Assembly (NCBI GenBank): GCA_000621425.1
Contig: KK211275.1
Span: forward strand, 474,523 to 538,522
From: Lachnospiraceae bacterium AB2028
Lineage (GTDB): Bacteria; Bacillota; Clostridia; Lachnospirales; Lachnospiraceae
Reading direction: 5' to 3'
DNA length: 64,000 nucleotides
The position numbers and the translations under genes are program-made. The notes under the pieces were generated by a model. That model was not told the origin of the DNA, did not search any database, and saw nothing but the letters and a program-made list of their open reading frames with translations. Of the stretch, positions 1 to 64,000 are shown piece by piece (position 1 is the first letter of the stretch; every line of letters begins with the position of its first letter).

Positions 1-325
1 GGCAGTGGATCATGTTTATAATGCCGTAGATACAGATTAGTCCGCCGATGACATAAGGTGCATAGGTGGTCAGCAGCTCCGGTTTAAAGAAGATGACTGC
101 ACCGAGGATAATTGAAACAACCGAACCTACTATAGTAGTTATGCCGGATACACCAAAATTCTTTGCTATTACGGTTGAAATGATTCCTACAAGTCCGATT
201 ATTGCAAGTACAACACCGAGCACCTTAACTGTTACGGTTACGAATGCGGCGGGGTAGATTATCATTGCTACACCTACAATAAGCAGCAGGACAGCACTTG
301 CTAACATTGTCAATTTTGATTTCAT
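1..325 (-). CDS. HdeD-like (DUF308) membrane protein, 3' truncated by window edge
   Basis: An open frame on the complement starts at an ATG at 325-323 and stays open to the window edge (at least 108 codons), so the 3' end is missing. The start is preceded by AAAGGGG at good spacing. The product begins MKSKLTMLASAVLLLIVGVA and alternates hydrophobic helices (residues about 6-26, 32-50, 60-80, 92-107) with short GI/GV turns, the pattern of the HdeD/DUF308 family of small six-helix inner membrane proteins. In enterobacteria HdeD is tied to acid resistance, but clostridial members are uncharacterised. It is divergent from the next gene; the 219 bp between the two starts must hold both promoters, but only a weak candidate (TTGTAA 428-433, 19-bp spacer, TATGAT 453-458) is visible for the + strand. 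Confidence 0.75.
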   Translation of the reverse strand, partial: MKSKLTMLASAVLLLIVGVAMIIYPAAFVTVTVKVLGVVLAIIGLVGIISTVIAKNFGVSGITTIVGSVVSIILGAVIFFKPELLTTYAPYVIGGLICIYGIINMIHC

Positions 326-544
326 TTTTCCCCTTTCTGCCGCCTTTAGCGGCTACGCGAAGTGATTATGAAAGAATCGTCGCGAATAAAAAGATTCACA
401 GATTTATTTTAGTCATTAATTTATGCCTTGTAAAGTGAAAATAAAATGCAATTATGATAAAATAACAAAGTTGCGATTTGTTTTAATAAATCCCGGGTGA
501 GGGTCCTTAAGGTCAGTTCGGAAAATATCCAGCTGAGGGAGTTT

Positions 545-2317
545 ATGGGAAAGTTATATTCCGGAATAATGATGATATTAGCAGAGGCGCTGCTGAGCAT
601 TCAGGGAGCCTTTGCTATTGTGCCTTCTGAAGTCAGGCAATATGTCTATGCGATAGGAATTCTTGCATTAGTTTCTTTTATTGTCGTTCTGTTTTTGTCC
701 ATAAAGAAAAAAATAAGGTTCTTTGCAGCTGCATCGGGGCTTATCGTATTTTTTGCTGCGGTGTATCTTTTTGTAATGGCGCCTTTCGCAGGAACTGTAT
801 CCCTTCATCCTAATGGGAATCCTAAAGCTGTAGTAAATGAATTTTTTACTGATATATGCCTTGAAGATTACAGATCGGCACATGCACTTACGAATTCTAT
901 GGCAGCCTACGGTGTAGAAAAGGCACCTGAAAATGACATAGAAAAATGTTATTTTGAAAGGCTTCGGGAAGGCTATCGCTATGAAATGATAGGAGAACCG
1001 CTAATCACGGGGTTAAAGGCAAGCCAGAATGTCAGGGTCAGATATTTCAATATGGCGTCCACCGGACAGGATGTTAAAGCAGCAACTATGACGAATTTAG
1101 ATGAATATGTACAGTCACATGCCAAGGATGAAGTTTATGATGAAGAAAACAATTATTTAGATGGCATAACGGACAGTATGTATGAGCGTGCCGTAATGTC
1201 AGTCGTTGGCGGAGGAAAAAGTTATTTTTACAGCTTTGACCTTTTGCAGGTGGAATTGGAATATACAGATGGAAAATGGCAGATCATAATGGACGACGAA
1301 CTTAAGAATGTTCTTAGCGGAGGTACGGAAAATACGGAAACCTTCTGCGACAATGCAAAGAGTGATGCCTTGAGCGAAGTGATATATATACCGAAGACTT
1401 ATGTGGTGGCAGAGGAGGCGCTTTGGGGACCGGCACCGAATCAGGCTCTTTTTGGAAAAACTGATGATCCGGAAGAGGTTCAGGAAGTTGTTGATTCTGC
1501 CTGGGAGCTTCTTGGGGACCAGGAGCTGTCCTGGAGCCCTTCTATCAAGATTGTTCATGGGACATACATAAATTATTACTGTGACGATACCATTTTAGCA
1601 ATTACCTGGAGACAGCGGATCAACGGAGAGTACTGTACCTGTGCGGAGGTAAAGATATTAGACCCGTCGCAGCTTAGAAGGAAACTTTCCATGGATACTT
1701 TCGGTTCTCCGGTGGAGCAGACCGCTTCTGCGCTAGCACACCAGGCCAATGCGGTCCTTGCTGTTAACGGCGATTATTACAAATATCGTGGGAATGGCAT
1801 CTGTGTTTATCAGCGGGAACTGTGCAGGGCAGAACTTAGAACCACAGATACCTGCTATTTCAATACTGACGGTGAAATGCTTTTTACCAAGGCTGGCCAG
1901 TTTAAGAATGCTGATGAGGTAAAGGAATACATTGAAGAAAATGATGTGCTATTTGCGGTTTCTTTTGGACCGGTACTTGTTGATGAGGGAGAAATACAGA
2001 ATATCGGCTATTATGCCTTAGGACAGGTACATGAAGGTTATTCAAGGTCTGCCATAGGTCAGATTGATGAGCTGCATTATTTCATGATGAATATCAATCA
2101 TACCAAGGCAACACCGGATGGAGGCAGGATCGGAAGCATAGCCCAGTATATGTATGATTTTGGCTGTCAGAAAGCTTATGCATTAGACGGTGGACAGACA
2201 GCCGAGCTTGTGATGAATGACAAGCCTGTAAATCCTGTTGACTGGTCCAGTGAAAGAATGGTGAGCGATATAATCTATTTTTCAACAGCTATTCCTGAAA
2301 CAGAGGAAACAAAATAA
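545..2317 (+). CDS. membrane-anchored phosphodiester glycosidase (NAGPA-type) domain protein
   Basis: The predicted product has about 590 residues. Two N-terminal hydrophobic helices (about residues 25-80) anchor it, followed by an extracellular region of about 270 residues with no family I recognise. The last 200 residues match the phosphodiester glycosidase (NAGPA, formerly DUF2233) domain: AVNGDYY, then FGPVLVDEG, a central NINHTKATPDGGR, and the late signature YALDGGQTAEL. Family members cleave or remodel N-acetylglucosamine-1-phosphodiester linkages; the bacterial substrate, probably a cell-surface polymer, is not deducible. I prefer the ATG at 545, preceded by GAGGGAG, over the in-frame GTG at 497, which has no ribosome binding site. 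It lies 19 bp upstream of the Lgt-like gene and is probably cotranscribed with it and mnmG. Confidence 0.8.
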   Translation: MGKLYSGIMMILAEALLSIQGAFAIVPSEVRQYVYAIGILALVSFIVVLFLSIKKKIRFFAAASGLIVFFAAVYLFVMAPFAGTVSLHPNGNPKAVVNEFFTDICLEDYRSAHALTNSMAAYGVEKAPENDIEKCYFERLREGYRYEMIGEPLITGLKASQNVRVRYFNMASTGQDVKAATMTNLDEYVQSHAKDEVYDEENNYLDGITDSMYERAVMSVVGGGKSYFYSFDLLQVELEYTDGKWQIIMDDELKNVLSGGTENTETFCDNAKSDALSEVIYIPKTYVVAEEALWGPAPNQALFGKTDDPEEVQEVVDSAWELLGDQELSWSPSIKIVHGTYINYYCDDTILAITWRQRINGEYCTCAEVKILDPSQLRRKLSMDTFGSPVEQTASALAHQANAVLAVNGDYYKYRGNGICVYQRELCRAELRTTDTCYFNTDGEMLFTKAGQFKNADEVKEYIEENDVLFAVSFGPVLVDEGEIQNIGYYALGQVHEGYSRSAIGQIDELHYFMMNINHTKATPDGGRIGSIAQYMYDFGCQKAYALDGGQTAELVMNDKPVNPVDWSSERMVSDIIYFSTAIPETEETK

Positions 2318-2336
2318 ATTATAGTTTTTGGCAAGT

Positions 2337-4049
2337 ATGGAAAATGTTGCAATCTTCATAGGAAATACACAGATAAGATGGAGCACACTGATCGTGATAT
2401 GTGCTGTGTTTGTGTGGTTTTCTGTTTCATATTCCCTGCTTGTTTCACACGGTGGCAAAAGATATGTAATGTTTGTTTGCCTGCCTTTTATGGTCTTTTT
2501 CTCACTGCTCTTCGGAAGAGCAATCCACTGGTACAGTCATTCTGAGCTATATAAAAGTGCTGAAGATGCATTTTATTCCTTATGGACAGGTGATTTTTCT
2601 TACGGATCCTATGATATGCCGGGAATACTTTTGGCAGCTTTGCTCACAGCAGTCCTATGCGGACGTCTTATTGGTTCCGGCGGTACGAGACGTCTTTTGG
2701 ATGCGTTCTCACCGGGACTTGCCCTTGGAATGGGCATAATATATCTTGCAGACCGCTTTGGAACAGCCGCACGAAGCAAGATGGTATTTACGCTTTCAGG
2801 ACAGACCTATTTTCCGCTTTTTGTATCAGAGGATGGGAACAATGGCTCATACCGTTTGGCCGTATACTTTGTTCTTTTTGCAGGATTATTTATTATATTT
2901 TTACTGACATCAGTTTTTTACATAAGGCGCAATCCTGACTTTCAGGTCATAGGCAGCTATAAGGGATCTACATTCATACTGTTTATGCTGCTGCTTTCTG
3001 CACTTGAAGTGGTGTGCGACAGCATGCGTTATGATTCGTCTTATTTCAGGAGCAATGGATTTGTCAGCATAATTCAGGTGATTTCTGCGCTTTGCTTTTT
3101 AGCTGTGGTCATTTTTTACAGCATCCGTTCTGTAAATGGCAACGGCTTTAAATTTTACCATCCGATAATCTGGGTATTTTTTGCGGCCGGTTTTGGCGGC
3201 GCAATATATATTGAATACTTGGTGCAGAGGCATACGGACTGGTATGTAAAGTGCTATGTGATAATGAGCATCTGCTGTATAGCAATGGCTCTTTGCGGCT
3301 ACATACTGCATTTAACTAACTGCGTTGATATAAGGAAAGATATACCGCAGGAGCAGGAGTGTATGGATCTGTTAGCAGAAGGCGTAAGTGCGGCTATTGC
3401 TGAGCTGGAAAAAGATGACGCAGAAGATGCGATGCTGCCTGATGTTTCTACGGAGGATGATAATGATACGGTTAAGTCCGATGATACGGTTCAGGAATCC
3501 GGGACTGCTGATGCATCAGCTTTGCCTGCAGCAACCGGGCTTGCTGCTACGGAAACGGTGTCCGGTGCAGCTGTGGCTGAGTCTGAAATTTCTGAGCCAG
3601 ACGTTAATGGTTACGAAACGGAATCAGGCCTTTCTGTAAGATATAATGTGCTTACGGCAGAAGAATTCCTGTCGTTATGGAATTCTGTATGGACATCGGC
3701 GCCTTCTCTGGAACAGACATGCCTTGCATTGGATCATTCACTTTTTAGGGTATCCGTATATGAAGGTGATACGGTGGTGGCTATGGCAAGAGTTATAGGT
3801 GACTTAGGAATGTGTTATTATGTCAAGGACGTGATAGTAAGGCCTGAGTACCAGGGCAGAAAAATAGGCAGCCTACTGATAGACGAGATACTTAAATTTG
3901 TTCAAGCATACGGTGTGGAAGGCACTAAGATAGCTGTTGAATTATCTGCGCTGCCGGATAAAGTGCCTTTTTATGAACAATTCGGATTTAAGGCAAATGA
4001 GGCAAAAAGGCTGCGCATAATGTATAAAGTAAAGGGTACGGAAGAATGA
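2337..4049 (+). CDS. Lgt-like polytopic membrane domain fused to a C-terminal GNAT acetyltransferase
   Basis: Residues 1-335 form a seven- or eight-helix membrane domain with the layout of prolipoprotein diacylglyceryl transferase (Lgt): GRAIHW after helix 2, then [20 protein letters not shown], which corresponds to the D..aP.lalGq.igR block. The residues Lgt needs are not kept: the HGGL motif reads SYGSYDMPG, and the RxGNFxNxE block reads [10 protein letters not shown]. An acidic, Ala-rich linker (about 340-420) leads to a GNAT fold with motif [21 protein letters not shown] and a terminal [10 protein letters not shown], as in acetyl-CoA-dependent N-acetyltransferases. The start is uncertain: ATG 2337 or TTG 2328, neither with a good ribosome binding site. 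It overlaps mnmG by 4 bp (ATGA). A role in acylating or acetylating an envelope substrate is inference. Confidence 0.7.
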
Positions 4050-6085
4050 ACGCTGATAACGGGGTATTAAAAAATAAAATACATGAGAAAGTGGATGTCT
4101 GCGTCATAGGAGCGGGACATGCAGGATGTGAGGCTGCCCTTGCGTGCAGCAGAAACGGATTGTCTACAGTGATATTTACTGTAAGCGTGGATTCCATAGC
4201 CCTTATGCCCTGCAATCCTAATGTGGGTGGTTCGTCTAAAGGACATCTTGTGAGGGAACTGGATGCCCTTGGTGGTGAGATGGGTCGCAATATAGACAAG
4301 ACTTTCATTCAATCCAAGATGCTTAATGCATCAAAAGGACCGGCTGTACATTCGCTCAGAGCCCAGGCTGATAAGCAGGAATATACAAGGGCAATGCGCC
4401 ATGTGCTTGAGGAGCAGGATAACCTGATTATAAAGCAGGCAGAAGTATGCGAGATAGAAACTGAAGATGAAGACGGCACGAGCATTATCAGGGGCGTCAG
4501 GACTGCCACAGGCGCTTTTTATGAGTGTAGGGCTCTTATCATATGCAGCGGAACATATCTTAAGGCAAGATGCCTTACAGGGGAATCCATAGTGCATACG
4601 GGGCCAAACGGCCTTCAGCCGGCAAATTCACTTTCGGCATCATTGGAAGAGCATGGTGTGGTACTCAGACGGTTTAAGACCGGGACTCCTGCCAGGATGG
4701 ACGGACGCAGCCTTGATTATAGCAAGATGGAGCCACAGCACGGAGATGAAAAGGTAGTGCCTTTTTCATTTTCCACGGATCCTGAATCAGTGCAGATTAA
4801 GCAGGCTGACTGTTACCTGACATATACCAACGAAGAAACCCATAAGATAATAAGGGCTAATCTTGACCGTTCGCCGATTTATGCAGGAATTATAGAGGGG
4901 ACCGGCCCCAGGTACTGTCCATCAATCGAGGATAAAGTAGTTAAATTTGCTGACAAGGAGAGACATCAGGTCTTTATAGAGCCTGAGGGACTTCATACGA
5001 ATGAAATGTACATAGGTGGCATGAGTTCATCTCTTCCGGAGGATGTGCAGTTGGAAATGTACAGGACGGTTCCGGGACTTGAACATTGCCGTATGGTACG
5101 TAATGCCTATGCAATAGAATATGACTGTCTGGCATCCGGACAGCTTAAGCTTTCCTTGGAATTGAAGTCTATAAAGGGTGTGTTTTGTGCCGGTCAGTTC
5201 AACGGTAGCAGTGGATATGAAGAGGCGGCTGCCCAGGGCCTTATGGCTGGCATAAACGCGGTGAGAATGATTGAAGACAGGGAACCACTTATACTTGATC
5301 GTTCCGAGGCATATATAGGTGTCCTTATAGATGACTTGGTTACCAAAGAAAACAGGGAACCTTACCGTATGATGACATCTCGGGCTGAATACAGGCTGTT
5401 GCTCAGGCAGGACAATGCGGATATGCGGCTTAGGAAATACGGTTTTGAATCAGGCCTCATAAGCGCGGAACAGTACGAATATACTGAGAAGAAACAGATG
5501 ATAATAGAGTCTGAAAAACAGCGCATGTTTGACACCTACGTGGGTGCTGCTAAGAGTATATGCGATGTGTTGAATTCCTTAGGTTCGGCTGATGTTAAAA
5601 AGAATACTTCCCTTGCTGAACTTATATGCAGGCCTGAGCTTGATTACGAGAAAGTATCAGCGTTAGATAATGAAAGGGAAGAAATTTACAGGAGATTTGC
5701 AGCTGCGGTTTTCGGTGATGGGGAAGAAACTGACAGCATAGGCAGAGATGATACTGACAGCCGGGCACATTATGATGTGATTTCTGCAGAATGCAGGGAT
5801 AAGTTCTTTAAGGAAGTAAACGATCAGATCAATATCGAGGTCAAGTATGAAGGTTATATAAAGCGCCAGAAACAGCAGGTAGAGCATTTCAAGAAGATGG
5901 AGACAAGGCGCATTCCTGTGGATATCGACTATGATGCTGTCACGAGCCTTCGACTTGAGGCAAGACAAAAACTTAAGGAATTCAGGCCGGAGAATTTAGG
6001 TCAGGCGTCCCGGATAAGCGGTGTCAGCCCTGCAGATGTAAACGTGTTGCTGATATATCTTGAGAGCAGGAATTCGTCTAAATAG
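4046..6085 (+). CDS. mnmG: tRNA uridine-5-carboxymethylaminomethyl(34) synthesis enzyme MnmG (GidA)
   Basis: FAD-dependent subunit of the MnmE-MnmG complex that installs the cmnm5 group on wobble U34 of tRNAs. The FAD-binding [14 protein letters not shown] is at the N terminus. Both family signatures are present: [12 protein letters not shown] near residue 290 and [20 protein letters not shown] near residue 390. The C-terminal helical domain that binds MnmE ends in [19 protein letters not shown], as in other family members. At 679 residues it is about 50 longer than usual; the excess is an acidic insertion around residues 555-575 ([20 protein letters not shown]). The ATG overlaps the stop of the upstream fusion gene, implying translational coupling, and a strong hairpin terminator follows. 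The usual partner mnmE is not in the window. Confidence 0.96.
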
Positions 6086-6121
6086 AAGTCCGTTAAATCT
6101 ATCGGGATTAAAGTAAAAAAG

Positions 6122-6154
6122 AACGCCGGCTCATATGTGAGCCGGCGTTTTGTT
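6122..6154. terminator. bidirectional intrinsic terminator between mnmG and hflC
   Basis: A perfect 12-bp stem (AACGCCGGCTCA at 6122-6133 with TGAGCCGGCGTT at 6138-6149) has a 4-nt loop, a T-rich run on the + strand and an A-rich run upstream that becomes T-rich on the complement. It separates convergent mnmG and hflC. Confidence 0.92.
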
Positions 6155-6172
6155 GTTATATGTTACGGTTGT

Positions 6173-7195
6173 TTATTGACCTGTGTAAAAGATTCTCGCA
6201 ATAGGTGAGTCAGCGCTCAGGATGACTGTCTTATCCTTGCTTCCTTTCATGGATGCCTTTAGTGCATCCAGGGACCTTACGAAAGCATAGAATTCAGCTT
6301 TTTCAGGATCTGAATAAGCATCTGAGAGGATCTGCATGTATTCGGCTTCACCTTCTGCAATGAGTATCTCAGCCTTGGCAGATGCTGTTGACTTAAGGAT
6401 TGACGTTTCCCTGTCAGTGGTGTTGATGATCATCTGGGCTTCTTCCTGGCCTTCAGCTGTATACTGGGCAGCAATATTTTCTCTTTCGGAAATCATTCTG
6501 GTATATACGGCTTCCTTGTTGGACTCGGGAAGGTCAAGTTTCTTTACATCCACGGTATCTATCACGATGCCGTACTGGGTTTCTTTTGAATTGATCTGGG
6601 CCATTATGAGTTCTGTCAGTGACTTGATTTCAACTGTTTCGGGAGTATCCACCGTTATGTCATTTGATGATACGCTTTCTTCATCAGTGGGCTCTGCCAG
6701 AGTGATGTCAAGCTTTCCGTCACGGGACTGGATGACTTCGTTCTGTGTCATGGATGAAATGACCACTTTTGTTGCATTGTAGACTGTGGTATTGATCCTG
6801 GCCTCTGCATTCTGTGTGGAACCGTTAAGTGACTGCACAAAGAGCAGGGGATCTGTAATATGCCACAGTACATATGAATCAACGATCATTGTCTTTTTAT
6901 CGGATGTGATGACATCTGATTCAGGAAGGTCGTATATCAGCAGTTCATTAGGCAGACGTGTTGCGCTGTCTATGATAGGCACCTTGAAACTTAATCCGGG
7001 CTCTGTAGTAACCCTTACTACTTCGCCGAAACGCCTGATGAGCTGGTATTCGTCAGGGTAAGTAACGACTATGGATGATTTGAGAATTACTAATAATACT
7101 AAACATACAAATGCAATTATAATTTTCGTAATGATGCCCTTAGCGACGTCATTTGCGTTTTTTACTTTTTCTACTTTTTTATTAGCGTTATCCAT
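6173..7195 (-). CDS. hflC: HflC-type SPFH (band 7) membrane protein
   Basis: One N-terminal membrane helix (about residues 22-42) is followed by an SPFH domain: VVTYPDEYQLIRRFGEVVRV, then EPGLSFKVPIID and the beta-strand segment DSYVLWHITDPLLF. A charged coiled coil rich in Glu and Ala follows (about 240-300). HflC and HflK form a ring complex that surrounds and modulates the FtsH protease in other bacteria. The 340-residue length fits. It is the second gene of a two-gene minus-strand operon: its ATG lies 2 bp past the hflK stop and its ribosome binding site AAGGAGGATG sits inside the 3' end of hflK. An acidic insertion around residues 165-190 (EPTDEESVSSNDITVDTPE) is not typical of the family. 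Confidence 0.88.
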   Translation of the reverse strand: MDNANKKVEKVKNANDVAKGIITKIIIAFVCLVLLVILKSSIVVTYPDEYQLIRRFGEVVRVTTEPGLSFKVPIIDSATRLPNELLIYDLPESDVITSDKKTMIVDSYVLWHITDPLLFVQSLNGSTQNAEARINTTVYNATKVVISSMTQNEVIQSRDGKLDITLAEPTDEESVSSNDITVDTPETVEIKSLTELIMAQINSKETQYGIVIDTVDVKKLDLPESNKEAVYTRMISERENIAAQYTAEGQEEAQMIINTTDRETSILKSTASAKAEILIAEGEAEYMQILSDAYSDPEKAEFYAFVRSLDALKASMKGSKDKTVILSADSPIARIFYTGQ

Positions 7196-7197
7196 TA

Positions 7198-8199
7198 TTA
7201 TTCATCCTCCTTCTGCGCATTGATCAGGTCGTCTATGGTAGGAGAGCTGGAACTGTTTCCACTGTCATAGAAACTGTCCAGGGGAAGCAGTGTCTGTACT
7301 TCGCCGTCAGCGGATTCGATAACAATCTTCATACCGGGCAGTACTTCTTCCATTGTTTCATAGAACATACGCTGTCTTGTCATCTCGGGGAATTTCACAT
7401 ATTCATCATATTCGGCAAGGAATCTTGCAACCTGTCCGTTAGCCTCGTTTATGCGCTCCTGTTTCATAGCTTCGGCCTCCTGGATTATCCTGTCGGCTTC
7501 AGCGTTTGCGGCAGGGATCTGCTCGTTGCGGTATTTGTTTGCGTTGTTTACCGCAGTTTCTTTTCCCTGTTTTGCAGTTTCAACAGCCTTAAAAGCTTCT
7601 GAAATCTCAACTGTAGGGGGCTCAGCATCCTGCATGCTTATGGATACCAGCTGTATTCCTAAGTCGTAGGTATCAAGTTTCTCGGTTATCATTGTAAAGA
7701 TATTTGACTGTATCTCGTTCTTGCCTGTGGTAAGCACAGAGTCAACTGTATAGGAACCGATGGTAGTACGCACGCTGTTCTGAACGATATTTTTAAGTAT
7801 CAGTTCGGGATCCTGGGATGCGAAGACCTTCTTGGTGGGATCTGTAACACGGTATTCCACGTAGAAATCAACGGTTATGAAGTTATAATCCGATGTGATC
7901 ATCATGGAATCGGCCGTGGATGTATATTCCGGAGTGGAGCTGCCATCTGCGTTATAGACATCCTGGGTAGTATAGCCCACATCAAAACCCTTGATGGTGG
8001 TATCAACCTTAATGACTTCCTGTACAAAAGGAATCCTGAAATGCAGTCCGGGTGTTGCTATGCCGGTGGGCTGTCCGAATGTGCATACGACACCTTGCTG
8101 TGACTCTGTTATGGTATAAATGCCTGAAAGGCAGGTTATAGCCACTACAAAGCAGACAAGTACAGCTATTACGATTGCGACAATCTTGCGTGTTTTCAT
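7198..8199 (-). CDS. hflK: HflK-type SPFH (band 7) membrane protein
   Basis: One N-terminal membrane helix (about 8-28) precedes an SPFH domain containing TITESQQGVVCTFGQPTG and TPGLHFRIPFVQEVIKVDT. The HflK-characteristic MQDAEPPTVEISEAFKAVE segment follows, then an Ala/Glu-rich coiled coil (EADRIIQEAEAMKQERINEA). With HflC it should form the FtsH-associated membrane microdomain complex. It is the promoter-proximal gene of the hflK-hflC pair. The nearest AGAAAGGA lies 15 nt upstream, too far for the hflK ATG but well placed for an ATG at 8210-8208 that opens a four-codon frame (MGKK) whose TGA overlaps the hflK ATG. hflK may therefore be translated by coupling. Confidence 0.87.
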   Translation of the reverse strand: MKTRKIVAIVIAVLVCFVVAITCLSGIYTITESQQGVVCTFGQPTGIATPGLHFRIPFVQEVIKVDTTIKGFDVGYTTQDVYNADGSSTPEYTSTADSMMITSDYNFITVDFYVEYRVTDPTKKVFASQDPELILKNIVQNSVRTTIGSYTVDSVLTTGKNEIQSNIFTMITEKLDTYDLGIQLVSISMQDAEPPTVEISEAFKAVETAKQGKETAVNNANKYRNEQIPAANAEADRIIQEAEAMKQERINEANGQVARFLAEYDEYVKFPEMTRQRMFYETMEEVLPGMKIVIESADGEVQTLLPLDSFYDSGNSSSSPTIDDLINAQKEDE

Positions 8200-8484
8200 T
8201 TCTTACCCATTTTTCCTTTCTGCCGTTTTTTCGGCCTTGCATAGATGTTGCGTGGAGACATAGGTCGGTTTTTATCCTAATATAAAACAAGATGGCTTTG
8301 CCGGCTGTCTGACACACATTGGATAGGATAACAGAAAATAAAAAAAATTTGTATTATTTTTTATTCATCAGCTTTTGTATAGTGGAAAACCTGCTTTCTT
8401 TGTGATAAGATATTTAGGCGGATTGTGGAGTGCTAATCACAAAACAGCCGTGTTAATAATTATTTTATTAAAGGACAAAAAATC

Positions 8485-10182
8485 ATGGCAGAAGAGATTA
8501 TCAACAGCGAAGAAAAAGAAGAGAAAAGGTCCCGTAACTTTATCGAAGTAGAGATAGATAAGGATCTGGCAGAAGGTGTTTATGATACCGTACATACAAG
8601 GTTTCCGCCGGAGCCCAACGGCTATCTTCATATAGGACATGCTAAGTCCATAATCTTAAACTACGGCCTTGCCAAGGAATACGGCGGCAAATTCAACATG
8701 CGTTTTGACGATACTAATCCCACCAAGGAAAAGCCGGAATTCGTAGAGGCTATAAAGGAAGACATCAAGTGGCTTGGGGCCGATTGGGAGGACAGGCTTT
8801 TCTTTGCATCTGATTATTTTGACCAGATGCATGATGCTGCTGTAAAGCTCATAAAGAAGGGGAAGGCTTATATTTCCGAGCTTTCTGCTGATGAGATAAA
8901 GGAATACAGAGGCACCCTTACAGAGGCAGGAAAAAATGATCCCAACAGGGACAGGAGCGTAGAGGATAACCTTCGTCTCTTTGAGGAAATGAAGGATGGA
9001 AAGCATGCTGACGGAAGCCTTGTGCTCAGGGCAAAGATCGATATGTCCAGCCCTAATATCAATATGAGGGATCCCGTAATATACAGGGTGGCTCATATGA
9101 CGCATCACAACACAGGGGACAAGTGGTGCATTTATCCTATGTATGATTTTGCACATCCGATTGAAGATGCAATAGAAGGTATCACACATTCCATTTGTAC
9201 CCTTGAATTCGAGGATCACAGGCCTTTATATAACTGGGTTGTTGAGGAACTTGAATATCCGCATCCGCCCAGGCAGATAGAATTCGCCAAGATGTATCTG
9301 ACCGGAGTAGTCACCGGAAAGCGTTACATAAAGAAGTTAGTTGAGGATGGCGTAGTTGACGGCTGGGATGATCCCAGACTTGTGTCCGTAGCTGCTCTCA
9401 GGCGCAGGGGCTATACCCCTGAATCCATCAGGAGATTCGTTGAGCTTTCGGGCGTGAGCAAGGCTAATTCATCTTCTGATATGGCTATGCTTGAATACTG
9501 CGTAAGGGAAGACTTAAAGCTTTCCAAACCCAGGGTAATGGCAATACTTGACCCGGTTAAGCTTATCATCGATAACTATCCCGAAGGGCAGACTGAGATG
9601 CTTACCGCAGTCAATAATCCGGAGAATGAAACATTAGGCACCAGGGAGCTTCCTTTTGGGCGTGAGCTTTACATAGAAAGAAATGACTTCATGGAAGAGC
9701 CACCTAAGAAATATTACAGACTTTTCCCCGGAAATGAAGTCCGTCTCATGAATGCGTATTTTGTAAAATGCACAGGCTGTGACAAGGATGAGAACGGAAA
9801 TATCACCGCTGTACACTGTACCTATGATCTTGAGACAAAGCAGGATGGCAGGGAAGTTGAGCGTAAGGTAAAAGGAACCATCCACTGGGTAAATGCATCT
9901 ACGGCATTCCAGGCTACAGTAAGGTTATATGAGAGCCTTATTGAAGAGGGCAAGGAAGTATATGACGAAGAGACCGGCAAGATGAACATAAACGAGAATT
10001 CTCTTACGGTTCTTAAGGATTGCTACCTTGAGCCTTCGCTTAGGGACGCAAAAGCTTTTGAGTCATTCCAGTTTGTAAGAAACGGATTCTTTACGGTGGA
10101 TTTCAGGGATTCAAAGGAAGGGGCACCGGTATTTAACAGGATAGTAGGGCTTAAGAGTTCCTTTAAACTGCCTGTTTCATGA
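8485..10182 (+). CDS. glnS: glutaminyl-tRNA synthetase
   Basis: Class I aminoacyl-tRNA synthetase that charges tRNA-Gln directly. The HIGH motif is in [17 protein letters not shown] near residue 45, followed by the GlnRS-specific [16 protein letters not shown]. The KMSKS-equivalent lies in [12 protein letters not shown] near residue 275, a change from the usual MSKRKL-type loop. The tail holds the anticodon-binding beta-barrels. Length is 565 residues against about 553 in E. coli. AAAGGAC precedes the ATG. The gene sits alone between hflK (divergent) and the DUF2225 gene. No T-box element with its AGGGTGGNACCGCG sequence is visible upstream. A tRNA-Gln(TTG) gene lies at 39430. Presence of GlnRS does not exclude the GatCAB route elsewhere in the genome. 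Confidence 0.95.
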
Positions 10183-10201
10183 TAATAATAATTAACTGTT
10201 A

Positions 10202-10246
10202 GCGAGATATAGATTGTATCACAAATCATATGATACATCTAATCGC
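10202..10246. repeat. inverted repeat / stem-loop between glnS and the DUF2225 gene
   Basis: AGATTGTATCA (10211-10221) pairs with TGATACATCT (10231-10240) with one bulged base. GCGA (10202-10205) and TCGC (10243-10246) can close an outer helix. No T-run follows, so it is not a classical terminator. It lies 33 bp before the ATG of the next gene and could be an operator, an mRNA-processing hairpin or a 3' stabilising element for glnS mRNA. Confidence 0.55.
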
Positions 10247-10278
10247 ATAGCCATAAAATGTGGCAGAAAAGAGGAAAT

Positions 10279-11163
10279 ATGGGTTTACTTGACGGCTTAG
10301 GTGATCTTGGACTTGGAAACCTTGAAGGGGTTTCTCTCTTTGAGGATAAGAAAGAGGAATCGAATAAAAAGGAAGAAGTGAAGAAAGAGGAGGTTGTCAT
10401 CAGGGAAGAGGATTTCCTTTATGACAAGACTTTTGAATGTCCGGTGTGTGGAAATAGGTTCAAGCAGCGCATGATCAGGGCCGGAAAAGCAAAGCTTTTG
10501 TCACAGGATAGGGATTTAAGACCTTTGTATGAGCATATTGACGTGGCAAAATATGATGTAATACTCTGCTCAAGCTGTGGTTATGCCGTATTACCCAGGT
10601 TTTACGGAGCGCTTCCGAAAACTTACAGGGATCTCATAAGGAAGAATATATCCACTAAGTTCACGAATCCTAACTTGTCGGGAAGTATAATCACATATGA
10701 CCAGGCTCTTACCAGGTATAAGATGGCATTGCTTAATGCTGTTGTTCGTCATGGTAAGAACAGTGAAAAAGCATATATTTGTATGAAGACTGCGTGGCTC
10801 CTCAGAAATATGCAGGATGACCTGGAGAATAAGAAGATTCCTGAAAGTGAGAAACTCAAGGATATGACGCTGTATCGGACGCAGGAGAAGGAATACTTAA
10901 AGAATGCCCGGGAGGGATTCCTGAAAGCAAGGACAGAAGAGGTACCACCATATGCAGCAGGACCCGGTGGCGATAAGGGATTAAATACTGCGACGCTTGA
11001 TTATCTGATTGGTATCCTTGGATTTGAAACGGAAACTGCCGAGGCTGAGTCCTATAGGCTACTTCAGGAAGTGGTTAATTCCAGTCAAGCAACCAGATTT
11101 CAGAAGGAAAATGCGTCGGATGTAATAGTGATTCTCAAGGAAAAGATCCATCGCGAAGAATAA
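10279..11163 (+). CDS. DUF2225 family zinc-binding protein
   Basis: A 294-residue cytoplasmic protein with two Cys pairs: FECPVCGNRF near residue 55 and ILCSSCGYAV near residue 97, with the family segment KLLSQDRDLRPLYEHI between them. This is the DUF2225 arrangement. Function in the family is not established; the four Cys probably hold one zinc. The rest is alpha-helical, TPR-like (YKMALLNAVVRHGKNSEKAY), as is usual in clostridial members. The ATG at 10279 is chosen over 10258 because AGAGGAAAT directly precedes it. A Lys/Glu-rich stretch (residues 23-42) is probably disordered. It stands alone, with a stem-loop upstream and a strong terminator downstream. Confidence 0.82.
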   Translation: MGLLDGLGDLGLGNLEGVSLFEDKKEESNKKEEVKKEEVVIREEDFLYDKTFECPVCGNRFKQRMIRAGKAKLLSQDRDLRPLYEHIDVAKYDVILCSSCGYAVLPRFYGALPKTYRDLIRKNISTKFTNPNLSGSIITYDQALTRYKMALLNAVVRHGKNSEKAYICMKTAWLLRNMQDDLENKKIPESEKLKDMTLYRTQEKEYLKNAREGFLKARTEEVPPYAAGPGGDKGLNTATLDYLIGILGFETETAEAESYRLLQEVVNSSQATRFQKENASDVIVILKEKIHREE

Positions 11164-11173
11164 AGCTGGACTA

Positions 11174-11205
11174 AAAAAAAAAACGATCTTACGATCGTTT
11201 TTTTA
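11174..11205. terminator. bidirectional intrinsic terminator
   Basis: ACGATC (11183-11188) pairs with GATCGT (11193-11198) around a TTAC loop. It is flanked by an A-run on the left and a T-run on the right that extend the stem and serve both the DUF2225 gene (+) and the small acidic protein gene (-). Confidence 0.88.
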
Positions 11206-11238
11206 TAATTCGATGTAAAAATTGCAGGAGCGATGTTA

Positions 11239-11547
11239 TCAGTCGTTAAAGAATTCTTCCTGTGTTGCGCCTTCGGCAGAATCAACATCATCATCGTTGT
11301 CATCGTCATCTGACTCTTCAGCTTTGTCATCATCGTCACTGTCTTTTTCTTCTGACTTGGAATCGAGGTTTACATAATCACGGGAAACCACATCGTCAAA
11401 ATCATCAAGGTCATCAAAATCATCGAGGTCATCAAGTGAGCTTTCTTTTGATTTCTTGTTAAGGAAATAGATTACAGCAGCAACTATACCTGCAACAAGG
11501 CCTGCGATAACGAAAAATGTTAATACTTTCTTTGTCTTTTTTGACAT
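11239..11547 (-). CDS. small single-pass membrane protein with acidic repeat tail
   Basis: The product has 102 residues. A Lys-rich start (MSKKTKK) and one helix (about residues 8-28, VLTFFVIAGLVAGIVAAVIY) are followed by a cytosolic or surface tail of Asp-rich repeats (LDDLDDFDDLDDFDD) and a DDDD-rich end. No family is recognised. Such tails can bind cations or basic partners, but no function can be assigned. AAGGAG precedes the ATG at 11547; the in-frame TTG six bases further out is too close to that site. The same design (one helix, then poly-Asp) recurs in the larger protein at 51611-52909. Confidence 0.72.
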   Translation of the reverse strand: MSKKTKKVLTFFVIAGLVAGIVAAVIYFLNKKSKESSLDDLDDFDDLDDFDDVVSRDYVNLDSKSEEKDSDDDDKAEESDDDDNDDDVDSAEGATQEEFFND

Positions 11548-11698
11548 GGTCAAAACTCCTTTCGTTTATAGGATTATATTAGGTTTTTTTTTCATAAATT
11601 ATTCTCATACATTTTAATATAAAAATTAAAAAAATAAAAGGATTTTTATCCCGATATACTTTAATTGTTTCCCAAGTTATGTTAATATATATCAGAAT

Positions 11699-11727
11699 TT
11701 GACTTAAGCTTTGGACAATAATAATAT
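11699..11727 (+). promoter_or_regulatory. sigma-A promoter of the tetR-opp operon
   Basis: TTGACT at 11699-11704, a 17-bp spacer and TATAAT-like TAATAT at 11722-11727 give a near-consensus promoter. Transcription would start near 11734, just ahead of the GGGGGAATGT ribosome binding region of the TetR gene. Confidence 0.78.
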
Positions 11728-11745
11728 GGTGATACGGGGGAATGT

Positions 11746-12351
11746 ATGAACGATAAGTTCTATACACTGAAAAAGGAAAAACAAGACACCATGATAAATG
11801 GTGCAATGCAGATATTTGCATTGTGCGGCTACAGACATGCCAGTACGGATGATATGGTAAAAGCATCCGGAGTGAGCAAAGGTTTATGGTTTCATTATTT
11901 TGATACCAAGGCAGGACTTTATTCCTTTGTTGCGGCATATGCCTTAAAGTATGCAATGCTTGAGCTTTCCATGTGCAGTATAGAAGACGGCGAGGATTAT
12001 TTTGATGTAAGGATTAAGTTCGAGGTCTGTAAGATGCGGATGATCGACAAATATCCATATATGCCGCTTTTCATATGTGAAGTTTTAAGGGAAGAGGATC
12101 CTGATGTAGAGGATGACATTGCGGATGTAAAAGAACGCTATAATGATATGATGCAAGAACTACTGCTAAAAGCTGACTATAGGGCTTTGCGTAAGTATGA
12201 TGATTACTATCTTCTTACGGATATGCTTGACTATACTATGGAAACCTTGTTGATGAACGGATACCATTCCGGGAGTTTCTCCAAGGAAGAGTATCTGTCG
12301 CAGGTAAAAAAGCATATGGATGCAATGAAGAAGGTAATATATAGGGAATAA
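11746..12351 (+). CDS. TetR/AcrR family transcriptional regulator
   Basis: The product has 201 residues. The N-terminal helix-turn-helix reads AMQIFALCGYRHASTDDMVK, then ASGVSKGLWFHYFDTKAGLY, the canonical TetR recognition-helix block with its HYF-K motif. The C-terminal ligand-binding part is helical and acidic. GGGGG lies 8 bp before the ATG. The stop is 3 bp before oppB, so the regulator is the first gene of the peptide-importer operon and probably controls it together with itself. Its effector is unknown. No clear palindromic operator was found over the promoter, which leaves autoregulation as inference. Confidence 0.88.
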   Translation: MNDKFYTLKKEKQDTMINGAMQIFALCGYRHASTDDMVKASGVSKGLWFHYFDTKAGLYSFVAAYALKYAMLELSMCSIEDGEDYFDVRIKFEVCKMRMIDKYPYMPLFICEVLREEDPDVEDDIADVKERYNDMMQELLLKADYRALRKYDDYYLLTDMLDYTMETLLMNGYHSGSFSKEEYLSQVKKHMDAMKKVIYRE

Positions 12352-12354
12352 AAA

Positions 12355-13284
12355 ATGAATAGCAAGACCGTGGCATACATAATAAAAAGAATTATATTGG
12401 CTATCGTAACCGTGTGGGTTGTTATCACGGTGACATTTTTTGTTATGCATGCAGTGCCGGGCGGACCGTTTCTAGGAGAAAAAGCTATATCCGAAGCTGC
12501 ACAGAAGGCCCTTGAGGCCAAATACGGCCTTGATAAGCCCTTATTTGTCCAGTATGTCACGTACCTTAAAGACATTGTTACCAAGTTTGATTTCGGCCCT
12601 TCCCTTAAGCAGAGGGGCAGGACCGTTACGGATGTCATATTCGACGGAATGAAGACCTCGGCTTTTATAGGCCTTGTTGCGGCTGTGATAGCACTTATAT
12701 CAGGGATTGTCCTTGGCGCTGTTGCGGCACTGCGCAGGAATACCATAATGGACAGGATAGTCATGGTACTGACTACGGCCTTTGTTTCAATGCCGGGTTT
12801 TATAATGGGATCGCTGCTACTAATTCTGTTTACGGTTAAGTTCCATATTTTTCCGGCGAACGGAGCTGCGTCAGGCGGTCTTATTCTTCCAATAATCACG
12901 CTATCACTTTCTCCGATGGCTTACATTACGCGGCTTACCAGATCATCAATGCTGGATGTTCTTGGCCAGGATTATATCCGTACTGCCAAGGCAAAAGGCG
13001 TTCCATATCTTAAAATAATTTTCGGTCATGCACTTAAGAATTCTCTTTTGCCTGTTATTACATATTTCGGTCCCATGCTTGCGTATATCGTAACTGGATC
13101 CCTGGTTGTGGAACAGATATTTGCGGTGCCGGGCATCGGCCGTGCATTCATTACAAGCATTACAGGCCGTGATTATCCCATGATAATGGGTACCACTATA
13201 ATACTTGCAACACTGATAGTTATAATGAACCTGGTAAGCGACATCATGTACAAGATCGTGGATCCCAGGATTACTCTGGAGTAA
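12355..13284 (+). CDS. oppB: oligopeptide ABC transporter permease OppB
   Basis: One of two membrane subunits of a peptide importer. The 309-residue product has six predicted helices. The N-terminal RIILAIVTVWVVITVTFF segment is typical of the OppB/DppB subfamily, with YGLDKPLFVQYVTYLKDIV after the first helix. The EAA loop that docks the ATPases is DYIRTAKAKGVPYLKIIFGH. It ends in ..DIMYKIVDPRITLE, the usual OppB terminus. It lies 3 bp after the tetR stop and 12 bp before oppC in a five-gene transporter cluster. Confidence 0.94.
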   Translation: MNSKTVAYIIKRIILAIVTVWVVITVTFFVMHAVPGGPFLGEKAISEAAQKALEAKYGLDKPLFVQYVTYLKDIVTKFDFGPSLKQRGRTVTDVIFDGMKTSAFIGLVAAVIALISGIVLGAVAALRRNTIMDRIVMVLTTAFVSMPGFIMGSLLLILFTVKFHIFPANGAASGGLILPIITLSLSPMAYITRLTRSSMLDVLGQDYIRTAKAKGVPYLKIIFGHALKNSLLPVITYFGPMLAYIVTGSLVVEQIFAVPGIGRAFITSITGRDYPMIMGTTIILATLIVIMNLVSDIMYKIVDPRITLE

Positions 13285-13296
13285 AGATAAAAACTG

Positions 13297-14364
13297 ATGG
13301 AAGAAAGCAGCAAGAAAAAAATAACCATGCATATTGATGTGGATGACCTTATTCCTGCGACAGATGAGGAGAAGGCGTATATTGTTCAGATGCGTCCGTC
13401 TACCACTTTTTTTAAGGACGGCGTAAAGAGGCTTATCAAGAATAAAGTTGCATTTGTAAGCTTTATCGTTATAGTTCTGATCACCCTTGCGGCCATATTC
13501 CTTCCAATGTTTTGGCCTTATTCCTATGACAGTATGCTGGGAAATGTACCGGGTCAGCCCATGGACTCTTCCTTTAACAATCTGAAACCTTTCCAGTACA
13601 GTAATTCAGAAAAAGCATTGATAGATGCAGGGGAGAGCGTTTTCCCCCATGTGTTCGGAACGGACTCTGCAGGCCGTGATTATTTTATCCGCATTGTATA
13701 TGGAACCCGTATATCCCTGGCTGTAGGTTTCTTTGCAAGCCTTATAGTTCTTGTGATCGGACTTACGGTGGGCGCCATATCAGGTTACTGTGGCGGTAAG
13801 GTGGATCTTTTCATAATGCGGGTGGTGGATATCATATACTCGCTGCCTGATATGCTTATGGTAATACTTCTTGCATCGGTGCTTAAGCTGGTGCTTGGGA
13901 CTGCTATAGAAGGCACTATTCTTGAGGCCATAGGTTCCAATATCATAAGTCTCTTTATCGTATTTGGTATTCTTTACTGGGTTTCAATGGCGAGGCTTAT
14001 ACGGGGACAGATGCTGTCTCTTCGTGAGCAGGAATATGTGCTTGCAGCAAAGGCTGCGGGAGCAAGGGGAGGCTGGATTATAAGCCGTCATCTGCTTCCT
14101 AACTGTATGAGTGTTATATTTATTTCTGTGGCACTGCAGATTCCCAGTGCGATATTTACGGAAAGTTATCTTTCGTTCATTGGCTTAGGTGTTAATGCAC
14201 CTATGCCGTCCCTTGGTTCGCTTGCATCTGATGCATTGAATGGCATTAGTTCGTATCCCTATAGAATGGTCATACCGGCTATCGTGATCTCGCTTATCGT
14301 GCTGTCGCTTAATCTTTTCGGTGACGGACTGCGCGATGCGTTTGATCCGAAACTCAATACTTAA
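13297..14364 (+). CDS. oppC: oligopeptide ABC transporter permease OppC
   Basis: The second permease subunit, 355 residues. An N-terminal cytosolic segment precedes the first helix (about 50-70, VAFVSFIVIVLITLAAIFLP). The OppC signature HVFGTDSAGRDYFIRIVYGT and the EAA loop EYVLAAKAAGARGGWIISRH are clear, and the C terminus is NLFGDGLRDAFDPKL, as usual in OppC. The extracytoplasmic loop between helix 1 and the signature is long (about 55 residues). It is followed 14 bp later by oppD with AAAGGAGG in between. Confidence 0.94.
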   Translation: MEESSKKKITMHIDVDDLIPATDEEKAYIVQMRPSTTFFKDGVKRLIKNKVAFVSFIVIVLITLAAIFLPMFWPYSYDSMLGNVPGQPMDSSFNNLKPFQYSNSEKALIDAGESVFPHVFGTDSAGRDYFIRIVYGTRISLAVGFFASLIVLVIGLTVGAISGYCGGKVDLFIMRVVDIIYSLPDMLMVILLASVLKLVLGTAIEGTILEAIGSNIISLFIVFGILYWVSMARLIRGQMLSLREQEYVLAAKAAGARGGWIISRHLLPNCMSVIFISVALQIPSAIFTESYLSFIGLGVNAPMPSLGSLASDALNGISSYPYRMVIPAIVISLIVLSLNLFGDGLRDAFDPKLNT

Positions 14365-14378
14365 AGGAGGAAAAACAG

Positions 14379-15365
14379 ATGAGCATGCTTGAAGTAAGAG
14401 ATCTGCATACCTCCTTCTTTACGGATGCCGGCGAGGTAAAAGCCGTCAACGGCGTGTCCTTTTTCCTTGATGAAGGCAAGGTCCTCGGAATAGTGGGCGA
14501 GTCGGGATCAGGAAAGTCCGTGACCGCTTATTCCATAATGCAGATACTGGCAGGATCCGGAAAGATAGTTTCAGGCTCTATAAAATTCCGTGGCCAGGAA
14601 CTTGTAGATTCCGGGGAAAAGGTCATGAAGTCCATTCGCGGCAATAAGATTTCGATCATTTTCCAGGATCCTATGACAAGCTTAAATCCTACATATACGA
14701 TAGGACATCAGCTGATGGAGGCTATTCTTCTTCATACTGACAGAAATAAAGAACAGGCAAGGGAAAGGGCTCTGGAGATGCTCCGCCTGGTTAATGTTAA
14801 TGAGCCGGAAAAGAGAATGAACCAGTATCCGTATGAGTTTTCCGGTGGTATGAGACAGCGTGTCATGATTGCAATGGCGCTTGCCTGCGAGCCTGACATA
14901 CTGATAGCGGACGAGCCTACAACCGCATTGGATGTAACGATTCAGGCACAGATATTAGAGCTTATGAAATCACTTCAGAAAGAACTGGGAATGGCTATCA
15001 TCATGATTACCCATGACCTTGGTGTAGTGGCTCAGATGTGCGACGAAGTGATAGTAATGTATGCCGGCGCAATATGTGAGCAGGGAAGTGCTGACGAAAT
15101 CTTTTACAATCCGTGTCATGAATATACAAAGGGACTCTTACGTTCGATACCTACGGCTGACGGCGGCAAGGAAAGGCTTAAGCCCATAACCGGTACGCCC
15201 ATTGACCTTCTGAATATGCCTAAGGGTTGTGCATTTGCGCCCCGATGTGATGCAGCTATGAGGATCTGTCTTAGGGAAAAGTGCGAACGAATGCAGATAA
15301 ATGATCTTCATGCGGCGGCATGCTGGATGAATGTAAAAAAAGATATGGAAGGCGGTGAGGCATAA
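14379..15365 (+). CDS. oppD: oligopeptide ABC transporter ATPase OppD
   Basis: ATP-binding subunit, 328 residues. Walker A is GESGSGKS (residues 40-47), the Q-loop FQDPMTSLNPT, the ABC signature YEFSGGMRQRV, Walker B ILIADEPTTALD and the switch His in ITHDLGVV. The C-terminal oligopeptide-specific extension contains KGCAFAPRCDAAMRIC, the conserved Cys region that in some OppD/F proteins holds an iron-sulfur cluster. A strong AAAGGAGGA precedes the ATG. The stop shares one base with the oppF start (TAATG), implying coupled translation of the ATPase pair. Confidence 0.96.
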   Translation: MSMLEVRDLHTSFFTDAGEVKAVNGVSFFLDEGKVLGIVGESGSGKSVTAYSIMQILAGSGKIVSGSIKFRGQELVDSGEKVMKSIRGNKISIIFQDPMTSLNPTYTIGHQLMEAILLHTDRNKEQARERALEMLRLVNVNEPEKRMNQYPYEFSGGMRQRVMIAMALACEPDILIADEPTTALDVTIQAQILELMKSLQKELGMAIIMITHDLGVVAQMCDEVIVMYAGAICEQGSADEIFYNPCHEYTKGLLRSIPTADGGKERLKPITGTPIDLLNMPKGCAFAPRCDAAMRICLREKCERMQINDLHAAACWMNVKKDMEGGEA

Positions 15366-16360
15366 TGTCAGAAGAAAAAAAGCAGGATATGCCTCTCGTT
15401 GAGGTTAAGCATTTAAAACAGTATTTTGATATAAGCGAAGGTTTTTTCAAATCCAGGCCACTTAAGGCAGTGGATGATGTTTCTTTTACCATAAAGAAGG
15501 GTGAAACTTTAGGATTAGTAGGAGAGTCCGGCTGCGGAAAAACTACCGTAGGACGGACCATACTGCATCTTTATAAACCCACGGCCGGGGAAATATGGTA
15601 TGATGGTGTAAAAATAGGGGACAAAAAGAGCCTGGAGGATTTCAGGAAGAAGGCAACCATGGTTTTCCAGGACCCGTATTCATCACTGAATCCCCGTATG
15701 ACCGTGGCAGATATTATTGCCGAGCCGTTGGACATACATAAGATGTATTCCACAAGCCAGGAAAGGCGTGACCGTATTTTAGAGCTGATGGAGTATGTGG
15801 GACTTAACAGTGAGCATGCATCCCGCTATGCCCATGAGTTTTCCGGAGGACAGAGGCAGCGTATAGGAATTGCAAGGTCTTTAGCATTAAAGCCAGGCTT
15901 CATAGTCTGTGACGAACCTGTATCAGCGCTGGATGTTTCCATACAGGCCCAGGTAATAAATATGTTTGACGAGCTTCAGGAAAAGCTGGGGCTTACGTAT
16001 CTGTTTATAGCCCATGACCTGCTGGTTGTAAGGCACATAAGTGACAGGATAGCTGTTATGTACCTTGGCAGGATGGTTGAGCTTGCAGATGCAGAAGAGA
16101 TATATGACCATCCGCTGCATCCTTATTCAAGGTCCCTTATTTCAGCAGTTCCGGTACCTGATCCCAAGACTGCCAGGGAGAATAAAAGGATAGTGCTTTC
16201 CGGAGACATTCCCAGTCCGCTTAATGCACCCAGTGGATGTCCCTTTAGGACTAGGTGCCCTCATGCATGTGATAAATGCGCAGAGTCAATGCCTGAGCTT
16301 AAGGATATGGGAGACGGGCATTTTGTGGCATGCCATCTGGTTGAAGAGGGGAAGATATAA
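15365..16360 (+). CDS. oppF: oligopeptide ABC transporter ATPase OppF
   Basis: Second ATP-binding subunit, 331 residues, partner of OppD. Walker A is GESGCGKT (residues 53-60), then FQDPYSSLNPRMTV, signature HEFSGGQRQRI, Walker B IVCDEPVSALD and AHDLLVVRHISDR. The C-terminal extension has APSGCPFRTRCPHACDKC, the Cys pattern typical of OppF. No terminator separates it from oppA, 80 bp downstream, so the receptor is probably on the same transcript. Confidence 0.96.
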   Translation: MSEEKKQDMPLVEVKHLKQYFDISEGFFKSRPLKAVDDVSFTIKKGETLGLVGESGCGKTTVGRTILHLYKPTAGEIWYDGVKIGDKKSLEDFRKKATMVFQDPYSSLNPRMTVADIIAEPLDIHKMYSTSQERRDRILELMEYVGLNSEHASRYAHEFSGGQRQRIGIARSLALKPGFIVCDEPVSALDVSIQAQVINMFDELQEKLGLTYLFIAHDLLVVRHISDRIAVMYLGRMVELADAEEIYDHPLHPYSRSLISAVPVPDPKTARENKRIVLSGDIPSPLNAPSGCPFRTRCPHACDKCAESMPELKDMGDGHFVACHLVEEGKI

Positions 16361-16440
16361 TAAGGTATTTACCGTGTGATGTTTTTCATGCGGATAATAT
16401 ACAGTTTAAAGCCGTCTAATGCGGCAGAAGGAGGAAAATT

Positions 16441-18255
16441 ATGAAAAAGAGATTTTTGGCAATGGCTCTGACCGGCGTCATGGCTGTAACTGCTCTTACA
16501 GCCTGCGAAGCGACTCCGGGCAGCAACTCGTCTGCAGGTAGTGCCATCAACGTATGTATCGGTTCCGAACCTGATACTATCGATCCGGCACTTAACTCTG
16601 CTGTTGACGGCGCAACACTGCTTGTACACCTGTATTCAGGACTTTCAAAGTGGGAGATGAATGACAGCGGCGTAATGGAGATAGTTCCTGATGCTGCAGT
16701 TGAGCTTCCTGAAGGCGTAGAGAATGCAGACGGTACAATAACTTACACTTACACACTCCGTGACGGACTCAAGTGGTCTGACGGACAGGACTTAAAGGCT
16801 TCCGATTTCGTATATGCATGGAACCGTGCTGCTTCCGCAGAACTTGCTGCTGACTACGGATATATGTTTGAAGTAGTTGACGGCTATGATGAAGTGGCTG
16901 ATGTAAATGAAGACGGTACTCCTGTTAATCCTGATGCAAAGCTTAATGTTCAGGCACCGGATGACAAGACCATTGTTGTAACTCTTTATAACCCCGTACC
17001 TTATTGGAATGAGCTTCTTGCTTTCCCTACATATTTCCCTGTACGTGAAGATGTAGTTTCCAACGAAGCATGGGCAACAGATCCTTCCACATATGTATGC
17101 AACGGTCCTTACAAGATGGCAGCATGGGAGCACAACAGCCTGATCACTCTTGAAAAGAATGATTCTTTCGTTGACGCTGACAAGATAACGATGAATACCA
17201 TCAATTTCTATCTCTCCGATGATCAGAACAACATGCTGACCAATTTCAAGAATGGTGACTGGCAGCTTATTGATGATGTTCCTACAAACGAGATTGAAAG
17301 CGTTAAGGCAGAGTACAAGGATCAGTTTGTTATTGCAGGCCAGCTGGGTACATATTATGTTTGCTGGAATATAAATGAAGATATTCTTCCTGCAGGCAGC
17401 CCTTATGCAGATGATGAGAATGCAAAGGCTGAGATACGTAGAGCAATAGGACTTCTCTTTGACCGTAACTATATCGTAAATGATATTGCACAGGGCGGAG
17501 AGCTTCCGGCATCTTCTTTTGTAGCTATGGGGCTTACAGATGCAGACGGCAGCCAGTTCTACAAGAATGTCGGTGCAAGTAGTGACTTTGACGGCTATTA
17601 CAATGTATCAGCAGATGCTTATACAGACAATTTCAATGAAGCTGTAGAGATTTTAAAGAAGTATTACACATATGATGAAACATCAGGAAAGTTCACTGAT
17701 TTTCCTGTACTTACATATATCTACAACACAAGTGAAGGTCACAAGGCTATAGGTGAGTACTTACAGAATGCAATGGCAGGCGTAGGTATCACAATGAATC
17801 TTGAGAACCAGGAGTGGGCTACATTCCTTAATACCCGTAAGGATGGTGCGTATTCAATAGCACGTAACGGCTGGCTTGCAGACTATAACGACCCTATCTG
17901 TTTTCTGGATATGTGGACCACAGAGTCCGGTAACAACGATGTTCAGTTCGGCCGCGGTGCACATGCAGATGCTGCAGTTTACAGCATTGACCTTACACCT
18001 TACGGTTTCGATACCAAGGTTGAGAATGGAACATGGGCTGAGACTTATGATGTGCTTATCTCCGCCATCAAGTCCTGCACAGACGATACTAACCGTTATA
18101 AGATGATGCACGAGGCAGAAGATATGATCATGAGTACCGGCTGCATCTGCCCGCTGTATTTCTATACGGATCCCTACATGATTTCTGACAAGGTAGATGG
18201 ATTTTTCTCAAATCCTCTTGGATACAAGTATTTCATGTACACAACGATCAAATAA
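16441..18255 (+). CDS. oppA: oligopeptide-binding lipoprotein OppA (SBP family 5)
   Basis: Substrate-binding receptor of the Opp importer, 604 residues. A lipoprotein signal peptide ends in the lipobox LTAC (Cys 21). The family 5 N-terminal block is VCIGSEPDTIDPALNSAVDG, followed by LYSGLSKW and the conserved DGLKWSDGQDLKASDFVYAW. The C-terminal half contains NGWLADYNDPICFLDMW. The product should be anchored to the outer face of the membrane and deliver peptides to OppB/OppC. GAAGGAGGAAAA precedes the ATG. A strong terminator follows, closing the tetR-oppBCDFA operon. Its codons are visibly more biased than those of the permeases, consistent with higher expression of the receptor. Confidence 0.95.
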   Translation: MKKRFLAMALTGVMAVTALTACEATPGSNSSAGSAINVCIGSEPDTIDPALNSAVDGATLLVHLYSGLSKWEMNDSGVMEIVPDAAVELPEGVENADGTITYTYTLRDGLKWSDGQDLKASDFVYAWNRAASAELAADYGYMFEVVDGYDEVADVNEDGTPVNPDAKLNVQAPDDKTIVVTLYNPVPYWNELLAFPTYFPVREDVVSNEAWATDPSTYVCNGPYKMAAWEHNSLITLEKNDSFVDADKITMNTINFYLSDDQNNMLTNFKNGDWQLIDDVPTNEIESVKAEYKDQFVIAGQLGTYYVCWNINEDILPAGSPYADDENAKAEIRRAIGLLFDRNYIVNDIAQGGELPASSFVAMGLTDADGSQFYKNVGASSDFDGYYNVSADAYTDNFNEAVEILKKYYTYDETSGKFTDFPVLTYIYNTSEGHKAIGEYLQNAMAGVGITMNLENQEWATFLNTRKDGAYSIARNGWLADYNDPICFLDMWTTESGNNDVQFGRGAHADAAVYSIDLTPYGFDTKVENGTWAETYDVLISAIKSCTDDTNRYKMMHEAEDMIMSTGCICPLYFYTDPYMISDKVDGFFSNPLGYKYFMYTTIK

Positions 18256-18277
18256 GTTTTAGGGAATAGTTTTTCCG

Positions 18278-18310
18278 GCACCTTCCGTGATATTGCGGAA
18301 GGTGCTTTTT
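18278..18310 (+). terminator. intrinsic terminator of the opp operon
   Basis: A 10-bp stem (GCACCTTCCG at 18278-18287 with CGGAAGGTGC at 18296-18305), an 8-nt loop and TTTTT follow the oppA stop by 22 bp. Confidence 0.9.
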
Positions 18311-18359
18311 GATTAATAAAAATTTGAAAAATTGAGCTATATTCAGTAAACTATAGGTT

Positions 18360-20252
18360 ATGAGAGAAGAACTGAAAAACTATGTCGAGAATACGGAAAA
18401 GATTCGCATGCTGACATCTGCAAAGCTTAAGGATATTGCAGTGGCAGATGATTACGGCATGGTTTTACAGGATAATTATCTGATCATAAGCAGGCTTGCA
18501 GCAGAAAACAGGGAGATTCTGGCTAAATGCTTTTATCCTTATCTATCTCCGGATGCAGTACTGGATGATGATGTCATAGAGTCGTTCGGTCAGCTGGAGG
18601 ATTCACTTCAGGATTCGCAGAAGATTGATCACCTGGATCCGTTTATGCATGCAAAGCTTTCAGGTGTGATACTGAATCAGACTGAAAAGAAAAATGCTTC
18701 TGTTGACGAGCTGATACTGCAGCTGGACCGTGAAGTCACATCATGTTATTTCATGGTATTTATTACAAAAAAGATTTACAACAGACCGGATATTTCAGAG
18801 TATTACAGGCAGAGGGGCTTAAAAGCCGGCAAAAAACTGCTGGAGTATCTGCCACCGGAAAACTTTGATGCCCTGGGTAAGGACAGCAAGCATATTGTTA
18901 TCGTAAATTCCAGATATGTGACAGTACTCTACGAGGGCAGGTGCCTGACCAGGGAGGAAAGGGACTGGCTGATCGACAGACTGTCAAAGTCCCTGGAACT
19001 GTCAGAGGATCCTTATTATCTGAGGGAGATGCCGGGTTATGACTGGAAGCTTCATGTTGAACGTATATATTATTATTTTGCACTGATCCTGGATCAGGAT
19101 AATGAGGCAGGTTTTGATCCGGACCAGCTCAAGCAGATCTGCAAACGTATGAAGGAGCTGGACGAACTCTGGCATGCAGACCGTCAGTGGTATTCAACGC
19201 AGATGGACGAAAACATGATGCGTTTCCTGCTGCTCCGGGCAGAGCATTTAAGCGGCGAACTGACAGGAAGGGAATACCGTAATGAACTGCTGAAAATGTA
19301 CGAGCAGCGTAATGTGAGATCTGAAAAAGACTGGGATGATCTGGCACTTTTTCTCTGGGTGCCGACAGATTATATTCTCTCACTGAAGAACGAACGGCTT
19401 TCCGAAAAGGATAAGTATTATATCGAACGATTTTACCTTAATACCCTGGATTATGCTCATCAGTCGGCAGGAAGCCTTGTGAACAGCGATCTGTTGGACT
19501 GCCTTTCAAAACAGATGTATGATTTTATAGAAATTCCGGGCGGAAAAGGATTTGAAAGCATGGGACTGGGCTATCTTGCAGCAGTCCATACGCCTACGTA
19601 TGTTCACAGCATTATGGTGGGACAGATAGCCAGATGTCTTGCGGGGCACCTTCTGAAAAAAGGAAGCCATCTTTTTGATGGCATTGATCCATCCGGTAAT
19701 CCCCAGGAGATATTATCTTTTATCTATAATGCAGGCCTGTGTCATGATTTCGGCAAGATCATGCTTGCGGATACGATGACTGTATACGGAAGAAATCTTC
19801 TGGATGAAGAGTACGATCTTTTAAAGGAGCATGCGGAACTGGGGGCCAGCATGCTTGAAAAACATTCCACGACGGTAAAATATGCAAATGTTGCCCGTTA
19901 CCATCATCTCTGGTATGACGGAAGCGATGGTTATCCTAAGGCAGATATATCTGCACTTCCGGAAAAAGCTGTCATTGATATCATTGCCTGTGCTGACGGG
20001 CTGGATGCAGCAACGGACAGGGTCGGACGTTCATACAGAAAAGTAAAGACACTGGAAGAGTTTACAGAGGAGCTGAAAGAAGGTGCAGGGACGAGGTATG
20101 CACCTTATCTGGCAGAACTTTTTGAAGATGAGGCAGTCAGTAAGGATATGGAGTATCTTATGCAGCAGGGAAGACGTGACAGCTATTCAAGGGCGTACCA
20201 GAGGATAAGGGACTTTACGGAGCAGAGCATTCTCTATGGTGAGAATCTATGA
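18360..20252 (+). CDS. HD-GYP-like domain protein, single unit
   Basis: The product has 630 residues. About 380 helical N-terminal residues have no family I recognise. The C-terminal HD-GYP-like domain runs from TPTYVHSIMVG through CHDFGKIMLAD (His462-Asp463), EEYDLLKEHAELG and HHLWYDGSDGYP (His515-Pro526) to ADGLDAATDRVGRSYR. HD-GYP enzymes hydrolyse cyclic dinucleotides, mostly c-di-GMP. Here the usual HHExxDGSGYP has one extra residue before GYP, so activity is not certain. The whole protein, including the N-terminal part, aligns with each of two units in the next gene. A candidate promoter (TTGAAA 18324-18329, 17 bp, TAAACT 18347-18352) would start transcription almost at the ATG, and no ribosome binding site is seen. 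The start is kept because the homology with the other units begins there. Confidence 0.8.
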   Translation: MREELKNYVENTEKIRMLTSAKLKDIAVADDYGMVLQDNYLIISRLAAENREILAKCFYPYLSPDAVLDDDVIESFGQLEDSLQDSQKIDHLDPFMHAKLSGVILNQTEKKNASVDELILQLDREVTSCYFMVFITKKIYNRPDISEYYRQRGLKAGKKLLEYLPPENFDALGKDSKHIVIVNSRYVTVLYEGRCLTREERDWLIDRLSKSLELSEDPYYLREMPGYDWKLHVERIYYYFALILDQDNEAGFDPDQLKQICKRMKELDELWHADRQWYSTQMDENMMRFLLLRAEHLSGELTGREYRNELLKMYEQRNVRSEKDWDDLALFLWVPTDYILSLKNERLSEKDKYYIERFYLNTLDYAHQSAGSLVNSDLLDCLSKQMYDFIEIPGGKGFESMGLGYLAAVHTPTYVHSIMVGQIARCLAGHLLKKGSHLFDGIDPSGNPQEILSFIYNAGLCHDFGKIMLADTMTVYGRNLLDEEYDLLKEHAELGASMLEKHSTTVKYANVARYHHLWYDGSDGYPKADISALPEKAVIDIIACADGLDAATDRVGRSYRKVKTLEEFTEELKEGAGTRYAPYLAELFEDEAVSKDMEYLMQQGRRDSYSRAYQRIRDFTEQSILYGENL

Positions 20253-23200
20253 TGAAAGCTGGAATGCTAAAAATTGAACTGGATGCCTATGTGCAGCGTA
20301 TCAGGAAGATACGCCTGCTTTCTGTGGCAAACCCTTCTGGAGTGGGCACGGGCGAAGGATACAGCAGGGAACTTAAGCTTAAATCAAAAGAAATAGGTGC
20401 CCTTGCAAACGATAACAGACGGATGTTAAAAAATATTTTATATCCGCTGCTTGAAAACACAGCTCTTTTAAATGCAGATATACAGGATGTCCTTGGTGAT
20501 TTCTGTGATTTTCTGCTGAAACCATGGCCCCAGGAAGAGCTTGATCTTTCACTTCTTTATCTTGTTTCGGAAAAGTTATATAAAGATGCCGTCAAGAAAA
20601 AAGATGATGACCTGATAATCAGGTGGGGACGTGTATACATATATGCCTGCTATAACAATATGACACGGGCGAACCGTGTTATGACCAACCGGGGCGTCAC
20701 GGAATCCTTTCAGAGAAACGGCCTGCGGGCAGCAAGAAGGCTGTTGGCCTACCTTGATAAGAACCGTTTTCTCACTCTTGAGAATATTGAAAGCCGTTCC
20801 AAAGTCCTGATCATAGCGAATTTTTATACAGCTCTTTATGACAGCTTTTTTATGACCGGCGAAAAGGTCAATGAAGAACGTTTATCAGCTATGGAGATGT
20901 TTCTTGTCATAGCGGATGATCCTTTTTACCGGGATGCTGTCCCCGGATTTAACTGGAACAGGCAGAAGATAAGATGTCTTGAAAATATCGGACAGCTCAC
21001 GGAAAACGGCAATGCGTGGCATATGACCAAAGAACAGTGCGAACGCATTGCAAATCACATGGATGAGCTTGTTGAATTATGGAGCGAAGATCCTATAGGG
21101 AATGAAGATCATCTTCCGCGTTTTCATATGGAGCTTCTGCAGCTGCGTAATTATTTCTTCAGTGGAAGACTGTGGGCGGATAATTACAGAAAGTCGCTTG
21201 TTGACCTTTATACAAAATGGGGCGATACGAAGTATGACATGTACTCCGTTATGGCGAATATACTGGTGCCTACCGAGTATCTCTCAACTGTAAGTCCTGA
21301 AGATACTGATGAAGAACTGCTTGAACAGCTGCGTGAATTTTATTTCCAGATATGTAATTATATAATGCAGTCTAACGGTGATGAAGCATATTCATGTATG
21401 CTTGATTATCTTTGCATGTTTCTCAATGCATTTATACAGATTCCCGGTGAATTTGATTTTGAACAGATGGGGCTGCGATGCCTTGCTGCACTGCATCCAC
21501 CTACATATGTCCATAGTATGCAGGTGGCTGTTCTGTCACGCTGTATCTGTGAACATATGATAAGACGCTCACCGGAACTGTTTATAGGAATATGTGGCTG
21601 TGATAATGCAGGTGATGTTATTTCAAATGAGGGGCGAATCCTTTCACATATCTATCATGCTGCAATCTGTCATGATTTCGGCAAGATCAGTGTGATTGAT
21701 ACCATAGCAACCTATGGCAGGGACCTGGTGGAGCAGGAAAGTCTCCTTCTCAGGGAACATGCAGGAATGGGAAACAGATGGCTGGCACAATACAACTCAA
21801 CAAGGGATTATGCGGATATTGCATTAAAGCACCATATATGGCATGACGGTAAGAAGGGATATCCCGTTCTTTCAGAAAATGAAGATAACGGAAATATTCT
21901 TGTAAAGATCGTCACTGTTGCTGATTGTCTTGATGCATCTACGGACAGGATAGGAAGAAGCTATAAGAGGACACATACTACGGACGGGCTGATCGCGGAC
22001 CTTAAGAAAGGCAGCGGTACCCATTATATGTCAGAAGTAGTGTCTGTCCTTGAATTGGCTGAAGTAAGGGAAGATATTGATTTCCTGCTTCAAAGAGGCA
22101 GGGAGGACCATTACAGAAATGCTTATCTTCTGCTTCGAACCATGCAGGAAAGCGTAATGCAGGATTTCGATACCCGTCTTAAGGATGTTGTTCTAAGGAC
22201 AGTGCGCATCAGACAGCTTTCAAGCCCCCAGATAGATGAGGTGGGAGTTGCTTCGGGCTACGGTGACCTGCTCAGACAGCATTTTAAAGAGATAGGAATG
22301 TTAGCGGGAGAAAACCGTAAGATCCTGGAACTGACGCTTTATCCCATGCTTGAAGACGAGAGAATCTACGATCCCGAAACTGCTGCCAGTCTCAGGATGT
22401 TCTGTAATGAGCTTTTAAACGGACAGGATCTATCCGACTACGACCAGAGCCTGGTATATCTCATATCCAGGAGATTGCTTAAGGATGCCCGGGAAAAGCA
22501 GGATAGTGATGAGCTCATAAGGCAGCTGGATATACATATATCTTCATGCTATGAGATGATGCATCAGGCTAAGCGGATGAAAACTGCTGTGGAACTGATA
22601 AAAAGATACAGGGAAGAAGGTATTGATGCCGCGGAAGAAATCTGGGGATTTCTCGATAAGGAAAAATTTGCTGCCCTTGATCAGGAATGCAAGGAGCTGG
22701 TACTTATCAATTCCAGATATGCAGTTTTCATGTATGAAACGGATCTTTCACAGGAAGCTAACGAAATCTTTATATCAAGGTTAAAGGATGCTTTCTATCT
22801 TTCAAAAGACAGCTTTTACAGGGAACAGGCTCCGGAATATGACTGGGATTATCATCAGCTGCGCAGTCTTGAATATATCGGACAGGCCACCGAGTGCGGA
22901 AATCCCAGGGGAATAACAAAAGAGCAGGGGCTGGAGATCGTTGATCTGCTGGAAGAGATGCGCGCTATCTGGGGACAGAATCCTGAAAAAAACAGCGAAA
23001 CGCTTCCTGAAGCAAGTGTTAGGCTGCTGATCATAAGGAACCGATATCACGCCGGTCTTATAAGTCTTTCTGAATACCGGAAGGAACTTCTGTATATCTT
23101 CTATACATGGCGTCGTTTTGATTATGATTTTAATTCTGTTATTCCGAATATACAGGTACCGGCGGAATATGTTATTAGTTTTGAAGGGCAGCGTGAGTTT

Positions 23201-25585
23201 TCCGAAACTGATATTAAGAACCTTGATTCAGTTTACCAATGGGTTATCGCTTATGTATTTAAAGCTTCGAATACAGGCGCTTATTCGCTTATGCTGGAAT
23301 ATTTTTCGGAACTTGTATACCATTTTGTGGAGATCCCCGGCAAAACTGATTTTCTTAAAATGGGTCTCTACAGTATGGCTGCGATCCATCCGCCTACATA
23401 TGTTCATTCCATGCTTGTGGGAAAACTGTCACTGTGTCTGTGTAAACACATGCTCAGGTTAAAGCCGAAGGCATTCATCGGAGTATGCGGCTGTAAAAAG
23501 GAATCTGATGTGGAATGGAAGGAGTCACAGATACAGAAATTCTGTTATAATGCTGCAATCAGTCATGATTTCGGAAAGATTCCCATGATAGATACCATTT
23601 TTGTATATGGCAGGAAGCTTCTGGACCATGAATTTGAGCTTTTAAAGCACCATCCCAGTGTGGGTTCTGTACTTCTGGAATCGCATGAGTCTACAAAGGA
23701 TTATGCTGATGTAGCAAAGGGACATCATAAATGGTATGACAACAGCAGGGGGTATCCCGGCGATTTTGATACATCATCATCCGCATATAAGACCATCATA
23801 GATATTGTTGCAGTTGCAGACTGCCTGGATGCGGCAACAGACTCAGTCGGCAGAAGCTATGCCGAAGGAAAACGTCCTTCTGATATCATCCGTGAGATAC
23901 AGGAGGGTGCGGGAACACGTTATTCGCCGGTTATAGCGGAGTGTCTCAATGATGAGAAACTGCGTCTTGAGATCATCCACATACTTGAGCATGTACGCGG
24001 TGAAAATTATGAGAATACTTTTTATCTGCTGCAGGACATGCTTGATAACGGCAAGAACGACTATGCTGACGTAAAACAGGAAGATAAAGAAACAGACCAT
24101 CTTCTCTCAACGCTTGATAAAATGTTGACTGAAGAGGAAAGATACCTTCATGCCTATAAGCTTGTGAGCTTTGACAGGCAGACGATCTGCCCTGAAGAAG
24201 GAATAGAAGATGCAGGCGAGGTTGCAACGGCACTGACCGGTGCGGCTTACCGTGTGCGTAAGAGGGATGAGTTCATACAGACCGTTGGCAAGCTTTACCT
24301 TAAATATCCCCAGCTTGATGATGCGGACGGCGTGCTTGTCAGGTGGCTTTACAAGGACTATCTGCGTGATAAGAACATTACGGCAGAGGATATGGAAAAA
24401 TTTGATACAGCAAACATGAATGCCTGGAATGCCTGGATAAAAGCCAGGAAGGAAAATGATTTTACTTTGTATGCTGATGCGCTTGACCATCGGATACAGC
24501 TTGATATAGAAAGGGTAAGCCACTGGGAGGCTGAGTCCGTACCGAAGGCAAAATGTGTCTATGACAGGATGCTGGATGAGTACGAAGCGGGAATGACTAC
24601 AGAGCTCCTTGATAAGCTGTTTGATGAATGCAGGGACCGTATATTTAACATTATGGAAAAAATCCGTGACCGTGAGGCGAAGGTCCGTACTGATTTCCTG
24701 AATATAAGGGTAACAGATGAGCAGCAGACAGAGATTGCCGAATATCTTCTGGACCTGATGGAGTTTGACAGGAAACGCGGCACTTGGTCCCTTACCACCC
24801 ATCCTTTTACGGACAGGATAGGAAGGGATGATACCAGGATAACCACGCATTTTGAACCGGACAATTTCCTTTCCAATATTTATACCGTGATACATGAGTG
24901 TGGCCATGCTCTTTTTGAACAGCTGCAGCCTTCGGAAGATTATAAGCACCATATTGAAGATTTCAAGACCATGGGGCAGCATGAGTCTGTGTCACGTTTT
25001 TATGAGAATATCATAGGACGGTCTGAGGCTTTCATACATCTGATATATCCGAAGGTTTGTGAAGTGTTCCCTGATGTTATGAAGGATGTAAGCGAAGGCG
25101 AGCTTTATGACGCCGTTAACCATGTACAGCCGTCCCTGATACGCACTGATGCCGACGAGCTTACATATACGCTTCATATAATGATACGCTATGAGCTGGA
25201 GCGGGAGCTGGCTGCCGGAAAAGTAACTGTCTCTGAACTGCCGGAAAAGTGGGCTGAAAAATATGAAAGTTATCTCGGTGTCAGGCCTGACGATGACCTT
25301 ACGGGCGTGCTTCAGGATGTGCACTGGACCGACTGCCTGGGGTATTTCCCGACTTATGCACTGGGGAATTTTTATGGCGGAATGTATTTAAGCAGAATGC
25401 AAGAAGAATTCGATCCGTTTGAGTCGCTGTCGGAACATGGCTTCAAAAAGATAAACAGCTGGATGGCAGAGCATGTATTTGCCCAAGCCAACCGCATGGA
25501 GCCTGCTGAATGGATAAATGATATTACGGGGCGGGAACTGACCGCGGCGGACTATCTGGATTATCTGGAAAAAAAGTATCTGTAG
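20249..25585 (+). CDS. giant fusion: two HD-GYP-like units plus M32 (Taq-type) metallocarboxypeptidase
   Basis: A single 1778-residue frame. Unit A (about 1-639) and unit B (about 640-1275) are each full-length relatives of the preceding gene product. Unit A has CHDFGKI (His475-Asp476) and HHIWHDGKKGYP (528-539); unit B has SHDFGKI (His1106-Asp1107) and HHKWYDNSRGYP (1159-1170). Residues about 1280-1778 are a complete M32 carboxypeptidase: KLVSFDRQT at its start, the zinc site HECGH (1549-1553), GQHESVSRFYEN (from 1577), and YLGVRPDDDLTGVLQDVHW near the end. M32 enzymes remove C-terminal residues from peptides using a divalent metal. The ATG overlaps the stop of the single-unit gene by 4 bp. 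No signal peptide or membrane helix is seen, so it is probably cytosolic. I know of no described protein with this architecture. Confidence 0.85.
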   Translation: MMKAGMLKIELDAYVQRIRKIRLLSVANPSGVGTGEGYSRELKLKSKEIGALANDNRRMLKNILYPLLENTALLNADIQDVLGDFCDFLLKPWPQEELDLSLLYLVSEKLYKDAVKKKDDDLIIRWGRVYIYACYNNMTRANRVMTNRGVTESFQRNGLRAARRLLAYLDKNRFLTLENIESRSKVLIIANFYTALYDSFFMTGEKVNEERLSAMEMFLVIADDPFYRDAVPGFNWNRQKIRCLENIGQLTENGNAWHMTKEQCERIANHMDELVELWSEDPIGNEDHLPRFHMELLQLRNYFFSGRLWADNYRKSLVDLYTKWGDTKYDMYSVMANILVPTEYLSTVSPEDTDEELLEQLREFYFQICNYIMQSNGDEAYSCMLDYLCMFLNAFIQIPGEFDFEQMGLRCLAALHPPTYVHSMQVAVLSRCICEHMIRRSPELFIGICGCDNAGDVISNEGRILSHIYHAAICHDFGKISVIDTIATYGRDLVEQESLLLREHAGMGNRWLAQYNSTRDYADIALKHHIWHDGKKGYPVLSENEDNGNILVKIVTVADCLDASTDRIGRSYKRTHTTDGLIADLKKGSGTHYMSEVVSVLELAEVREDIDFLLQRGREDHYRNAYLLLRTMQESVMQDFDTRLKDVVLRTVRIRQLSSPQIDEVGVASGYGDLLRQHFKEIGMLAGENRKILELTLYPMLEDERIYDPETAASLRMFCNELLNGQDLSDYDQSLVYLISRRLLKDAREKQDSDELIRQLDIHISSCYEMMHQAKRMKTAVELIKRYREEGIDAAEEIWGFLDKEKFAALDQECKELVLINSRYAVFMYETDLSQEANEIFISRLKDAFYLSKDSFYREQAPEYDWDYHQLRSLEYIGQATECGNPRGITKEQGLEIVDLLEEMRAIWGQNPEKNSETLPEASVRLLIIRNRYHAGLISLSEYRKELLYIFYTWRRFDYDFNSVIPNIQVPAEYVISFEGQREFSETDIKNLDSVYQWVIAYVFKASNTGAYSLMLEYFSELVYHFVEIPGKTDFLKMGLYSMAAIHPPTYVHSMLVGKLSLCLCKHMLRLKPKAFIGVCGCKKESDVEWKESQIQKFCYNAAISHDFGKIPMIDTIFVYGRKLLDHEFELLKHHPSVGSVLLESHESTKDYADVAKGHHKWYDNSRGYPGDFDTSSSAYKTIIDIVAVADCLDAATDSVGRSYAEGKRPSDIIREIQEGAGTRYSPVIAECLNDEKLRLEIIHILEHVRGENYENTFYLLQDMLDNGKNDYADVKQEDKETDHLLSTLDKMLTEEERYLHAYKLVSFDRQTICPEEGIEDAGEVATALTGAAYRVRKRDEFIQTVGKLYLKYPQLDDADGVLVRWLYKDYLRDKNITAEDMEKFDTANMNAWNAWIKARKENDFTLYADALDHRIQLDIERVSHWEAESVPKAKCVYDRMLDEYEAGMTTELLDKLFDECRDRIFNIMEKIRDREAKVRTDFLNIRVTDEQQTEIAEYLLDLMEFDRKRGTWSLTTHPFTDRIGRDDTRITTHFEPDNFLSNIYTVIHECGHALFEQLQPSEDYKHHIEDFKTMGQHESVSRFYENIIGRSEAFIHLIYPKVCEVFPDVMKDVSEGELYDAVNHVQPSLIRTDADELTYTLHIMIRYELERELAAGKVTVSELPEKWAEKYESYLGVRPDDDLTGVLQDVHWTDCLGYFPTYALGNFYGGMYLSRMQEEFDPFESLSEHGFKKINSWMAEHVFAQANRMEPAEWINDITGRELTAADYLDYLEKKYL

Positions 25586-25597
25586 GGATGAACAAAA

Positions 25598-27541
25598 ATG
25601 AGTCTTAGTTTTGGGTTCATGAAATATAATATTGATTTCGAGTTATTCGGATCGATCATAATAGCCATCATACTTATTTTCTTTAAACTTAAGTATGCGG
25701 GACAGACCGAGAGCGAAAAAAGTTTTGTAAAGCTTGCCTATACGGTGCTGATCGCTCAGTTTATGGATATGGCTACGGCTGTTACGATAAGCATCGGCGG
25801 CCCTAAGATGGTGCTGTTTAATCTAATATTTACCACTTTATATTTTGTCGTGGGTCTTTATTCTGCTCTGAATTTCGTTGAATACATACTTGTTTTTGCG
25901 TATAAGAAGAAGATAAAAAAATTCACTATTATCATCAATGTCATCGGCGCGCTAAATACTGCATCGCTGATACTGAATCTGTTTATGGGATATTATTTCT
26001 ATTTCGATAAGACTACAGGCGATTATATACATGGCACTCTTTACTGTATTTTGTTTGTGCTGCCGACAGTAATGACTATGAATGCCCTGATACTTATTGT
26101 TTACCACAGAAAGCATTTCGATAAGAAACAGTTCATATCAATCCTGAGTTTTGTCTTTTTCTCGGTTCTCGGCCTGATGCTGCAGAGTTTTGTCATTCCG
26201 GATGTTTATATAACATACGGTCTTGTTACGCTTTCTTTCGTGATGATAGTATTTTCACTTGAGACGCCTGACTACCAGAAGCTTATGAAGACAATGGCAG
26301 AGCTGGAAGAAGCAAAAAAAGATGCTGAAGAAGCAAGGAAAGAGGCTGAGGCGGCAACAAAGGTAAAAAGTGACTTCCTTGCGAATATGTCCCATGAAAT
26401 CCGTACGCCTATCAATTCAATACTCGGCTTTGACGAGGTAATACTCAGAGAGAGCAAGGATGATGATATCACAGGGTATGCCGCAAATATTAAACGCAGC
26501 AGCCAGGCACTTTTGTCCCTGATCAACGATATACTTGATTTTTCTAAGATAGAATCGGGCAAGATGGAGATAGTGCCGGTGGACTATAACCTGAAGGAAA
26601 CGCTGGCAGATGTGGTACTTATGATCACGCCCCGTGTTGAAGAAAAGGGTTTAACAATGCATTGTGCTGTTGATGAAAAGCTGCCGTCCGTTCTTCACGG
26701 GGATGATGTGAGGATAAAGCAGATACTGCTGAATCTTATGACCAATGCCGTAAAATACACGGAACATGGCAGGATACTTTTTTCGGTTCAGCTGCTTGAA
26801 AATCAGGACAAGGCAAGGATCAGTTTTTCTGTCAGGGATACAGGCATGGGAATCAAGCCTGAAGACAAGGAAAAACTCTTTGAGGCTTTCAGGCGCGTGG
26901 ATGAGTCCAGGAATAGGAATATTGAAGGCACAGGATTGGGATTAAGCATAACTACAAGGCTTCTGGGGCTTATGGGCAGCAAACTGGAGCTGGAGAGTGA
27001 ATACGGCAAGGGTTCTGAGTTTTATTTTGTGATTGACCAGGATATAGCAGATCCTTCGCCTGTCGGAAAATTTGATATAGAAAAAGCCAGGAATAATATG
27101 GAGGTGGAGATAACAAGGGAAAACTTCACCGCTCCCGATGCGAAAGTTCTTGTAGTGGATGATGTTAAAATGAATCTTCTTGTATTTAAGCAGCTTCTTA
27201 AGAAATCCGGCATGAATATAGATACAGCGGAAGACGGTGAAATCGCATTAAAAAAGATACGGGAAAACAGATACGATATTGTGTTCATGGACCATCTGAT
27301 GCCGGGAATGGACGGAATTGAGACTTTGAAAAAGGGCCGGGAAGAAGGCATCATAGACGGACTTAACGTTGTGGCCCTGACGGCAAATGCAGTATCCGGT
27401 GCAAAAGAAATGTATCTTCAGGAAGGCTTCTGTGACTACCTGAGCAAGCCTGTGGAAAGCAAAAAACTGGCAGCGCTGCTTATTAAGTATCTTCCGGATG
27501 ATATGATACATTACATTTCTTCTGAGCAGACAGACGGCTGA
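25598..27541 (+). CDS. membrane hybrid histidine kinase with C-terminal receiver
   Basis: The product has 647 residues. Seven or so membrane helices (residues about 8-225) form a sensor-like N-terminal region with no recognised ligand domain. An acidic coiled coil (MAELEEAKKDAEEARKEAEA) leads to the HisKA phosphoacceptor in NMSHEIRTPINSILGF (His266). The HATPase domain has NLMTNAVKYTEHG, VRDTGMGI and EGTGLGLSI. A receiver follows: VLVVDDVKMNLLVF, with phosphoacceptor Asp565 in FMDHLMPGMDG. No HPt or DNA-binding output is attached. It starts 12 bp after the M32 fusion stop, so it is very likely cotranscribed with the two HD-GYP genes. That suggests one signalling system, in which the kinase may act on or respond to them; this is inference. 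Confidence 0.9.
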   Translation: MSLSFGFMKYNIDFELFGSIIIAIILIFFKLKYAGQTESEKSFVKLAYTVLIAQFMDMATAVTISIGGPKMVLFNLIFTTLYFVVGLYSALNFVEYILVFAYKKKIKKFTIIINVIGALNTASLILNLFMGYYFYFDKTTGDYIHGTLYCILFVLPTVMTMNALILIVYHRKHFDKKQFISILSFVFFSVLGLMLQSFVIPDVYITYGLVTLSFVMIVFSLETPDYQKLMKTMAELEEAKKDAEEARKEAEAATKVKSDFLANMSHEIRTPINSILGFDEVILRESKDDDITGYAANIKRSSQALLSLINDILDFSKIESGKMEIVPVDYNLKETLADVVLMITPRVEEKGLTMHCAVDEKLPSVLHGDDVRIKQILLNLMTNAVKYTEHGRILFSVQLLENQDKARISFSVRDTGMGIKPEDKEKLFEAFRRVDESRNRNIEGTGLGLSITTRLLGLMGSKLELESEYGKGSEFYFVIDQDIADPSPVGKFDIEKARNNMEVEITRENFTAPDAKVLVVDDVKMNLLVFKQLLKKSGMNIDTAEDGEIALKKIRENRYDIVFMDHLMPGMDGIETLKKGREEGIIDGLNVVALTANAVSGAKEMYLQEGFCDYLSKPVESKKLAALLIKYLPDDMIHYISSEQTDG

Positions 27542-27556
27542 ATGCTCATCAAAAGA

Positions 27557-27596
27557 CGTGCGAAGTTTTAGATACTTAGTCTTGCACGCGGTTTTT
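27557..27596 (+). terminator. probable terminator after the hybrid kinase gene
   Basis: CGTGCGAAG (27557-27565) pairs with CTTGCACG (27581-27588) with one unpaired base, followed by GGTTTTT. Its right arm overlaps the -35 of the hom promoter. Confidence 0.55.
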
Positions 27597-27610
27597 CGAT
27601 ATGATAAAAT
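27582..27610 (+). promoter_or_regulatory. promoter of hom
   Basis: TTGCAC at 27582-27587, a 17-bp spacer and TAAAAT at 27605-27610. Transcription would start about 75 bp before the hom ATG. Confidence 0.55.
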
Positions 27611-27690
27611 CACGCTTGTATCTGTTGCGGTACGCGTTTTTATCATGTTTATCGCAATGTATTTAGGAAAGCAACAAAGGAGAGACTCCC

Positions 27691-28899
27691 ATGGTTAAAG
27701 CAGCAGTTTTGGGATACGGAACAGTAGGAAGCGGCGTTGTGCAGGTCATAGAGGAAAATTCTGATGTGATTGCAGCGCATGGCGTTGATTTGCATGTAAA
27801 ATATATTCTGGATCTGAGGGACTTCCCCGGAGACAAATATGAAAGCCTTGTCACACATGATTTTGAAGACATCATTAAAGATGATGAAGTCAAGGTTGTA
27901 TGTGAGGCTATGGGCGGCGTAGAGCCTGCATTTACATTCTCAAAGAGGGCACTGGAAGCAGGAAAGAGTGTCTGCACTTCCAATAAAGAGCTTGTAGCAG
28001 CTAAGGGTGCAGAGCTTATGCGGATTGCAAAGGAAAACAATGCAAATTACCTTTTTGAGGCAAGCGTTGGCGGCGGCATTCCTATTATAAGAACATTAAA
28101 TGATGCTCTTACAGCAGAACGTATAGAGAGTATCAAGGGCATACTCAACGGTACAACAAACTACATCTTAACCAAGATGGAGCGTGAAGGTGCTGATTTT
28201 GATGCTGTATTAAAGGAAGCACAGGACAAGGGCTATGCAGAGAGAAATCCCGAAGCTGATGTTGAAGGACATGATGCATGCAGGAAGATGGCAATCCTTG
28301 TATCCCTTGTATCACACAAGAGAGCTAACTGGGAGCAGATAAAGACAGAAGGAATAACAAAGATCACTCCTGTTGATTTCAAGTATGCACATAAGCTGGG
28401 ACGCACCATAAAGCTGATCGCAATGTGCCAGAAGACCGATAAGGGCTTTTATGCAATAGTTTCACCCAGGATGATAGACAAGGATGAACCTATCAACTGC
28501 GCACAGGATGTATTCAATGCGGTGCTAGTTCATTCTGATATGCTGGATGATTCCTTATATTACGGAAGAGGAGCCGGAAAGCTTCCTACCGCATCTGCAG
28601 TTGTGGGTGATGCTGTAGAGCTGGCAAAACATGTGGGCGAGCATTTCAGCGCCGGATGGTCTGAAGAAACTGAAGAGCTTGTTGATATAAACAATGTTGA
28701 ATTTTCATATTTCGTAAGGCTTGGCGGAAGCTTTGCTGACAGAAGGGATGAGCTCACTGCAGCTTTCGGTGAGGTAAGCGAAGTTGATGCAGGAGTCGAA
28801 GGCGAGTTTGGTGTAATAACCAAGCCGGTAAGCGAGGGCAGCTTTAAGCCTGCTTTCGATAAGCTTGCCGACGTAAAGGGTTATATTAGACTCGGCTGA
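27691..28899 (+). CDS. hom: homoserine dehydrogenase
   Basis: NAD(P)H-dependent reduction of aspartate semialdehyde to homoserine, the branch toward threonine and methionine. The nucleotide-binding motif is LGYGTVGSGVV at residues 7-17. The catalytic domain shows TSNKELVAAKG, EASVGGGIPIIRTL, the substrate-binding GILNGTTNYILTKM and DVEGHDACRKM. At 402 residues it is somewhat shorter than the 430-440 of Gram-positive enzymes with a full ACT domain; only about 50 residues follow the catalytic part, so feedback control may be reduced or different. AAAGGAGAG precedes the ATG. It sits 81 bp upstream of lysC, and the two enzymes act in the same pathway. Confidence 0.95.
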   Translation: MVKAAVLGYGTVGSGVVQVIEENSDVIAAHGVDLHVKYILDLRDFPGDKYESLVTHDFEDIIKDDEVKVVCEAMGGVEPAFTFSKRALEAGKSVCTSNKELVAAKGAELMRIAKENNANYLFEASVGGGIPIIRTLNDALTAERIESIKGILNGTTNYILTKMEREGADFDAVLKEAQDKGYAERNPEADVEGHDACRKMAILVSLVSHKRANWEQIKTEGITKITPVDFKYAHKLGRTIKLIAMCQKTDKGFYAIVSPRMIDKDEPINCAQDVFNAVLVHSDMLDDSLYYGRGAGKLPTASAVVGDAVELAKHVGEHFSAGWSEETEELVDINNVEFSYFVRLGGSFADRRDELTAAFGEVSEVDAGVEGEFGVITKPVSEGSFKPAFDKLADVKGYIRLG

Positions 28900-28980
28900 T
28901 TTTAGACAGGTTTCGGAACGGTATTCATGCTTACGGGCATAAATTATATACAGCCGTAAAATACGGCATAGGAGGAAAAG

Positions 28981-30192
28981 ATGCTGATCGTAAAGAAGTT
29001 CGGCGGAACATCGGTGGCAAATAAGGAACGTATCTACAATGTCTGCCGCAGATGTATCGAAGATTACAAAAAAGGAAACAGTGTAGTGGTTGTTCTTTCC
29101 GCTATGGGAAAGATGACGGATGTGCTTATCGAACAGGCTAAGGACATCAACCCCAATCCGTCCAGAAGAGAAATGGACATGCTGCTTACAACAGGTGAGC
29201 AGACATCTGTTGCTCTTGCTGCAATGGCATTTGATGCTTTAGGTGTACCTGCTGTATCTCTTAATGCTTTCCAGGTGGCAATGCATACAACATCCACTTA
29301 TTCAAATGCAAGACTTAAGAGGATCGATACCGAGCGCATCACGCATGAGCTTGACCAGAAGAAGATCGTTATCGTTACCGGTTTCCAGGGAATTAATAAA
29401 TACGGTGATTACACAACCCTTGGACGCGGCGGCTCTGATACAACCGCTGTTGCACTTGCTGCAGCACTTAAGGCTGATGCCTGCGAAATCTATACTGACG
29501 TGGATGGCGTTTATACTGCCGATCCGAGAGTAGTCAAGAATGCAAGAAAGCTTGATGAGATCACATATGATGAGATGCTCGATCTGGCAACCCTGGGTGC
29601 AGGCGTACTGCACAACAGGTCAGTTGAGCTTGCAAAGAAATACGGCGTACAGCTTGTAGTACGCTCCAGTCTTACAAATGAAGAAGGAACAGTCGTTAAG
29701 GAGGAAGTAAAAGTGGAGAGAATGTTGATCAGCGGTGTTGCATCGGATAAAAATTGTGCAAAGATTTCCGTTATAGGTTTGAGCGATAAGCCGGGTGCTG
29801 CTTTCAGGCTTTTTGATGCACTTGCCCAGGCTAATATAAACGTAGATATGATACTTCAGTCTGTTGGCCGTGACGGCGAGCAGGATATCGCATTTACAGT
29901 AGTAGGTGATTACGCCGATGATGCAATGAAGGTTATCGAGGACAGCAGAAAGCGTATCGGATATGAGAAGGTAAGCCTTGAGACAGGCGTTGCAAAGGTT
30001 TCCGTAGTAGGTGCCGGTATGATGAGCAATCCCGGTGTTGCTGCAAAGATGTTTGAATGTCTCTACAATTCAAATATCAACATCAAGATGATCTCTACAT
30101 CCGAGATCCGTGTAACTGTTCTTATTGACGAGAAGGAAGTTGATAAGGCTATGAATGCGGCTCATGAGATCTTCGGACTGGATGAGGCGTAA
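28981..30192 (+). CDS. lysC: aspartate kinase
   Basis: First enzyme of the aspartate pathway (lysine, threonine, methionine). The kinase signature VKKFGGTSVAN is at residues 4-14. ATP and aspartate contacts lie in TTLGRGGSDTTAVALAAALK and YTDVDGVYTADPR. Two ACT domains at the C terminus (about 265-403, ISVIGLSDKPGAAFRLF and VSVVGAGMMSNPGVAAKMF) mark the monofunctional, lysine and/or threonine regulated type. Length is 403 residues, the normal size. AGGAGGAAAAG precedes the ATG. A short perfect hairpin (GCCGTA 28953-28958 with TACGGC 28962-28967) lies just upstream of the ribosome binding site. No lysine riboswitch fits in the 81-bp gap. Confidence 0.96.
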   Translation: MLIVKKFGGTSVANKERIYNVCRRCIEDYKKGNSVVVVLSAMGKMTDVLIEQAKDINPNPSRREMDMLLTTGEQTSVALAAMAFDALGVPAVSLNAFQVAMHTTSTYSNARLKRIDTERITHELDQKKIVIVTGFQGINKYGDYTTLGRGGSDTTAVALAAALKADACEIYTDVDGVYTADPRVVKNARKLDEITYDEMLDLATLGAGVLHNRSVELAKKYGVQLVVRSSLTNEEGTVVKEEVKVERMLISGVASDKNCAKISVIGLSDKPGAAFRLFDALAQANINVDMILQSVGRDGEQDIAFTVVGDYADDAMKVIEDSRKRIGYEKVSLETGVAKVSVVGAGMMSNPGVAAKMFECLYNSNINIKMISTSEIRVTVLIDEKEVDKAMNAAHEIFGLDEA

Positions 30193-30232
30193 ATTCTTCC
30201 TGTTTATTTAGAATTAAGATATGAGTGTATGA

Positions 30233-30270
30233 AAACCGTGGTTCGTGTGAACCGCGGTTTTTTGTTTTTT
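30233..30270 (+). terminator. intrinsic terminator of hom-lysC
   Basis: A 12-bp stem (30233-30244 with 30249-30260, one G-T pair), GTGT loop and a long T-run (GGTTTTTTGTTTTTT). Confidence 0.9.
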
Positions 30271-30352
30271 CCGCTGCTATGGTCGTTCGCCGTGAGACGC
30301 TATACGGCAGGGTATACATAAACTGAGCACAGGTGATTCGATTACATTTGTT

Positions 30353-30382
30353 TTGAGAACCGAAAAGAGTTCAATGTATAAT
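30353..30382 (+). promoter_or_regulatory. upstream promoter P1 of the large RNA
   Basis: TTGAGA at 30353-30358, an 18-bp spacer and TATAAT at 30377-30382. The -35 sits in an imperfect inverted repeat, TTGAGAAC...GTTCAA (30353-30360 and 30369-30374). The only downstream candidate is the structured RNA. Confidence 0.5.
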
Positions 30383-30436
30383 TTGTGAGATTAAGGTAAA
30401 AAGAGTAAAAAAATAAAAAAATAATTCAAAAAAGTG

Positions 30437-30467
30437 TTGACAATTTATTTTATTGTGGTAGTATATA
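30437..30467 (+). promoter_or_regulatory. strong promoter P2 of the large RNA
   Basis: A consensus TTGACA at 30437-30442 is followed 16 bp later by TAGTAT (30459-30464) or 19 bp later by TATATA (30462-30467). The A-run and GTG before the -35 and the GTAGTAT around the -10 closely resemble the tRNA-Gly promoter at 32562-32590, suggesting a strongly expressed stable RNA. Confidence 0.75.
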
Positions 30468-30469
30468 GA

Positions 30470-30976
30470 TAACAACAACAGAGAGTTGTTGATAACATAT
30501 AAAGAGAAAGGCGGAACAATTGCACTGATGATGAAACTGGTCAGATCAGCAAAGTTGTCAAGGATCACTTAGAATAGGAGGTACGGACCGCCCAAGCATT
30601 AAGTAAAGTATCTTAGGTGTTCATCCCTGAAGAAATGTAGAGAACACCCTGTGACGAGAAAGCAGGAACAACTCGATTGAATGACGGGATATATCCGGGA
30701 GGTACAGGAGTCGAAGAGAGCAAGCTTATTTAAGGTTCATCAAGGGAGAAAGCGGTGAGTTGAAAAGGTATCATCGCAGTTTAGAGAACAAAGATGGAGG
30801 ATGATAGGCAGGGCGAATTCGATAGCAGGTCAATTGAATAAGGTTGAGTCCTTGAAGTAAAATTCAGTGAAAGGACGAAGGATTCTCAATTAGGAGGTAA
30901 AGTCCATTGGACATTGAGTCACAGTAAGAGCCCTTGCAGATCGTGAACAGATGATTTGTAAGGGCTCTTATTTTTG
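30470..30976 (+). ncRNA. large structured noncoding RNA (about 505 nt), class unassigned
   Basis: Between a strong promoter and a strong terminator lie about 500 nt without a credible ORF. Nested complementarity is dense. CAACAAC (30473-30479) pairs with GTTGTTG (30485-30491). GGCGG (30510-30514) pairs with CCGCC (30588-30592) and encloses ACAATTGC/GCAAAGTTGT (30516-30523, 30549-30558) and TGAT/ATCA. GGTGTTC (30616-30622) pairs with GAACACC (30642-30648), and TATCATC (30769-30775) with GATGATA (30801-30807). GTCCTT...AAGGAC forms a helix near 30848-30875, and CTCAAT/ATTGAG encloses GTCC/GGAC near 30884-30918. GGAGG recurs four times beside helices. It lacks tmRNA ends, RNase P conserved regions and the SRP tetraloop region. 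Size and likely host group fit the ornate large RNAs such as ROOL, but I cannot match its sequence to that class. Confidence 0.75.
30926..30976 (+). terminator. intrinsic terminator of the large RNA
   Basis: A 13-bp stem with one G-T pair (30926-30938 with 30957-30969, core AGAGCCCTT/AAGGGCTCT) is followed by ATTTTTG. Confidence 0.9.
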
Positions 30977-31044
30977 CTTTCTGCTGGGTTACAGAAAATT
31001 TTTATGTTTACTCCAATATAAGTATGGCAGATGGAAAATTACTA

Positions 31045-31053
31045 TGGTATAAT
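31045..31053 (+). promoter_or_regulatory. extended -10 promoter of the GH3 gene
   Basis: TGGTATAAT at 31045-31053 is a perfect extended -10 (TGn plus TATAAT). The matching -35 position (31025-31030, TGGCAG) is weak. The leader would be about 90 nt. Confidence 0.55.
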
Positions 31054-31148
31054 TAAGCTTGTTTTTCGTAAAAAGTAGTAAGTTTTATGTGGGAAAGCAG
31101 TAAACAAATACAGAATAGTTATATTGGATATAGAATAAGAGTAAAACC

Positions 31149-32510
31149 ATGAAAAAAAACGATAAAAAAAGCACATCGGAATCGCGCAGAAAGATAAGGC
31201 GCAGGCGTCAGATGAGAAATCAGGTGCTGGCATATCTGCTCCTTGTAGTTATAATGTTTTGCATCGGACTTGGTGGATATTATGGCGTAAGAAAGCTGGC
31301 AGATTTCTTCAATGAAAAGCGTGCGGAGACTGAGGCTAGGATTTCCGAAAATCTGGCTACCACACCTTCCGTATCCGAAGAGGAGGCTGTTATTTCCACA
31401 CCTGACAATATAGAAGTTGTTTCTGAAGATTCTATTTCGGAGGATACACCGGAGGAATCTTCTGTTGATCCGGATATTCTGGCTGTTATAGAGTCATTGA
31501 GTGTTGAAGAAAAAGCCGGTGCGCTTATAATGACGACACCGGAGGCACTTACCGGAGTAACTGCTGCGACACAGGCGGGGGAGGGAACAAAAGCTGCTCT
31601 TGAAAAATATCCTGTAGGCATTTTAATCTATGATAAGGATAACTGGGTTGATTCTGAACAGTTTAAGACGCTTATATCAAAAACGAAGGATCTTTATGCC
31701 GAGGCTTATGCGTCTGAAAACGAACTGCAAAGCTTGCTTGTGGCTGTCAAGGAAGATGGCAGTATAAATAAAACCATCAACTTGGATAATGAAATAAGTT
31801 CTGCACCGGAGCTTGGATCGTCTGGAGATAATAACAATGCTTATCAGGCTTATCTTGCTATTGGATCAGCATTGAATGAATACAACATTGATATGGATAT
31901 AGCGCCTTTGTGTGATGTAGCTATAGAAGGGTCCTACGAAACCAACGCATCTTTTGGATCGGATGCCGACATCGTGGCATCCATGGCCGGTTCAGCAGTG
32001 TCGGCGCTTTCAGATCAGAATATAGTTTCATGTATTTATACTTTCCCCGGCCAGGGGGCTCTGAGTGCTGCACCTAAGGGTGGGATGACCGAAACAGACA
32101 AGACGCTTGACGAACTTCGGGAATTTGATTATAAGCCATTTGAATCAGCTGTAAACGAAGGTGCCGGAGTCATAATGGTAGGTAATCTTGCAATTAGTGA
32201 TTCAGATGGTAATTCTATTCCTGCATATATATCCGAATCGCTTATTAATGATGATATACGCGGACAGCTTGGCTTTGCCGGGGTGATAATTACAGATGAC
32301 CTGGCTGTTATTGCCAAGGATGCTGAGTATTCACAGCAGGAGGCAGCTCTTAGAGCGATAAATGCAGGCGTTGATATGGTTTATATAAGTTCTGATTTTG
32401 AGGTAACATACCAGTACCTGATAGATTCCATAAACGACGGCGCTATTACGGAAGACCGGCTTAATGATGCTTTGGTTCATATTTATTCTATGAAGAAAAA
32501 TGCTCTTTGA
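31149..32510 (+). CDS. membrane-anchored glycoside hydrolase family 3 (NagZ-like) protein with altered catalytic dyad
   Basis: The product has 453 residues. A basic N terminus and one helix (about 27-50) anchor it, followed by a Ser/Glu-rich linker. From about residue 115 the GH3 N-terminal barrel is recognisable: LSVEEKAGALIMTTPEAL, YPVGILIYDKDN, YNIDMDIAPLCDVA, and GFAGVIITDDLAV with the nucleophile region Asp383-Asp384, then ALRAINAGVDMVYIS. In NagZ-type beta-N-acetylhexosaminidases the acid-base dyad sits in KHFPGHGDT. Here the segment reads YTFPGQGAL (Gln302, Ala304), so the His and Asp are gone. The fold is kept but the usual mechanism probably is not; it may bind rather than cleave wall sugars, or use another acid. 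No good ribosome binding site precedes the ATG. Confidence 0.82.
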   Translation: MKKNDKKSTSESRRKIRRRRQMRNQVLAYLLLVVIMFCIGLGGYYGVRKLADFFNEKRAETEARISENLATTPSVSEEEAVISTPDNIEVVSEDSISEDTPEESSVDPDILAVIESLSVEEKAGALIMTTPEALTGVTAATQAGEGTKAALEKYPVGILIYDKDNWVDSEQFKTLISKTKDLYAEAYASENELQSLLVAVKEDGSINKTINLDNEISSAPELGSSGDNNNAYQAYLAIGSALNEYNIDMDIAPLCDVAIEGSYETNASFGSDADIVASMAGSAVSALSDQNIVSCIYTFPGQGALSAAPKGGMTETDKTLDELREFDYKPFESAVNEGAGVIMVGNLAISDSDGNSIPAYISESLINDDIRGQLGFAGVIITDDLAVIAKDAEYSQQEAALRAINAGVDMVYISSDFEVTYQYLIDSINDGAITEDRLNDALVHIYSMKKNAL

Positions 32511-32561
32511 TAATCCGGCATTTTTATTACTAAAATTTTTTGAAAAAATTAAAAAAAGTGT

Positions 32562-32590
32562 TTGACAAATATATATGCTTGTAGTATTAT
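32562..32590 (+). promoter_or_regulatory. tRNA-Gly promoter
   Basis: TTGACA at 32562-32567, a 17-bp spacer and TATTAT at 32585-32590, preceded by an A-rich tract. It is one of the strongest promoters in the window. Confidence 0.85.
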
Positions 32591-32617
32591 AACTTTGTTG
32601 GCGTAAGTCACAGAGAT

Positions 32618-32690
32618 GCGATAGTGGTGCAGTTGGTAGCACGCGACCTTGCCAAGGTTGAGCTCGCGGGTTCGAGTCCCGTCTATCGCT
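32618..32690 (+). tRNA. tRNA-Gly (anticodon GCC)
   Basis: The acceptor stem GCGATAG pairs with CTATCGC, with discriminator T at 32690. The anticodon loop TTGCCAA carries GCC at 32651-32653, and the T-loop is GGTTCGAGTCC. CCA is not encoded. The gene has its own promoter and terminator. Confidence 0.97.
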
Positions 32691-32697
32691 CGAAAAG

Positions 32698-32723
32698 CTC
32701 CGATATAGTATCGGAGTTTTTTT
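32698..32723 (+). terminator. tRNA-Gly terminator
   Basis: An 8-bp stem (CTCCGATA 32698-32705 with TATCGGAG 32709-32716), TAG loop and seven T. Confidence 0.9.
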
Positions 32724-32785
32724 ATTCACAAATTATTTGTTTTAGCGGTGATGAATTTTTATTTTCGTTAACAGGATTGCGAAGA

Positions 32786-34186
32786 ATGAAAGATATTATA
32801 AAAAAGCATTATGATCTGTTGACTGTAGCACTTCTTTCTATATATATTCTTTTTTTCTACGGCGATAAAACGCCTGTTATGTTCAATGATTCCCAGGGGT
32901 ATATTGATCTTGCTGTTTTTCGCTCACCGCTATATCCGCTTTGGCTTTTGTTTTTCAGGAAGACAGTGGGAGCTGATTATTTGCAGACTGTTATTTTGGC
33001 CCAGAGCATACTTGCGTTTCTGTCGGTATTGCTCGTCTTATATATAATGAAATTTTTATTCGGTTACAAATCCTGGTTAACGTTTGGGTTATGGCCTTTT
33101 GTTATTTATCCTTATGTAGCAGGATTAACGGACGGTGTAATGTACAACCGGACAGTCCTTACTGAAGGCTTAAGCTATCCCTTGTTTTATCTGTATATGA
33201 CCTTCTTCCTGTATTCACTTGTCAAAAGGAACGGGAAGTTTCTTCTTTTTTCATTTATGTTATCCGGGCTTATGATGGTTCTTCGGGGGCAGATGCGGGT
33301 GACACTGGTTTTTAGCCTCCTTCTTGGTATATATCTTTTTGCAGTATCGCTGATTGAAAAAAAGAAAACGGCCGATAGCGGGGAGTCTGCGAAGAAAAAT
33401 ACTCCCGTCCGGTTTGCAGTTATCGTACTGGCCGGAGCTCTGTTTGCAGTGATTTTTTCAAAAACATTTAATTTTGTATATACGACAGCTGTTCATGGAG
33501 AGAATTATGAACCGGAATTCGAGAACACAAGCATGATGATTAATTTTCTGTACTGCGCAGATGAAAAAGATTCAGAGCTGTTTAAAGATGATGAGGATTA
33601 TGATTTTATAAAAAGGGCATTTGATAAGACATTTGAAAGCGGATATATATATGCAAACAGGGGAACAACCCTGGCTGAACGAAATGATCACCTCATGGAT
33701 GCTAATCTTTATTTAAAACTGCACATGTTCATTCCGGATGCGGAGGATTATTACGGTGCAAAAGGACTGACGGATGTTCAGGCATACAAAAAATATGAAG
33801 AAATTGCCGGAAGGATGGAAAAGGAGCTTATTCCCAGGCATTTATTCCAATGGCTTGGCGGATTCTTTTCGTTGTTCTTCTATGGAACTGCAAGCGCTGT
33901 ATTTTTCAGATTGTCAGTTTTCACTTCCTTATGCTATGTTGTCGCTTATGCTTTGATGTTTTCAGCAATAATACTTGCGGCTGTCTGCTTTTTTAAGAAA
34001 TGGGCTACGTATGCTGCTGAGTTTATGGCCTGCATGTGCATTATGGTAGTAGGCAACCTTGCTGTATGCTGCGCGGCTATTGGTGCGGTTGAAAGGTATC
34101 TTGCATATACCTGGGGATTGTTCTACGTGTCGGGGATTATTCTGATCTATAGTCTTATATTTAGAAAGAATAAAAAAGCCGAATAG
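32786..34186 (+). CDS. polytopic membrane protein, GT-C-like
   Basis: The product has 466 residues with about ten hydrophobic helices. An early extracytoplasmic loop reads MFNDSQGYIDLAVFRSPLYP, similar to the acidic first loop of GT-C glycosyltransferases (PMT/ArnT-like), which use lipid-linked sugars. A second soluble loop of about 130 residues (about 250-370) lies between helices. The similarity is general only and no family is certain. The frame opens further upstream through the tRNA-Gly gene; the ATG at 32786, with AGGA 10 bp before it, is the first sensible start. Transcription may come from readthrough of the tRNA unit, since no promoter is clear in the 62 bp after its terminator. Confidence 0.62.
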   Translation: MKDIIKKHYDLLTVALLSIYILFFYGDKTPVMFNDSQGYIDLAVFRSPLYPLWLLFFRKTVGADYLQTVILAQSILAFLSVLLVLYIMKFLFGYKSWLTFGLWPFVIYPYVAGLTDGVMYNRTVLTEGLSYPLFYLYMTFFLYSLVKRNGKFLLFSFMLSGLMMVLRGQMRVTLVFSLLLGIYLFAVSLIEKKKTADSGESAKKNTPVRFAVIVLAGALFAVIFSKTFNFVYTTAVHGENYEPEFENTSMMINFLYCADEKDSELFKDDEDYDFIKRAFDKTFESGYIYANRGTTLAERNDHLMDANLYLKLHMFIPDAEDYYGAKGLTDVQAYKKYEEIAGRMEKELIPRHLFQWLGGFFSLFFYGTASAVFFRLSVFTSLCYVVAYALMFSAIILAAVCFFKKWATYAAEFMACMCIMVVGNLAVCCAAIGAVERYLAYTWGLFYVSGIILIYSLIFRKNKKAE

Positions 34187-34265
34187 GGCTGTCTTTTATT
34201 TCGTTGTTTCGTCAAATTATCTATATAAAAGCTTTTTTCTTTGTGCTTTTTAGTTAGTTCTTATC

Positions 34266-34293
34266 TTGAAAGATAAAAAAATTATGTTATCCT
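34266..34293 (+). promoter_or_regulatory. candidate promoter of the HPr-like/greA pair
   Basis: TTGAAA at 34266-34271, a 16-bp spacer and TATCCT at 34288-34293. Confidence 0.45.
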
Positions 34294-34352
34294 AACATAT
34301 GTTGCGGATTCTATCCGCTGGACTGACAATAAAATATGAGAGGATACCCGGG

Positions 34353-34598
34353 ATGATCACTAAAACAATTCTTGTAGAAAAAGATATGGATATGGACATT
34401 ATTCCTTATCTGGTTCAGTCGGCTTGCCATTATGACTGCTCTTTAAAAATCAGCGAAGGCAATAAAGAAATCAATATGAAAAGCATCATGGGAATGACCG
34501 TTCTTAATCTTAAGAAAGGTACCAGCTTTGAACTTACAGCTGACGGTACAGACGAGATCAGGGCTGTGAATGAAATTTCAGGCTGTTTCGAGGAATAA
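34353..34598 (+). CDS. HPr-family protein lacking the phosphorylatable His (Crh-like)
   Basis: The product has 81 residues and aligns with HPr over its length: MITKTILVEK at the start, VQSACHYDCSLKIS in the middle, and the regulatory-site block INMKSIMGMTVLNLKKGT, then LTADGTDEIRAVNEI. The catalytic block GLHARPA is replaced by MDMDIIPY, so at the position of HPr His15 an ungapped alignment of the N terminus puts Asp15. The Ser46 equivalent (Ser44 in KSIMG) is kept. It therefore cannot relay phosphate in the sugar PTS but could be a target of HPr kinase, like Bacillus Crh, which has Gln at position 15. AGAGGA precedes the ATG at 34353. The stop is 3 bp before the greA start. Confidence 0.82.
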   Translation: MITKTILVEKDMDMDIIPYLVQSACHYDCSLKISEGNKEINMKSIMGMTVLNLKKGTSFELTADGTDEIRAVNEISGCFEE

Positions 34599-34601
34599 AA
34601 C

Positions 34602-35072
34602 TTGAAGTCACATCAGCTCACTCAGAAAGATATCGACAAGATAAAGGCTGAGATAGACTACCGCAAACTGGAGCTTAGGCCGGAACTTATAGAGGCTGTT
34701 AAGGTTGCCAGGGAGCAGGGGGACTTGAGCGAGAATTTTGAATATTATGCGGCTAAGCGTGAGAAGAACAAAAATGAAAGCCGTATAAGATCCTTGGAAA
34801 GGATGCTTAAGTTTTCAGTAGTGATAAATGAAGAGTCTGCAGGCGGCGGTGCAGGCATCGGTGATAAGATAAAGATAAGCTTTGATGCGGACGGTTTTAC
34901 TGATGAATATACGCTGGTGACTACGGTAGGTACAGATACCTTGAATAACTGCATCAGCATAGAGTCGCCTTTAGGCAGGGCTTTACGGGGACATAAAGCA
35001 GGCGATAATGTGAAAGTGAAACTGGAAGATGGAAGTAGCTTTGGTGTAACCGTGATAGAAATTAATAAATGA
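34602..35072 (+). CDS. greA: transcription elongation factor GreA
   Basis: Binds the secondary channel of RNA polymerase and stimulates cleavage of backtracked transcripts. The 156-residue length is normal. The N-terminal coiled coil carries the catalytic tip REQGDLSENFEYYAAKREK near residues 35-53, with the acidic DxxE pair. The C-terminal FKBP-like domain ends in IESPLGRALRGHKAGD and VKVKLEDGSSFGVTVIEI. The start is TTG: GAGGAAT lies 5 bp upstream and no ATG is available before the conserved region. That ribosome binding site is made of the last codons and stop of the HPr-like gene, so translation is coupled to it. Confidence 0.93.
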   Translation: MKSHQLTQKDIDKIKAEIDYRKLELRPELIEAVKVAREQGDLSENFEYYAAKREKNKNESRIRSLERMLKFSVVINEESAGGGAGIGDKIKISFDADGFTDEYTLVTTVGTDTLNNCISIESPLGRALRGHKAGDNVKVKLEDGSSFGVTVIEINK

Positions 35073-35080
35073 GTTTGATG

Positions 35081-35105
35081 CGGCGCTATACAGCGCCGTT
35101 TTTTT
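35081..35105 (+). terminator. intrinsic terminator after greA
   Basis: A 7-bp GC stem (CGGCGCT 35081-35087 with AGCGCCG 35092-35098), 4-nt loop and seven T. Confidence 0.92.
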
Positions 35106-35302
35106 GATGAAATGAACAAGCTTAAGATTGTGTATGGGTGAACAGAAGTTTGATATTCTATTGTGCCAGTGATCTGCCGCGTCGACAGGGTTAGTTTTTT
35201 ATTTATCAACGCATCACGGGGTTTGCGGGAGCTGTCATGGTCGAAAATACCGTTTTTATGATATATAGAGCTGCAGCAGGTAAACATAACAATATATAGA
35301 GG
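35106..35302. other. gene-free spacer
   Basis: Together with the promoter and leader that follow, this makes a 330-bp gap between greA and the 3D-domain gene. In these first 197 bp I see no ORF, tRNA or recognised riboswitch; a ydaO-type element was looked for because the next gene is a wall hydrolase-like protein, and was not found. Confidence 0.5.
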
Positions 35303-35331
35303 TTGACATATTGTTACAAAATAAGTATCAT
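35303..35331 (+). promoter_or_regulatory. promoter of the SH3/3D gene
   Basis: TTGACA at 35303-35308, a 17-bp spacer and TATCAT at 35326-35331; start near 35338, leaving a leader of about 95 nt. Confidence 0.85.
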
Positions 35332-35343
35332 AATTGTTACAAA
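35311..35343. promoter_or_regulatory. paired TTGTTACAAA operator-like sites
   Basis: The same 10-mer, itself a near-palindrome (TTGT-T-ACAA), occurs at 35311-35320 and 35334-35343. One copy lies in the spacer between -35 and -10, the other over the expected transcription start. The 23-bp step places them about two helical turns apart. Confidence 0.5.
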
Positions 35344-35374
35344 CTGTTAAGAATGTGTTAAGAAGATAACAAGA

Positions 35375-35406
35375 GATGCGTTGACTGTATAGTTCGATGC
35401 GCTGAC
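35375..35406 (+). repeat. direct repeat in the 5' leader
   Basis: GATGCGTTGAC (35375-35385) and GATGCGCTGAC (35396-35406) match at 10 of 11 positions, 21 bp apart. The second runs into a small hairpin, CCTTC (35406-35410) with GAAGG (35418-35422), just before the ribosome binding site. Confidence 0.5.
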
Positions 35407-35433
35407 CTTCCGTGGGTGAAGGCAAGAGAGGAT

Positions 35434-36645
35434 ATGAAATTTATGAAAAAGTTTGTAACAATAAAAATGCTTGCATGCTATATAGCGCTTGCCGCAATGA
35501 TAATTGCCGTATGTTTTGCTAATACGCCTTCGCATGCAGTCGCTGCCGGAGCTGATGCAGGCATGTATTATGAAGTTATTGCAAATGCATGCATAAGGGA
35601 AAAACCTGATAAGAGTTCAAGACAGATAGGTACTGCAAAAAAAGGATCAGTTGTGCTTATGCTTGATGTTAAGGCTGATCCGGATTATTCTATGGTATCT
35701 TTTGACGGAGAAACCGGGTATATCTTTACAGGTTGTATAAAAGCCACAGAAAAGAATTCGTCGGCAAATAGTCCTAAGGCAGCGCTTGACAGTAAACCTG
35801 CAACAGATGCTAAGGTTATGACAGCGTCGGAAGCCTGGGTTAATGCTAAAGAAAAAGGTTTGACCGAGATAAAAGCTCCGGCCAAAAACGTTATGACATC
35901 ATCAGACGCTTGGTCAGCTGCAAATGAAAAGGGATTGACCGTTATGGTCTCTATGGAACCTGCGGCACAAACCGGTTCAGCGCCTACTCGCAAAGCAGGG
36001 CTCGGTGCTTTATCTGCATTAATGGGATCTGGTAACGGAATCAATTTAGATAACGCTACTTACCAGGCAGATTCTTCGTATGAAACTGAAACTCCTAAGG
36101 CTCAGTCAGCAGAATCAGCACACAAGAGTGATGTGATATATCGGACTGCTTGTTATGTCAAGATGTACGAAAAGCCTGACAGCAAGTCGAATGTTATGAT
36201 GTCAATACCCGAAGGTATGACAATACTTGTGTTCGGTAGTGGTGAAGGCGAATATTGCCGTATCGCATACAAGGGAAAAAGCGGATACATTAGGTCTGAT
36301 GCAATTACTGATAACACTAAAGATGTAAATGCAGGAGGCGGTGAGCTGTTTGAAATAACTGCCTACTGCCCTTGCCGTATATGCTGCCAGAAGTACAGCA
36401 ATGAAATCAACGGCGGAGAGCCGCATACCGCTACAGGAACTGTTCCTGAAGCAGGAAGGACAATAGCCGTTGATCCCACTGTCATTCCTTATGGTTCTGT
36501 TGTAGAAATTGAAGGACTCGGGACCTTTATTGCAGAGGACTGCGGCGGAAAGATTAAGGAGAATCACATTGATGTTTATTTTGACACACACGAAGAAGCA
36601 AGGGCTTTTGGAAAAAAGATGCTCCATGTTATAGTTGTTCAGTAA
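35434..36645 (+). CDS. secreted protein with two SH3b domains and a C-terminal 3D domain
   Basis: The product has about 403 residues. A signal peptide (KMLACYIALAAMIIAVCFA) is followed by two bacterial SH3 domains, starting YYEVIANACIREKPDKSSRQ and YRTACYVKMYEKPDSKS, which usually bind peptidoglycan. Between them are two copies of a short repeat (AWVNAKEKGLT and AWSAANEKGLT, each after VMT). The last 95 residues are a 3D domain: FEITAYCPC, the Asp motif AVDPTVIPYGS, AEDCGGKIKENHIDVYF. 3D domains resemble the catalytic part of MltA and Rpf-type muralytic enzymes, so a role in wall turnover or germination-like growth is plausible. GAGAGG lies close to ATG 35434; ATG 35443 is an equally possible start. 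Confidence 0.85.
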   Translation: MKFMKKFVTIKMLACYIALAAMIIAVCFANTPSHAVAAGADAGMYYEVIANACIREKPDKSSRQIGTAKKGSVVLMLDVKADPDYSMVSFDGETGYIFTGCIKATEKNSSANSPKAALDSKPATDAKVMTASEAWVNAKEKGLTEIKAPAKNVMTSSDAWSAANEKGLTVMVSMEPAAQTGSAPTRKAGLGALSALMGSGNGINLDNATYQADSSYETETPKAQSAESAHKSDVIYRTACYVKMYEKPDSKSNVMMSIPEGMTILVFGSGEGEYCRIAYKGKSGYIRSDAITDNTKDVNAGGGELFEITAYCPCRICCQKYSNEINGGEPHTATGTVPEAGRTIAVDPTVIPYGSVVEIEGLGTFIAEDCGGKIKENHIDVYFDTHEEARAFGKKMLHVIVVQ

Positions 36646-36670
36646 TAGAAATTGTGTTTTTTACGGATAG

Positions 36671-36702
36671 GGCATTTGCAGAAAATTGCAGATGCCTTTT
36701 TT
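36671..36702 (+). terminator. intrinsic terminator after the 3D gene
   Basis: A 10-bp stem with one G-T pair (36671-36680 with 36687-36696), 6-nt loop and a six-T run. Confidence 0.88.
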
Positions 36703-36745
36703 ATAGAAATATATTATTAAAGTCGATATTTTTCATTAAACTTAC

Positions 36746-36774
36746 TTTACTATTTTTGCTCTGTATAATATAAT
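36746..36774 (+). promoter_or_regulatory. promoter of the zinc-ribbon/Sel1 gene
   Basis: TTTACT at 36746-36751, a 17-bp spacer and TATAAT at 36769-36774 (a second TATAAT overlaps five bases upstream). Start near 36780. Confidence 0.65.
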
Positions 36775-36779
36775 ATTTA

Positions 36780-36809
36780 ACGAGTGTACTGCTTAAGAAA
36801 CACACTCGT
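36780..36809 (+). repeat. 8-bp inverted repeat at the transcription start
   Basis: ACGAGTGT (36780-36787) and ACACTCGT (36802-36809) are exact complements, with a 14-nt loop. The position at the predicted +1 fits either a 5'-end stabilising hairpin or an operator. Confidence 0.6.
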
Positions 36810-36844
36810 CAGATTTGAATCATAGAAATATGGGGGTACATGAC

Positions 36845-39169
36845 ATGAAGGTTTGCGCAAAATGCGGAAACAAACTTGGCAAGCATGATAAGTTTTGCGG
36901 CAAATGCGGATCATCGGAGATTACCGAGACCAAATCCACTTCTCTTTTCGGGATAATCGATTTCGGGCCAAAACAGAAGAAGTGCATATATTGCGGAACT
37001 ACGCTTGAGGGTAAAGCGAAGTTCTGTTTTGCTTGCGGAAAGCCGACAGAAGGTGGGGTTTCCTTATCTTTCCTTGATGAGAATAAGAGTGCACCTGTAC
37101 CTGAAGGTGCCGGTCTTGATTTCGAAAGCGGTGATGTTCAGGGATCAGATGTCCAGGCAGATGCAATTCAAGGTGCTAATGGAAATGTTGCTCCGGCACC
37201 GGAAGCGCCGAAGATGGATGTACCGGAATTGGATTTTCTTAAGTCAGCAGAAGATTTTTCGTCGTCATTAGGTGGCGGTGCAAATACCGGTGTTACCCAG
37301 AATCCGGCCAGTCATCTTGCTGGTGAAAAAAAGGAACAGAAAAAAGACGAGTATGTGCAGCCGGTTGCTGCTGCATGGAGTATACCGCAGCCGGGATCTG
37401 CCGGTTCTGTTGTCGGAGCTCCTATGTCCCAGCCTGCTGAGCAGGAAGGTATGACACAAGATGGTTATTCGGGCAGCGTTGTTGCACCTGCTCCTGTTCC
37501 CGCAGCTCCGGTTTCTTCTACTGTTCAACCCGCTCCTGTAGCCCCTTCAGCGCCACAGCAAAAACCCATAAGTGATATGGAAGCTGCACGCAGGGCTCTT
37601 AAGGAAGAAGAGGAAAGACGTAAGCAGGAAGAAATCAGAAAACGCAGGGAAGCTGAGGCTGCAAGAAAAGCTGAAGAGGAGCGTAGACGAGCAGAGGAAG
37701 AAGCGGCTAAGAAGGCTGAAGAGGAAAGAAAAGCTGCTGAAGAGGCCGAAAGAAAAGCTGCTGAGGAAAAGCGTCTTGCAGAGGAAGAGGTTGTAAGAAA
37801 AGCTGAAGAAGAAAGAAAGGCTGCTGAAGAGGCTGCAAGGAAAGCTGAAGAAGAGCGGCTTGCTGTAGAGGAAGCTGCAAGAAAAGCTGAAGAAGAAAGA
37901 AAACGTGTAGCAGAAGAAGCTGCCAGGAAGGCTGAAGAGGCAAAGCGTCTCGCAGAAGAAGCTGCCAAGAAAGCTGAAGAAGAAAGAAAGCGCGTGGAAG
38001 AAGAGGCTGCCCGCAGGGAAGAAGAGGCTAGAAAGCGTGCTGAAGAAGAGGCTGCAAGGAAGGCAGAAGAAGAGCGGAAACGCGCTGAAGAGGAAGCTGC
38101 AAGGCAAGCTAAGCTCGAAGAAGAACGTAAAGCGCTTGAGGATCTATTGAAGGCTGCTAATGAGAAAGCTAAGTCAGCGTTGAAAGATTGGGAAAAAGGA
38201 ACGCTAACTTCCATTAACGAGCTGGAAGTTGCGCTGGATAATTTCAAGGAGTATGAATCTAAGACCGGCGAAAAAGTTTCTGACAGCGAGGATAATGAGA
38301 CCTTCCTTAAACTTGAGGATGTTCTTGGTGTTCATTATTATGATGAGAGAGCGTATAAGCTTGCAGTTCCTTTAGTAAAGGATGCAGCTTTGCATGGAAA
38401 GTCTTTATCTGCAATAAGATATTCAGACTGGGTTATCAGGAATCGTAGTGAAGTGCCGGAGCAGGAAGGAATTATGGTAGAACTTCTTTCTGGTGCGCTT
38501 GAAGATCCTGAGGTTATCAATAATAAGCAGGAATTTATTAAAGCACAGCTTTTCCTTGCAAAAGTTTACAGAGAGGGACTGACTGTAAAGAAAGATATGC
38601 AGTTGGCTTTCAAGTATTATAAGGCTTGTGCGGATGCGGAGGCTCCTTTGGGAATTGCTATGGTTGGCCAGTGCCTGCTGTACGGTGACGGAGTTAAACG
38701 AGATCCTAAGGAAGCTTTTGTATGGAACTCAAAAGGTGCAGAACTTGGACAGGAGCGAAGCATCAGAAATATTGCCCTTGCGTATGACTATGGTACAGGC
38801 GTAAAGAGGGATCCGTTGAAGGCTGTTGAATGGTATAAGAAAGTTCTTGAAATTTCTGCAACTGACCGTTTTGCTAAATATAGGATTGCATACTGTCTTG
38901 CTAATGTTGACAGCGTATTCGGCTTTAAGCCCACCATGGATATGTACAAGGAGGCTTATTCATTTGCAGAGGCCGCCCTGGATGAGGGCGAAAAGGATGC
39001 TGAAGTGGTTATAGGTTTTCTAAAGACACGTCCTGTTAATGGCTTACCAAATTACAATGAAGCTTATGCACATTTTGCTAAGGCTGCAAATCATGGTAAC
39101 GAGAAAGCGAAGGAATGGCTTGGACGTTTTGAGAAAAAAGGCAACGGAAGCTACACTATAAAAGGTTAA
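36845..39169 (+). CDS. zinc-ribbon / long charged helix / Sel1-repeat protein
   Basis: The product has 774 residues. Two zinc ribbons open it: CAKCGNKLGKHDKFCGKCG and CIYCGTTLEGKAKFCFACG. A Pro/Ala/Gln-rich disordered stretch follows (about 75-245). Next come about 190 residues of almost pure Glu/Arg/Lys/Ala heptad-like repeats (units such as RKAEEERKRAEEEAA), a long rigid helix or coiled coil. The last 300 residues carry Sel1/TPR-like repeats: AQLFLAKVYREGLTVKKD, VGQCLLYGDGVKRDPKEA and IALAYDYGTGVKRDPLKA. No membrane segment is seen. Sel1 proteins scaffold complexes; the specific role is unknown. The ATG at 36845 is preferred because GGGGG lies 8 bp before it; MNHRN and MGVHD starts upstream are possible. 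Confidence 0.8.
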   Translation: MKVCAKCGNKLGKHDKFCGKCGSSEITETKSTSLFGIIDFGPKQKKCIYCGTTLEGKAKFCFACGKPTEGGVSLSFLDENKSAPVPEGAGLDFESGDVQGSDVQADAIQGANGNVAPAPEAPKMDVPELDFLKSAEDFSSSLGGGANTGVTQNPASHLAGEKKEQKKDEYVQPVAAAWSIPQPGSAGSVVGAPMSQPAEQEGMTQDGYSGSVVAPAPVPAAPVSSTVQPAPVAPSAPQQKPISDMEAARRALKEEEERRKQEEIRKRREAEAARKAEEERRRAEEEAAKKAEEERKAAEEAERKAAEEKRLAEEEVVRKAEEERKAAEEAARKAEEERLAVEEAARKAEEERKRVAEEAARKAEEAKRLAEEAAKKAEEERKRVEEEAARREEEARKRAEEEAARKAEEERKRAEEEAARQAKLEEERKALEDLLKAANEKAKSALKDWEKGTLTSINELEVALDNFKEYESKTGEKVSDSEDNETFLKLEDVLGVHYYDERAYKLAVPLVKDAALHGKSLSAIRYSDWVIRNRSEVPEQEGIMVELLSGALEDPEVINNKQEFIKAQLFLAKVYREGLTVKKDMQLAFKYYKACADAEAPLGIAMVGQCLLYGDGVKRDPKEAFVWNSKGAELGQERSIRNIALAYDYGTGVKRDPLKAVEWYKKVLEISATDRFAKYRIAYCLANVDSVFGFKPTMDMYKEAYSFAEAALDEGEKDAEVVIGFLKTRPVNGLPNYNEAYAHFAKAANHGNEKAKEWLGRFEKKGNGSYTIKG

Positions 39170-39181
39170 AGAAAAAATTTT

Positions 39182-39213
39182 AAAAAGCGGGGTTGACATA
39201 CCCCGCTTTTTTT
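39182..39213 (+). terminator. intrinsic terminator after the Sel1 gene
   Basis: A stem of 12 bp (39182-39193 with 39200-39211, core GCGGGGT/ACCCCGC), 6-nt loop and a T-run. It overlaps the -35 of the following tRNA promoter. Confidence 0.9.
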
Positions 39214-39221
39214 GTGATAAT
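39193..39221 (+). promoter_or_regulatory. tRNA cluster promoter nested in a terminator
   Basis: TTGACA at 39193-39198 occupies the loop edge of the preceding terminator hairpin. A 17-bp spacer containing its right arm and T-run leads to GATAAT at 39216-39221. Start near 39228, 20 bp before tRNA-Arg. Confidence 0.75.
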
Positions 39222-39247
39222 AACACGTGCGTCAAAACGATGCATGG

Positions 39248-39321
<74 letters not shown>

Positions 39322-39350
39322 CTTAGATAGCCCCCTTTCCTGTTTGTTAT

Positions 39351-39425
39351 GGTGGGTATAGCGTAGTTGGTTAACGCGCCAGATTGTGGTTCTGGAGACC
39401 GAGGGTTCGAGTCCCTCTACCCACC
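39351..39425 (+). tRNA. tRNA-His (anticodon GTG)
   Basis: The acceptor stem GTGGGTA pairs with TACCCAC. An encoded extra G at 39351 faces discriminator C, the tRNA-His identity element. Anticodon GTG is at 39386-39388. Confidence 0.97.
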
Positions 39426-39429
39426 CTTT

Positions 39430-39501
39430 TGGGCTATCGCCAAGCGGTAAGGCACAGGGTTTTGATCCCTGCATTCGCTGGTTCGAATCCAGCTAGCCCA
39501 G
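39430..39501 (+). tRNA. tRNA-Gln (anticodon TTG)
   Basis: The acceptor stem TGGGCTA pairs with TAGCCCA; the weak U1-A72 pair is typical of tRNA-Gln. The anticodon stem CAGGG/CCCTG has TTG at 39462-39464. It would be a substrate of the GlnRS encoded at 8485. Confidence 0.97.
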
Positions 39502-39521
39502 CTAATAGTGTATATTCAAAG

Positions 39522-39559
39522 TCGTAGAGTGGTATAGAGACCGGATCTACGATTTTTTT
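39522..39559 (+). terminator. terminator of the tRNA cluster
   Basis: TCGTAGA (39522-39528) pairs with TCTACGA (39546-39552), with a small inner GGT/ACC pairing and seven T. Confidence 0.8.
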
Positions 39560-39580
39560 ATAAACAATGGGAGTGATTAC

Positions 39581-40636
39581 TTGAAAAAAAAGAACATAAA
39601 ACTGTTATTCATACCGCTGACACTACTGCTTACTTTGTCAGGTTGCGCTAAAGACGGCGATGCTGCCTATAAAGCAGGGGTAAACGCTTTGACGGTTCAG
39701 GAATACGATGTTTCCATTGAAAAGCTGCAGGAGGCCTATGAGGCCGGCAGCGATAAGGAACGTACCATGAGGGCGCTGGGGCTGGCTTATATGGGTGAGG
39801 AACGCTACAGCGACGCAGTTTTAGCTTTCAAAGAAGCTTTGAATGAAGCTGGTACATCAACCGGAGAGCTCGAATGCGACATTAATTACTATATGGCTGT
39901 CTCATTATCAAAGCTTGGCGAATATGACGAGGCTATTTCACGGCTGGATTCAGTCATAGCTCTGCGTCCGGCCGATAGACAGGCATTAGTGCAAAGAGGA
40001 CAACTGGAGCTTTATCTTGGTGATAAGGATACAGCAAAAGCTGATTTTGACAAAGCTGTTGCCGTAAAAAAGAGCGATGCTGGTATTTATATTGATATTT
40101 ATGATGCTTACGTAAAAAGAGGAATGGAGAGCGAAGGAGCGGAATATCTTAATGCGGCAAAGAACGCTGATTCCGGGAAACTTAACGACCTTGATAAAGG
40201 CAGGCTGTGCTTTTATACCGGTGATTATGAGGGAGCCTGCAATTACCTGGAGTATGCAAGAAGTACTCAACAGTCAGGACCTGAGCTGATAGGGCTTTTA
40301 GGACGGTGTTACTGCCTTCGCGAGAAATATGAAAACGCAACCGCAATTTATCTGGGATATCTGGAAGGTAACCCGGATCCGACTATCTACAACGAGCTGG
40401 GACTGTGCTATGTAACAGAAGGGGACTATGCATCTGCGGTGGAAGCGTTCCATAATGGGAGTGAAATCAAGGAAAAGAATACCTATATGCAGATACTTAA
40501 GCATAATGAGATAGTGTGTCTGGAATATATGGGAGAGTACGAACAGGCTGCTGCTCTTGCGGCAGAATATATTGATACATATGGTGATGAAGGCGGACTC
40601 ATGTCCAAGGAATACGATTTCCTTTATACCAGATAA
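39581..40636 (+). CDS. TPR-repeat lipoprotein
   Basis: The product has 351 residues. The signal peptide KLLFIPLTLLLTLSGC ends in a lipobox Cys near residue 22. At least seven TPR units follow, for example AYKAGVNALTVQEYDVSIEK, LGLAYMGEERYSDAVLAF and YYMAVSLSKLGEYDEAISR. It should sit on the outer face of the membrane as a protein-protein scaffold; no partner is evident. The start codon is TTG, with GGGAG 8 bp before it. An ATG 14 bases upstream is in another frame and stops at the TTGA itself. Confidence 0.88.
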   Translation: MKKKNIKLLFIPLTLLLTLSGCAKDGDAAYKAGVNALTVQEYDVSIEKLQEAYEAGSDKERTMRALGLAYMGEERYSDAVLAFKEALNEAGTSTGELECDINYYMAVSLSKLGEYDEAISRLDSVIALRPADRQALVQRGQLELYLGDKDTAKADFDKAVAVKKSDAGIYIDIYDAYVKRGMESEGAEYLNAAKNADSGKLNDLDKGRLCFYTGDYEGACNYLEYARSTQQSGPELIGLLGRCYCLREKYENATAIYLGYLEGNPDPTIYNELGLCYVTEGDYASAVEAFHNGSEIKEKNTYMQILKHNEIVCLEYMGEYEQAAALAAEYIDTYGDEGGLMSKEYDFLYTR

Positions 40637-40668
40637 GGGTTTCCTGCTTTTTCTGAATCTCAAGACAA

Positions 40669-40716
40669 ACACAAGATATAGTTTTGTATACAAAAAATAT
40701 GCAATATATCTTGTGT
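40669..40716. promoter_or_regulatory. pair of NrdR-like boxes upstream of nrdD
   Basis: Compared with the published NrdR consensus acaCwAtATaTwGtgt, 40669-40684 matches at 14 of 16 positions and 40701-40716 at 13 of 16. Starts are 32 bp apart, close to three helical turns, as expected for NrdR box pairs, and the second box ends 7 bp before the -35. The two sites are also mutually complementary (14-bp stem, 40667-40680 with 40705-40718, then a T-run), so a terminator for the TPR gene is possible as well. Confidence 0.75.
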
Positions 40717-40723
40717 TTTTATA

Positions 40724-40752
40724 TTGACATAAAATTTTTGCTTTGATAGAAT
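40724..40752 (+). promoter_or_regulatory. promoter of nrdD
   Basis: TTGACA at 40724-40729, a 17-bp spacer and TAGAAT at 40747-40752. The leader is about 175 nt. Confidence 0.85.
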
Positions 40753-40861
40753 ACATTTACACAGTCAAGTTCTTGGTTGTTATGTAAACAATCTAAAAAG
40801 TCATAATCCAACAAGATGCAGACAGTGACGAAGCTAAATTAAAGCAAAAATTATGAATCAG

Positions 40862-40895
40862 GGGTTAAAATTGCGCAAAAATAGCATTTTAGCCC
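40862..40895 (+). repeat. stem-loop in the nrdD leader
   Basis: GGGTTAAAAT (40862-40871) pairs with ATTTTAGCCC (40886-40895) with one G-T pair; TGC/GC extends it inward. No T-run follows. It ends 39 nt before the nrdD ATG. Confidence 0.5.
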
Positions 40896-40934
40896 GAAAA
40901 ACGAATCAAAAAGGGGAAGGAAGGAACAAGAGGG

Positions 40935-43328
40935 ATGTTCACAGTTATCAAGAGGGACGGAGAAAAAGCAGATTTTATGTTAACCAAGATCGGTGATGCA
41001 ATACGCAAGGCGTTTGAAGCTACCGAGATGGTGTATAACAACGATATTATTGATATGCTTTCTCTCAAAGTGACAGCTGATTTCCAGAGCAAGGTTCAGG
41101 ACGGCTGCATTCATGTGGAGCAGATTCAGGACAGTGTTGAAAACGTATTGGAGACTTCAGGATATGCCGCTGTAGCAAAGGCATTCATCCTTTATCGTAA
41201 GCAGCATGAAAAAATGCGCGAGATGAAGTCTACCATACTTGACTATAAGGATGTTGTAAACAGCTATGTTAAGGTTGAGGATTGGCGTGTTAAGGAAAAT
41301 TCCACAGTGACTTATTCCGTAGGCGGACTTATCCTTTCTAACTCCGGTGCAGTTACAGCTAATTACTGGCTCTCCGAAATCTATGACGAAGAGATTGCAA
41401 ATGCACACAGAAATGCCGACATCCACATTCACGATCTCTCAATGCTTACAGGTTACTGTGCGGGCTGGTCATTAAAGCAGCTCATCCAGGAAGGTTTAGG
41501 CGGCATCCCCGGCAAGATAACTTCCGCTCCTGCAGCACATCTCTCCGTGCTCTGCAACCAGATGGTTAACTTCCTTGGTATCATGCAGAATGAGTGGGCT
41601 GGTGCGCAGGCATTTTCTTCCTTCGACACATACCTTGCGCCTTTTGTAAAGGTTGACAACTTAAGCTATAAAGAAACAAAGAAGTGCATAGAGACTTTCA
41701 TCTATGGCGTAAATACCCCCAGCCGTTGGGGAACACAGGCTCCTTTCTCGAATATCACCCTTGACTGGACTGTTCCCGCTGACCTTGCAGAACTTCCGGC
41801 AATAGTAGGCGGCAAGGAGATGGATTTCTGCTACAAGGATTGTAAAACTGAGATGGATATGGTAAACCGCGCTTTCCTCGAGGTAATGATCGAAGGTGAT
41901 GCAAATGGCCGTGGTTTCCAGTATCCTATTCCTACATACTCAATCACCAGTGATTTTGACTGGTCGGATACCGAGAACAACCGCCTTCTTTTCGAGATGG
42001 CTGCAAAATATGGCACACCTTACTTCTCAAACTATATCAACTCCGATATGGAGCCCAGCGATGTTCGTTCAATGTGTTGCCGTCTGCGTCTTGATTTAAG
42101 AGAGCTCAGAAAGAAATCCGGTGGATACTTCGGTTCCGGAGAGAGCACAGGATCTGTAGGCGTAGTAACCATCAATATGCCCAGAATTGCTTATCTTTCA
42201 AATAATAAGAGTGATTTCTACAAGAAACTCGACAGACTCATGGATATCGCAGCAAGAAGTCTTAAGGTAAAGCGTGGAGTCATTACCAAGCTCCTTCAGG
42301 AAGGCTTATATCCTTACACAAAGAGATATCTTGGAAGCTTTGATAATCACTTCTCAACCATTGGCCTTGTAGGTATGAACGAAGTTGGCCTTAATGCAAA
42401 CTGGCTCCGTGCTGACATGACTGATGTAAGAACCCAGGAGTTTACCAAAGAAGTCCTGAACCATATGAGAGAGAGACTTTCAGATTATCAGGAGCAGTAT
42501 GGCGATCTTTACAACCTTGAAGCAACACCTGCTGAGAGTACATCATATCGTCTGGCTAAGCATGACAAGGCTAAATGGCCTTCAATCAAGGCTGCCGGCA
42601 AGGATGGCGATGTTCCTTACTACACAAACAGCTCACATATGCCTGTAGGCTTTACTGCAGATATATTTGATGCCCTGGATGTTCAGGATGAGCTGCAGAC
42701 ACTTTATACGTCAGGAACTGTATTCCACGCATTCCTTGGCGAGAAACTACCTGACTGGAAGGCTGCCGCTACACTGGTAAGGACAATAGCACAGAACTAC
42801 AAGCTTCCTTACTACACAATATCACCCGTATATTCCATCTGTGCTGACCACGGATATATAAAGGGCGAGGAGGAGACATGTCCTCGCTGTGGCAAGAAGA
42901 CCGAGGTATATTCCAGGATCACAGGATATTACAGACCTGTACAGAACTGGAACGACGGAAAGCTTCAGGAGTATGCTGACAGAGTAAACTATGATATAGC
43001 GCATTCCACACTGAAGAGACCCCATTCAGCTGTTGTAACCATGAGTGATATATTCGACGAAGAGGCTGATGTGACTGTAAGCAAGCCTAAAGAGATCAAG
43101 TATCTTTTTACCACAAAGACATGTCCTAACTGCAAGCTGGTAAAGGAATACCTGAACAATGTGGATTATATGCTTGTGGATGCTGAAGAGAATCCTGAAC
43201 TTGCACAGAAGTACAAGATCCGCCAGGCACCTACGCTGGTAGTTATCAACGGTGACGATGTGACAAAGTATGCTAATGCATCTAACATCAAGAAATATGC
43301 CGAGAATTGTGCGCTTACAAGTGTGTAA
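40935..43328 (+). CDS. nrdD: class III anaerobic ribonucleoside-triphosphate reductase, with C-terminal glutaredoxin-like domain
   Basis: Makes dNTPs from NTPs anaerobically using a glycyl radical. An ATP-cone (about 1-95, MFTVIKRDGEKADFMLTKIG) provides allosteric control. The barrel includes GYCAGWSLKQL and NTPSRWGTQAPFSN. The zinc site has Cys649-P-R-Cys652, and the radical loop is YSRITGYYRPV with Gly664. Residues about 718-797 are an added glutaredoxin/thioredoxin-like domain with KTCPNCKLVKEYL (Cys730, Cys733) and the cis-Pro in RQAPTLVV. This suggests a built-in reductant, like the NrdH-type partners of some NrdD enzymes. The activase gene nrdG is not next to it and not in the window. 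AGAGGG precedes the ATG. NrdR-like boxes upstream predict control by dNTP/ATP levels. Confidence 0.95.
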   Translation: MFTVIKRDGEKADFMLTKIGDAIRKAFEATEMVYNNDIIDMLSLKVTADFQSKVQDGCIHVEQIQDSVENVLETSGYAAVAKAFILYRKQHEKMREMKSTILDYKDVVNSYVKVEDWRVKENSTVTYSVGGLILSNSGAVTANYWLSEIYDEEIANAHRNADIHIHDLSMLTGYCAGWSLKQLIQEGLGGIPGKITSAPAAHLSVLCNQMVNFLGIMQNEWAGAQAFSSFDTYLAPFVKVDNLSYKETKKCIETFIYGVNTPSRWGTQAPFSNITLDWTVPADLAELPAIVGGKEMDFCYKDCKTEMDMVNRAFLEVMIEGDANGRGFQYPIPTYSITSDFDWSDTENNRLLFEMAAKYGTPYFSNYINSDMEPSDVRSMCCRLRLDLRELRKKSGGYFGSGESTGSVGVVTINMPRIAYLSNNKSDFYKKLDRLMDIAARSLKVKRGVITKLLQEGLYPYTKRYLGSFDNHFSTIGLVGMNEVGLNANWLRADMTDVRTQEFTKEVLNHMRERLSDYQEQYGDLYNLEATPAESTSYRLAKHDKAKWPSIKAAGKDGDVPYYTNSSHMPVGFTADIFDALDVQDELQTLYTSGTVFHAFLGEKLPDWKAAATLVRTIAQNYKLPYYTISPVYSICADHGYIKGEEETCPRCGKKTEVYSRITGYYRPVQNWNDGKLQEYADRVNYDIAHSTLKRPHSAVVTMSDIFDEEADVTVSKPKEIKYLFTTKTCPNCKLVKEYLNNVDYMLVDAEENPELAQKYKIRQAPTLVVINGDDVTKYANASNIKKYAENCALTSV

Positions 43329-43370
43329 TGAGGACTGAAAAGTCCTTTGGGGAGGATAAATGAAAAAAGG

Positions 43371-43406
43371 AACGGGGTGGAGTGAATCCGCTCCGTTTTC
43401 TTTTTG
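43371..43406 (+). terminator. intrinsic terminator after nrdD
   Basis: An 11-bp stem with two G-T pairs (43371-43381 with 43387-43397), 5-nt loop and TTTTCTTTTT. Confidence 0.8.
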
Positions 43407-43496
43407 GGAACATGGACTTTCTGTGGCGAAAAAAGGCGCCTTATGTTAAAATAAAAACTGTATGAGTATTAAATTTTATTCAAAGGAGTAATCTGT

Positions 43497-44414
43497 ATGA
43501 TCTCAAAACTTGCAGCAAAGATAAAAGAAACTTCACCTATAGTTGTAGGACTTGATCCGCAGCTAAAATTCCTTCCTGAGCCGCTTCTTGCAGCATCCTA
43601 TAAGGAATTCGGCGAGAATCCGGAGGGCGTATGCGATGCTATTTTTAATTTCAATAAGCGTATCGTGGATGCGGTCTGTGACCTTGTTCCTGCCGTAAAG
43701 CCTCAGATCGCAATGTATGAAGTATATGGAATTCCCGGGCTTATTGCATTTGACAAAACAGTAAAGTACTGCAAGGAAAAGGGACTCATTGTCATAGCAG
43801 ACATAAAGAGAGGTGACATTGGCTCCACATCCGGAGCGTATGCCCAGGGGCATCTCGGTCATGTGACCATAGGCGGAAAAGATTACAGGGGCTTTGAAGA
43901 AGATTTTGCTACGGTCAATCCTTATCTTGGAAGCGACGGTGTAAAGCCTTTCATTGATGTGTGCAAGGCAGAGGACAAGGGAATATTTGTGCTTGTTAAG
44001 ACTTCGAATCCATCCAGCGGCGAGCTGCAGGACAGGGTGACAGATGGAAGGCCTATATATGAATGGGTCGGAGAAATGGTAGCAAAATGGGGCGAGGACT
44101 GCATGGACGGTGACTACAGTGATGTAGGCGCTGTGGTAGGTGCTACTTACCCTGAAATGGGCAAGGTACTCCGCAAGATCATGCCTAAGAGTTTCATCCT
44201 GGTGCCGGGATATGGTGCCCAGGGCGGAAAAGGTGCTGATCTGGTACATTTCTTCAACGAAGACGGCCTGGGTGCGATCATTAATTCTTCAAGGGGAATA
44301 ATTGCCGCATACAAGGAAGAAAAGTATGCAAAGTTTGGGGCCGAGCATTTCGAAGAAGCGTCCAGGGCTGCTGTGCTGGATATGAAAGCAGACATCGAAT
44401 CTGCTTTAGGATGA
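43497..44414 (+). CDS. pyrF: orotidine 5'-phosphate decarboxylase (long type)
   Basis: Last step of UMP synthesis, OMP to UMP. The N-terminal IVVGLDPQLKFLP and the catalytic Lys motif VIADIKRGDIGSTSGAYAQ (near residues 97-115) are clear. Later come VNPYLGSDGVKPF, VLVKTSNPSSGELQD, VVGATYPEMGK, and ILVPGYGAQGGKGAD, which binds phosphate. At 305 residues it belongs to the longer type 2 family common in clostridia and actinobacteria, not the 230-residue type. AAAGGAG precedes the ATG. pyrE lies 172 bp downstream; no terminator was found between them. Confidence 0.95.
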   Translation: MISKLAAKIKETSPIVVGLDPQLKFLPEPLLAASYKEFGENPEGVCDAIFNFNKRIVDAVCDLVPAVKPQIAMYEVYGIPGLIAFDKTVKYCKEKGLIVIADIKRGDIGSTSGAYAQGHLGHVTIGGKDYRGFEEDFATVNPYLGSDGVKPFIDVCKAEDKGIFVLVKTSNPSSGELQDRVTDGRPIYEWVGEMVAKWGEDCMDGDYSDVGAVVGATYPEMGKVLRKIMPKSFILVPGYGAQGGKGADLVHFFNEDGLGAIINSSRGIIAAYKEEKYAKFGAEHFEEASRAAVLDMKADIESALG

Positions 44415-44586
44415 CCATAGCGCATAGCTTTACATGGCCACTTTCTTATGATAGACTAATTGGGCTGTGGCATAAATGTCATGGTATTCTGCAAGGCGAA
44501 TTTTCAGACAGTATATTGTGATTTGAATGAAATTTTAATTGCAAATTTATATTGAGTATTAATTGAATCGATTATGGAGGTTTCCG

Positions 44587-45264
44587 ATGGAAGCATATAA
44601 GCAGGAATTCATAGATTTCATGGTAGAGAGCCAGGTACTTAAGTTTGGCGATTTCACATTAAAGAGCGGCAGGAAGTCTCCGTTTTTTATGAATGCAGGA
44701 GCCTATGTTACAGGGGCACAGTTAAAAAGGCTGGGACAGTATTATGCCAAGGCAATAAATGCTGCATTCGGTCTGGATTTTGATGTGCTTTTCGGACCGG
44801 CGTACAAGGGCATTCCTCTTGCAGTAGCAACTGCTATTGCTATAGACGAACTTTATGGCAAGGAAGTAAGGTATTGTGCCAACCGTAAGGAGATAAAGGA
44901 TCACGGTGATACCGGAATTCTTCTGGGTTCGGGACTTAAGGACGGCGACAGGGTGGTAATGATAGAAGATGTCACCACTTCCGGCAAGTCCATAGACGAG
45001 ACATATCCTATATTGAGTGCACAGGCAGATCTCGATATAAAAGGTCTCGTGGTTTCTTTGGACAGAATGGAAAAGGGAAAGGGTGAAGGTTCTGCGCTTG
45101 CAGAGGTAGGCGAGAAGTATTCCCTTCAGACTACGGCTATCGTTACTATGGCAGATGTTACCGAATACCTTTACAACAAAGAAACTGCAAACGGTGTCAT
45201 CATTGATGATGATATCAAGAAACGAATCGACGAGTACTATGCACAGTATGGTGCAAAAAAGTAA
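44587..45264 (+). CDS. pyrE: orotate phosphoribosyltransferase
   Basis: Joins orotate and PRPP to form OMP, the step before PyrF. The product has 225 residues. FGDFTLKSGRKSPFFMNAG is the N-terminal signature, FGPAYKGIPLAVATAIA binds substrate, the catalytic loop holds NRKEIKDHGDTG, and the PRPP-binding motif is VVMIEDVTTSGKSID near residues 121-135. The ATG at 44587 is chosen because TGGAGG lies 6 bp upstream; an in-frame TTG at 44563 has no site. The 172-bp gap before it shows no clear promoter or attenuator. After the stop, GGAACAG (45265-45271) and CTGTTCC (45286-45292) form a hairpin without a T-run. Confidence 0.95.
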   Translation: MEAYKQEFIDFMVESQVLKFGDFTLKSGRKSPFFMNAGAYVTGAQLKRLGQYYAKAINAAFGLDFDVLFGPAYKGIPLAVATAIAIDELYGKEVRYCANRKEIKDHGDTGILLGSGLKDGDRVVMIEDVTTSGKSIDETYPILSAQADLDIKGLVVSLDRMEKGKGEGSALAEVGEKYSLQTTAIVTMADVTEYLYNKETANGVIIDDDIKKRIDEYYAQYGAKK

Positions 45265-45336
45265 GGAACAGCATTAAGATAAGTTCTGTTCCCAGAAAAT
45301 GCCGTTTTTATGCGGCTGTTCAGAAGGAGATGAGGC

Positions 45337-45489
45337 ATGGAAGAGAAGGTCTATAAACTCATGAAGAATTCAGGGGGGCTTACGCTTGCCCTGGGGATAG
45401 TCAGCATTGTGGTAGGCGTTACCACGGGGGTATTTTTAATAATTACCGGTGCAAAGCTTATCAGCGGTAAAAAAGACCTGATGTTTTAA
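45337..45489 (+). CDS. 50-residue single-pass membrane protein
   Basis: MEEKVYKLMKNSGGLTLALG begins a short frame with one long hydrophobic helix (residues about 14-42, ALGIVSIVVGVTTGVFLIIT) and a Lys-rich end. AAGGAG lies 7 bp before the ATG. The stop is 2 bp before the next ATG, so it heads a unit with the four-helix protein and the M29 peptidase. No family is recognised; the strong ribosome binding site and tight packing support it as a real gene. Confidence 0.7.
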   Translation: MEEKVYKLMKNSGGLTLALGIVSIVVGVTTGVFLIITGAKLISGKKDLMF

Positions 45490-45491
45490 TA

Positions 45492-45815
45492 ATGAGTCTT
45501 CTTGATAAGTACAAATTCAGCAACAAAACACATCCGCTTTTAGGGATCATGTCCTTTTTACTGGGTGTGATATCTGTCGGTGCGTTTGTTGCGGCTATTG
45601 CCTTGAGTGTCAGGGCCGGCGGCGAAGTGGCAGTGCAGTATGTACTGGCTGTCATACTTGGAACCGTTATGTCTGTGGCCGGGGTAGTTCTGGGGATCAT
45701 TGCCAGAAGGAAAAGAGAGTGTTATTACCTGTTTCCCAATATGGGGATAGCGCTTAACGGACTTATGATAGTTGTAATCTGGATAATGATCACGGAAGGG
45801 ATTATTGCAGGATGA
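45492..45815 (+). CDS. small three- or four-helix membrane protein (possibly DUF6142-like)
   Basis: The product has 107 residues. The pattern HPLLGIMSFLLGVISVGAFV, then ALSVRAGG, a second long helix pair (VLAVILGTVMSVAGVVLGII), basic RRKRE, and a final helix resembles small clostridial membrane proteins annotated DUF6142; that assignment is from memory and tentative. It starts 2 bp after the small protein and overlaps the M29 gene by 4 bp (ATGA). Confidence 0.68.
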   Translation: MSLLDKYKFSNKTHPLLGIMSFLLGVISVGAFVAAIALSVRAGGEVAVQYVLAVILGTVMSVAGVVLGIIARRKRECYYLFPNMGIALNGLMIVVIWIMITEGIIAG

Positions 45816-47956
45816 GTGAAGATATTATAGTGGACAGCGGACTTTTGGCTGAAAGGTTTGAACTGGCCTGCGGACGGCTCAGCCAGTTATGCGGCAGTGA
45901 AGTTGAGGCCCCGGAAATAAAGCCGGAAGTTTCGGCAGATTATGATTTAGTTCAGAACAGAAAAGCGTGGCTGGATTTTTTTTCATGCCAGGCGTCTTTT
46001 CTTTTGTTTCTGAAAGATGTTTATGATCATATATGTGCCGATCCGGGAGATAAGTTTTTTCTTAAAGGGATAAATAAAAAACTCTATGAAGATGTTCTCC
46101 CTGAAAATTATCATTCATCTTATGCAGATCCTGTGCATTCGTCCGGGATTTTCGGAGAAGATGCCGGACAGGTTGTTTCACTGATTTCGGCTGAGATGCG
46201 TGCAGCCATACCCTCTGTTTTTGAAAAAGACGCAGAAGGCCTGCTTATCAGAATGGAACTTCTTCTGATGATCAATACTTCCGTGAATGATTTTTATACG
46301 GAAGCTGATGGCGACAAAGACGAGAATAGATTGTTAAAGAATATCAAAGAAGACATTTATGTTTATGTAAGCGACTATTATGAAACCGAATGTGAAAAAA
46401 GGATATGTGCGCTTACTGAAACTGACTGCGGCATTGCCGTATCAATTATAAAAGAATATGCGGCAAATCCTCAGGATACGGATATTCTTTATAAGTACGG
46501 CGAATGTATCACGGAAAATGAGATAAAAACGGCAGAGTATGTTGCGTCCCTTGCTGAAGCTGAAATAGATTCAATCGCAGGGACACTTACTGAAGGATAC
46601 AGGCGCGGTTTCGAAATAAGCGGCCGGGACCTGTCAATAAAGAAAACTGCCAACATAAGGTATCCTATAGGTTTTGAGCGGATAATCGCAAAAGCGATTG
46701 AAAATCTTAAAGCTATGGGGCTTGATCCAGTGGTATACAGAAGCAGCCAGAGCCTGTTTAACGGCTACAGTGTTGCAAAGAGCGGATTTTTCGGAGCGAA
46801 TCCTAATCCACAGTTTGATTTTGACCACAGGGAGGATCTGGCGCTTGTCCTGGACGGACAGCTTGTGACCAGGCGGCTTGAATGCCTGAAGGCTGCATGG
46901 GAAAACCATAAGGACAGTGCGAAGGTTCACGCAGGACCTGTAGTGCTGGAAAGCTTCGGCACTAAACCTTTTGTTCCTGCAAGCTGCGCTAATGCGTTAA
47001 AATACAGCGAAAAGCAGCGTGGATTAAATGTCCGTTTCCGTACGGAAAGCGGCACGATGACCAATCACTATATTCCCGGCGAGGAACGGAGCTTTACAAT
47101 TATGGCTTTGCCGGTTCACGATGCTGGGGAAGATTTTGAAAAAATCTTTGATGCTGTGCTTAAGATAAATACTCTGGATAATGAGCTTTACTTTAAGATA
47201 CAGCAGAGCATTATAGATGTTCTGGACACAGCAGATCATATCTGCTTAAAGGGCATGAACGGAAACTGCACGGACCTTACCATTGCCCTTGTAGAACTAT
47301 CTGATCCGGAGCATCAGACTAAATTTGAAAACTGTGTTGCTGATGTCAATATCCCTGTAGGAGAGGTGTTTACATCCCCTGTGCTTAAGGGAACTAACGG
47401 TACCCTGCATGTCAGCCGCGTTTTCTTAAACGAGATTGAATATAAGGATCTTAGGATTGAATTAAAAGACGGAATGGTTTCTGACTATTCCTGCGCTAAT
47501 TTTGAAGATCCGAATGAGGGCAGGCATTTCATAGAAGAGAATATACTTTTCAACCATAAGACTCTTCCTGTCGGAGAGGCAGCCATAGGAACGAACACTA
47601 CAGCCTATGTATTGTCAAAAAAATATGGTTTTGAATCCCTTCTGCCCATACTTATTGCAGAAAAGACAGGACCGCATTTTGCACTTGGTGATACCTGCTA
47701 TTCACACAGTGAGGACATAAAGGTATATAATCCTGACGGCAAGGAAATAATCGCCAGGGATAATGAAATATCTGTCCTCAGGAAAGAAGATGTTTCTAAG
47801 GCATATTTTAACTGCCATACGGACATAACCGTTCCTTATGATGAACTTGGCAGCCTGACGGCGGTAGCATCTGATGGCCGCGAGACTGTCATAATCAAAA
47901 AAGGAAGGTTTGTATTAGAGGGAACTGAGGAGCTTAACAAAGCTTTTGAACTATAA
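45812..47956 (+). CDS. M29-type aminopeptidase with N-terminal extension
   Basis: The product has 714 residues. About 240 helical N-terminal residues have no known family. The rest matches M29 (thermophilic aminopeptidase T/AmpS) metallopeptidases: ENCVADVNIPVGEVFTSPV, KGTNGTLHVSRV, LPVGEAAIGTNTTAYVLSKK and the metal-binding IAEKTGPHFALGDTCYSHSE. M29 enzymes use two metal ions to remove N-terminal residues from peptides in the cytosol. Ordinary members have about 370-410 residues, so this is a long variant; the extension may control access or oligomerisation. It overlaps the upstream membrane-protein gene by 4 bp. No terminator separates it from purE, 27 bp downstream. Confidence 0.85.
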   Translation: MSEDIIVDSGLLAERFELACGRLSQLCGSEVEAPEIKPEVSADYDLVQNRKAWLDFFSCQASFLLFLKDVYDHICADPGDKFFLKGINKKLYEDVLPENYHSSYADPVHSSGIFGEDAGQVVSLISAEMRAAIPSVFEKDAEGLLIRMELLLMINTSVNDFYTEADGDKDENRLLKNIKEDIYVYVSDYYETECEKRICALTETDCGIAVSIIKEYAANPQDTDILYKYGECITENEIKTAEYVASLAEAEIDSIAGTLTEGYRRGFEISGRDLSIKKTANIRYPIGFERIIAKAIENLKAMGLDPVVYRSSQSLFNGYSVAKSGFFGANPNPQFDFDHREDLALVLDGQLVTRRLECLKAAWENHKDSAKVHAGPVVLESFGTKPFVPASCANALKYSEKQRGLNVRFRTESGTMTNHYIPGEERSFTIMALPVHDAGEDFEKIFDAVLKINTLDNELYFKIQQSIIDVLDTADHICLKGMNGNCTDLTIALVELSDPEHQTKFENCVADVNIPVGEVFTSPVLKGTNGTLHVSRVFLNEIEYKDLRIELKDGMVSDYSCANFEDPNEGRHFIEENILFNHKTLPVGEAAIGTNTTAYVLSKKYGFESLLPILIAEKTGPHFALGDTCYSHSEDIKVYNPDGKEIIARDNEISVLRKEDVSKAYFNCHTDITVPYDELGSLTAVASDGRETVIIKKGRFVLEGTEELNKAFEL

Positions 47957-47983
47957 AAACATTATTTTTAGGAGGATGAAAAC

Positions 47984-48484
47984 ATGCCACAGGTGAGCAT
48001 AGTAATGGGCAGTGATTCTGATATGCCCGTTATGAAAAAAGCAGCTGATGTACTTAAGGAGCTGGGAATCGAGTTCGAAATGAGGATAATCTCAGCACAC
48101 CGTGAGCCTGAGGAATTCTTTGAATATGCAAAGACTGCTGAAGACAGGGGCGTCAAGGTTATAATTGCAGGTGCCGGAATGGCGGCACATCTTCCCGGAA
48201 TGTGCGCGGCAATTTTCCCCATGCCCGTTATAGGCATTCCTATGCATACGGAGTCTTTAGGCGGAAGGGATTCGCTTTACTCTATAGTGCAGATGCCCTC
48301 AGGAATACCGGTAGCAACCGTTGCCATAAACGGAGGGAAGAATGCCGGAATCTTAGCGGCAAAGATGTTAGCAATGTCAAATCCCGCCATACTTGAAAGG
48401 CTTAAGAAATTTATTACTGACATGAAGGACCAGGTTATGGCCAAGGATGCGAAGCTTGCTGATGTCGGTTATGAAAAATATTGA
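47984..48484 (+). CDS. purE: N5-carboxyaminoimidazole ribonucleotide mutase
   Basis: Converts N5-CAIR to CAIR in purine synthesis. The 166-residue length is right. The substrate loop VSIVMGSDSDMPVM is at the N terminus, catalytic SAHREPEEF near residue 42 (usually SAHRTP), then AGAGMAAHLPGM and the C-terminal GKNAGILAAKMLA. Bacterial type I PurE needs PurK to supply N5-CAIR, but purK is not in the window. AGGAGGATG precedes the ATG. It is the first pur gene of a purE-purM-purN-purD run. Confidence 0.96.
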   Translation: MPQVSIVMGSDSDMPVMKKAADVLKELGIEFEMRIISAHREPEEFFEYAKTAEDRGVKVIIAGAGMAAHLPGMCAAIFPMPVIGIPMHTESLGGRDSLYSIVQMPSGIPVATVAINGGKNAGILAAKMLAMSNPAILERLKKFITDMKDQVMAKDAKLADVGYEKY

Positions 48485-48541
48485 TTTATCATAAAGTGAT
48501 CATTTTTAAGCAATAATGTTTTTGTTATTAAGGAGGTAGAA

Positions 48542-49570
48542 ATGGATTACAAGAATGCCGGTGTGGACATAGAGGCTGGTTATAAATCGGTAGAGCTTAT
48601 CAAAGAGCATATTAAAAGAACCACAAGACCTGAGGTGCTTGGCGGAATCGGAGGTTTTGCGGGTGCGTTTGACCTGAAGAAGATCGCTCAGCTTGAGGAT
48701 CCTGTACTGCTCTCAGGTACGGACGGATGCGGGACCAAGGTAAAGCTTGCTTTCCTGCTGGATAAGCACGATACCATCGGAATAGACTGTGTGGCCATGT
48801 GTGTAAATGATATTGCCTGCTCAGGCGGTGAGCCTCTCTTTTTCCTGGATTACATAGCCTGCGGCAAGAATTATCCTGAAAAGATAGCGCAGATCGTAAG
48901 CGGCGTAGCAGAAGGCTGTGTGCAGGCCGGCGCTGCTCTTGTAGGCGGTGAGACGGCAGAGCATCCCGGACTTATGCCTGAGGACGAGTATGACCTTGCA
49001 GGTTTTGCTGTGGGTGTTGCCGACAGAAAGGATATGATCACAGGCGAGAACATAAAAGCCGGTGATGTGCTGGTAGGTATTGCGTCCAGCGGTGTTCATT
49101 CAAACGGTTTTTCGCTGGTGAGAAAAGTTTTTCAGATGAGCACGGATAACCTTATCCGTTATAACTCCGAGCTTGGAAGGCCTTTAGGCGAAGCACTTCT
49201 TGAGCCTACAAAGATTTATGTTAAGGCGCTTAAATCCGTAAAGGACGCTGGCATTACAATAAAGGGCTGCAGCCATATCACAGGCGGCGGTTTCTATGAG
49301 AATATTCCCAGGATGCTTCCTGACGGAACCTGTGCAAAGGTTAAGAAGGACAGCTATGAAGTGCCTGCTATATTCAAGCTTTTACAGGATACAGGAAAGA
49401 TTGAAGACCATGTAATGTATAACACTTACAATATGGGCGTGGGCATGGTTCTGGCTCTTGATCCTGCGAATGCTGATGCTGCCGTAAAGGCGCTTGAGGC
49501 AGTTGGCGAAAAGGGCTACATAATCGGTGAAGTTGCCGGCAGTGATGTGAAGGAGACTGTAATATGCTGA
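48542..49570 (+). CDS. purM: phosphoribosylformylglycinamidine cyclo-ligase (AIR synthetase)
   Basis: Closes the imidazole ring, FGAM to AIR. The product has 342 residues. The N-terminal [19 protein letters not shown] is typical, followed by the ATP loop [51 protein letters not shown] and [22 protein letters not shown] lies 5 bp before the ATG. Its last 7 bp overlap purN, so the two are translationally coupled. Confidence 0.97.
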
Positions 49571-50178
49571 GGATCGCTGTATGTGTTTCCGGAGGCGGCA
49601 CTAATCTTCAGGCCATAATTGATGCAATAAAGGACGGCCGGATTACGAATGCCGAGATTGTGTCTGTTATTTCCAATAAGCCTGATGCATATGCGCTTAA
49701 GAGGGCCGAGGAAAACGGAATAAAGAGCGTATGTGTCTGCAGGAAGGATTATCAGGATAAAGAAAGCTTTTATAAAGCTTTGATGGATGCCGTGGATGGC
49801 GCTATCCCTGATCTGGTGGTGCTTGCAGGATTTATGGTGGTGCTTCCGCCTGAAATGATAAGGAAATATCAGCGCAAGATCATCAATATCCATCCTTCGC
49901 TGATACCTTCATTCTGTGGAGACGGTTTTTACGGACTTAAGGTTCATGAGGCTGCTCTTGCAAGGGGCGTAAAAGTCACCGGAGCTACGGTACATTTTGT
50001 TGATGAGGGAACGGATACCGGCCCCATAATCAGGCAGAAAGCCGTGGATGTGCATGAAGGCGATACCCCTGAGATACTTCAGAAAAGGGTTATGGAACAG
50101 GCTGAATGGGTGATCATGCCGGAAGTAATAGACGAGATAGCAAACGGCGAGATAAATATAGGTATGGAACGGAAATGA
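49564..50178 (+). CDS. purN: phosphoribosylglycinamide formyltransferase 1
   Basis: Formyl-tetrahydrofolate-dependent conversion of GAR to FGAR. The product has 204 residues. [16 protein letters not shown] is the phosphate-binding loop, [12 protein letters not shown] and the catalytic [13 protein letters not shown] (Asn-His) follow, with [17 protein letters not shown] completing the active site (catalytic Asp). The start overlaps purM; the next gene, purD, begins 19 bp after its stop. Confidence 0.96.
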
Positions 50179-50197
50179 TAGGAGGAACGGTTAGGGT

Positions 50198-51469
50198 ATG
50201 AAGATACTTGTTGTTGGCGGCGGCGGAAGAGAGCATGCCATATGCTACGGACTGCATAAAAGCAATCGTGTGACAAAGCTTTACTGTGCTCCCGGTAATG
50301 CGGGCATTGCAGAGTATGCTGAATGCGTTGACATCGGCGTAATGGATTTTGAAAAGCAGGTTGCTTTCGCAAAGGAAAAAGCCATTGATCTTGTAGTGGT
50401 TGCTCCTGATGATCCTCTTGCGGCAGGGCTTGTGGATGAATTTGAAAAAGCAGGCATTAAGGCTTTCGGACCCAGAAAGGATGCTGCTATCCTGGAAGGA
50501 AGTAAGGCTTTTTCAAAGGACTTAATGAAAAAGTACAATATTCCTACGGCTGCCTATGAGACCTTTGATGATCCGGATAAAGCACTGGAATATATTGAAA
50601 CAGCCAAGATGCCCATAGTTCTTAAGGCTGACGGACTGGCTCTTGGAAAAGGCGTTCTGATCTGCAATGACCTTGAAAGCGCAAAAGCCGGCGTTAAGGA
50701 GATCATGCTGGACAAGAAATTCGGAACCGCCGGTACCAGAATGGTGGTAGAGGAATTTATGACAGGCCGTGAGGTTTCGGTTTTAAGCTTTGTAGACGGA
50801 AAGAACATCCGCATCATGACCAGTGCCCAGGACCACAAGCGGGCCGGCGACGGTGATACAGGACTTAATACCGGCGGAATGGGAACATTTTCTCCCAGTC
50901 CTTTCTATACTGAAGAGGTAGACCGGATATGCCGTGAGAAGATTTACCAGCCTACTGTGGATGCAATGAGGGCTGAGGGCCGTGAGTTCAAAGGAATCAT
51001 TTTCTTCGGCCTTATGATCACTGCGGATGGTCCGAAGGTGCTTGAGTATAATGCCCGTTTTGGAGATCCTGAGGCGCAGGTGGTTATACCGAGAATGAAA
51101 AATGACCTTCTTGAAGTTATTGAAGCATGTGTTGACGGTACATTAGGCGATGTTGAGCTTGAATTTGAAGATAATGCGGCTGTATGTGTAGTTCTGGCAA
51201 GCGAAGGTTATCCTGTTAAATATGATAAGGGCTTTGAGATAAAGGGCCTGGAAAAGTTCAGGGATAAGGATGACTATTTCTGCTTCCACGCCGGTTCAAA
51301 GTTTGCAGACGGCAAGATAGTTACAAACGGCGGAAGGGTGCTGGGAATAACGGCCAAAGGCGCTGATCTCAAACAGGCCAGAGCAAAAGCTTATGAAGCA
51401 ACCGAATGGATAGATTTTGACAACAAGTATATGCGTCATGACATTGGAAAAGCAATTGACGAGGCGTGA
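50198..51469 (+). CDS. purD: phosphoribosylamine-glycine ligase (GARS)
   Basis: ATP-grasp enzyme that joins phosphoribosylamine and glycine. The product has 423 residues. VVGGGGREHAI is at the N terminus, then VVAPDDPLAAGLVDEFE, the ATP-grasp lid LKADGLALGKGVLICND, and the signature YNARFGDPEAQVV near residue 285 (PS00184 type, RFGDPE-Q). ATAGGAGGA precedes the ATG at a somewhat long distance (13 bp), with a closer AGGG. It is the last pur gene; the purine genes before and after these steps (F, L, Q, C, B, H) lie elsewhere. No hairpin terminator is seen in the 141-bp gap that follows. Confidence 0.97.
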   Translation: MKILVVGGGGREHAICYGLHKSNRVTKLYCAPGNAGIAEYAECVDIGVMDFEKQVAFAKEKAIDLVVVAPDDPLAAGLVDEFEKAGIKAFGPRKDAAILEGSKAFSKDLMKKYNIPTAAYETFDDPDKALEYIETAKMPIVLKADGLALGKGVLICNDLESAKAGVKEIMLDKKFGTAGTRMVVEEFMTGREVSVLSFVDGKNIRIMTSAQDHKRAGDGDTGLNTGGMGTFSPSPFYTEEVDRICREKIYQPTVDAMRAEGREFKGIIFFGLMITADGPKVLEYNARFGDPEAQVVIPRMKNDLLEVIEACVDGTLGDVELEFEDNAAVCVVLASEGYPVKYDKGFEIKGLEKFRDKDDYFCFHAGSKFADGKIVTNGGRVLGITAKGADLKQARAKAYEATEWIDFDNKYMRHDIGKAIDEA

Positions 51470-51610
51470 CGATCGGTTGACATAATTTTATTATTTTATA
51501 AAAAAAGAGTGCATTATTGAAAATAATATGATAAAATCCTTATGTTGTGCATATTAGCTTATATTATGACCGGTATGCATAGGTTTTGAGTTTTACGGAG
51601 GAAGAAAAAC

Positions 51611-52909
51611 ATGGAAAGCAGAACAGTTAAAAGCAACATTTGTGTTAGGATATTGCCTGCAATTTTTCTGGCATTTGTCATGATGTTTGCAATGCAGCTG
51701 ATGGTTTTTGCCGCAGCTAATGAAGGTGATACCGTAACCGTTACGGCGGACAGCGTAAATGTACGTTCCAGCGCACCTGACGGAGACCCTGTCGGCAAGG
51801 CAAGCAAAGGACAGTCATTTACAGTAACTGAAGTTGTTGAGGTTGGTGACTATACATGGTATAAGGTTGAGAGTGATTCTCTTTCAGGTTATATCCGTGG
51901 TGATATGGTTGAAGTGACTGCTACAGCTGAAACCGAACCTGAGGAAGGTGAAGTTCCTGAGGAGGGAGAAGTTCCCGAGGAAGGTGAGGTAACAGAGGAA
52001 CCGACACCCGCGTCTTCATCAGCAACCCTTAATGCATTGGAGCCTACAGCAGATCCTGATGTGATTCCCGAGGGATTTACAAAAGTTACCCTTAATACCG
52101 GTGCTGGTTCCGTGACCGGCTGGCAGAACGGTAATTTCTACATCATATATGCGCAGACTCTTGGTGGTGATCCCGGCTGGTATCTGCTGGATGCAACAGA
52201 CAGCAGTGATATGATCTGGATCAGATACAACAGCTCACTTTTTACTGCAGCTTCTACTGCTAAGACTTCATCCGGTAGCGGATATCTTATAATGGCCATC
52301 GTATTTGGTGTGCTCTGCGTAGCGCTTATCATTGTTGTTGTTGTACTTGGAATGAAACAGTTTGGCGGAAATAACAACAACTACGATGATGACGACGACG
52401 ATGATGATGACGACGATTTTGATGACGACGATGATGATGAGGAGGATGAAAGGCCTGCAAGACGCCCTGCATCAAGGGGTGCAGCATCCACAAGGCGTGC
52501 AACATCTTCCAGACCGGTAGTTCCTGCAGGACGTCAGGGTTCAAGGCAGCCTGCAGGTTCATCTTATCAGCAGGGCGGTGGCAACGGAAGAGTAAGGAGA
52601 GCAGATCCATCAAGAAGATCTCTTGCAACAGCTCAGAAACCGTCTAATATTCCTGATGATGACTATGATGAAGATGACTACGATGATTACGGTGAGGATC
52701 TGTCAGAGACCAAAGTGATGCCCGCAAAAGAAGTTGTCGAAAGACGATCTGAGAGAAGACCGGAAGGCGGGCAGGTTCGTACTCAGGCAAGACGGTCACA
52801 GCCGGTATCAAGAGCTTCTGCCGGCAGATCTGTACAGGCTGGTGCACAGCGCAGGTCATCCGCACAGTATAATAAGACAAGAGTCAGAAATGACGAGGAT
52901 GATGAATAA
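51611..52909 (+). CDS. SH3b membrane protein with poly-Asp and charged C-terminal tail
   Basis: The product has 432 residues. A signal peptide (about 15-37) leads to an SH3b domain (DTVTVTADSVNVRSSAPDGD to YKVESDSLSGYIRGDMVEV). Three EEGEV(P/T) repeats follow. After about 100 further residues there is a membrane helix (about 224-246, LIMAIVFGVLCVALIIVVVV). The cytosolic end begins with an almost unbroken run of Asp (about 257-277), then Arg/Ser/Gln/Pro-rich low-complexity sequence with another acidic patch (DDYDEDDYDDYGED) and a basic, Ala/Arg/Ser-rich end. So an outside SH3 domain that may sense wall is joined to a polyelectrolyte inside the cell. Function unknown. GGAGGAAG precedes the ATG. 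Confidence 0.8.
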   Translation: MESRTVKSNICVRILPAIFLAFVMMFAMQLMVFAAANEGDTVTVTADSVNVRSSAPDGDPVGKASKGQSFTVTEVVEVGDYTWYKVESDSLSGYIRGDMVEVTATAETEPEEGEVPEEGEVPEEGEVTEEPTPASSSATLNALEPTADPDVIPEGFTKVTLNTGAGSVTGWQNGNFYIIYAQTLGGDPGWYLLDATDSSDMIWIRYNSSLFTAASTAKTSSGSGYLIMAIVFGVLCVALIIVVVVLGMKQFGGNNNNYDDDDDDDDDDDFDDDDDDEEDERPARRPASRGAASTRRATSSRPVVPAGRQGSRQPAGSSYQQGGGNGRVRRADPSRRSLATAQKPSNIPDDDYDEDDYDDYGEDLSETKVMPAKEVVERRSERRPEGGQVRTQARRSQPVSRASAGRSVQAGAQRRSSAQYNKTRVRNDEDDE

Positions 52910-52950
52910 TCCTTTCAGTTTCCAAAACTGATTAAGTAATTGATTTAAAG

Positions 52951-52996
52951 ATCTCATTCTGTTATAGTAAATGTGTAACAGAATGAGATTTTTTTA
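52951..52996 (+). terminator. intrinsic terminator after the SH3/poly-Asp gene
   Basis: A 14-bp perfect stem (52951-52964 with 52976-52989, core TCATTCTGTTA/TAACAGAATGA) with an 11-nt loop and a T-run. Confidence 0.93.
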
Positions 52997-53055
52997 TCGT
53001 TCAAAATAGTAGTGATCAAACAATTATACGGTACTTTTATAAAAAAGGAGGTCCC

Positions 53056-53427
53056 ATGAAATTTGAAATAGATCATAATTCTGAAGAGAGCAAGTACATC
53101 CAGCTGCATGACCAGATTATTCTGATGATAGCATCAGGTAAGTTGTCTGAGGGCGATATTCTTCCTTCCGTCAGAGAAATGGCTGAGGTTCTTGATATTA
53201 ATTTTCATACAGTAAACAAAGCATATGCCATGTTGCGGGACGAAGGGTATGTTGCAATGGATTCAAGAGTAGGAACTTCGGTGGAACTTTCGTTCAACAA
53301 AAGAGAAAGCAAGACCAAAATTGACCGTGAAATAAAACTCCTTGTTGCGGAAGCAAAATGCAGGGACATAGATATTGAAGAATTACATCGGATGATTGAA
53401 AATAATTATGGTAAGTTATCCAAATAG
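53056..53427 (+). CDS. GntR-family regulator (YtrA type)
   Basis: The product has 123 residues. The winged helix reads YIQLHDQIILMIASGKLSEG, then LPSVREMAEVLDINFHTVNK and AYAMLRDEGYVAM, the GntR motif. Only about 45 residues follow, so it is a short YtrA-type member without a large effector domain. Such regulators usually control an adjacent operon. AAAGGAGG precedes the ATG. The stop is 50 bp before clpC and no terminator lies between, so it probably governs or is cotranscribed with clpC. No CtsR gene or CtsR heptad operator (GGTCAAA repeats) was found here. Confidence 0.9.
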   Translation: MKFEIDHNSEESKYIQLHDQIILMIASGKLSEGDILPSVREMAEVLDINFHTVNKAYAMLRDEGYVAMDSRVGTSVELSFNKRESKTKIDREIKLLVAEAKCRDIDIEELHRMIENNYGKLSK

Positions 53428-53477
53428 CATAATGATTTGAAGTTGAATAAAATCGACAGAAAGAGGATTTTTGAAAA

Positions 53478-55982
53478 ATGAAACAATATACTGAAGCTGC
53501 GAGTGCTGCGCTTCTGCAGGCTGCGAAAGCTGCTGCGGATATGCAGGCCGGCTATATCGGTACTGAACACATCCTGATAGGACTAATGCGTGAAGTTGAC
53601 TGTACAGCAGCTGCATGGCTTAGGGCTCAACACATTACAGAAAAAAGGATACTTGATATTATAGATGACGATGCGACTTTTAATGGTGGTATTTCAGTAG
53701 GTGCTGTAGGAAAAAGCAAAGATTTAGATTATTCTGTCAAAGCCCTTGAAGTGCTTGATCTGGCTGAAAGCATCTCTTATAAAACAGGTGCAAACGGAAT
53801 CGGAACAGAAGCTATACTTTTAGCGATCATAACTGTGCGAGACTGCACAGCTTTGAGACTTTTGATTGCCTGTGGACTTGATGTGATGGAATTCTTAAAG
53901 GATATTGCCCGCAATTCCTCGGCTATAATGGGGGTTGAATTTTCCAATTATATAAAATCCGTAGTCAGAAAAAGGACTAATTCAGGCCAGAGAAAGCCTG
54001 CTGCTAACCCTATGCTTTCTCAGTATGGCAGGGATATGACAGAATTAGCAAGAACAAGCAGGCTTGATCCAGTGGTTGGACGCAAAGATGAAATTGCAAG
54101 GGTTATAAGAATTTTAAGCAGGCGAACCAAGAATAATCCCTGTCTTATTGGGGAACCCGGAGTCGGCAAAACCGCAATTGCAGAGGGGATAGCGCAAAAG
54201 ATTGCATCGGGTGATGTACCTGATGACTTAAAAGATAAGAAACTTGTTTCCCTTGACTTGTCAGGTATGGTGGCTGGCAGCCGTTACAGAGGTGAATTTG
54301 AGGAAAGACTTAAACGCCTCATGAACGAGGTTGAGGAGGACGGAAATATCATCCTTTTCATGGATGAGATACATACAATTGTAGGGGCCGGTTCAGCAGA
54401 GGGCTCGTTGGATGCATCCAATATATTAAAACCTGCTCTTTCCAGGGGTGAACTTCGTATGATTGGTGCTACTACGGTTTCCGAGTACAGAAAGTACTTT
54501 TCTAAGGATGCGGCACTTGAAAGGCGTTTCCAGCCCGTGGTGGTGGAAGAACCTACTGTCGAAGAAACTGTCGAAATCCTTAAGGGCTTAAAGGAAAAAT
54601 ATGAATCCTATCATGGCCTTGCTATAAGCGATAACGCATTACAAGCAGCTGCGGCTTTTTCCGAACGTTATATTTCAGACAGGTTTCTTCCGGATAAGGC
54701 AATCGACCTTGTGGATGAAGCCTGTGCCGGAATGAAACTTAAGAATTCAAATCTCCCGGCGTCACTTATTAAGATTTCTGAAGAGATAAAATCTATTGAG
54801 GACAAGGTCTGCGATGCAATAATCGCAGAAGACTTTGAGCTTGCCGGAGAATTAAAAAGAAAAGAAATTTCACTTAAGGGCAAATATGATTCAGCATTGA
54901 AACGTCACGAAGAAAAGACTGAAAAATTGCTTGTCGTAGACGAAGAGACTATAGCCGAAGCAGTCAGTGTCTGGACCAAAATTCCGGTAAATAAGATAGC
55001 AGAAAAAGAAAGCGAAAGGCTGCTTAAGCTTGAGGATCAGTTGCACAAACGGGTTATCGGCCAGGATGAGGCTGTAAATGCTGTTTCCAGGGCTATAAGG
55101 AGAGGCCGTGTGGGGATTCAGGATCCGGCAAGGCCCATAGGCTCATTCCTGTTTTTAGGTCCTACAGGCGTAGGTAAGACAGAACTTTCAAAGGCGTTGG
55201 CAGAGCTGGTATTTGGAACAGAGGATGCGCTTATCCGTGTGGATATGTCAGAATATATGGAACCTCATTCAGTTTCTAAAATGATAGGTTCCCCCCCCGG
55301 ATATGTTGGCTTTGACGACGGTGGACAGCTTTCTGAACAGGTAAGGCGACATCCTTATTCTGTAGTGCTTTTTGACGAGATAGAAAAGGCACATCCGGAT
55401 GTGTTTAATGTGCTTTTACAGGTATTTGATGACGGACATATTACTGATTCGCAGGGGCGAAAAGTATCATTCAAGAATACCATTCTTATAATGACATCCA
55501 ACGCTGGTGCAAGGAATATAATTGAGCCGAAGAACTTAGGCTTTACTGCACATACAAGCGAAAAGCAAGAATACGACAAGATGCGCAAAGGCGTAATGGA
55601 TGAGGTAAAGCGAATCTTTAAGCCTGAGTTTATTAACCGTATTGACGAGATGATCGTTTTCCATCCCCTTGGGGATAAGGAGCTTAAGTCCATCGTAAAC
55701 CTGCTGTCTAAAGAGCTCAGTGATAGAGTATCTAAGCAGATGGGGGTTAAGCTTAAGATATCAGCTTCTTTGAAGGATATGATTGTCAAAAAGCATGTAG
55801 ATGTGAAGATGGGCGCAAGACCTCTTAAGCGTGCTATACAGTCGGAAATCGAGGATCCGCTGTCAGAAGAAATTCTGTCAGGAAGGATTAAGTCCGGCGA
55901 CACGGTTAATGTGACGGTTAAAGACGAAAAGGCTGCTTTTGTGATTGCAGGAGCAGAAGTAAAAAAGACAAAGAAAAAATAA
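53478..55982 (+). CDS. clpC: ATP-dependent Clp protease ATPase subunit ClpC
   Basis: Hsp100 unfoldase that feeds substrates to ClpP. The product has 834 residues. Two N-terminal Clp repeats (about 1-150) include [16 protein letters not shown]. The first AAA+ module has Walker A GEPGVGKT near residue 226 and [24 protein letters not shown]-type middle segment ([20 protein letters not shown]) marks the ClpC rather than ClpB class. The second module has [36 protein letters not shown] and [17 protein letters not shown]. The C terminus ends in KTKKK. In Bacillus clpC lies in a ctsR-mcsA-mcsB operon; none of these is present, and a GntR gene stands in their place. radA follows two genes later, as it often does near clpC. 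Confidence 0.95.
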
Positions 55983-55987
55983 TTACG

Positions 55988-56022
55988 ACAGTCATATCAT
56001 GATTATGGTATAATATGACTGT
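55988..56022 (+). promoter_or_regulatory. extended -10 promoter inside a 10-bp inverted repeat
   Basis: ACAGTCATAT (55988-55997) and ATATGACTGT (56013-56022) are exact complements. The promoter element TGGTATAAT (56006-56014) lies between and partly in the right arm. No T-run follows. Transcription would start near 56021, at the edge of the repeat, which fits operator control of the next gene. Confidence 0.65.
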
Positions 56023-56092
56023 TCAGTCCCTGCAGTTTTGCATGGGAACAAGTTCATTCAATCATTCTTTCGACAGAGAAATGGAGGACATC

Positions 56093-56506
56093 ATGTCAGT
56101 TGTAAAGGAACTCATTCGTACCGAAGAAAACGGAAAGCTCAGTTTCGGTGACTACACACTTTCAGAGAAAACAAAAAAAGAAGATTTTCAGTATGAAGGC
56201 GACCTCATGAAGGTCAAGACATATAAGGACATTACAAGGCTTGAAAAGAACGGACTGGTACTTTATGAGTCGGTTCCCGGAACAAGCGTAAACGATTTCA
56301 AGGAAACAGAAGACGGCGTGAACTTTGCTGTTGAAGGTCCTGGTGATGCGCAGATCACACTGGGACTTGCTGAAGATACATCCTATAATGTGTTTGTAGC
56401 AGGCAAGGAAATCGGAATGATGAAGACTAACCTGGGCGGAAAGCTTGCCATCAGCGTAGAGCTTGCCGGAATGGGTGAAACAGAAGTAAAGGTGGTTAAA
56501 GCTTAA
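56093..56506 (+). CDS. conserved small protein of unknown function, upstream of radA
   Basis: The product has 137 residues, mostly beta-strand by pattern, without signal peptide or membrane helix. It starts MSVVKELIRTEENGKLSFGD and ends in a strand-rich segment (GGKLAISVELAGMGETEVKV). I recall similar short proteins as common in Lachnospiraceae, but I cannot name a supported function. GGAGG lies 6 bp before the ATG at 56093; earlier in-frame codons lie inside the promoter repeat. Its stop is 2 bp before the radA start. Confidence 0.75.
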   Translation: MSVVKELIRTEENGKLSFGDYTLSEKTKKEDFQYEGDLMKVKTYKDITRLEKNGLVLYESVPGTSVNDFKETEDGVNFAVEGPGDAQITLGLAEDTSYNVFVAGKEIGMMKTNLGGKLAISVELAGMGETEVKVVKA

Positions 56507-56508
56507 TA

Positions 56509-57897
56509 TTGGCACCAAAGACAAAGACAAAGACAGTATTTTTCTGTAAGGAATGCGGCTTTGAATCTGTTAAATGGAACGGCCAGTGCCCGTCCTGTCA
56601 TGCATGGAATACCATGATAGAGCAGGAGGTTTCGGCCACGGTGATAAAGAAAAAAGGGGCTGGCGGGCTCGGAGTTGAGCCTGCTGCCCCTTGTGCATTA
56701 TCTGAGATCACATTGGGCGACGAAGACCGTATAAAGACGGGTATAGAAGAGTTCGACAGAGTTCTTGGAGGCGGGATAGTTCCCGGTTCACTTGTTTTAG
56801 TTGGCGGCGATCCGGGTATTGGCAAGTCCACATTGCTGCTTCAGGTCTGCAGGGAACTTGCCGGAATCGGAGAAAGTGTTCTTTATATTTCCGGCGAGGA
56901 ATCAACCAGGCAGATAAAGATGCGTGCAGACAGGCTGGGAGATTTCAAGAAGGATATGATGCTACTCTGTGAGACAGACTTGACAGCCATATCTGACATC
57001 ATCAGAAATAAAAAGCCCCGAATAGTAATTATTGATTCCATACAGACGATGTATAACGAAGATGTATCGGGAACGCCCGGATCCGTATCCCAGGTGCGTG
57101 AATCCACCGCTGTGCTACTGCAGCTTTCAAAGACATTGGGAATATCCATTTTTATTGTTGGCCATGTTACCAAGGAAGGTACAGTGGCTGGTCCCAGGAT
57201 ACTTGAACACATGGTAGATACGGTACTTTATTTTGAAGGCGACAGATATGCTGCATACCGCATATTAAGAGGCGTAAAAAACCGTTTCGGATCGACAAAC
57301 GAGATCGGTGTATTTGAGATGTGGGAAAAAGGTCTCCGTGAAGTAAAGAATCCTTCTGAATATCTTCTGCAGGGGCGTCAGAGCGGTGCCAGCGGCATAG
57401 TGACCGGATGCTCAGTAGAAGGAACACGGCCAATGCTTTTAGAGGCGCAGGCTTTGGTATGTCAAACAGCTTTTGGAATTCCCAGGCGTCAGGCCTCAGG
57501 TGCTGACTTAAACCGTATAAATCTAATGATGGCAGTCTTAGAAAAAAGACTGGGACTTCATTTAGGTCAATGTGATGCATATGTTAATATCGCAGGTGGT
57601 ATGAAGATTGTTGAACCCGCTGTAGATCTTGCCCTTGCGATGGCTATAGTATCCAGTTTCTTAAATATCCCTGTTGATGATTCACTGATTGCCGTAGGAG
57701 AGATAGGTCTTTCCGGTGAAGTCAGGAGCGTCAGCCAGATAGAACAGAGGGTATCAGAGGCTGCCAAGATGGGCTATGAAACATGCGTGATACCTGAGGC
57801 GGGAGCAGACAGGTTAAAAGGCATGAAAGGACTTGAAAATATAAAGATAGTTCCTGTGGATTCGGTAAAAAAGGCGATAAGCATAATCCAAAAATGA
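56509..57897 (+). CDS. radA: DNA repair protein RadA
   Basis: RecA-like helicase that promotes branch migration in recombination. The product has 462 residues. The N-terminal zinc finger is FFCKECGFESVKWNGQCPSC, Walker A GGDPGIGKSTLLL near residue 100, then the RadA-specific KNRFGSTNEIGVFEM (KNRFG motif). The Lon-like C-terminal domain has GGMKIVEPAVDLALAMAIVS and GEIGLSGEVRSVSQIEQRV. The start codon is TTG, two bases after the upstream stop; AAAGGTGG lies 11 bp before it and no ATG precedes the zinc finger. The stop overlaps the next gene by 4 bp (ATGA). Confidence 0.95.
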   Translation: MAPKTKTKTVFFCKECGFESVKWNGQCPSCHAWNTMIEQEVSATVIKKKGAGGLGVEPAAPCALSEITLGDEDRIKTGIEEFDRVLGGGIVPGSLVLVGGDPGIGKSTLLLQVCRELAGIGESVLYISGEESTRQIKMRADRLGDFKKDMMLLCETDLTAISDIIRNKKPRIVIIDSIQTMYNEDVSGTPGSVSQVRESTAVLLQLSKTLGISIFIVGHVTKEGTVAGPRILEHMVDTVLYFEGDRYAAYRILRGVKNRFGSTNEIGVFEMWEKGLREVKNPSEYLLQGRQSGASGIVTGCSVEGTRPMLLEAQALVCQTAFGIPRRQASGADLNRINLMMAVLEKRLGLHLGQCDAYVNIAGGMKIVEPAVDLALAMAIVSSFLNIPVDDSLIAVGEIGLSGEVRSVSQIEQRVSEAAKMGYETCVIPEAGADRLKGMKGLENIKIVPVDSVKKAISIIQK

Positions 57898-59531
57898 AAA
57901 TGATCAGGGAAGAAATTGAAGAATTAAAAAAGAATAAAAGCATCATAGTGGCAGGGCTTACCCTGCTGCTTTTTATGCAGGTAATCATAACCATAATATT
58001 CAACCTTACCCAGTTGTCTTCACATATGGGCTATGATTCGTCCTGGTCTTTCTTAAAGGCAATGCTTATCTGGCGTGAAAAATCTCTTGTTTCTGATATT
58101 TGGGCAGATACCACTGCAACGCTGCTTGACGGTCCAATAGTTCCGTCATCAGTCCTATATGGTATTACGGGGGATATCTATTTGTCCTATGGAATCTGTA
58201 ATTCTGTTTTTGTTATTTTATTGATAATGGTAATGTTTGATGTGGCAAAAAATTTTGGGCTCGATCAAAAAGGCCGGCTGGTATGCCTGAATATTCTTCT
58301 GTGTCCGTTCCTGCTAAATGGTACAAGTCCTAAGAATCTTGGATATTTTACCGTGCTTTTGTGTGGCGACTGTCTTTATAGTATCCGTACCATTACGTTT
58401 CTTATCTCGCTGGATGCGCTATTTCTTATGATATATTTGGATAAATGCAATTCTGACGATGCTATCACTAAGAAAAAAAACAAAATGCATATTCTTGTGG
58501 TTATTGCGCTGTTTCTTTCTTTTATAAGCGGAATGTCTGCAGGAATATACCTTTTACTTGTCTGTTTCATTCCTTTGATGTTTTATTCTTTTTTAACAGC
58601 TTTAGTCCGAAACGATATAAAACTTTTGCGCAATCGCAAAATGCTTTTTCCGGTCTTAGGCGGAATAAGTGTTATTCTGGGTAAACTTTTCCAATCGTTT
58701 TTTATCCCGTTGTCTACTGCCGGAAACGAAAAAACATGGACTACCATAGCAGATTTCTGGAAGAATACCGGTGCTGTATTTCAGGGCTTTATGAAACTAT
58801 TTAATGTATTACCGCTATCAAGAGAGGTGTCAGTTTTTTCTGTAGAAGGACTGCTTAAGATACCGGCGCTTATAACGGCTTTTCTTATCATAATTGCATT
58901 AATCTGGTCAATTAATATAGGGCGGCATAATATAAAAAATAAAGAATATGATTCAATTTTATTAATTCCGATTGCGGTGATCTTTTGTAATATAGTAATT
59001 TTTTCCCTTTTTAACGTACAATATGGATCGCCTGTGTTTGAAGAAAGGTATCTGATATGTGCCTTTGTTTCTTTAATGCTGCTGGCAGGATACTGTATTT
59101 CAAATATTGATAAAAACTTGCTTTTTACAAAGCTGCTAAGCTGGGGGCTGCTTTTGGCATTGGGATTTACGGATATCGCCTCAGATGGCATATTCCTGCT
59201 GCTTACCAATAAGGAATGGCATATGGATGATGTCGCCAGGAAGGCGGATGAACTTGACGCAGGAATTGTGTTTTTTTGCGGAGATAGTCTTTTAGAGACC
59301 GGCCGTGCAATGCGTGTTTATGACTATGACCGAATCTATAAATGTGTTGATAACGCCGGGGAAATCACTCACTGGGGGGATTATCTTTTTTATGATGATA
59401 TAAGTTTTTACGATGGAAAGATAATGTATGTAGTCAGCCGGGATAATCCTGAACTTGCATCCGGAATTTTGGATGGTGCGATTTATTCGGGAACTTGTAT
59501 GCAGTATGATATATACGTAACAGGAGAATGA
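57894..59531 (+). CDS. polytopic membrane protein of unknown function
   Basis: The product has 545 residues and about twelve hydrophobic helices. After the first helix (about 18-38) comes an extracytoplasmic loop HMGYDSSWSFLKAMLIWREK with conserved-looking acidic and Trp residues, as in GT-C or O-antigen-type membrane proteins. The last 90 residues are soluble (ADELDAGIVFFCGDSLLETG onward). A glycosyltransferase or polymer-handling role is only a guess. It overlaps radA by 4 bp. It resembles the protein at 32786-34186 in general plan but no clear sequence match was seen. Confidence 0.65.
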   Translation: MKMIREEIEELKKNKSIIVAGLTLLLFMQVIITIIFNLTQLSSHMGYDSSWSFLKAMLIWREKSLVSDIWADTTATLLDGPIVPSSVLYGITGDIYLSYGICNSVFVILLIMVMFDVAKNFGLDQKGRLVCLNILLCPFLLNGTSPKNLGYFTVLLCGDCLYSIRTITFLISLDALFLMIYLDKCNSDDAITKKKNKMHILVVIALFLSFISGMSAGIYLLLVCFIPLMFYSFLTALVRNDIKLLRNRKMLFPVLGGISVILGKLFQSFFIPLSTAGNEKTWTTIADFWKNTGAVFQGFMKLFNVLPLSREVSVFSVEGLLKIPALITAFLIIIALIWSINIGRHNIKNKEYDSILLIPIAVIFCNIVIFSLFNVQYGSPVFEERYLICAFVSLMLLAGYCISNIDKNLLFTKLLSWGLLLALGFTDIASDGIFLLLTNKEWHMDDVARKADELDAGIVFFCGDSLLETGRAMRVYDYDRIYKCVDNAGEITHWGDYLFYDDISFYDGKIMYVVSRDNPELASGILDGAIYSGTCMQYDIYVTGE

Positions 59532-59630
59532 TGTTTTACGTATGTATTGTGAAGTTATGGAAAATAAAAAAGAAATGTTATTTAAATGAATGATCAAAGA
59601 GCTGCATTGACGTGGCAGAAAGAGGGGAAT

Positions 59631-60380
59631 ATGAGGATACTGATAACTAATGATGACGGAATAAACGCACCGGGTATAATCAAGCTTGCTGAGACAGCAA
59701 AAAAAATCGGTGAAGTGACTGTTGTGGCACCTAAGGAACAGTGCAGTGCGATGTCACACCATATTACCTTAAGGGAAGACATAGAGTTCTCAGAATATGA
59801 TTTTGCTGTTGAAGGAGTCAAGGCTTATGCCTTTTATGGTACACCTGCTGACTGTATCCGTGCATCCTTTTTGGGATTCATACCGGAATCAGAAAGACCG
59901 GATATTGTTTTTTCAGGAATAAACGAAGGATCTAACTGCGGCTTTGACATACAGTATTCGGCCACTGTGGGTGCAGCGATGGAGGCGCTGCTTTACAAGG
60001 TGCCTGTCATCTGCTTTTCACAAGGTTATGTTGAATGCAATCTTCATGGCGGGGAAGGCGTGCTGACAGAGGTCTGTGATAAATACTTATATGATGTTAT
60101 TGACGAACTGCTTAAGCATGAGCTGATGTCTAACTGCTGTTTTAATGTGAATTTCCCTAACTGCAGGCTTGATCAGTATAAAGGGATGCTTTACGACAGG
60201 TTTCCTTCGCAGCAGGCATTCTGGGATGACAGGTATGTGACATATAAGGGCGAGGATGGTAAATCGTACATCCATATGGCAACCGAGCCTATAAAAGGTG
60301 CAGAGGAAGGCAGTGATATGAAGGCGCTGCTTGATGGGTACATTTCAATAGGGTTTGTAAGGAATATGGTGCTGCTGTAA
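59631..60380 (+). CDS. surE: 5'/3'-nucleotidase SurE
   Basis: Metal-dependent phosphatase acting on nucleoside monophosphates. The product has 249 residues. The metal site motif ILITNDDGINAPGI is at residues 3-16, followed by VVAPKEQCSAMSHHITL, YGTPADCIRASFLG and VFSGINEGSNCGFDIQYSATVGAAMEA, all family hallmarks. The ATG at 59631 is chosen because AGAGGGGAAT directly precedes it; an upstream in-frame ATG (59586) would add 15 unrelated residues. The stop shares one base with the next start (TAATG). Confidence 0.94.
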   Translation: MRILITNDDGINAPGIIKLAETAKKIGEVTVVAPKEQCSAMSHHITLREDIEFSEYDFAVEGVKAYAFYGTPADCIRASFLGFIPESERPDIVFSGINEGSNCGFDIQYSATVGAAMEALLYKVPVICFSQGYVECNLHGGEGVLTEVCDKYLYDVIDELLKHELMSNCCFNVNFPNCRLDQYKGMLYDRFPSQQAFWDDRYVTYKGEDGKSYIHMATEPIKGAEEGSDMKALLDGYISIGFVRNMVLL

Positions 60381-60862
60381 TGAAGATACTAATTGTCAGC
60401 GATTCGCATGTTAACAACAATGCAGTAATACAGGCTGTCTCACAAGAAAAGCCCGATATGCTAATCCATCTTGGTGATATCGAAAATGATACACACCCGA
60501 TAGAACAGGCACTGGGAACAGAGAAACCGTCTATATACATAAGAGGCAACTGTGATTATTACGATCCTGAACTTAAACCCCAGGCTGTCTTTAACTTGAT
60601 GGGGCACCGTTTTTTTGCAACCCACGGCCATATGTACAGCGTAAACTATGGTTATGATAGGTTAGTATATGCAGCCAGGGAAAAAAGCTGCGATGTTGTT
60701 CTCTTCGGGCACATACATAAGCCTGTCGATGAAGAAATCGGAGGCGTACGTGTACTTAATCCCGGCAGCATATCAAGGCCCAGGGGCGGGAGCGAAAGAT
60801 CTTATATCATCATGGAGCTTGAAGAAGACGGAAAATTGGGCGTGGAGTTCCGTGAAATATAA
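60380..60862 (+). CDS. YfcE/MJ0936-type metallophosphodiesterase
   Basis: The product has 160 residues. The calcineurin-like motifs are in order: ILIVSDSHVNN, LIHLGDIEND, IRGNCDYYD, FATHGHMYSV and LFGHIHKPVDEEIGG, with LNPGSISRPRGG at the end. YfcE-type enzymes hydrolyse phosphodiesters with manganese; the natural substrate is unknown. Coupled to surE by a 1-bp overlap, so two phosphoesterases are made together. Confidence 0.9.
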   Translation: MKILIVSDSHVNNNAVIQAVSQEKPDMLIHLGDIENDTHPIEQALGTEKPSIYIRGNCDYYDPELKPQAVFNLMGHRFFATHGHMYSVNYGYDRLVYAAREKSCDVVLFGHIHKPVDEEIGGVRVLNPGSISRPRGGSERSYIIMELEEDGKLGVEFREI

Positions 60863-60871
60863 AACTTTTCC

Positions 60872-60900
60872 TTGCAATATCCCTTACATAATAATAAAAT
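60872..60900 (+). promoter_or_regulatory. promoter of the second peptide-transporter operon
   Basis: TTGCAA at 60872-60877, a 17-bp spacer and TAAAAT at 60895-60900, about 85 bp before the receptor ATG. Confidence 0.65.
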
Positions 60901-60984
60901 ACAACAGGCATGGGCAGATACCTTTAGGATCTGACTTGTGCAGAATACTTTACAATTTAATATCTTTTTAGGAGGAAGAAAGCA

Positions 60985-62544
60985 ATGAAAAAAGTAAGGA
61001 TTTTTCTTACAGGATTGCTGATGACAATGGCTGTTGCACTGGGCGGATGCACAGGTGACAAGACTGCGGAGACTCCCGTATCTTCTGCAGAAAATGCAGA
61101 TGGGTCAGGCTATTCAGCCACAGGTCAGATCACAATCGGAATCGCACAGGACCTTGATGACGGACTGGATCCCCACAAGGTAGACGCAGCAGGAACAAGG
61201 GAAATACTGTTCAATGTTTACGAAGGTCTCGTAAAATATGATGTGAACGGTAATCTGGTACCCGCTGTTGCAAGTGACTATGCAATAAGCACAGACGGAC
61301 TTACATACACATTCACGCTTCGTGAAGGTGTGCTGTTCCATGACGGAAATGCTGTAACTCCCGATGACGTAATCTATTCACTTTCAAGATGTGCTGATAC
61401 CAGCAACGGTGAAGCACTTAAGCCTGCTCTTACAAATATCAGTTTCCTGCAGGCAAACGATGAGGGCAAGGTTGTTATCAAATTAAACGAGCCGGATCCT
61501 GATTTTCTTTCATACATGACTACAGCGATCATTCCTGCATGGAACACCGATCCTGAGACTAATGTTGTAGGAACAGGCCCGTATAAATTCGTATCACACA
61601 CACCGCAGGAGTCTGTTGTACTTGAGGCTTTTGACGAATACTGGGGCGAGAAGGCTCACATCAAGAATGTGACACTTAAGGTAATTGCAAATCCTGATTC
61701 CATAGTTATGGAAATGATGGGAGGTTCAGTTGATATGTTCTGCCGCGTAACCGATGAGCAGGCAAAGGAACTTGCAACAGGAGATTTCAATATCGAGACA
61801 GGTACAATGAACCTTGTACAGGCTCTTTACCTTAACAATTCCTATGAGCCTTTCCAGGATGAAAGGGTAAGACAGGCTATCTGCTATGCAATAGATCCTG
61901 ATGAAGTAATGGCTTATGTATCCGGCGGAGAAGGAACAGAGATCGCAACTGCAGTTTTCCCTGCTTTCGGAAGATACTATGACGCTTCACTTAATGATAA
62001 CTACAACAAGGATGTTGAAAAGGCAAAGGAGCTGCTGAAAGAAGCAGGCTATGAGAACAGCCTTGAGTTTTCCATAACAGTTCCTTCCAACTATCAGCCC
62101 CATGTTGCAACTGCTGAGGTTTTAGTAGAGCAGCTTAAGGCCGCAGGCATAAATGCTTCCATAGAGCTTGTTGACTGGGATACATGGCTTTCAGGAACAT
62201 ATTCCGAGAGGAACTATCAGGCAACGGTTATCGGTGTGGATGCTAACCCTCTTACTGCAAGGGCTCTGCTTGAGAGATACAGGAGCGATGCCGGCAACAA
62301 CTTCATGAATTACAATAATCCTGATTTTGATGCAAAGCTGGATGCTGCTTTTGCGACATATGATGACGAGGAGCAGACAAAGCTTTTCAAGGAATGTCTC
62401 TCAATCCTTTCAGAGACAGCAGCAAGCGCATACATCCAGGATCTGCCTTGCTTTGTAGCAGTCAGAAAGAATGTAGCCGGATATAAGTTCTATCCGCTGT
62501 ACGCACAGGATTTTGCAAGCCTGTATTTCACTGATGCACAGTAA
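60985..62544 (+). CDS. peptide-binding lipoprotein (SBP family 5), second importer
   Basis: Receptor of a second Opp/Dpp-type importer, 519 residues. The signal peptide ends in lipobox LGGC near residue 20. The family 5 start is TIGIAQDLDDGLDPHKVDAA, then LFNVYEGLVKYDVNGNLVPA and FTLREGVLFHDGNAVTPDDV. It is shorter than OppA at 16441 and closer in size and motif to Dpp/Nik-type receptors, so dipeptides, nickel or another small ligand are possible. AGGAGGAAG precedes the ATG. A hairpin separates it from the permease genes, probably letting the receptor be made in excess. Confidence 0.92.
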   Translation: MKKVRIFLTGLLMTMAVALGGCTGDKTAETPVSSAENADGSGYSATGQITIGIAQDLDDGLDPHKVDAAGTREILFNVYEGLVKYDVNGNLVPAVASDYAISTDGLTYTFTLREGVLFHDGNAVTPDDVIYSLSRCADTSNGEALKPALTNISFLQANDEGKVVIKLNEPDPDFLSYMTTAIIPAWNTDPETNVVGTGPYKFVSHTPQESVVLEAFDEYWGEKAHIKNVTLKVIANPDSIVMEMMGGSVDMFCRVTDEQAKELATGDFNIETGTMNLVQALYLNNSYEPFQDERVRQAICYAIDPDEVMAYVSGGEGTEIATAVFPAFGRYYDASLNDNYNKDVEKAKELLKEAGYENSLEFSITVPSNYQPHVATAEVLVEQLKAAGINASIELVDWDTWLSGTYSERNYQATVIGVDANPLTARALLERYRSDAGNNFMNYNNPDFDAKLDAAFATYDDEEQTKLFKECLSILSETAASAYIQDLPCFVAVRKNVAGYKFYPLYAQDFASLYFTDAQ

Positions 62545-62553
62545 ATAAAAATT

Positions 62554-62590
62554 TTCCCTGTGGCATATACTGTCACAGGGAATTATTATA
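62554..62590 (+). terminator. weak terminator or attenuating hairpin between receptor and permease
   Basis: TTCCCTGTG (62554-62562) pairs perfectly with CACAGGGAA (62574-62582) with an 11-nt loop. The following sequence (TTATTATAAA) has only a poor T-run, so partial termination or mRNA-end stabilisation is likely. Confidence 0.65.
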
Positions 62591-62602
62591 AAAAATATCG
62601 AA

Positions 62603-63556
62603 TTGAACAATTATTATTTCAAAAAAATCCTATCACTTTTAGCCACCCTGCTTGTAATTTCGTTTCTTGTTTTTTCGGCTTTTGAGATCATTCCCGGAGA
62701 CCCGGCGCTTTCCAGGCTGGGAACAAATGCTACGCCTGAAAGGATAGCTGCTCTTCGTGCGGAAATGGGGCTCGATAAGCCTTTTCTTTTCAGATATTTT
62801 CTTTGGGTGGTAGAGTGCGTAAAAGGAAATTTCGGAACATCATACAGCTATAATGTTCCCGTGATGAGCATGATAGGTGAAAAACTTCCTATTACCATTA
62901 CTCTTACGCTTTTATCCATGAGCATGACAATGATCATATCGGTACCCTTAGGTATTGCACTTGCAAAGTACGCTCACCGCACCTTTGACAAGGTCGGTTT
63001 TATTGCCAACCAGACCATAATGTCTGTTCCGGCATTTTTCCTGGGGATACTTTTCACATATATCTTCGGCCTGGTGCTGCACTGGTTTAAACCCGGAGGC
63101 TACATATCATATAAACAGAGTATACCGGGATTTATAGGATTTCTTATAGTGCCGGCCATAGCAATAGCAATTCCCAAGTGTGCAATGTCCATAAAGCTTT
63201 TAAGGGCTGCAGTGCTACAGGAAGCGGATAAAGATTATGTCCGTACCGCATACAGCCGCGGCAATTCCACCATGCAGGTCATGTACCGGCATGTCCTTAA
63301 AAATGCGCTTATTCCCTTAGTTACTTTTTGGGGAATGGCTGTTGCCGATGTAATTGCAGGGTCTATTGTTATAGAACAGGTCTTCAACATACCGGGACTG
63401 GGAAGGGTATTGCTGACTTCTATATCCAACAGGGATTATCCGGTGGTGGAGGCTGTCATATTGTTGATAGCAGTGGTGGTGGTTTTGATGGATCTGGTGA
63501 CGGACATCCTGTACAGACGAATAGACCCGAGAGTAAGAAGAAACGAAAAGGGCTGA
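62603..63556 (+). CDS. peptide ABC transporter permease, OppB/DppB-like
   Basis: The product has 317 residues and six helices. ILSLLATLLVISFLVFSAFE opens it, then IIPGDPALSRLGTNATPERI and RAEMGLDKPFLFRYFLWVVE, the OppB/DppB N-terminal signature. The EAA loop is DYVRTAYSRGNSTMQVMYRH and the end reads DILYRRIDPRVRRNEKG. The start is TTG at 62603, the only initiation-type codon before the conserved first helix, and no ribosome binding site precedes it; the closest upstream element is the hairpin. Poor initiation would further lower permease output relative to the receptor. Next gene begins 2 bp after its stop. Confidence 0.88.
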   Translation: MNNYYFKKILSLLATLLVISFLVFSAFEIIPGDPALSRLGTNATPERIAALRAEMGLDKPFLFRYFLWVVECVKGNFGTSYSYNVPVMSMIGEKLPITITLTLLSMSMTMIISVPLGIALAKYAHRTFDKVGFIANQTIMSVPAFFLGILFTYIFGLVLHWFKPGGYISYKQSIPGFIGFLIVPAIAIAIPKCAMSIKLLRAAVLQEADKDYVRTAYSRGNSTMQVMYRHVLKNALIPLVTFWGMAVADVIAGSIVIEQVFNIPGLGRVLLTSISNRDYPVVEAVILLIAVVVVLMDLVTDILYRRIDPRVRRNEKG

Positions 63557-63558
63557 AA

Positions 63559-64000
63559 ATGCTCCAGTCAATAAGGAAAACCTTAAAAAAATATAATAAT
63601 TTTTTCTTTAATGTGGGCATGATCATAACCCTTGTGTTTTTCGTGCTGGCTGTTGTCGGTTGTTTTTATACGCCGTATAACACTACAGAGATGAATGTTG
63701 CACTGAAGAATTCGTCGCCCGCTTTGGCGCATATATTCGGCTGTGACAATTACGGCCGGGATATCTTCAGCCGCGTAATGGAAGGCATAAGGAATACTTT
63801 CTTTATTTCGTTTTTCACTGTAATGATCGGAAGCCTGGCAGGAATCGTTATAGGCGCCATATCGGGTTATTACGGCGGAAAGCTTGATGAGATACTTATG
63901 CGTATTAACGATGTGATGTTTGCCTTTCCCAGCGTGCTGTTGGCATTGGTAATAATTTCTCTTTTCGGCAGCGGAACCATGGTAGTTACGCTGGCACTTG
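63559..64000 (+). CDS. peptide ABC transporter permease, OppC/DppC-like, cut by window edge
   Basis: The frame starts MLQSIRKTLKKYNNFFFNVG at an ATG 2 bp past the upstream stop and is open to the last base (147 codons seen). A first helix (about 18-40) is followed by the OppC/DppC signature HIFGCDNYGRDIFSRVMEGI, then GAISGYYGGKLDEILMRIND and VMFAFPSVLLALVI. The EAA loop and C terminus lie outside. ATPase genes of this importer are expected further downstream. Confidence 0.9.
   Translation, partial: MLQSIRKTLKKYNNFFFNVGMIITLVFFVLAVVGCFYTPYNTTEMNVALKNSSPALAHIFGCDNYGRDIFSRVMEGIRNTFFISFFTVMIGSLAGIVIGAISGYYGGKLDEILMRINDVMFAFPSVLLALVIISLFGSGTMVVTLAL

Follow-up and report, generated by a model that had tools for sequence, protein, structure and literature searches.

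A family of structured RNA genes in Lachnospiraceae with a candidate micro-ORF and start-less Shine-Dalgarno-like modules

The intergenic region at positions 30471-30976 of the 64,000-nucleotide stretch of Lachnospiraceae bacterium AB2028 analysed here (the window) belongs, as judged from its sequence, to a family of RNA genes found in many Lachnospiraceae, with a fold that is conserved in the genus. The secure finding is a new RNA family whose micro-ORF looks translated; in it, a Shine-Dalgarno core is followed by a start codon and a short reading frame at the 3' end of the RNA, and start-less copies of the same module lie upstream. We consider it most likely that the RNA acts on translation, either in trans or as a dual-function RNA; action through ribosomes is what we infer from the Shine-Dalgarno core and from the start and stop evidence. 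A first-pass annotation had proposed a giant noncoding RNA here, and of that reading the structured RNA at 30470-30976 stands, whereas the RNA class and the purely noncoding nature do not. The family is absent from Rfam 15 and from the literature searched, and its host family is common in animal guts.

Results

The RNA region 30470-30976 is flanked by lysC (aspartokinase, 28981-30192) and by a gene with a GH3 domain (31149-32510; Pfam PF00933, Pfam having been applied to the window's protein alone). The gap is free of coding frames, as annotated, with no plus-strand ORF of at least 40 amino acids between lysC and GH3. A terminator-like hairpin of 14 pairs with a T-rich tail (30231-30262) follows lysC and divides it from the RNA gene. 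The consensus promoter reported at the 5' end is present (Table 1), and TTGACA with TGnTAnnAT occurs in 21 of 21 aligned genus members, in an alignment whose extraction was anchored on TTGACA and not on the -10 element. The hairpin reported at the other end as a 13-bp terminator is also there, but it comprises about 19 pairs and has TTTTTG directly 3' of it. This T-run is present in the closest species and weak or missing in many relatives. The arms of the hairpin (GCCCTTGCAG/CTGCAAGGGC and similar) are conserved in the genus far beyond the needs of a terminator. The RNA sequence is single copy in its own genome, where the next match has an E value of 0.26.

Table 1. Features of the RNA gene and its promoter-like site, in window coordinates
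Feature	Position	Strand	Basis
Promoter-like site: TTGACA 30437-30442, 16 nt, TAGTAT 30459-30464, preceded by TG	30437..30464	+	Sequence; pattern recurs in genus
Putative transcript of ~505 nt, ends inferred	30471..30976	+	Promoter-to-3'-hairpin interval; kept in relatives
P1, 5' hairpin CAACAAC/GTTGTTG	30473..30491	+	8 double-changed cells vs null 0.3, 0/300 simulations
5' motif copy GGAGGTACGGACCGCC, Shine-Dalgarno-like, slot codon CCC, no start	30577..30592	+	In-frame TAA 30600-30602
P2, GTATCTT/GAGGTAC	30608-30614 with 30699-30705	+	Canonical 0.964 vs null 0.752; double-changed cells 13 vs 3.2, p 0.003
P3	30712-30717 with 30817-30821	+	25 double-changed cells vs 3.2, 0/300
P4	30724-30730/30803-30809	+	Canonical 0.979 vs 0.797, 0/300; double changes p 0.093
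P5	30735-30741/30793-30799	+	Near-invariant; canonical pairing p 0.293, zero double changes
P8, hairpin	30848-30856 with 30863-30876	+	29 double-changed cells vs 4.1, 0/300
3' motif copy: Shine-Dalgarno GGAGG 30893-30897 and P9	30893..30912	+	Motif match, predicted hairpin
P9, small predicted hairpin GTCC/GGAC around start codon	30902-30905/30909-30912	+	Double changes p 0.763
Candidate micro-ORF TTG GAC ATT GAG TCA CAG TAA (MDIESQ)	30907..30927	+	GGAGG-N9-TTG; conserved in-frame stop
P10, 3' hairpin, terminator-like; micro-ORF stop codon in its foot	30924..30971	+	22 double-changed cells vs 7.6, p 0.007

The predicted folding energy of the plus strand is -137.5 kcal/mol, where shuffled sequences average -111.2 (z -4.70; none of 100 shuffles as good), and the minus strand gives a z-score of -2.60 (1 of 100 shuffles). 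The alignment, the RNAalifold consensus and a helix-level test were all made after one genus member, 97% identical, had been dropped (G317); for the 20 members used, RNAalifold predicts 93 pairs. In the helix-level test, 12 predicted elements were set against 300 tree-simulated alignments in which the same substitutions were placed at random. Over all predicted pairs, 116 double-changed (compensatory) cells were observed where 27.3 ± 7.8 were expected, with a maximum of 56 in the 300 simulations, for a structure that was itself derived from the same alignment. Five of the 12 elements (P1, P2, P3, P8 and P10) individually exceed the null for double changes (p <=0.007) and P7 does so at p 0.027; no such excess appears among these 20 genus members in P4, P5, P6, P9 or the two elements that overlap the promoter. 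P4 and P5 together (30724..30809) make up the most conserved core. An all-pairs covariation scan of 21 sequences (G317, G300, G318 and G323 dropped) was underpowered: no canonical pair fell below E 0.05, the best of them reaching 0.075, and the top pair, at E 0.025, is non-canonical.

Two helices originally drawn from the letters of the window did not survive this comparison. GGCGG/CCGCC enclosing ACAATTGC/GCAAAGTTGT is intact in the four closest sequences only, and outside the closest species the alignment shows other letters in place of the TATCATC drawn as pairing with GATGATA; the consensus pairs GATAGGC and GATGGAG with GCTTATT and GTTCATC, further 5'. The proposal of a conserved structured RNA gene is backed by homologues, helix-level covariation, a conserved promoter and the fold z-score. 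Conservation in relatives and covariation, two of the signs to which the first-pass annotation had tied its proposal, are both present in the genus, the covariation at helix level and with the all-pairs scan underpowered.

A DNA search finds the RNA in 24 of 35 genus genomes (E<=0.01), at identities down to 66%. Covariance model R1, which describes the 3' part of the RNA and was trained on TTG members, matches 26 of the 35 at E<=0.1 and 113 of 397 Lachnospiraceae genomes at the same threshold. Since hairpins alone can reach R1 scores between the 20s and 34 bits, as minus-strand matches reveal, 88 matched loci were read for the motif. Its exact form, GAGGTANN[AG][TA]CC, is present in 67 and missing from 21; the reversed sequences gave 1 in 88 and the loci of Clostridiales-1 (RF01699) 0 in 25. 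Eight other loci bring the set to 96, of which 75 hold the motif. Lengths, estimated by eye from the positions of promoter and hairpin, extend from about 190 nt (L012, with two modules) to about 700 nt (L101), and each RNA has from one to at least six motif copies; the six in G232 (L165), five of them exact, are spaced by about 56 nt, with variant copies at both ends.

An exact 19-base 3' pattern occurs in 9 of the 397 family genomes, and in 1 of 391 genomes of the class, which is the RNA's own. It was found in none of 375 class genomes outside Lachnospiraceae, a result that says little because the pattern has low sensitivity, finding 9 of 397 where R1 finds 113. The full layout appears in at least two matches titled Oscillospiraceae and Ruminococcaceae (L247, L269), and on these sequences a restriction of the RNA to Lachnospiraceae is likely rather than proven. 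Six viral contigs match the 3' pattern; none is the present RNA, all six lack a stop in the first 12 codons, and in four of the six an upstream motif with a single mismatch lies 451-763 nt away. An association with phage was rejected on the lack of any such stop in the viral matches and on the chromosomal position of the window's locus between lysC and GH3. Among the 119 stretches listed by a pattern search described below, five from Ruminococcus flavefaciens and Ruminococcus sp. (L241, L243, L276, L281, L299) have a frame of two codons (ME, stop) after GGAGGTAYAGTCCAATGGA and lack a strong hairpin, and at least four of the five resemble one another further downstream; they are probably other sequences, apparently unrelated to the present RNA.

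Searches with the 4227 families of Rfam 15 at gathering thresholds gave no match in the region and only tRNAs in the window, and at E<=10 over 30190-31150 nothing rose above its cut-off. The suggested membership of ROOL, GOLLD, OLE or raiA is unsupported, as none of these matches at E<=10 in the region or in 20 homologous loci. The other suggestion, a new class, finds support within the reach of Rfam 15 and the literature searched. No description of the present RNA was met in the accessible parts of that literature, which includes PMC2864571, PMC8040213, PMC11109978, PMC8632094 and PMC12286853. As far as its accessible text goes, the candidates of PMC8040213 number 3161 and are 27 to 219 bp long, and a piece of the present RNA may be among them, the supplement lists lying outside the comparison. 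Two other identities were tried and rejected: a divergent tmRNA, as an ordinary one is encoded elsewhere (C3:9831-10167, 112.8 bits), and the TwoAYGGAY motif, considered for ACGGAC, which has no match at E<=10 in the region or in the 20 homologous loci.

The module itself reads (A)GGAGGUAYRGWCCA (motif form GAGGUANRGWCC) and contains a Shine-Dalgarno core. In its 3' copy the Shine-Dalgarno sequence, TTG and a six-codon frame (30893-30927) run into the 3' hairpin, a feature absent from the first-pass annotation, and in the genus alignment this module is among the best-conserved parts of the RNA. An in-frame stop is found in each of the 25 genus loci, for whose selection a TTG-containing motif was used; it comes after six codons in 24 and after five in one. 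TAA, TAG and TGA are all used, and 23 of the 25 have GAG or GAA as their fourth codon. For a wider set, 314 listed motif copies were reduced to 251 by dropping copies at least 70% identical, which left, among the matches listed, 144 copies with a start codon in the slot and 107 upstream representatives. Stop triplets following the 144 fall in frame 108 times (12-24 nt) and 18 times in each of the other phases (13-25 and 14-23 nt). The in-frame stops peak at +15 (46) and +18 (50), and at these positions TAA occurs 24 times, TAG 36, TGA 36 and TGG never; 25 of the 144 copies have no stop within eight codons. The start slot holds TTG in 83, ATG in 59 and GTG in 2, counts that are biased by search patterns demanding ATG/TTG or TTG and by the training of R1 on TTG members.

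Locus by locus, a strong hairpin comes after the last copy in 58 of the 75 motif loci, and TTG, ATG or GTG fills the slot of that copy in 56 of them. In the other 17 the last copy found has no strong hairpin after it and a start codon is present in two; the true last copy of these loci may have been missed or may lie off the contig. A pattern search gave at least 123 matches in at least 119 stretches, strain XPB1003 and Hominifimenecus microfluidus CLA-AA-H215 being among the carriers hit. In 93 of the 123 a stop comes within 11 codons and is followed by a strong hairpin. Among the matches listed, these 93 frames have five codons (33), six (49) or eight to eleven (11), and 56 have an exact upstream copy as well. 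Fourteen of the 123 listed stop early without a strong hairpin, and 16 run past 11 codons, some of which are probably ordinary genes. The last copy is probably translated, since in most cases it combines a start codon with a frame that is mostly five or six codons long and stops at the base of the hairpin or close to it. The label 'noncoding' would thus hold in part, for an RNA whose 3' end carries a conserved candidate ORF of six codons.

A length near 500 nt and a multi-helix fold with covariation in the genus would also suit a purely structural, self-assembling large RNA, such as ROOL or GOLLD, in which the micro-ORF is incidental. We hold this to be very improbable: nothing in Rfam matches, the 3' pattern was not found as the present RNA in viral contigs, the 3' module is as well conserved as described above, and the relative L012 has only about 190 nt and two modules. 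Given relatives that short, what the family shares is not the ornate middle.

The neighbouring genes vary. A downstream ORF of at least 100 amino acids was available in 71 loci and is encoded on the strand opposite the RNA in 25 of them. In 19 of 75 loci the downstream proteins fall into a single BLAST cluster, with 15 of the 19 outside the genus and the GH3-like proteins of G314, G300 and G318 among its members. In these three genomes and in G004 the RNA precedes the GH3-like gene, and lysC does not adjoin it. Its own promoter-like site, the downstream genes on the other strand and the varied neighbours are the reasons for regarding 30471-30976, by sequence, as a separate transcription unit and not the leader of one gene. 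A cis-acting attenuator, in which translation of the micro-ORF and its stop in the terminator-like stem control read-through into the downstream gene (here GH3), could draw on the GH3-like gene in the genus members read, on the shared cluster, and on a layout that resembles uORF candidates such as fthC in the accessible text of PMC11109978; an in-frame start and stop with an upstream Shine-Dalgarno sequence do stand beside such a stem. What is lacking is a consistent downstream gene in the same direction, and here the hairpin ends 178 nt before GH3, which has a promoter-like site of its own in front of it (31024-31053), so that we give attenuation only a small chance.

Downstream of the RNA in G318 lies a copy of the Clostridiales-1 RNA (L078 1779-1944). 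Clostridiales-1 behaves as a scattered repeat: at E<=0.1 it matches 23 of the 35 genus genomes, most often G307 (42 times), and the genome of the window 14 times. It was considered for its place beside the present RNA in G318 and rejected as a separate scattered repeat; none of 25 of its loci holds the motif.

A second motif copy, at 30577-30592, had likewise gone unreported. Among the 107 upstream representatives the slot codon is CCN in 78, AAR in 18, ACN in 6, ATC in 3 and another in 2; TAY is kept in 106, and a UCUAAGAAAGGAGG-like run often precedes the motif and RAAACNUAA often follows it. The open frame AGG TAY RGW CCN ... TAA makes translation of the 5' copies tempting, and it was rejected on two counts: 79 of the 107 have no in-frame ATG, GTG or TTG upstream, and the 33 copies without a stop at +9 have their next stop in the three phases 12, 9 and 10 times. 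With no phase preference, the upstream copies are not evidently translated and are taken here as start-less modules, not ORFs, and the UAA that they share at +9 may be a feature of the RNA. There are exceptions. SUG1317 (L238, 136-2250) has two neighbouring RNA genes, paralogues that lie on the same contig. Each contains four or five Shine-Dalgarno-like modules, several of which have an AUG micro-ORF of three to eight codons, so that arrays arise (such as MDS, MDK and MHR, each with a stop); these RNAs are a candidate for the ancestral form. An upstream copy in G318 reads MDH and a stop.

Mean Shine-Dalgarno strength is -11.5 kcal/mol for the 5' copies, -11.2 for the 3' copies and -6.6 for 40 genes of the window, a comparison biased by a motif that contains GAGG by definition. 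The conserved spacer UAYRGWCCA exceeds what a ribosome needs, which suggests a further partner. One form of this idea is that the repeated AGGUAYRGWCC is the site of a translational regulator protein that the RNA titrates, as in CsrA/CsrB/CsrC. The repetition of the motif with a spacer conserved beyond the Shine-Dalgarno core and the regular spacing in G232 would fit such a sponge; CsrA is encoded in 29 of 35 genus genomes, including that of the window, and the top sub-threshold Rfam hit to the region is CsrC (24.2 bits, E 4e-5). That score, however, is far under the cut-off of 61 bits, some motif copies lack GGA, no other site in its own genome carries the 13-base motif, and the micro-ORF is left unexplained; we therefore judge titration of a protein unlikely. 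CsrA in particular is an unlikely partner because four carriers of the RNA that are 92-100% complete (G306, G308, G313, G325) have no CsrA match. A match to RsmY in L102 (17.3 bits, cut-off 57) lies outside the RNA.

Alternatively, the AG-rich modules might capture C-rich small RNAs or mRNA segments by base pairing, as a sponge or antisense RNA. They are complementary to CCUCC sequences, and the promoter-like and terminator-like ends of the RNA are as expected of a small RNA gene. The exact complement of the 13-base motif, however, is absent elsewhere in its own genome on either strand, and this explanation, too, has no place for the micro-ORF; we rate it as improbable.

Discussion

The sequence features described above point to the ribosome as the possible partner of this RNA family. 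We favour, tentatively and at somewhat less than an even chance, a mode of action by ribosome engagement, with a live module at the 3' end and start-less modules upstream. In such a mechanism, 30S subunits would bind the Shine-Dalgarno modules, and initiation would be possible at the 3' module only. A ribosome that starts and stops at the micro-ORF would sit on the 3' end of the RNA and might there influence its stability or activity, and the start-less modules would hold 30S subunits, or another recogniser of Shine-Dalgarno sequences, without initiation. A more specific version, which we regard as rather unlikely, is a ribosome decoy of a new functional class: arrays of start-less Shine-Dalgarno sequences would hold 30S subunits, the 3' micro-ORF would report or gate their availability, and the RNA would sense and buffer free 30S.

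A frame of five to six codons, tied to a structured RNA and to start-less sites that resemble ribosome-binding sites, blurs the line between coding and noncoding. If the modules bind ribosomes, the family offers a direct test of decoy initiation sites in bacteria; if they do not, the motif indicates an unknown regulator.

Several known systems share some of these features. ROOL and GOLLD, which assemble with themselves into an RNA-only cage, are likewise large and structured, yet the present RNA has no covariance-model match to them at E<=10, was not phage-linked in the scan made, and has relatives of about 190 nt as well as a Shine-Dalgarno and micro-ORF module. According to the accessible text of PMC12286853, ROOL has been found in cow rumen, and ROOL and GOLLD are encoded by phages or prophages, often near tRNA islands. 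The fthC and ilvB uORF candidates, in the portion of PMC11109978 covered, also combine a Shine-Dalgarno sequence, a short ORF and a terminator-like stem, and in fthC the stop codon lies within a stem; unlike them, the present RNA has no consistent downstream gene, possesses its own promoter-like site and carries extra start-less copies. Clostridiales-1 is present in genomes that carry this RNA, and in G318 the two adjoin, but it is a separate multi-copy element.

The CsrB/CsrC and RsmX/Y/Z sponges contain several copies of a short purine-rich motif, with GGA in hairpin loops. Multiple short purine-rich motif copies in one small RNA are found here as well, yet the motif is AGGUAYRGWCC and not a loop GGA, it occurs in genomes without a CsrA match, and the Rfam scores stay below cut-off. 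RNAIII, SgrS and SR1, finally, are regulatory RNAs that also carry a short ORF. The present family would resemble these dual-function RNAs in joining an RNA of regulatory type to a short ORF, and the sequence signatures of both an independent unit and a translated short ORF are present; it differs from them in an ORF of mostly five or six codons, placed at the very 3' end, and in its repeated start-less Shine-Dalgarno modules.
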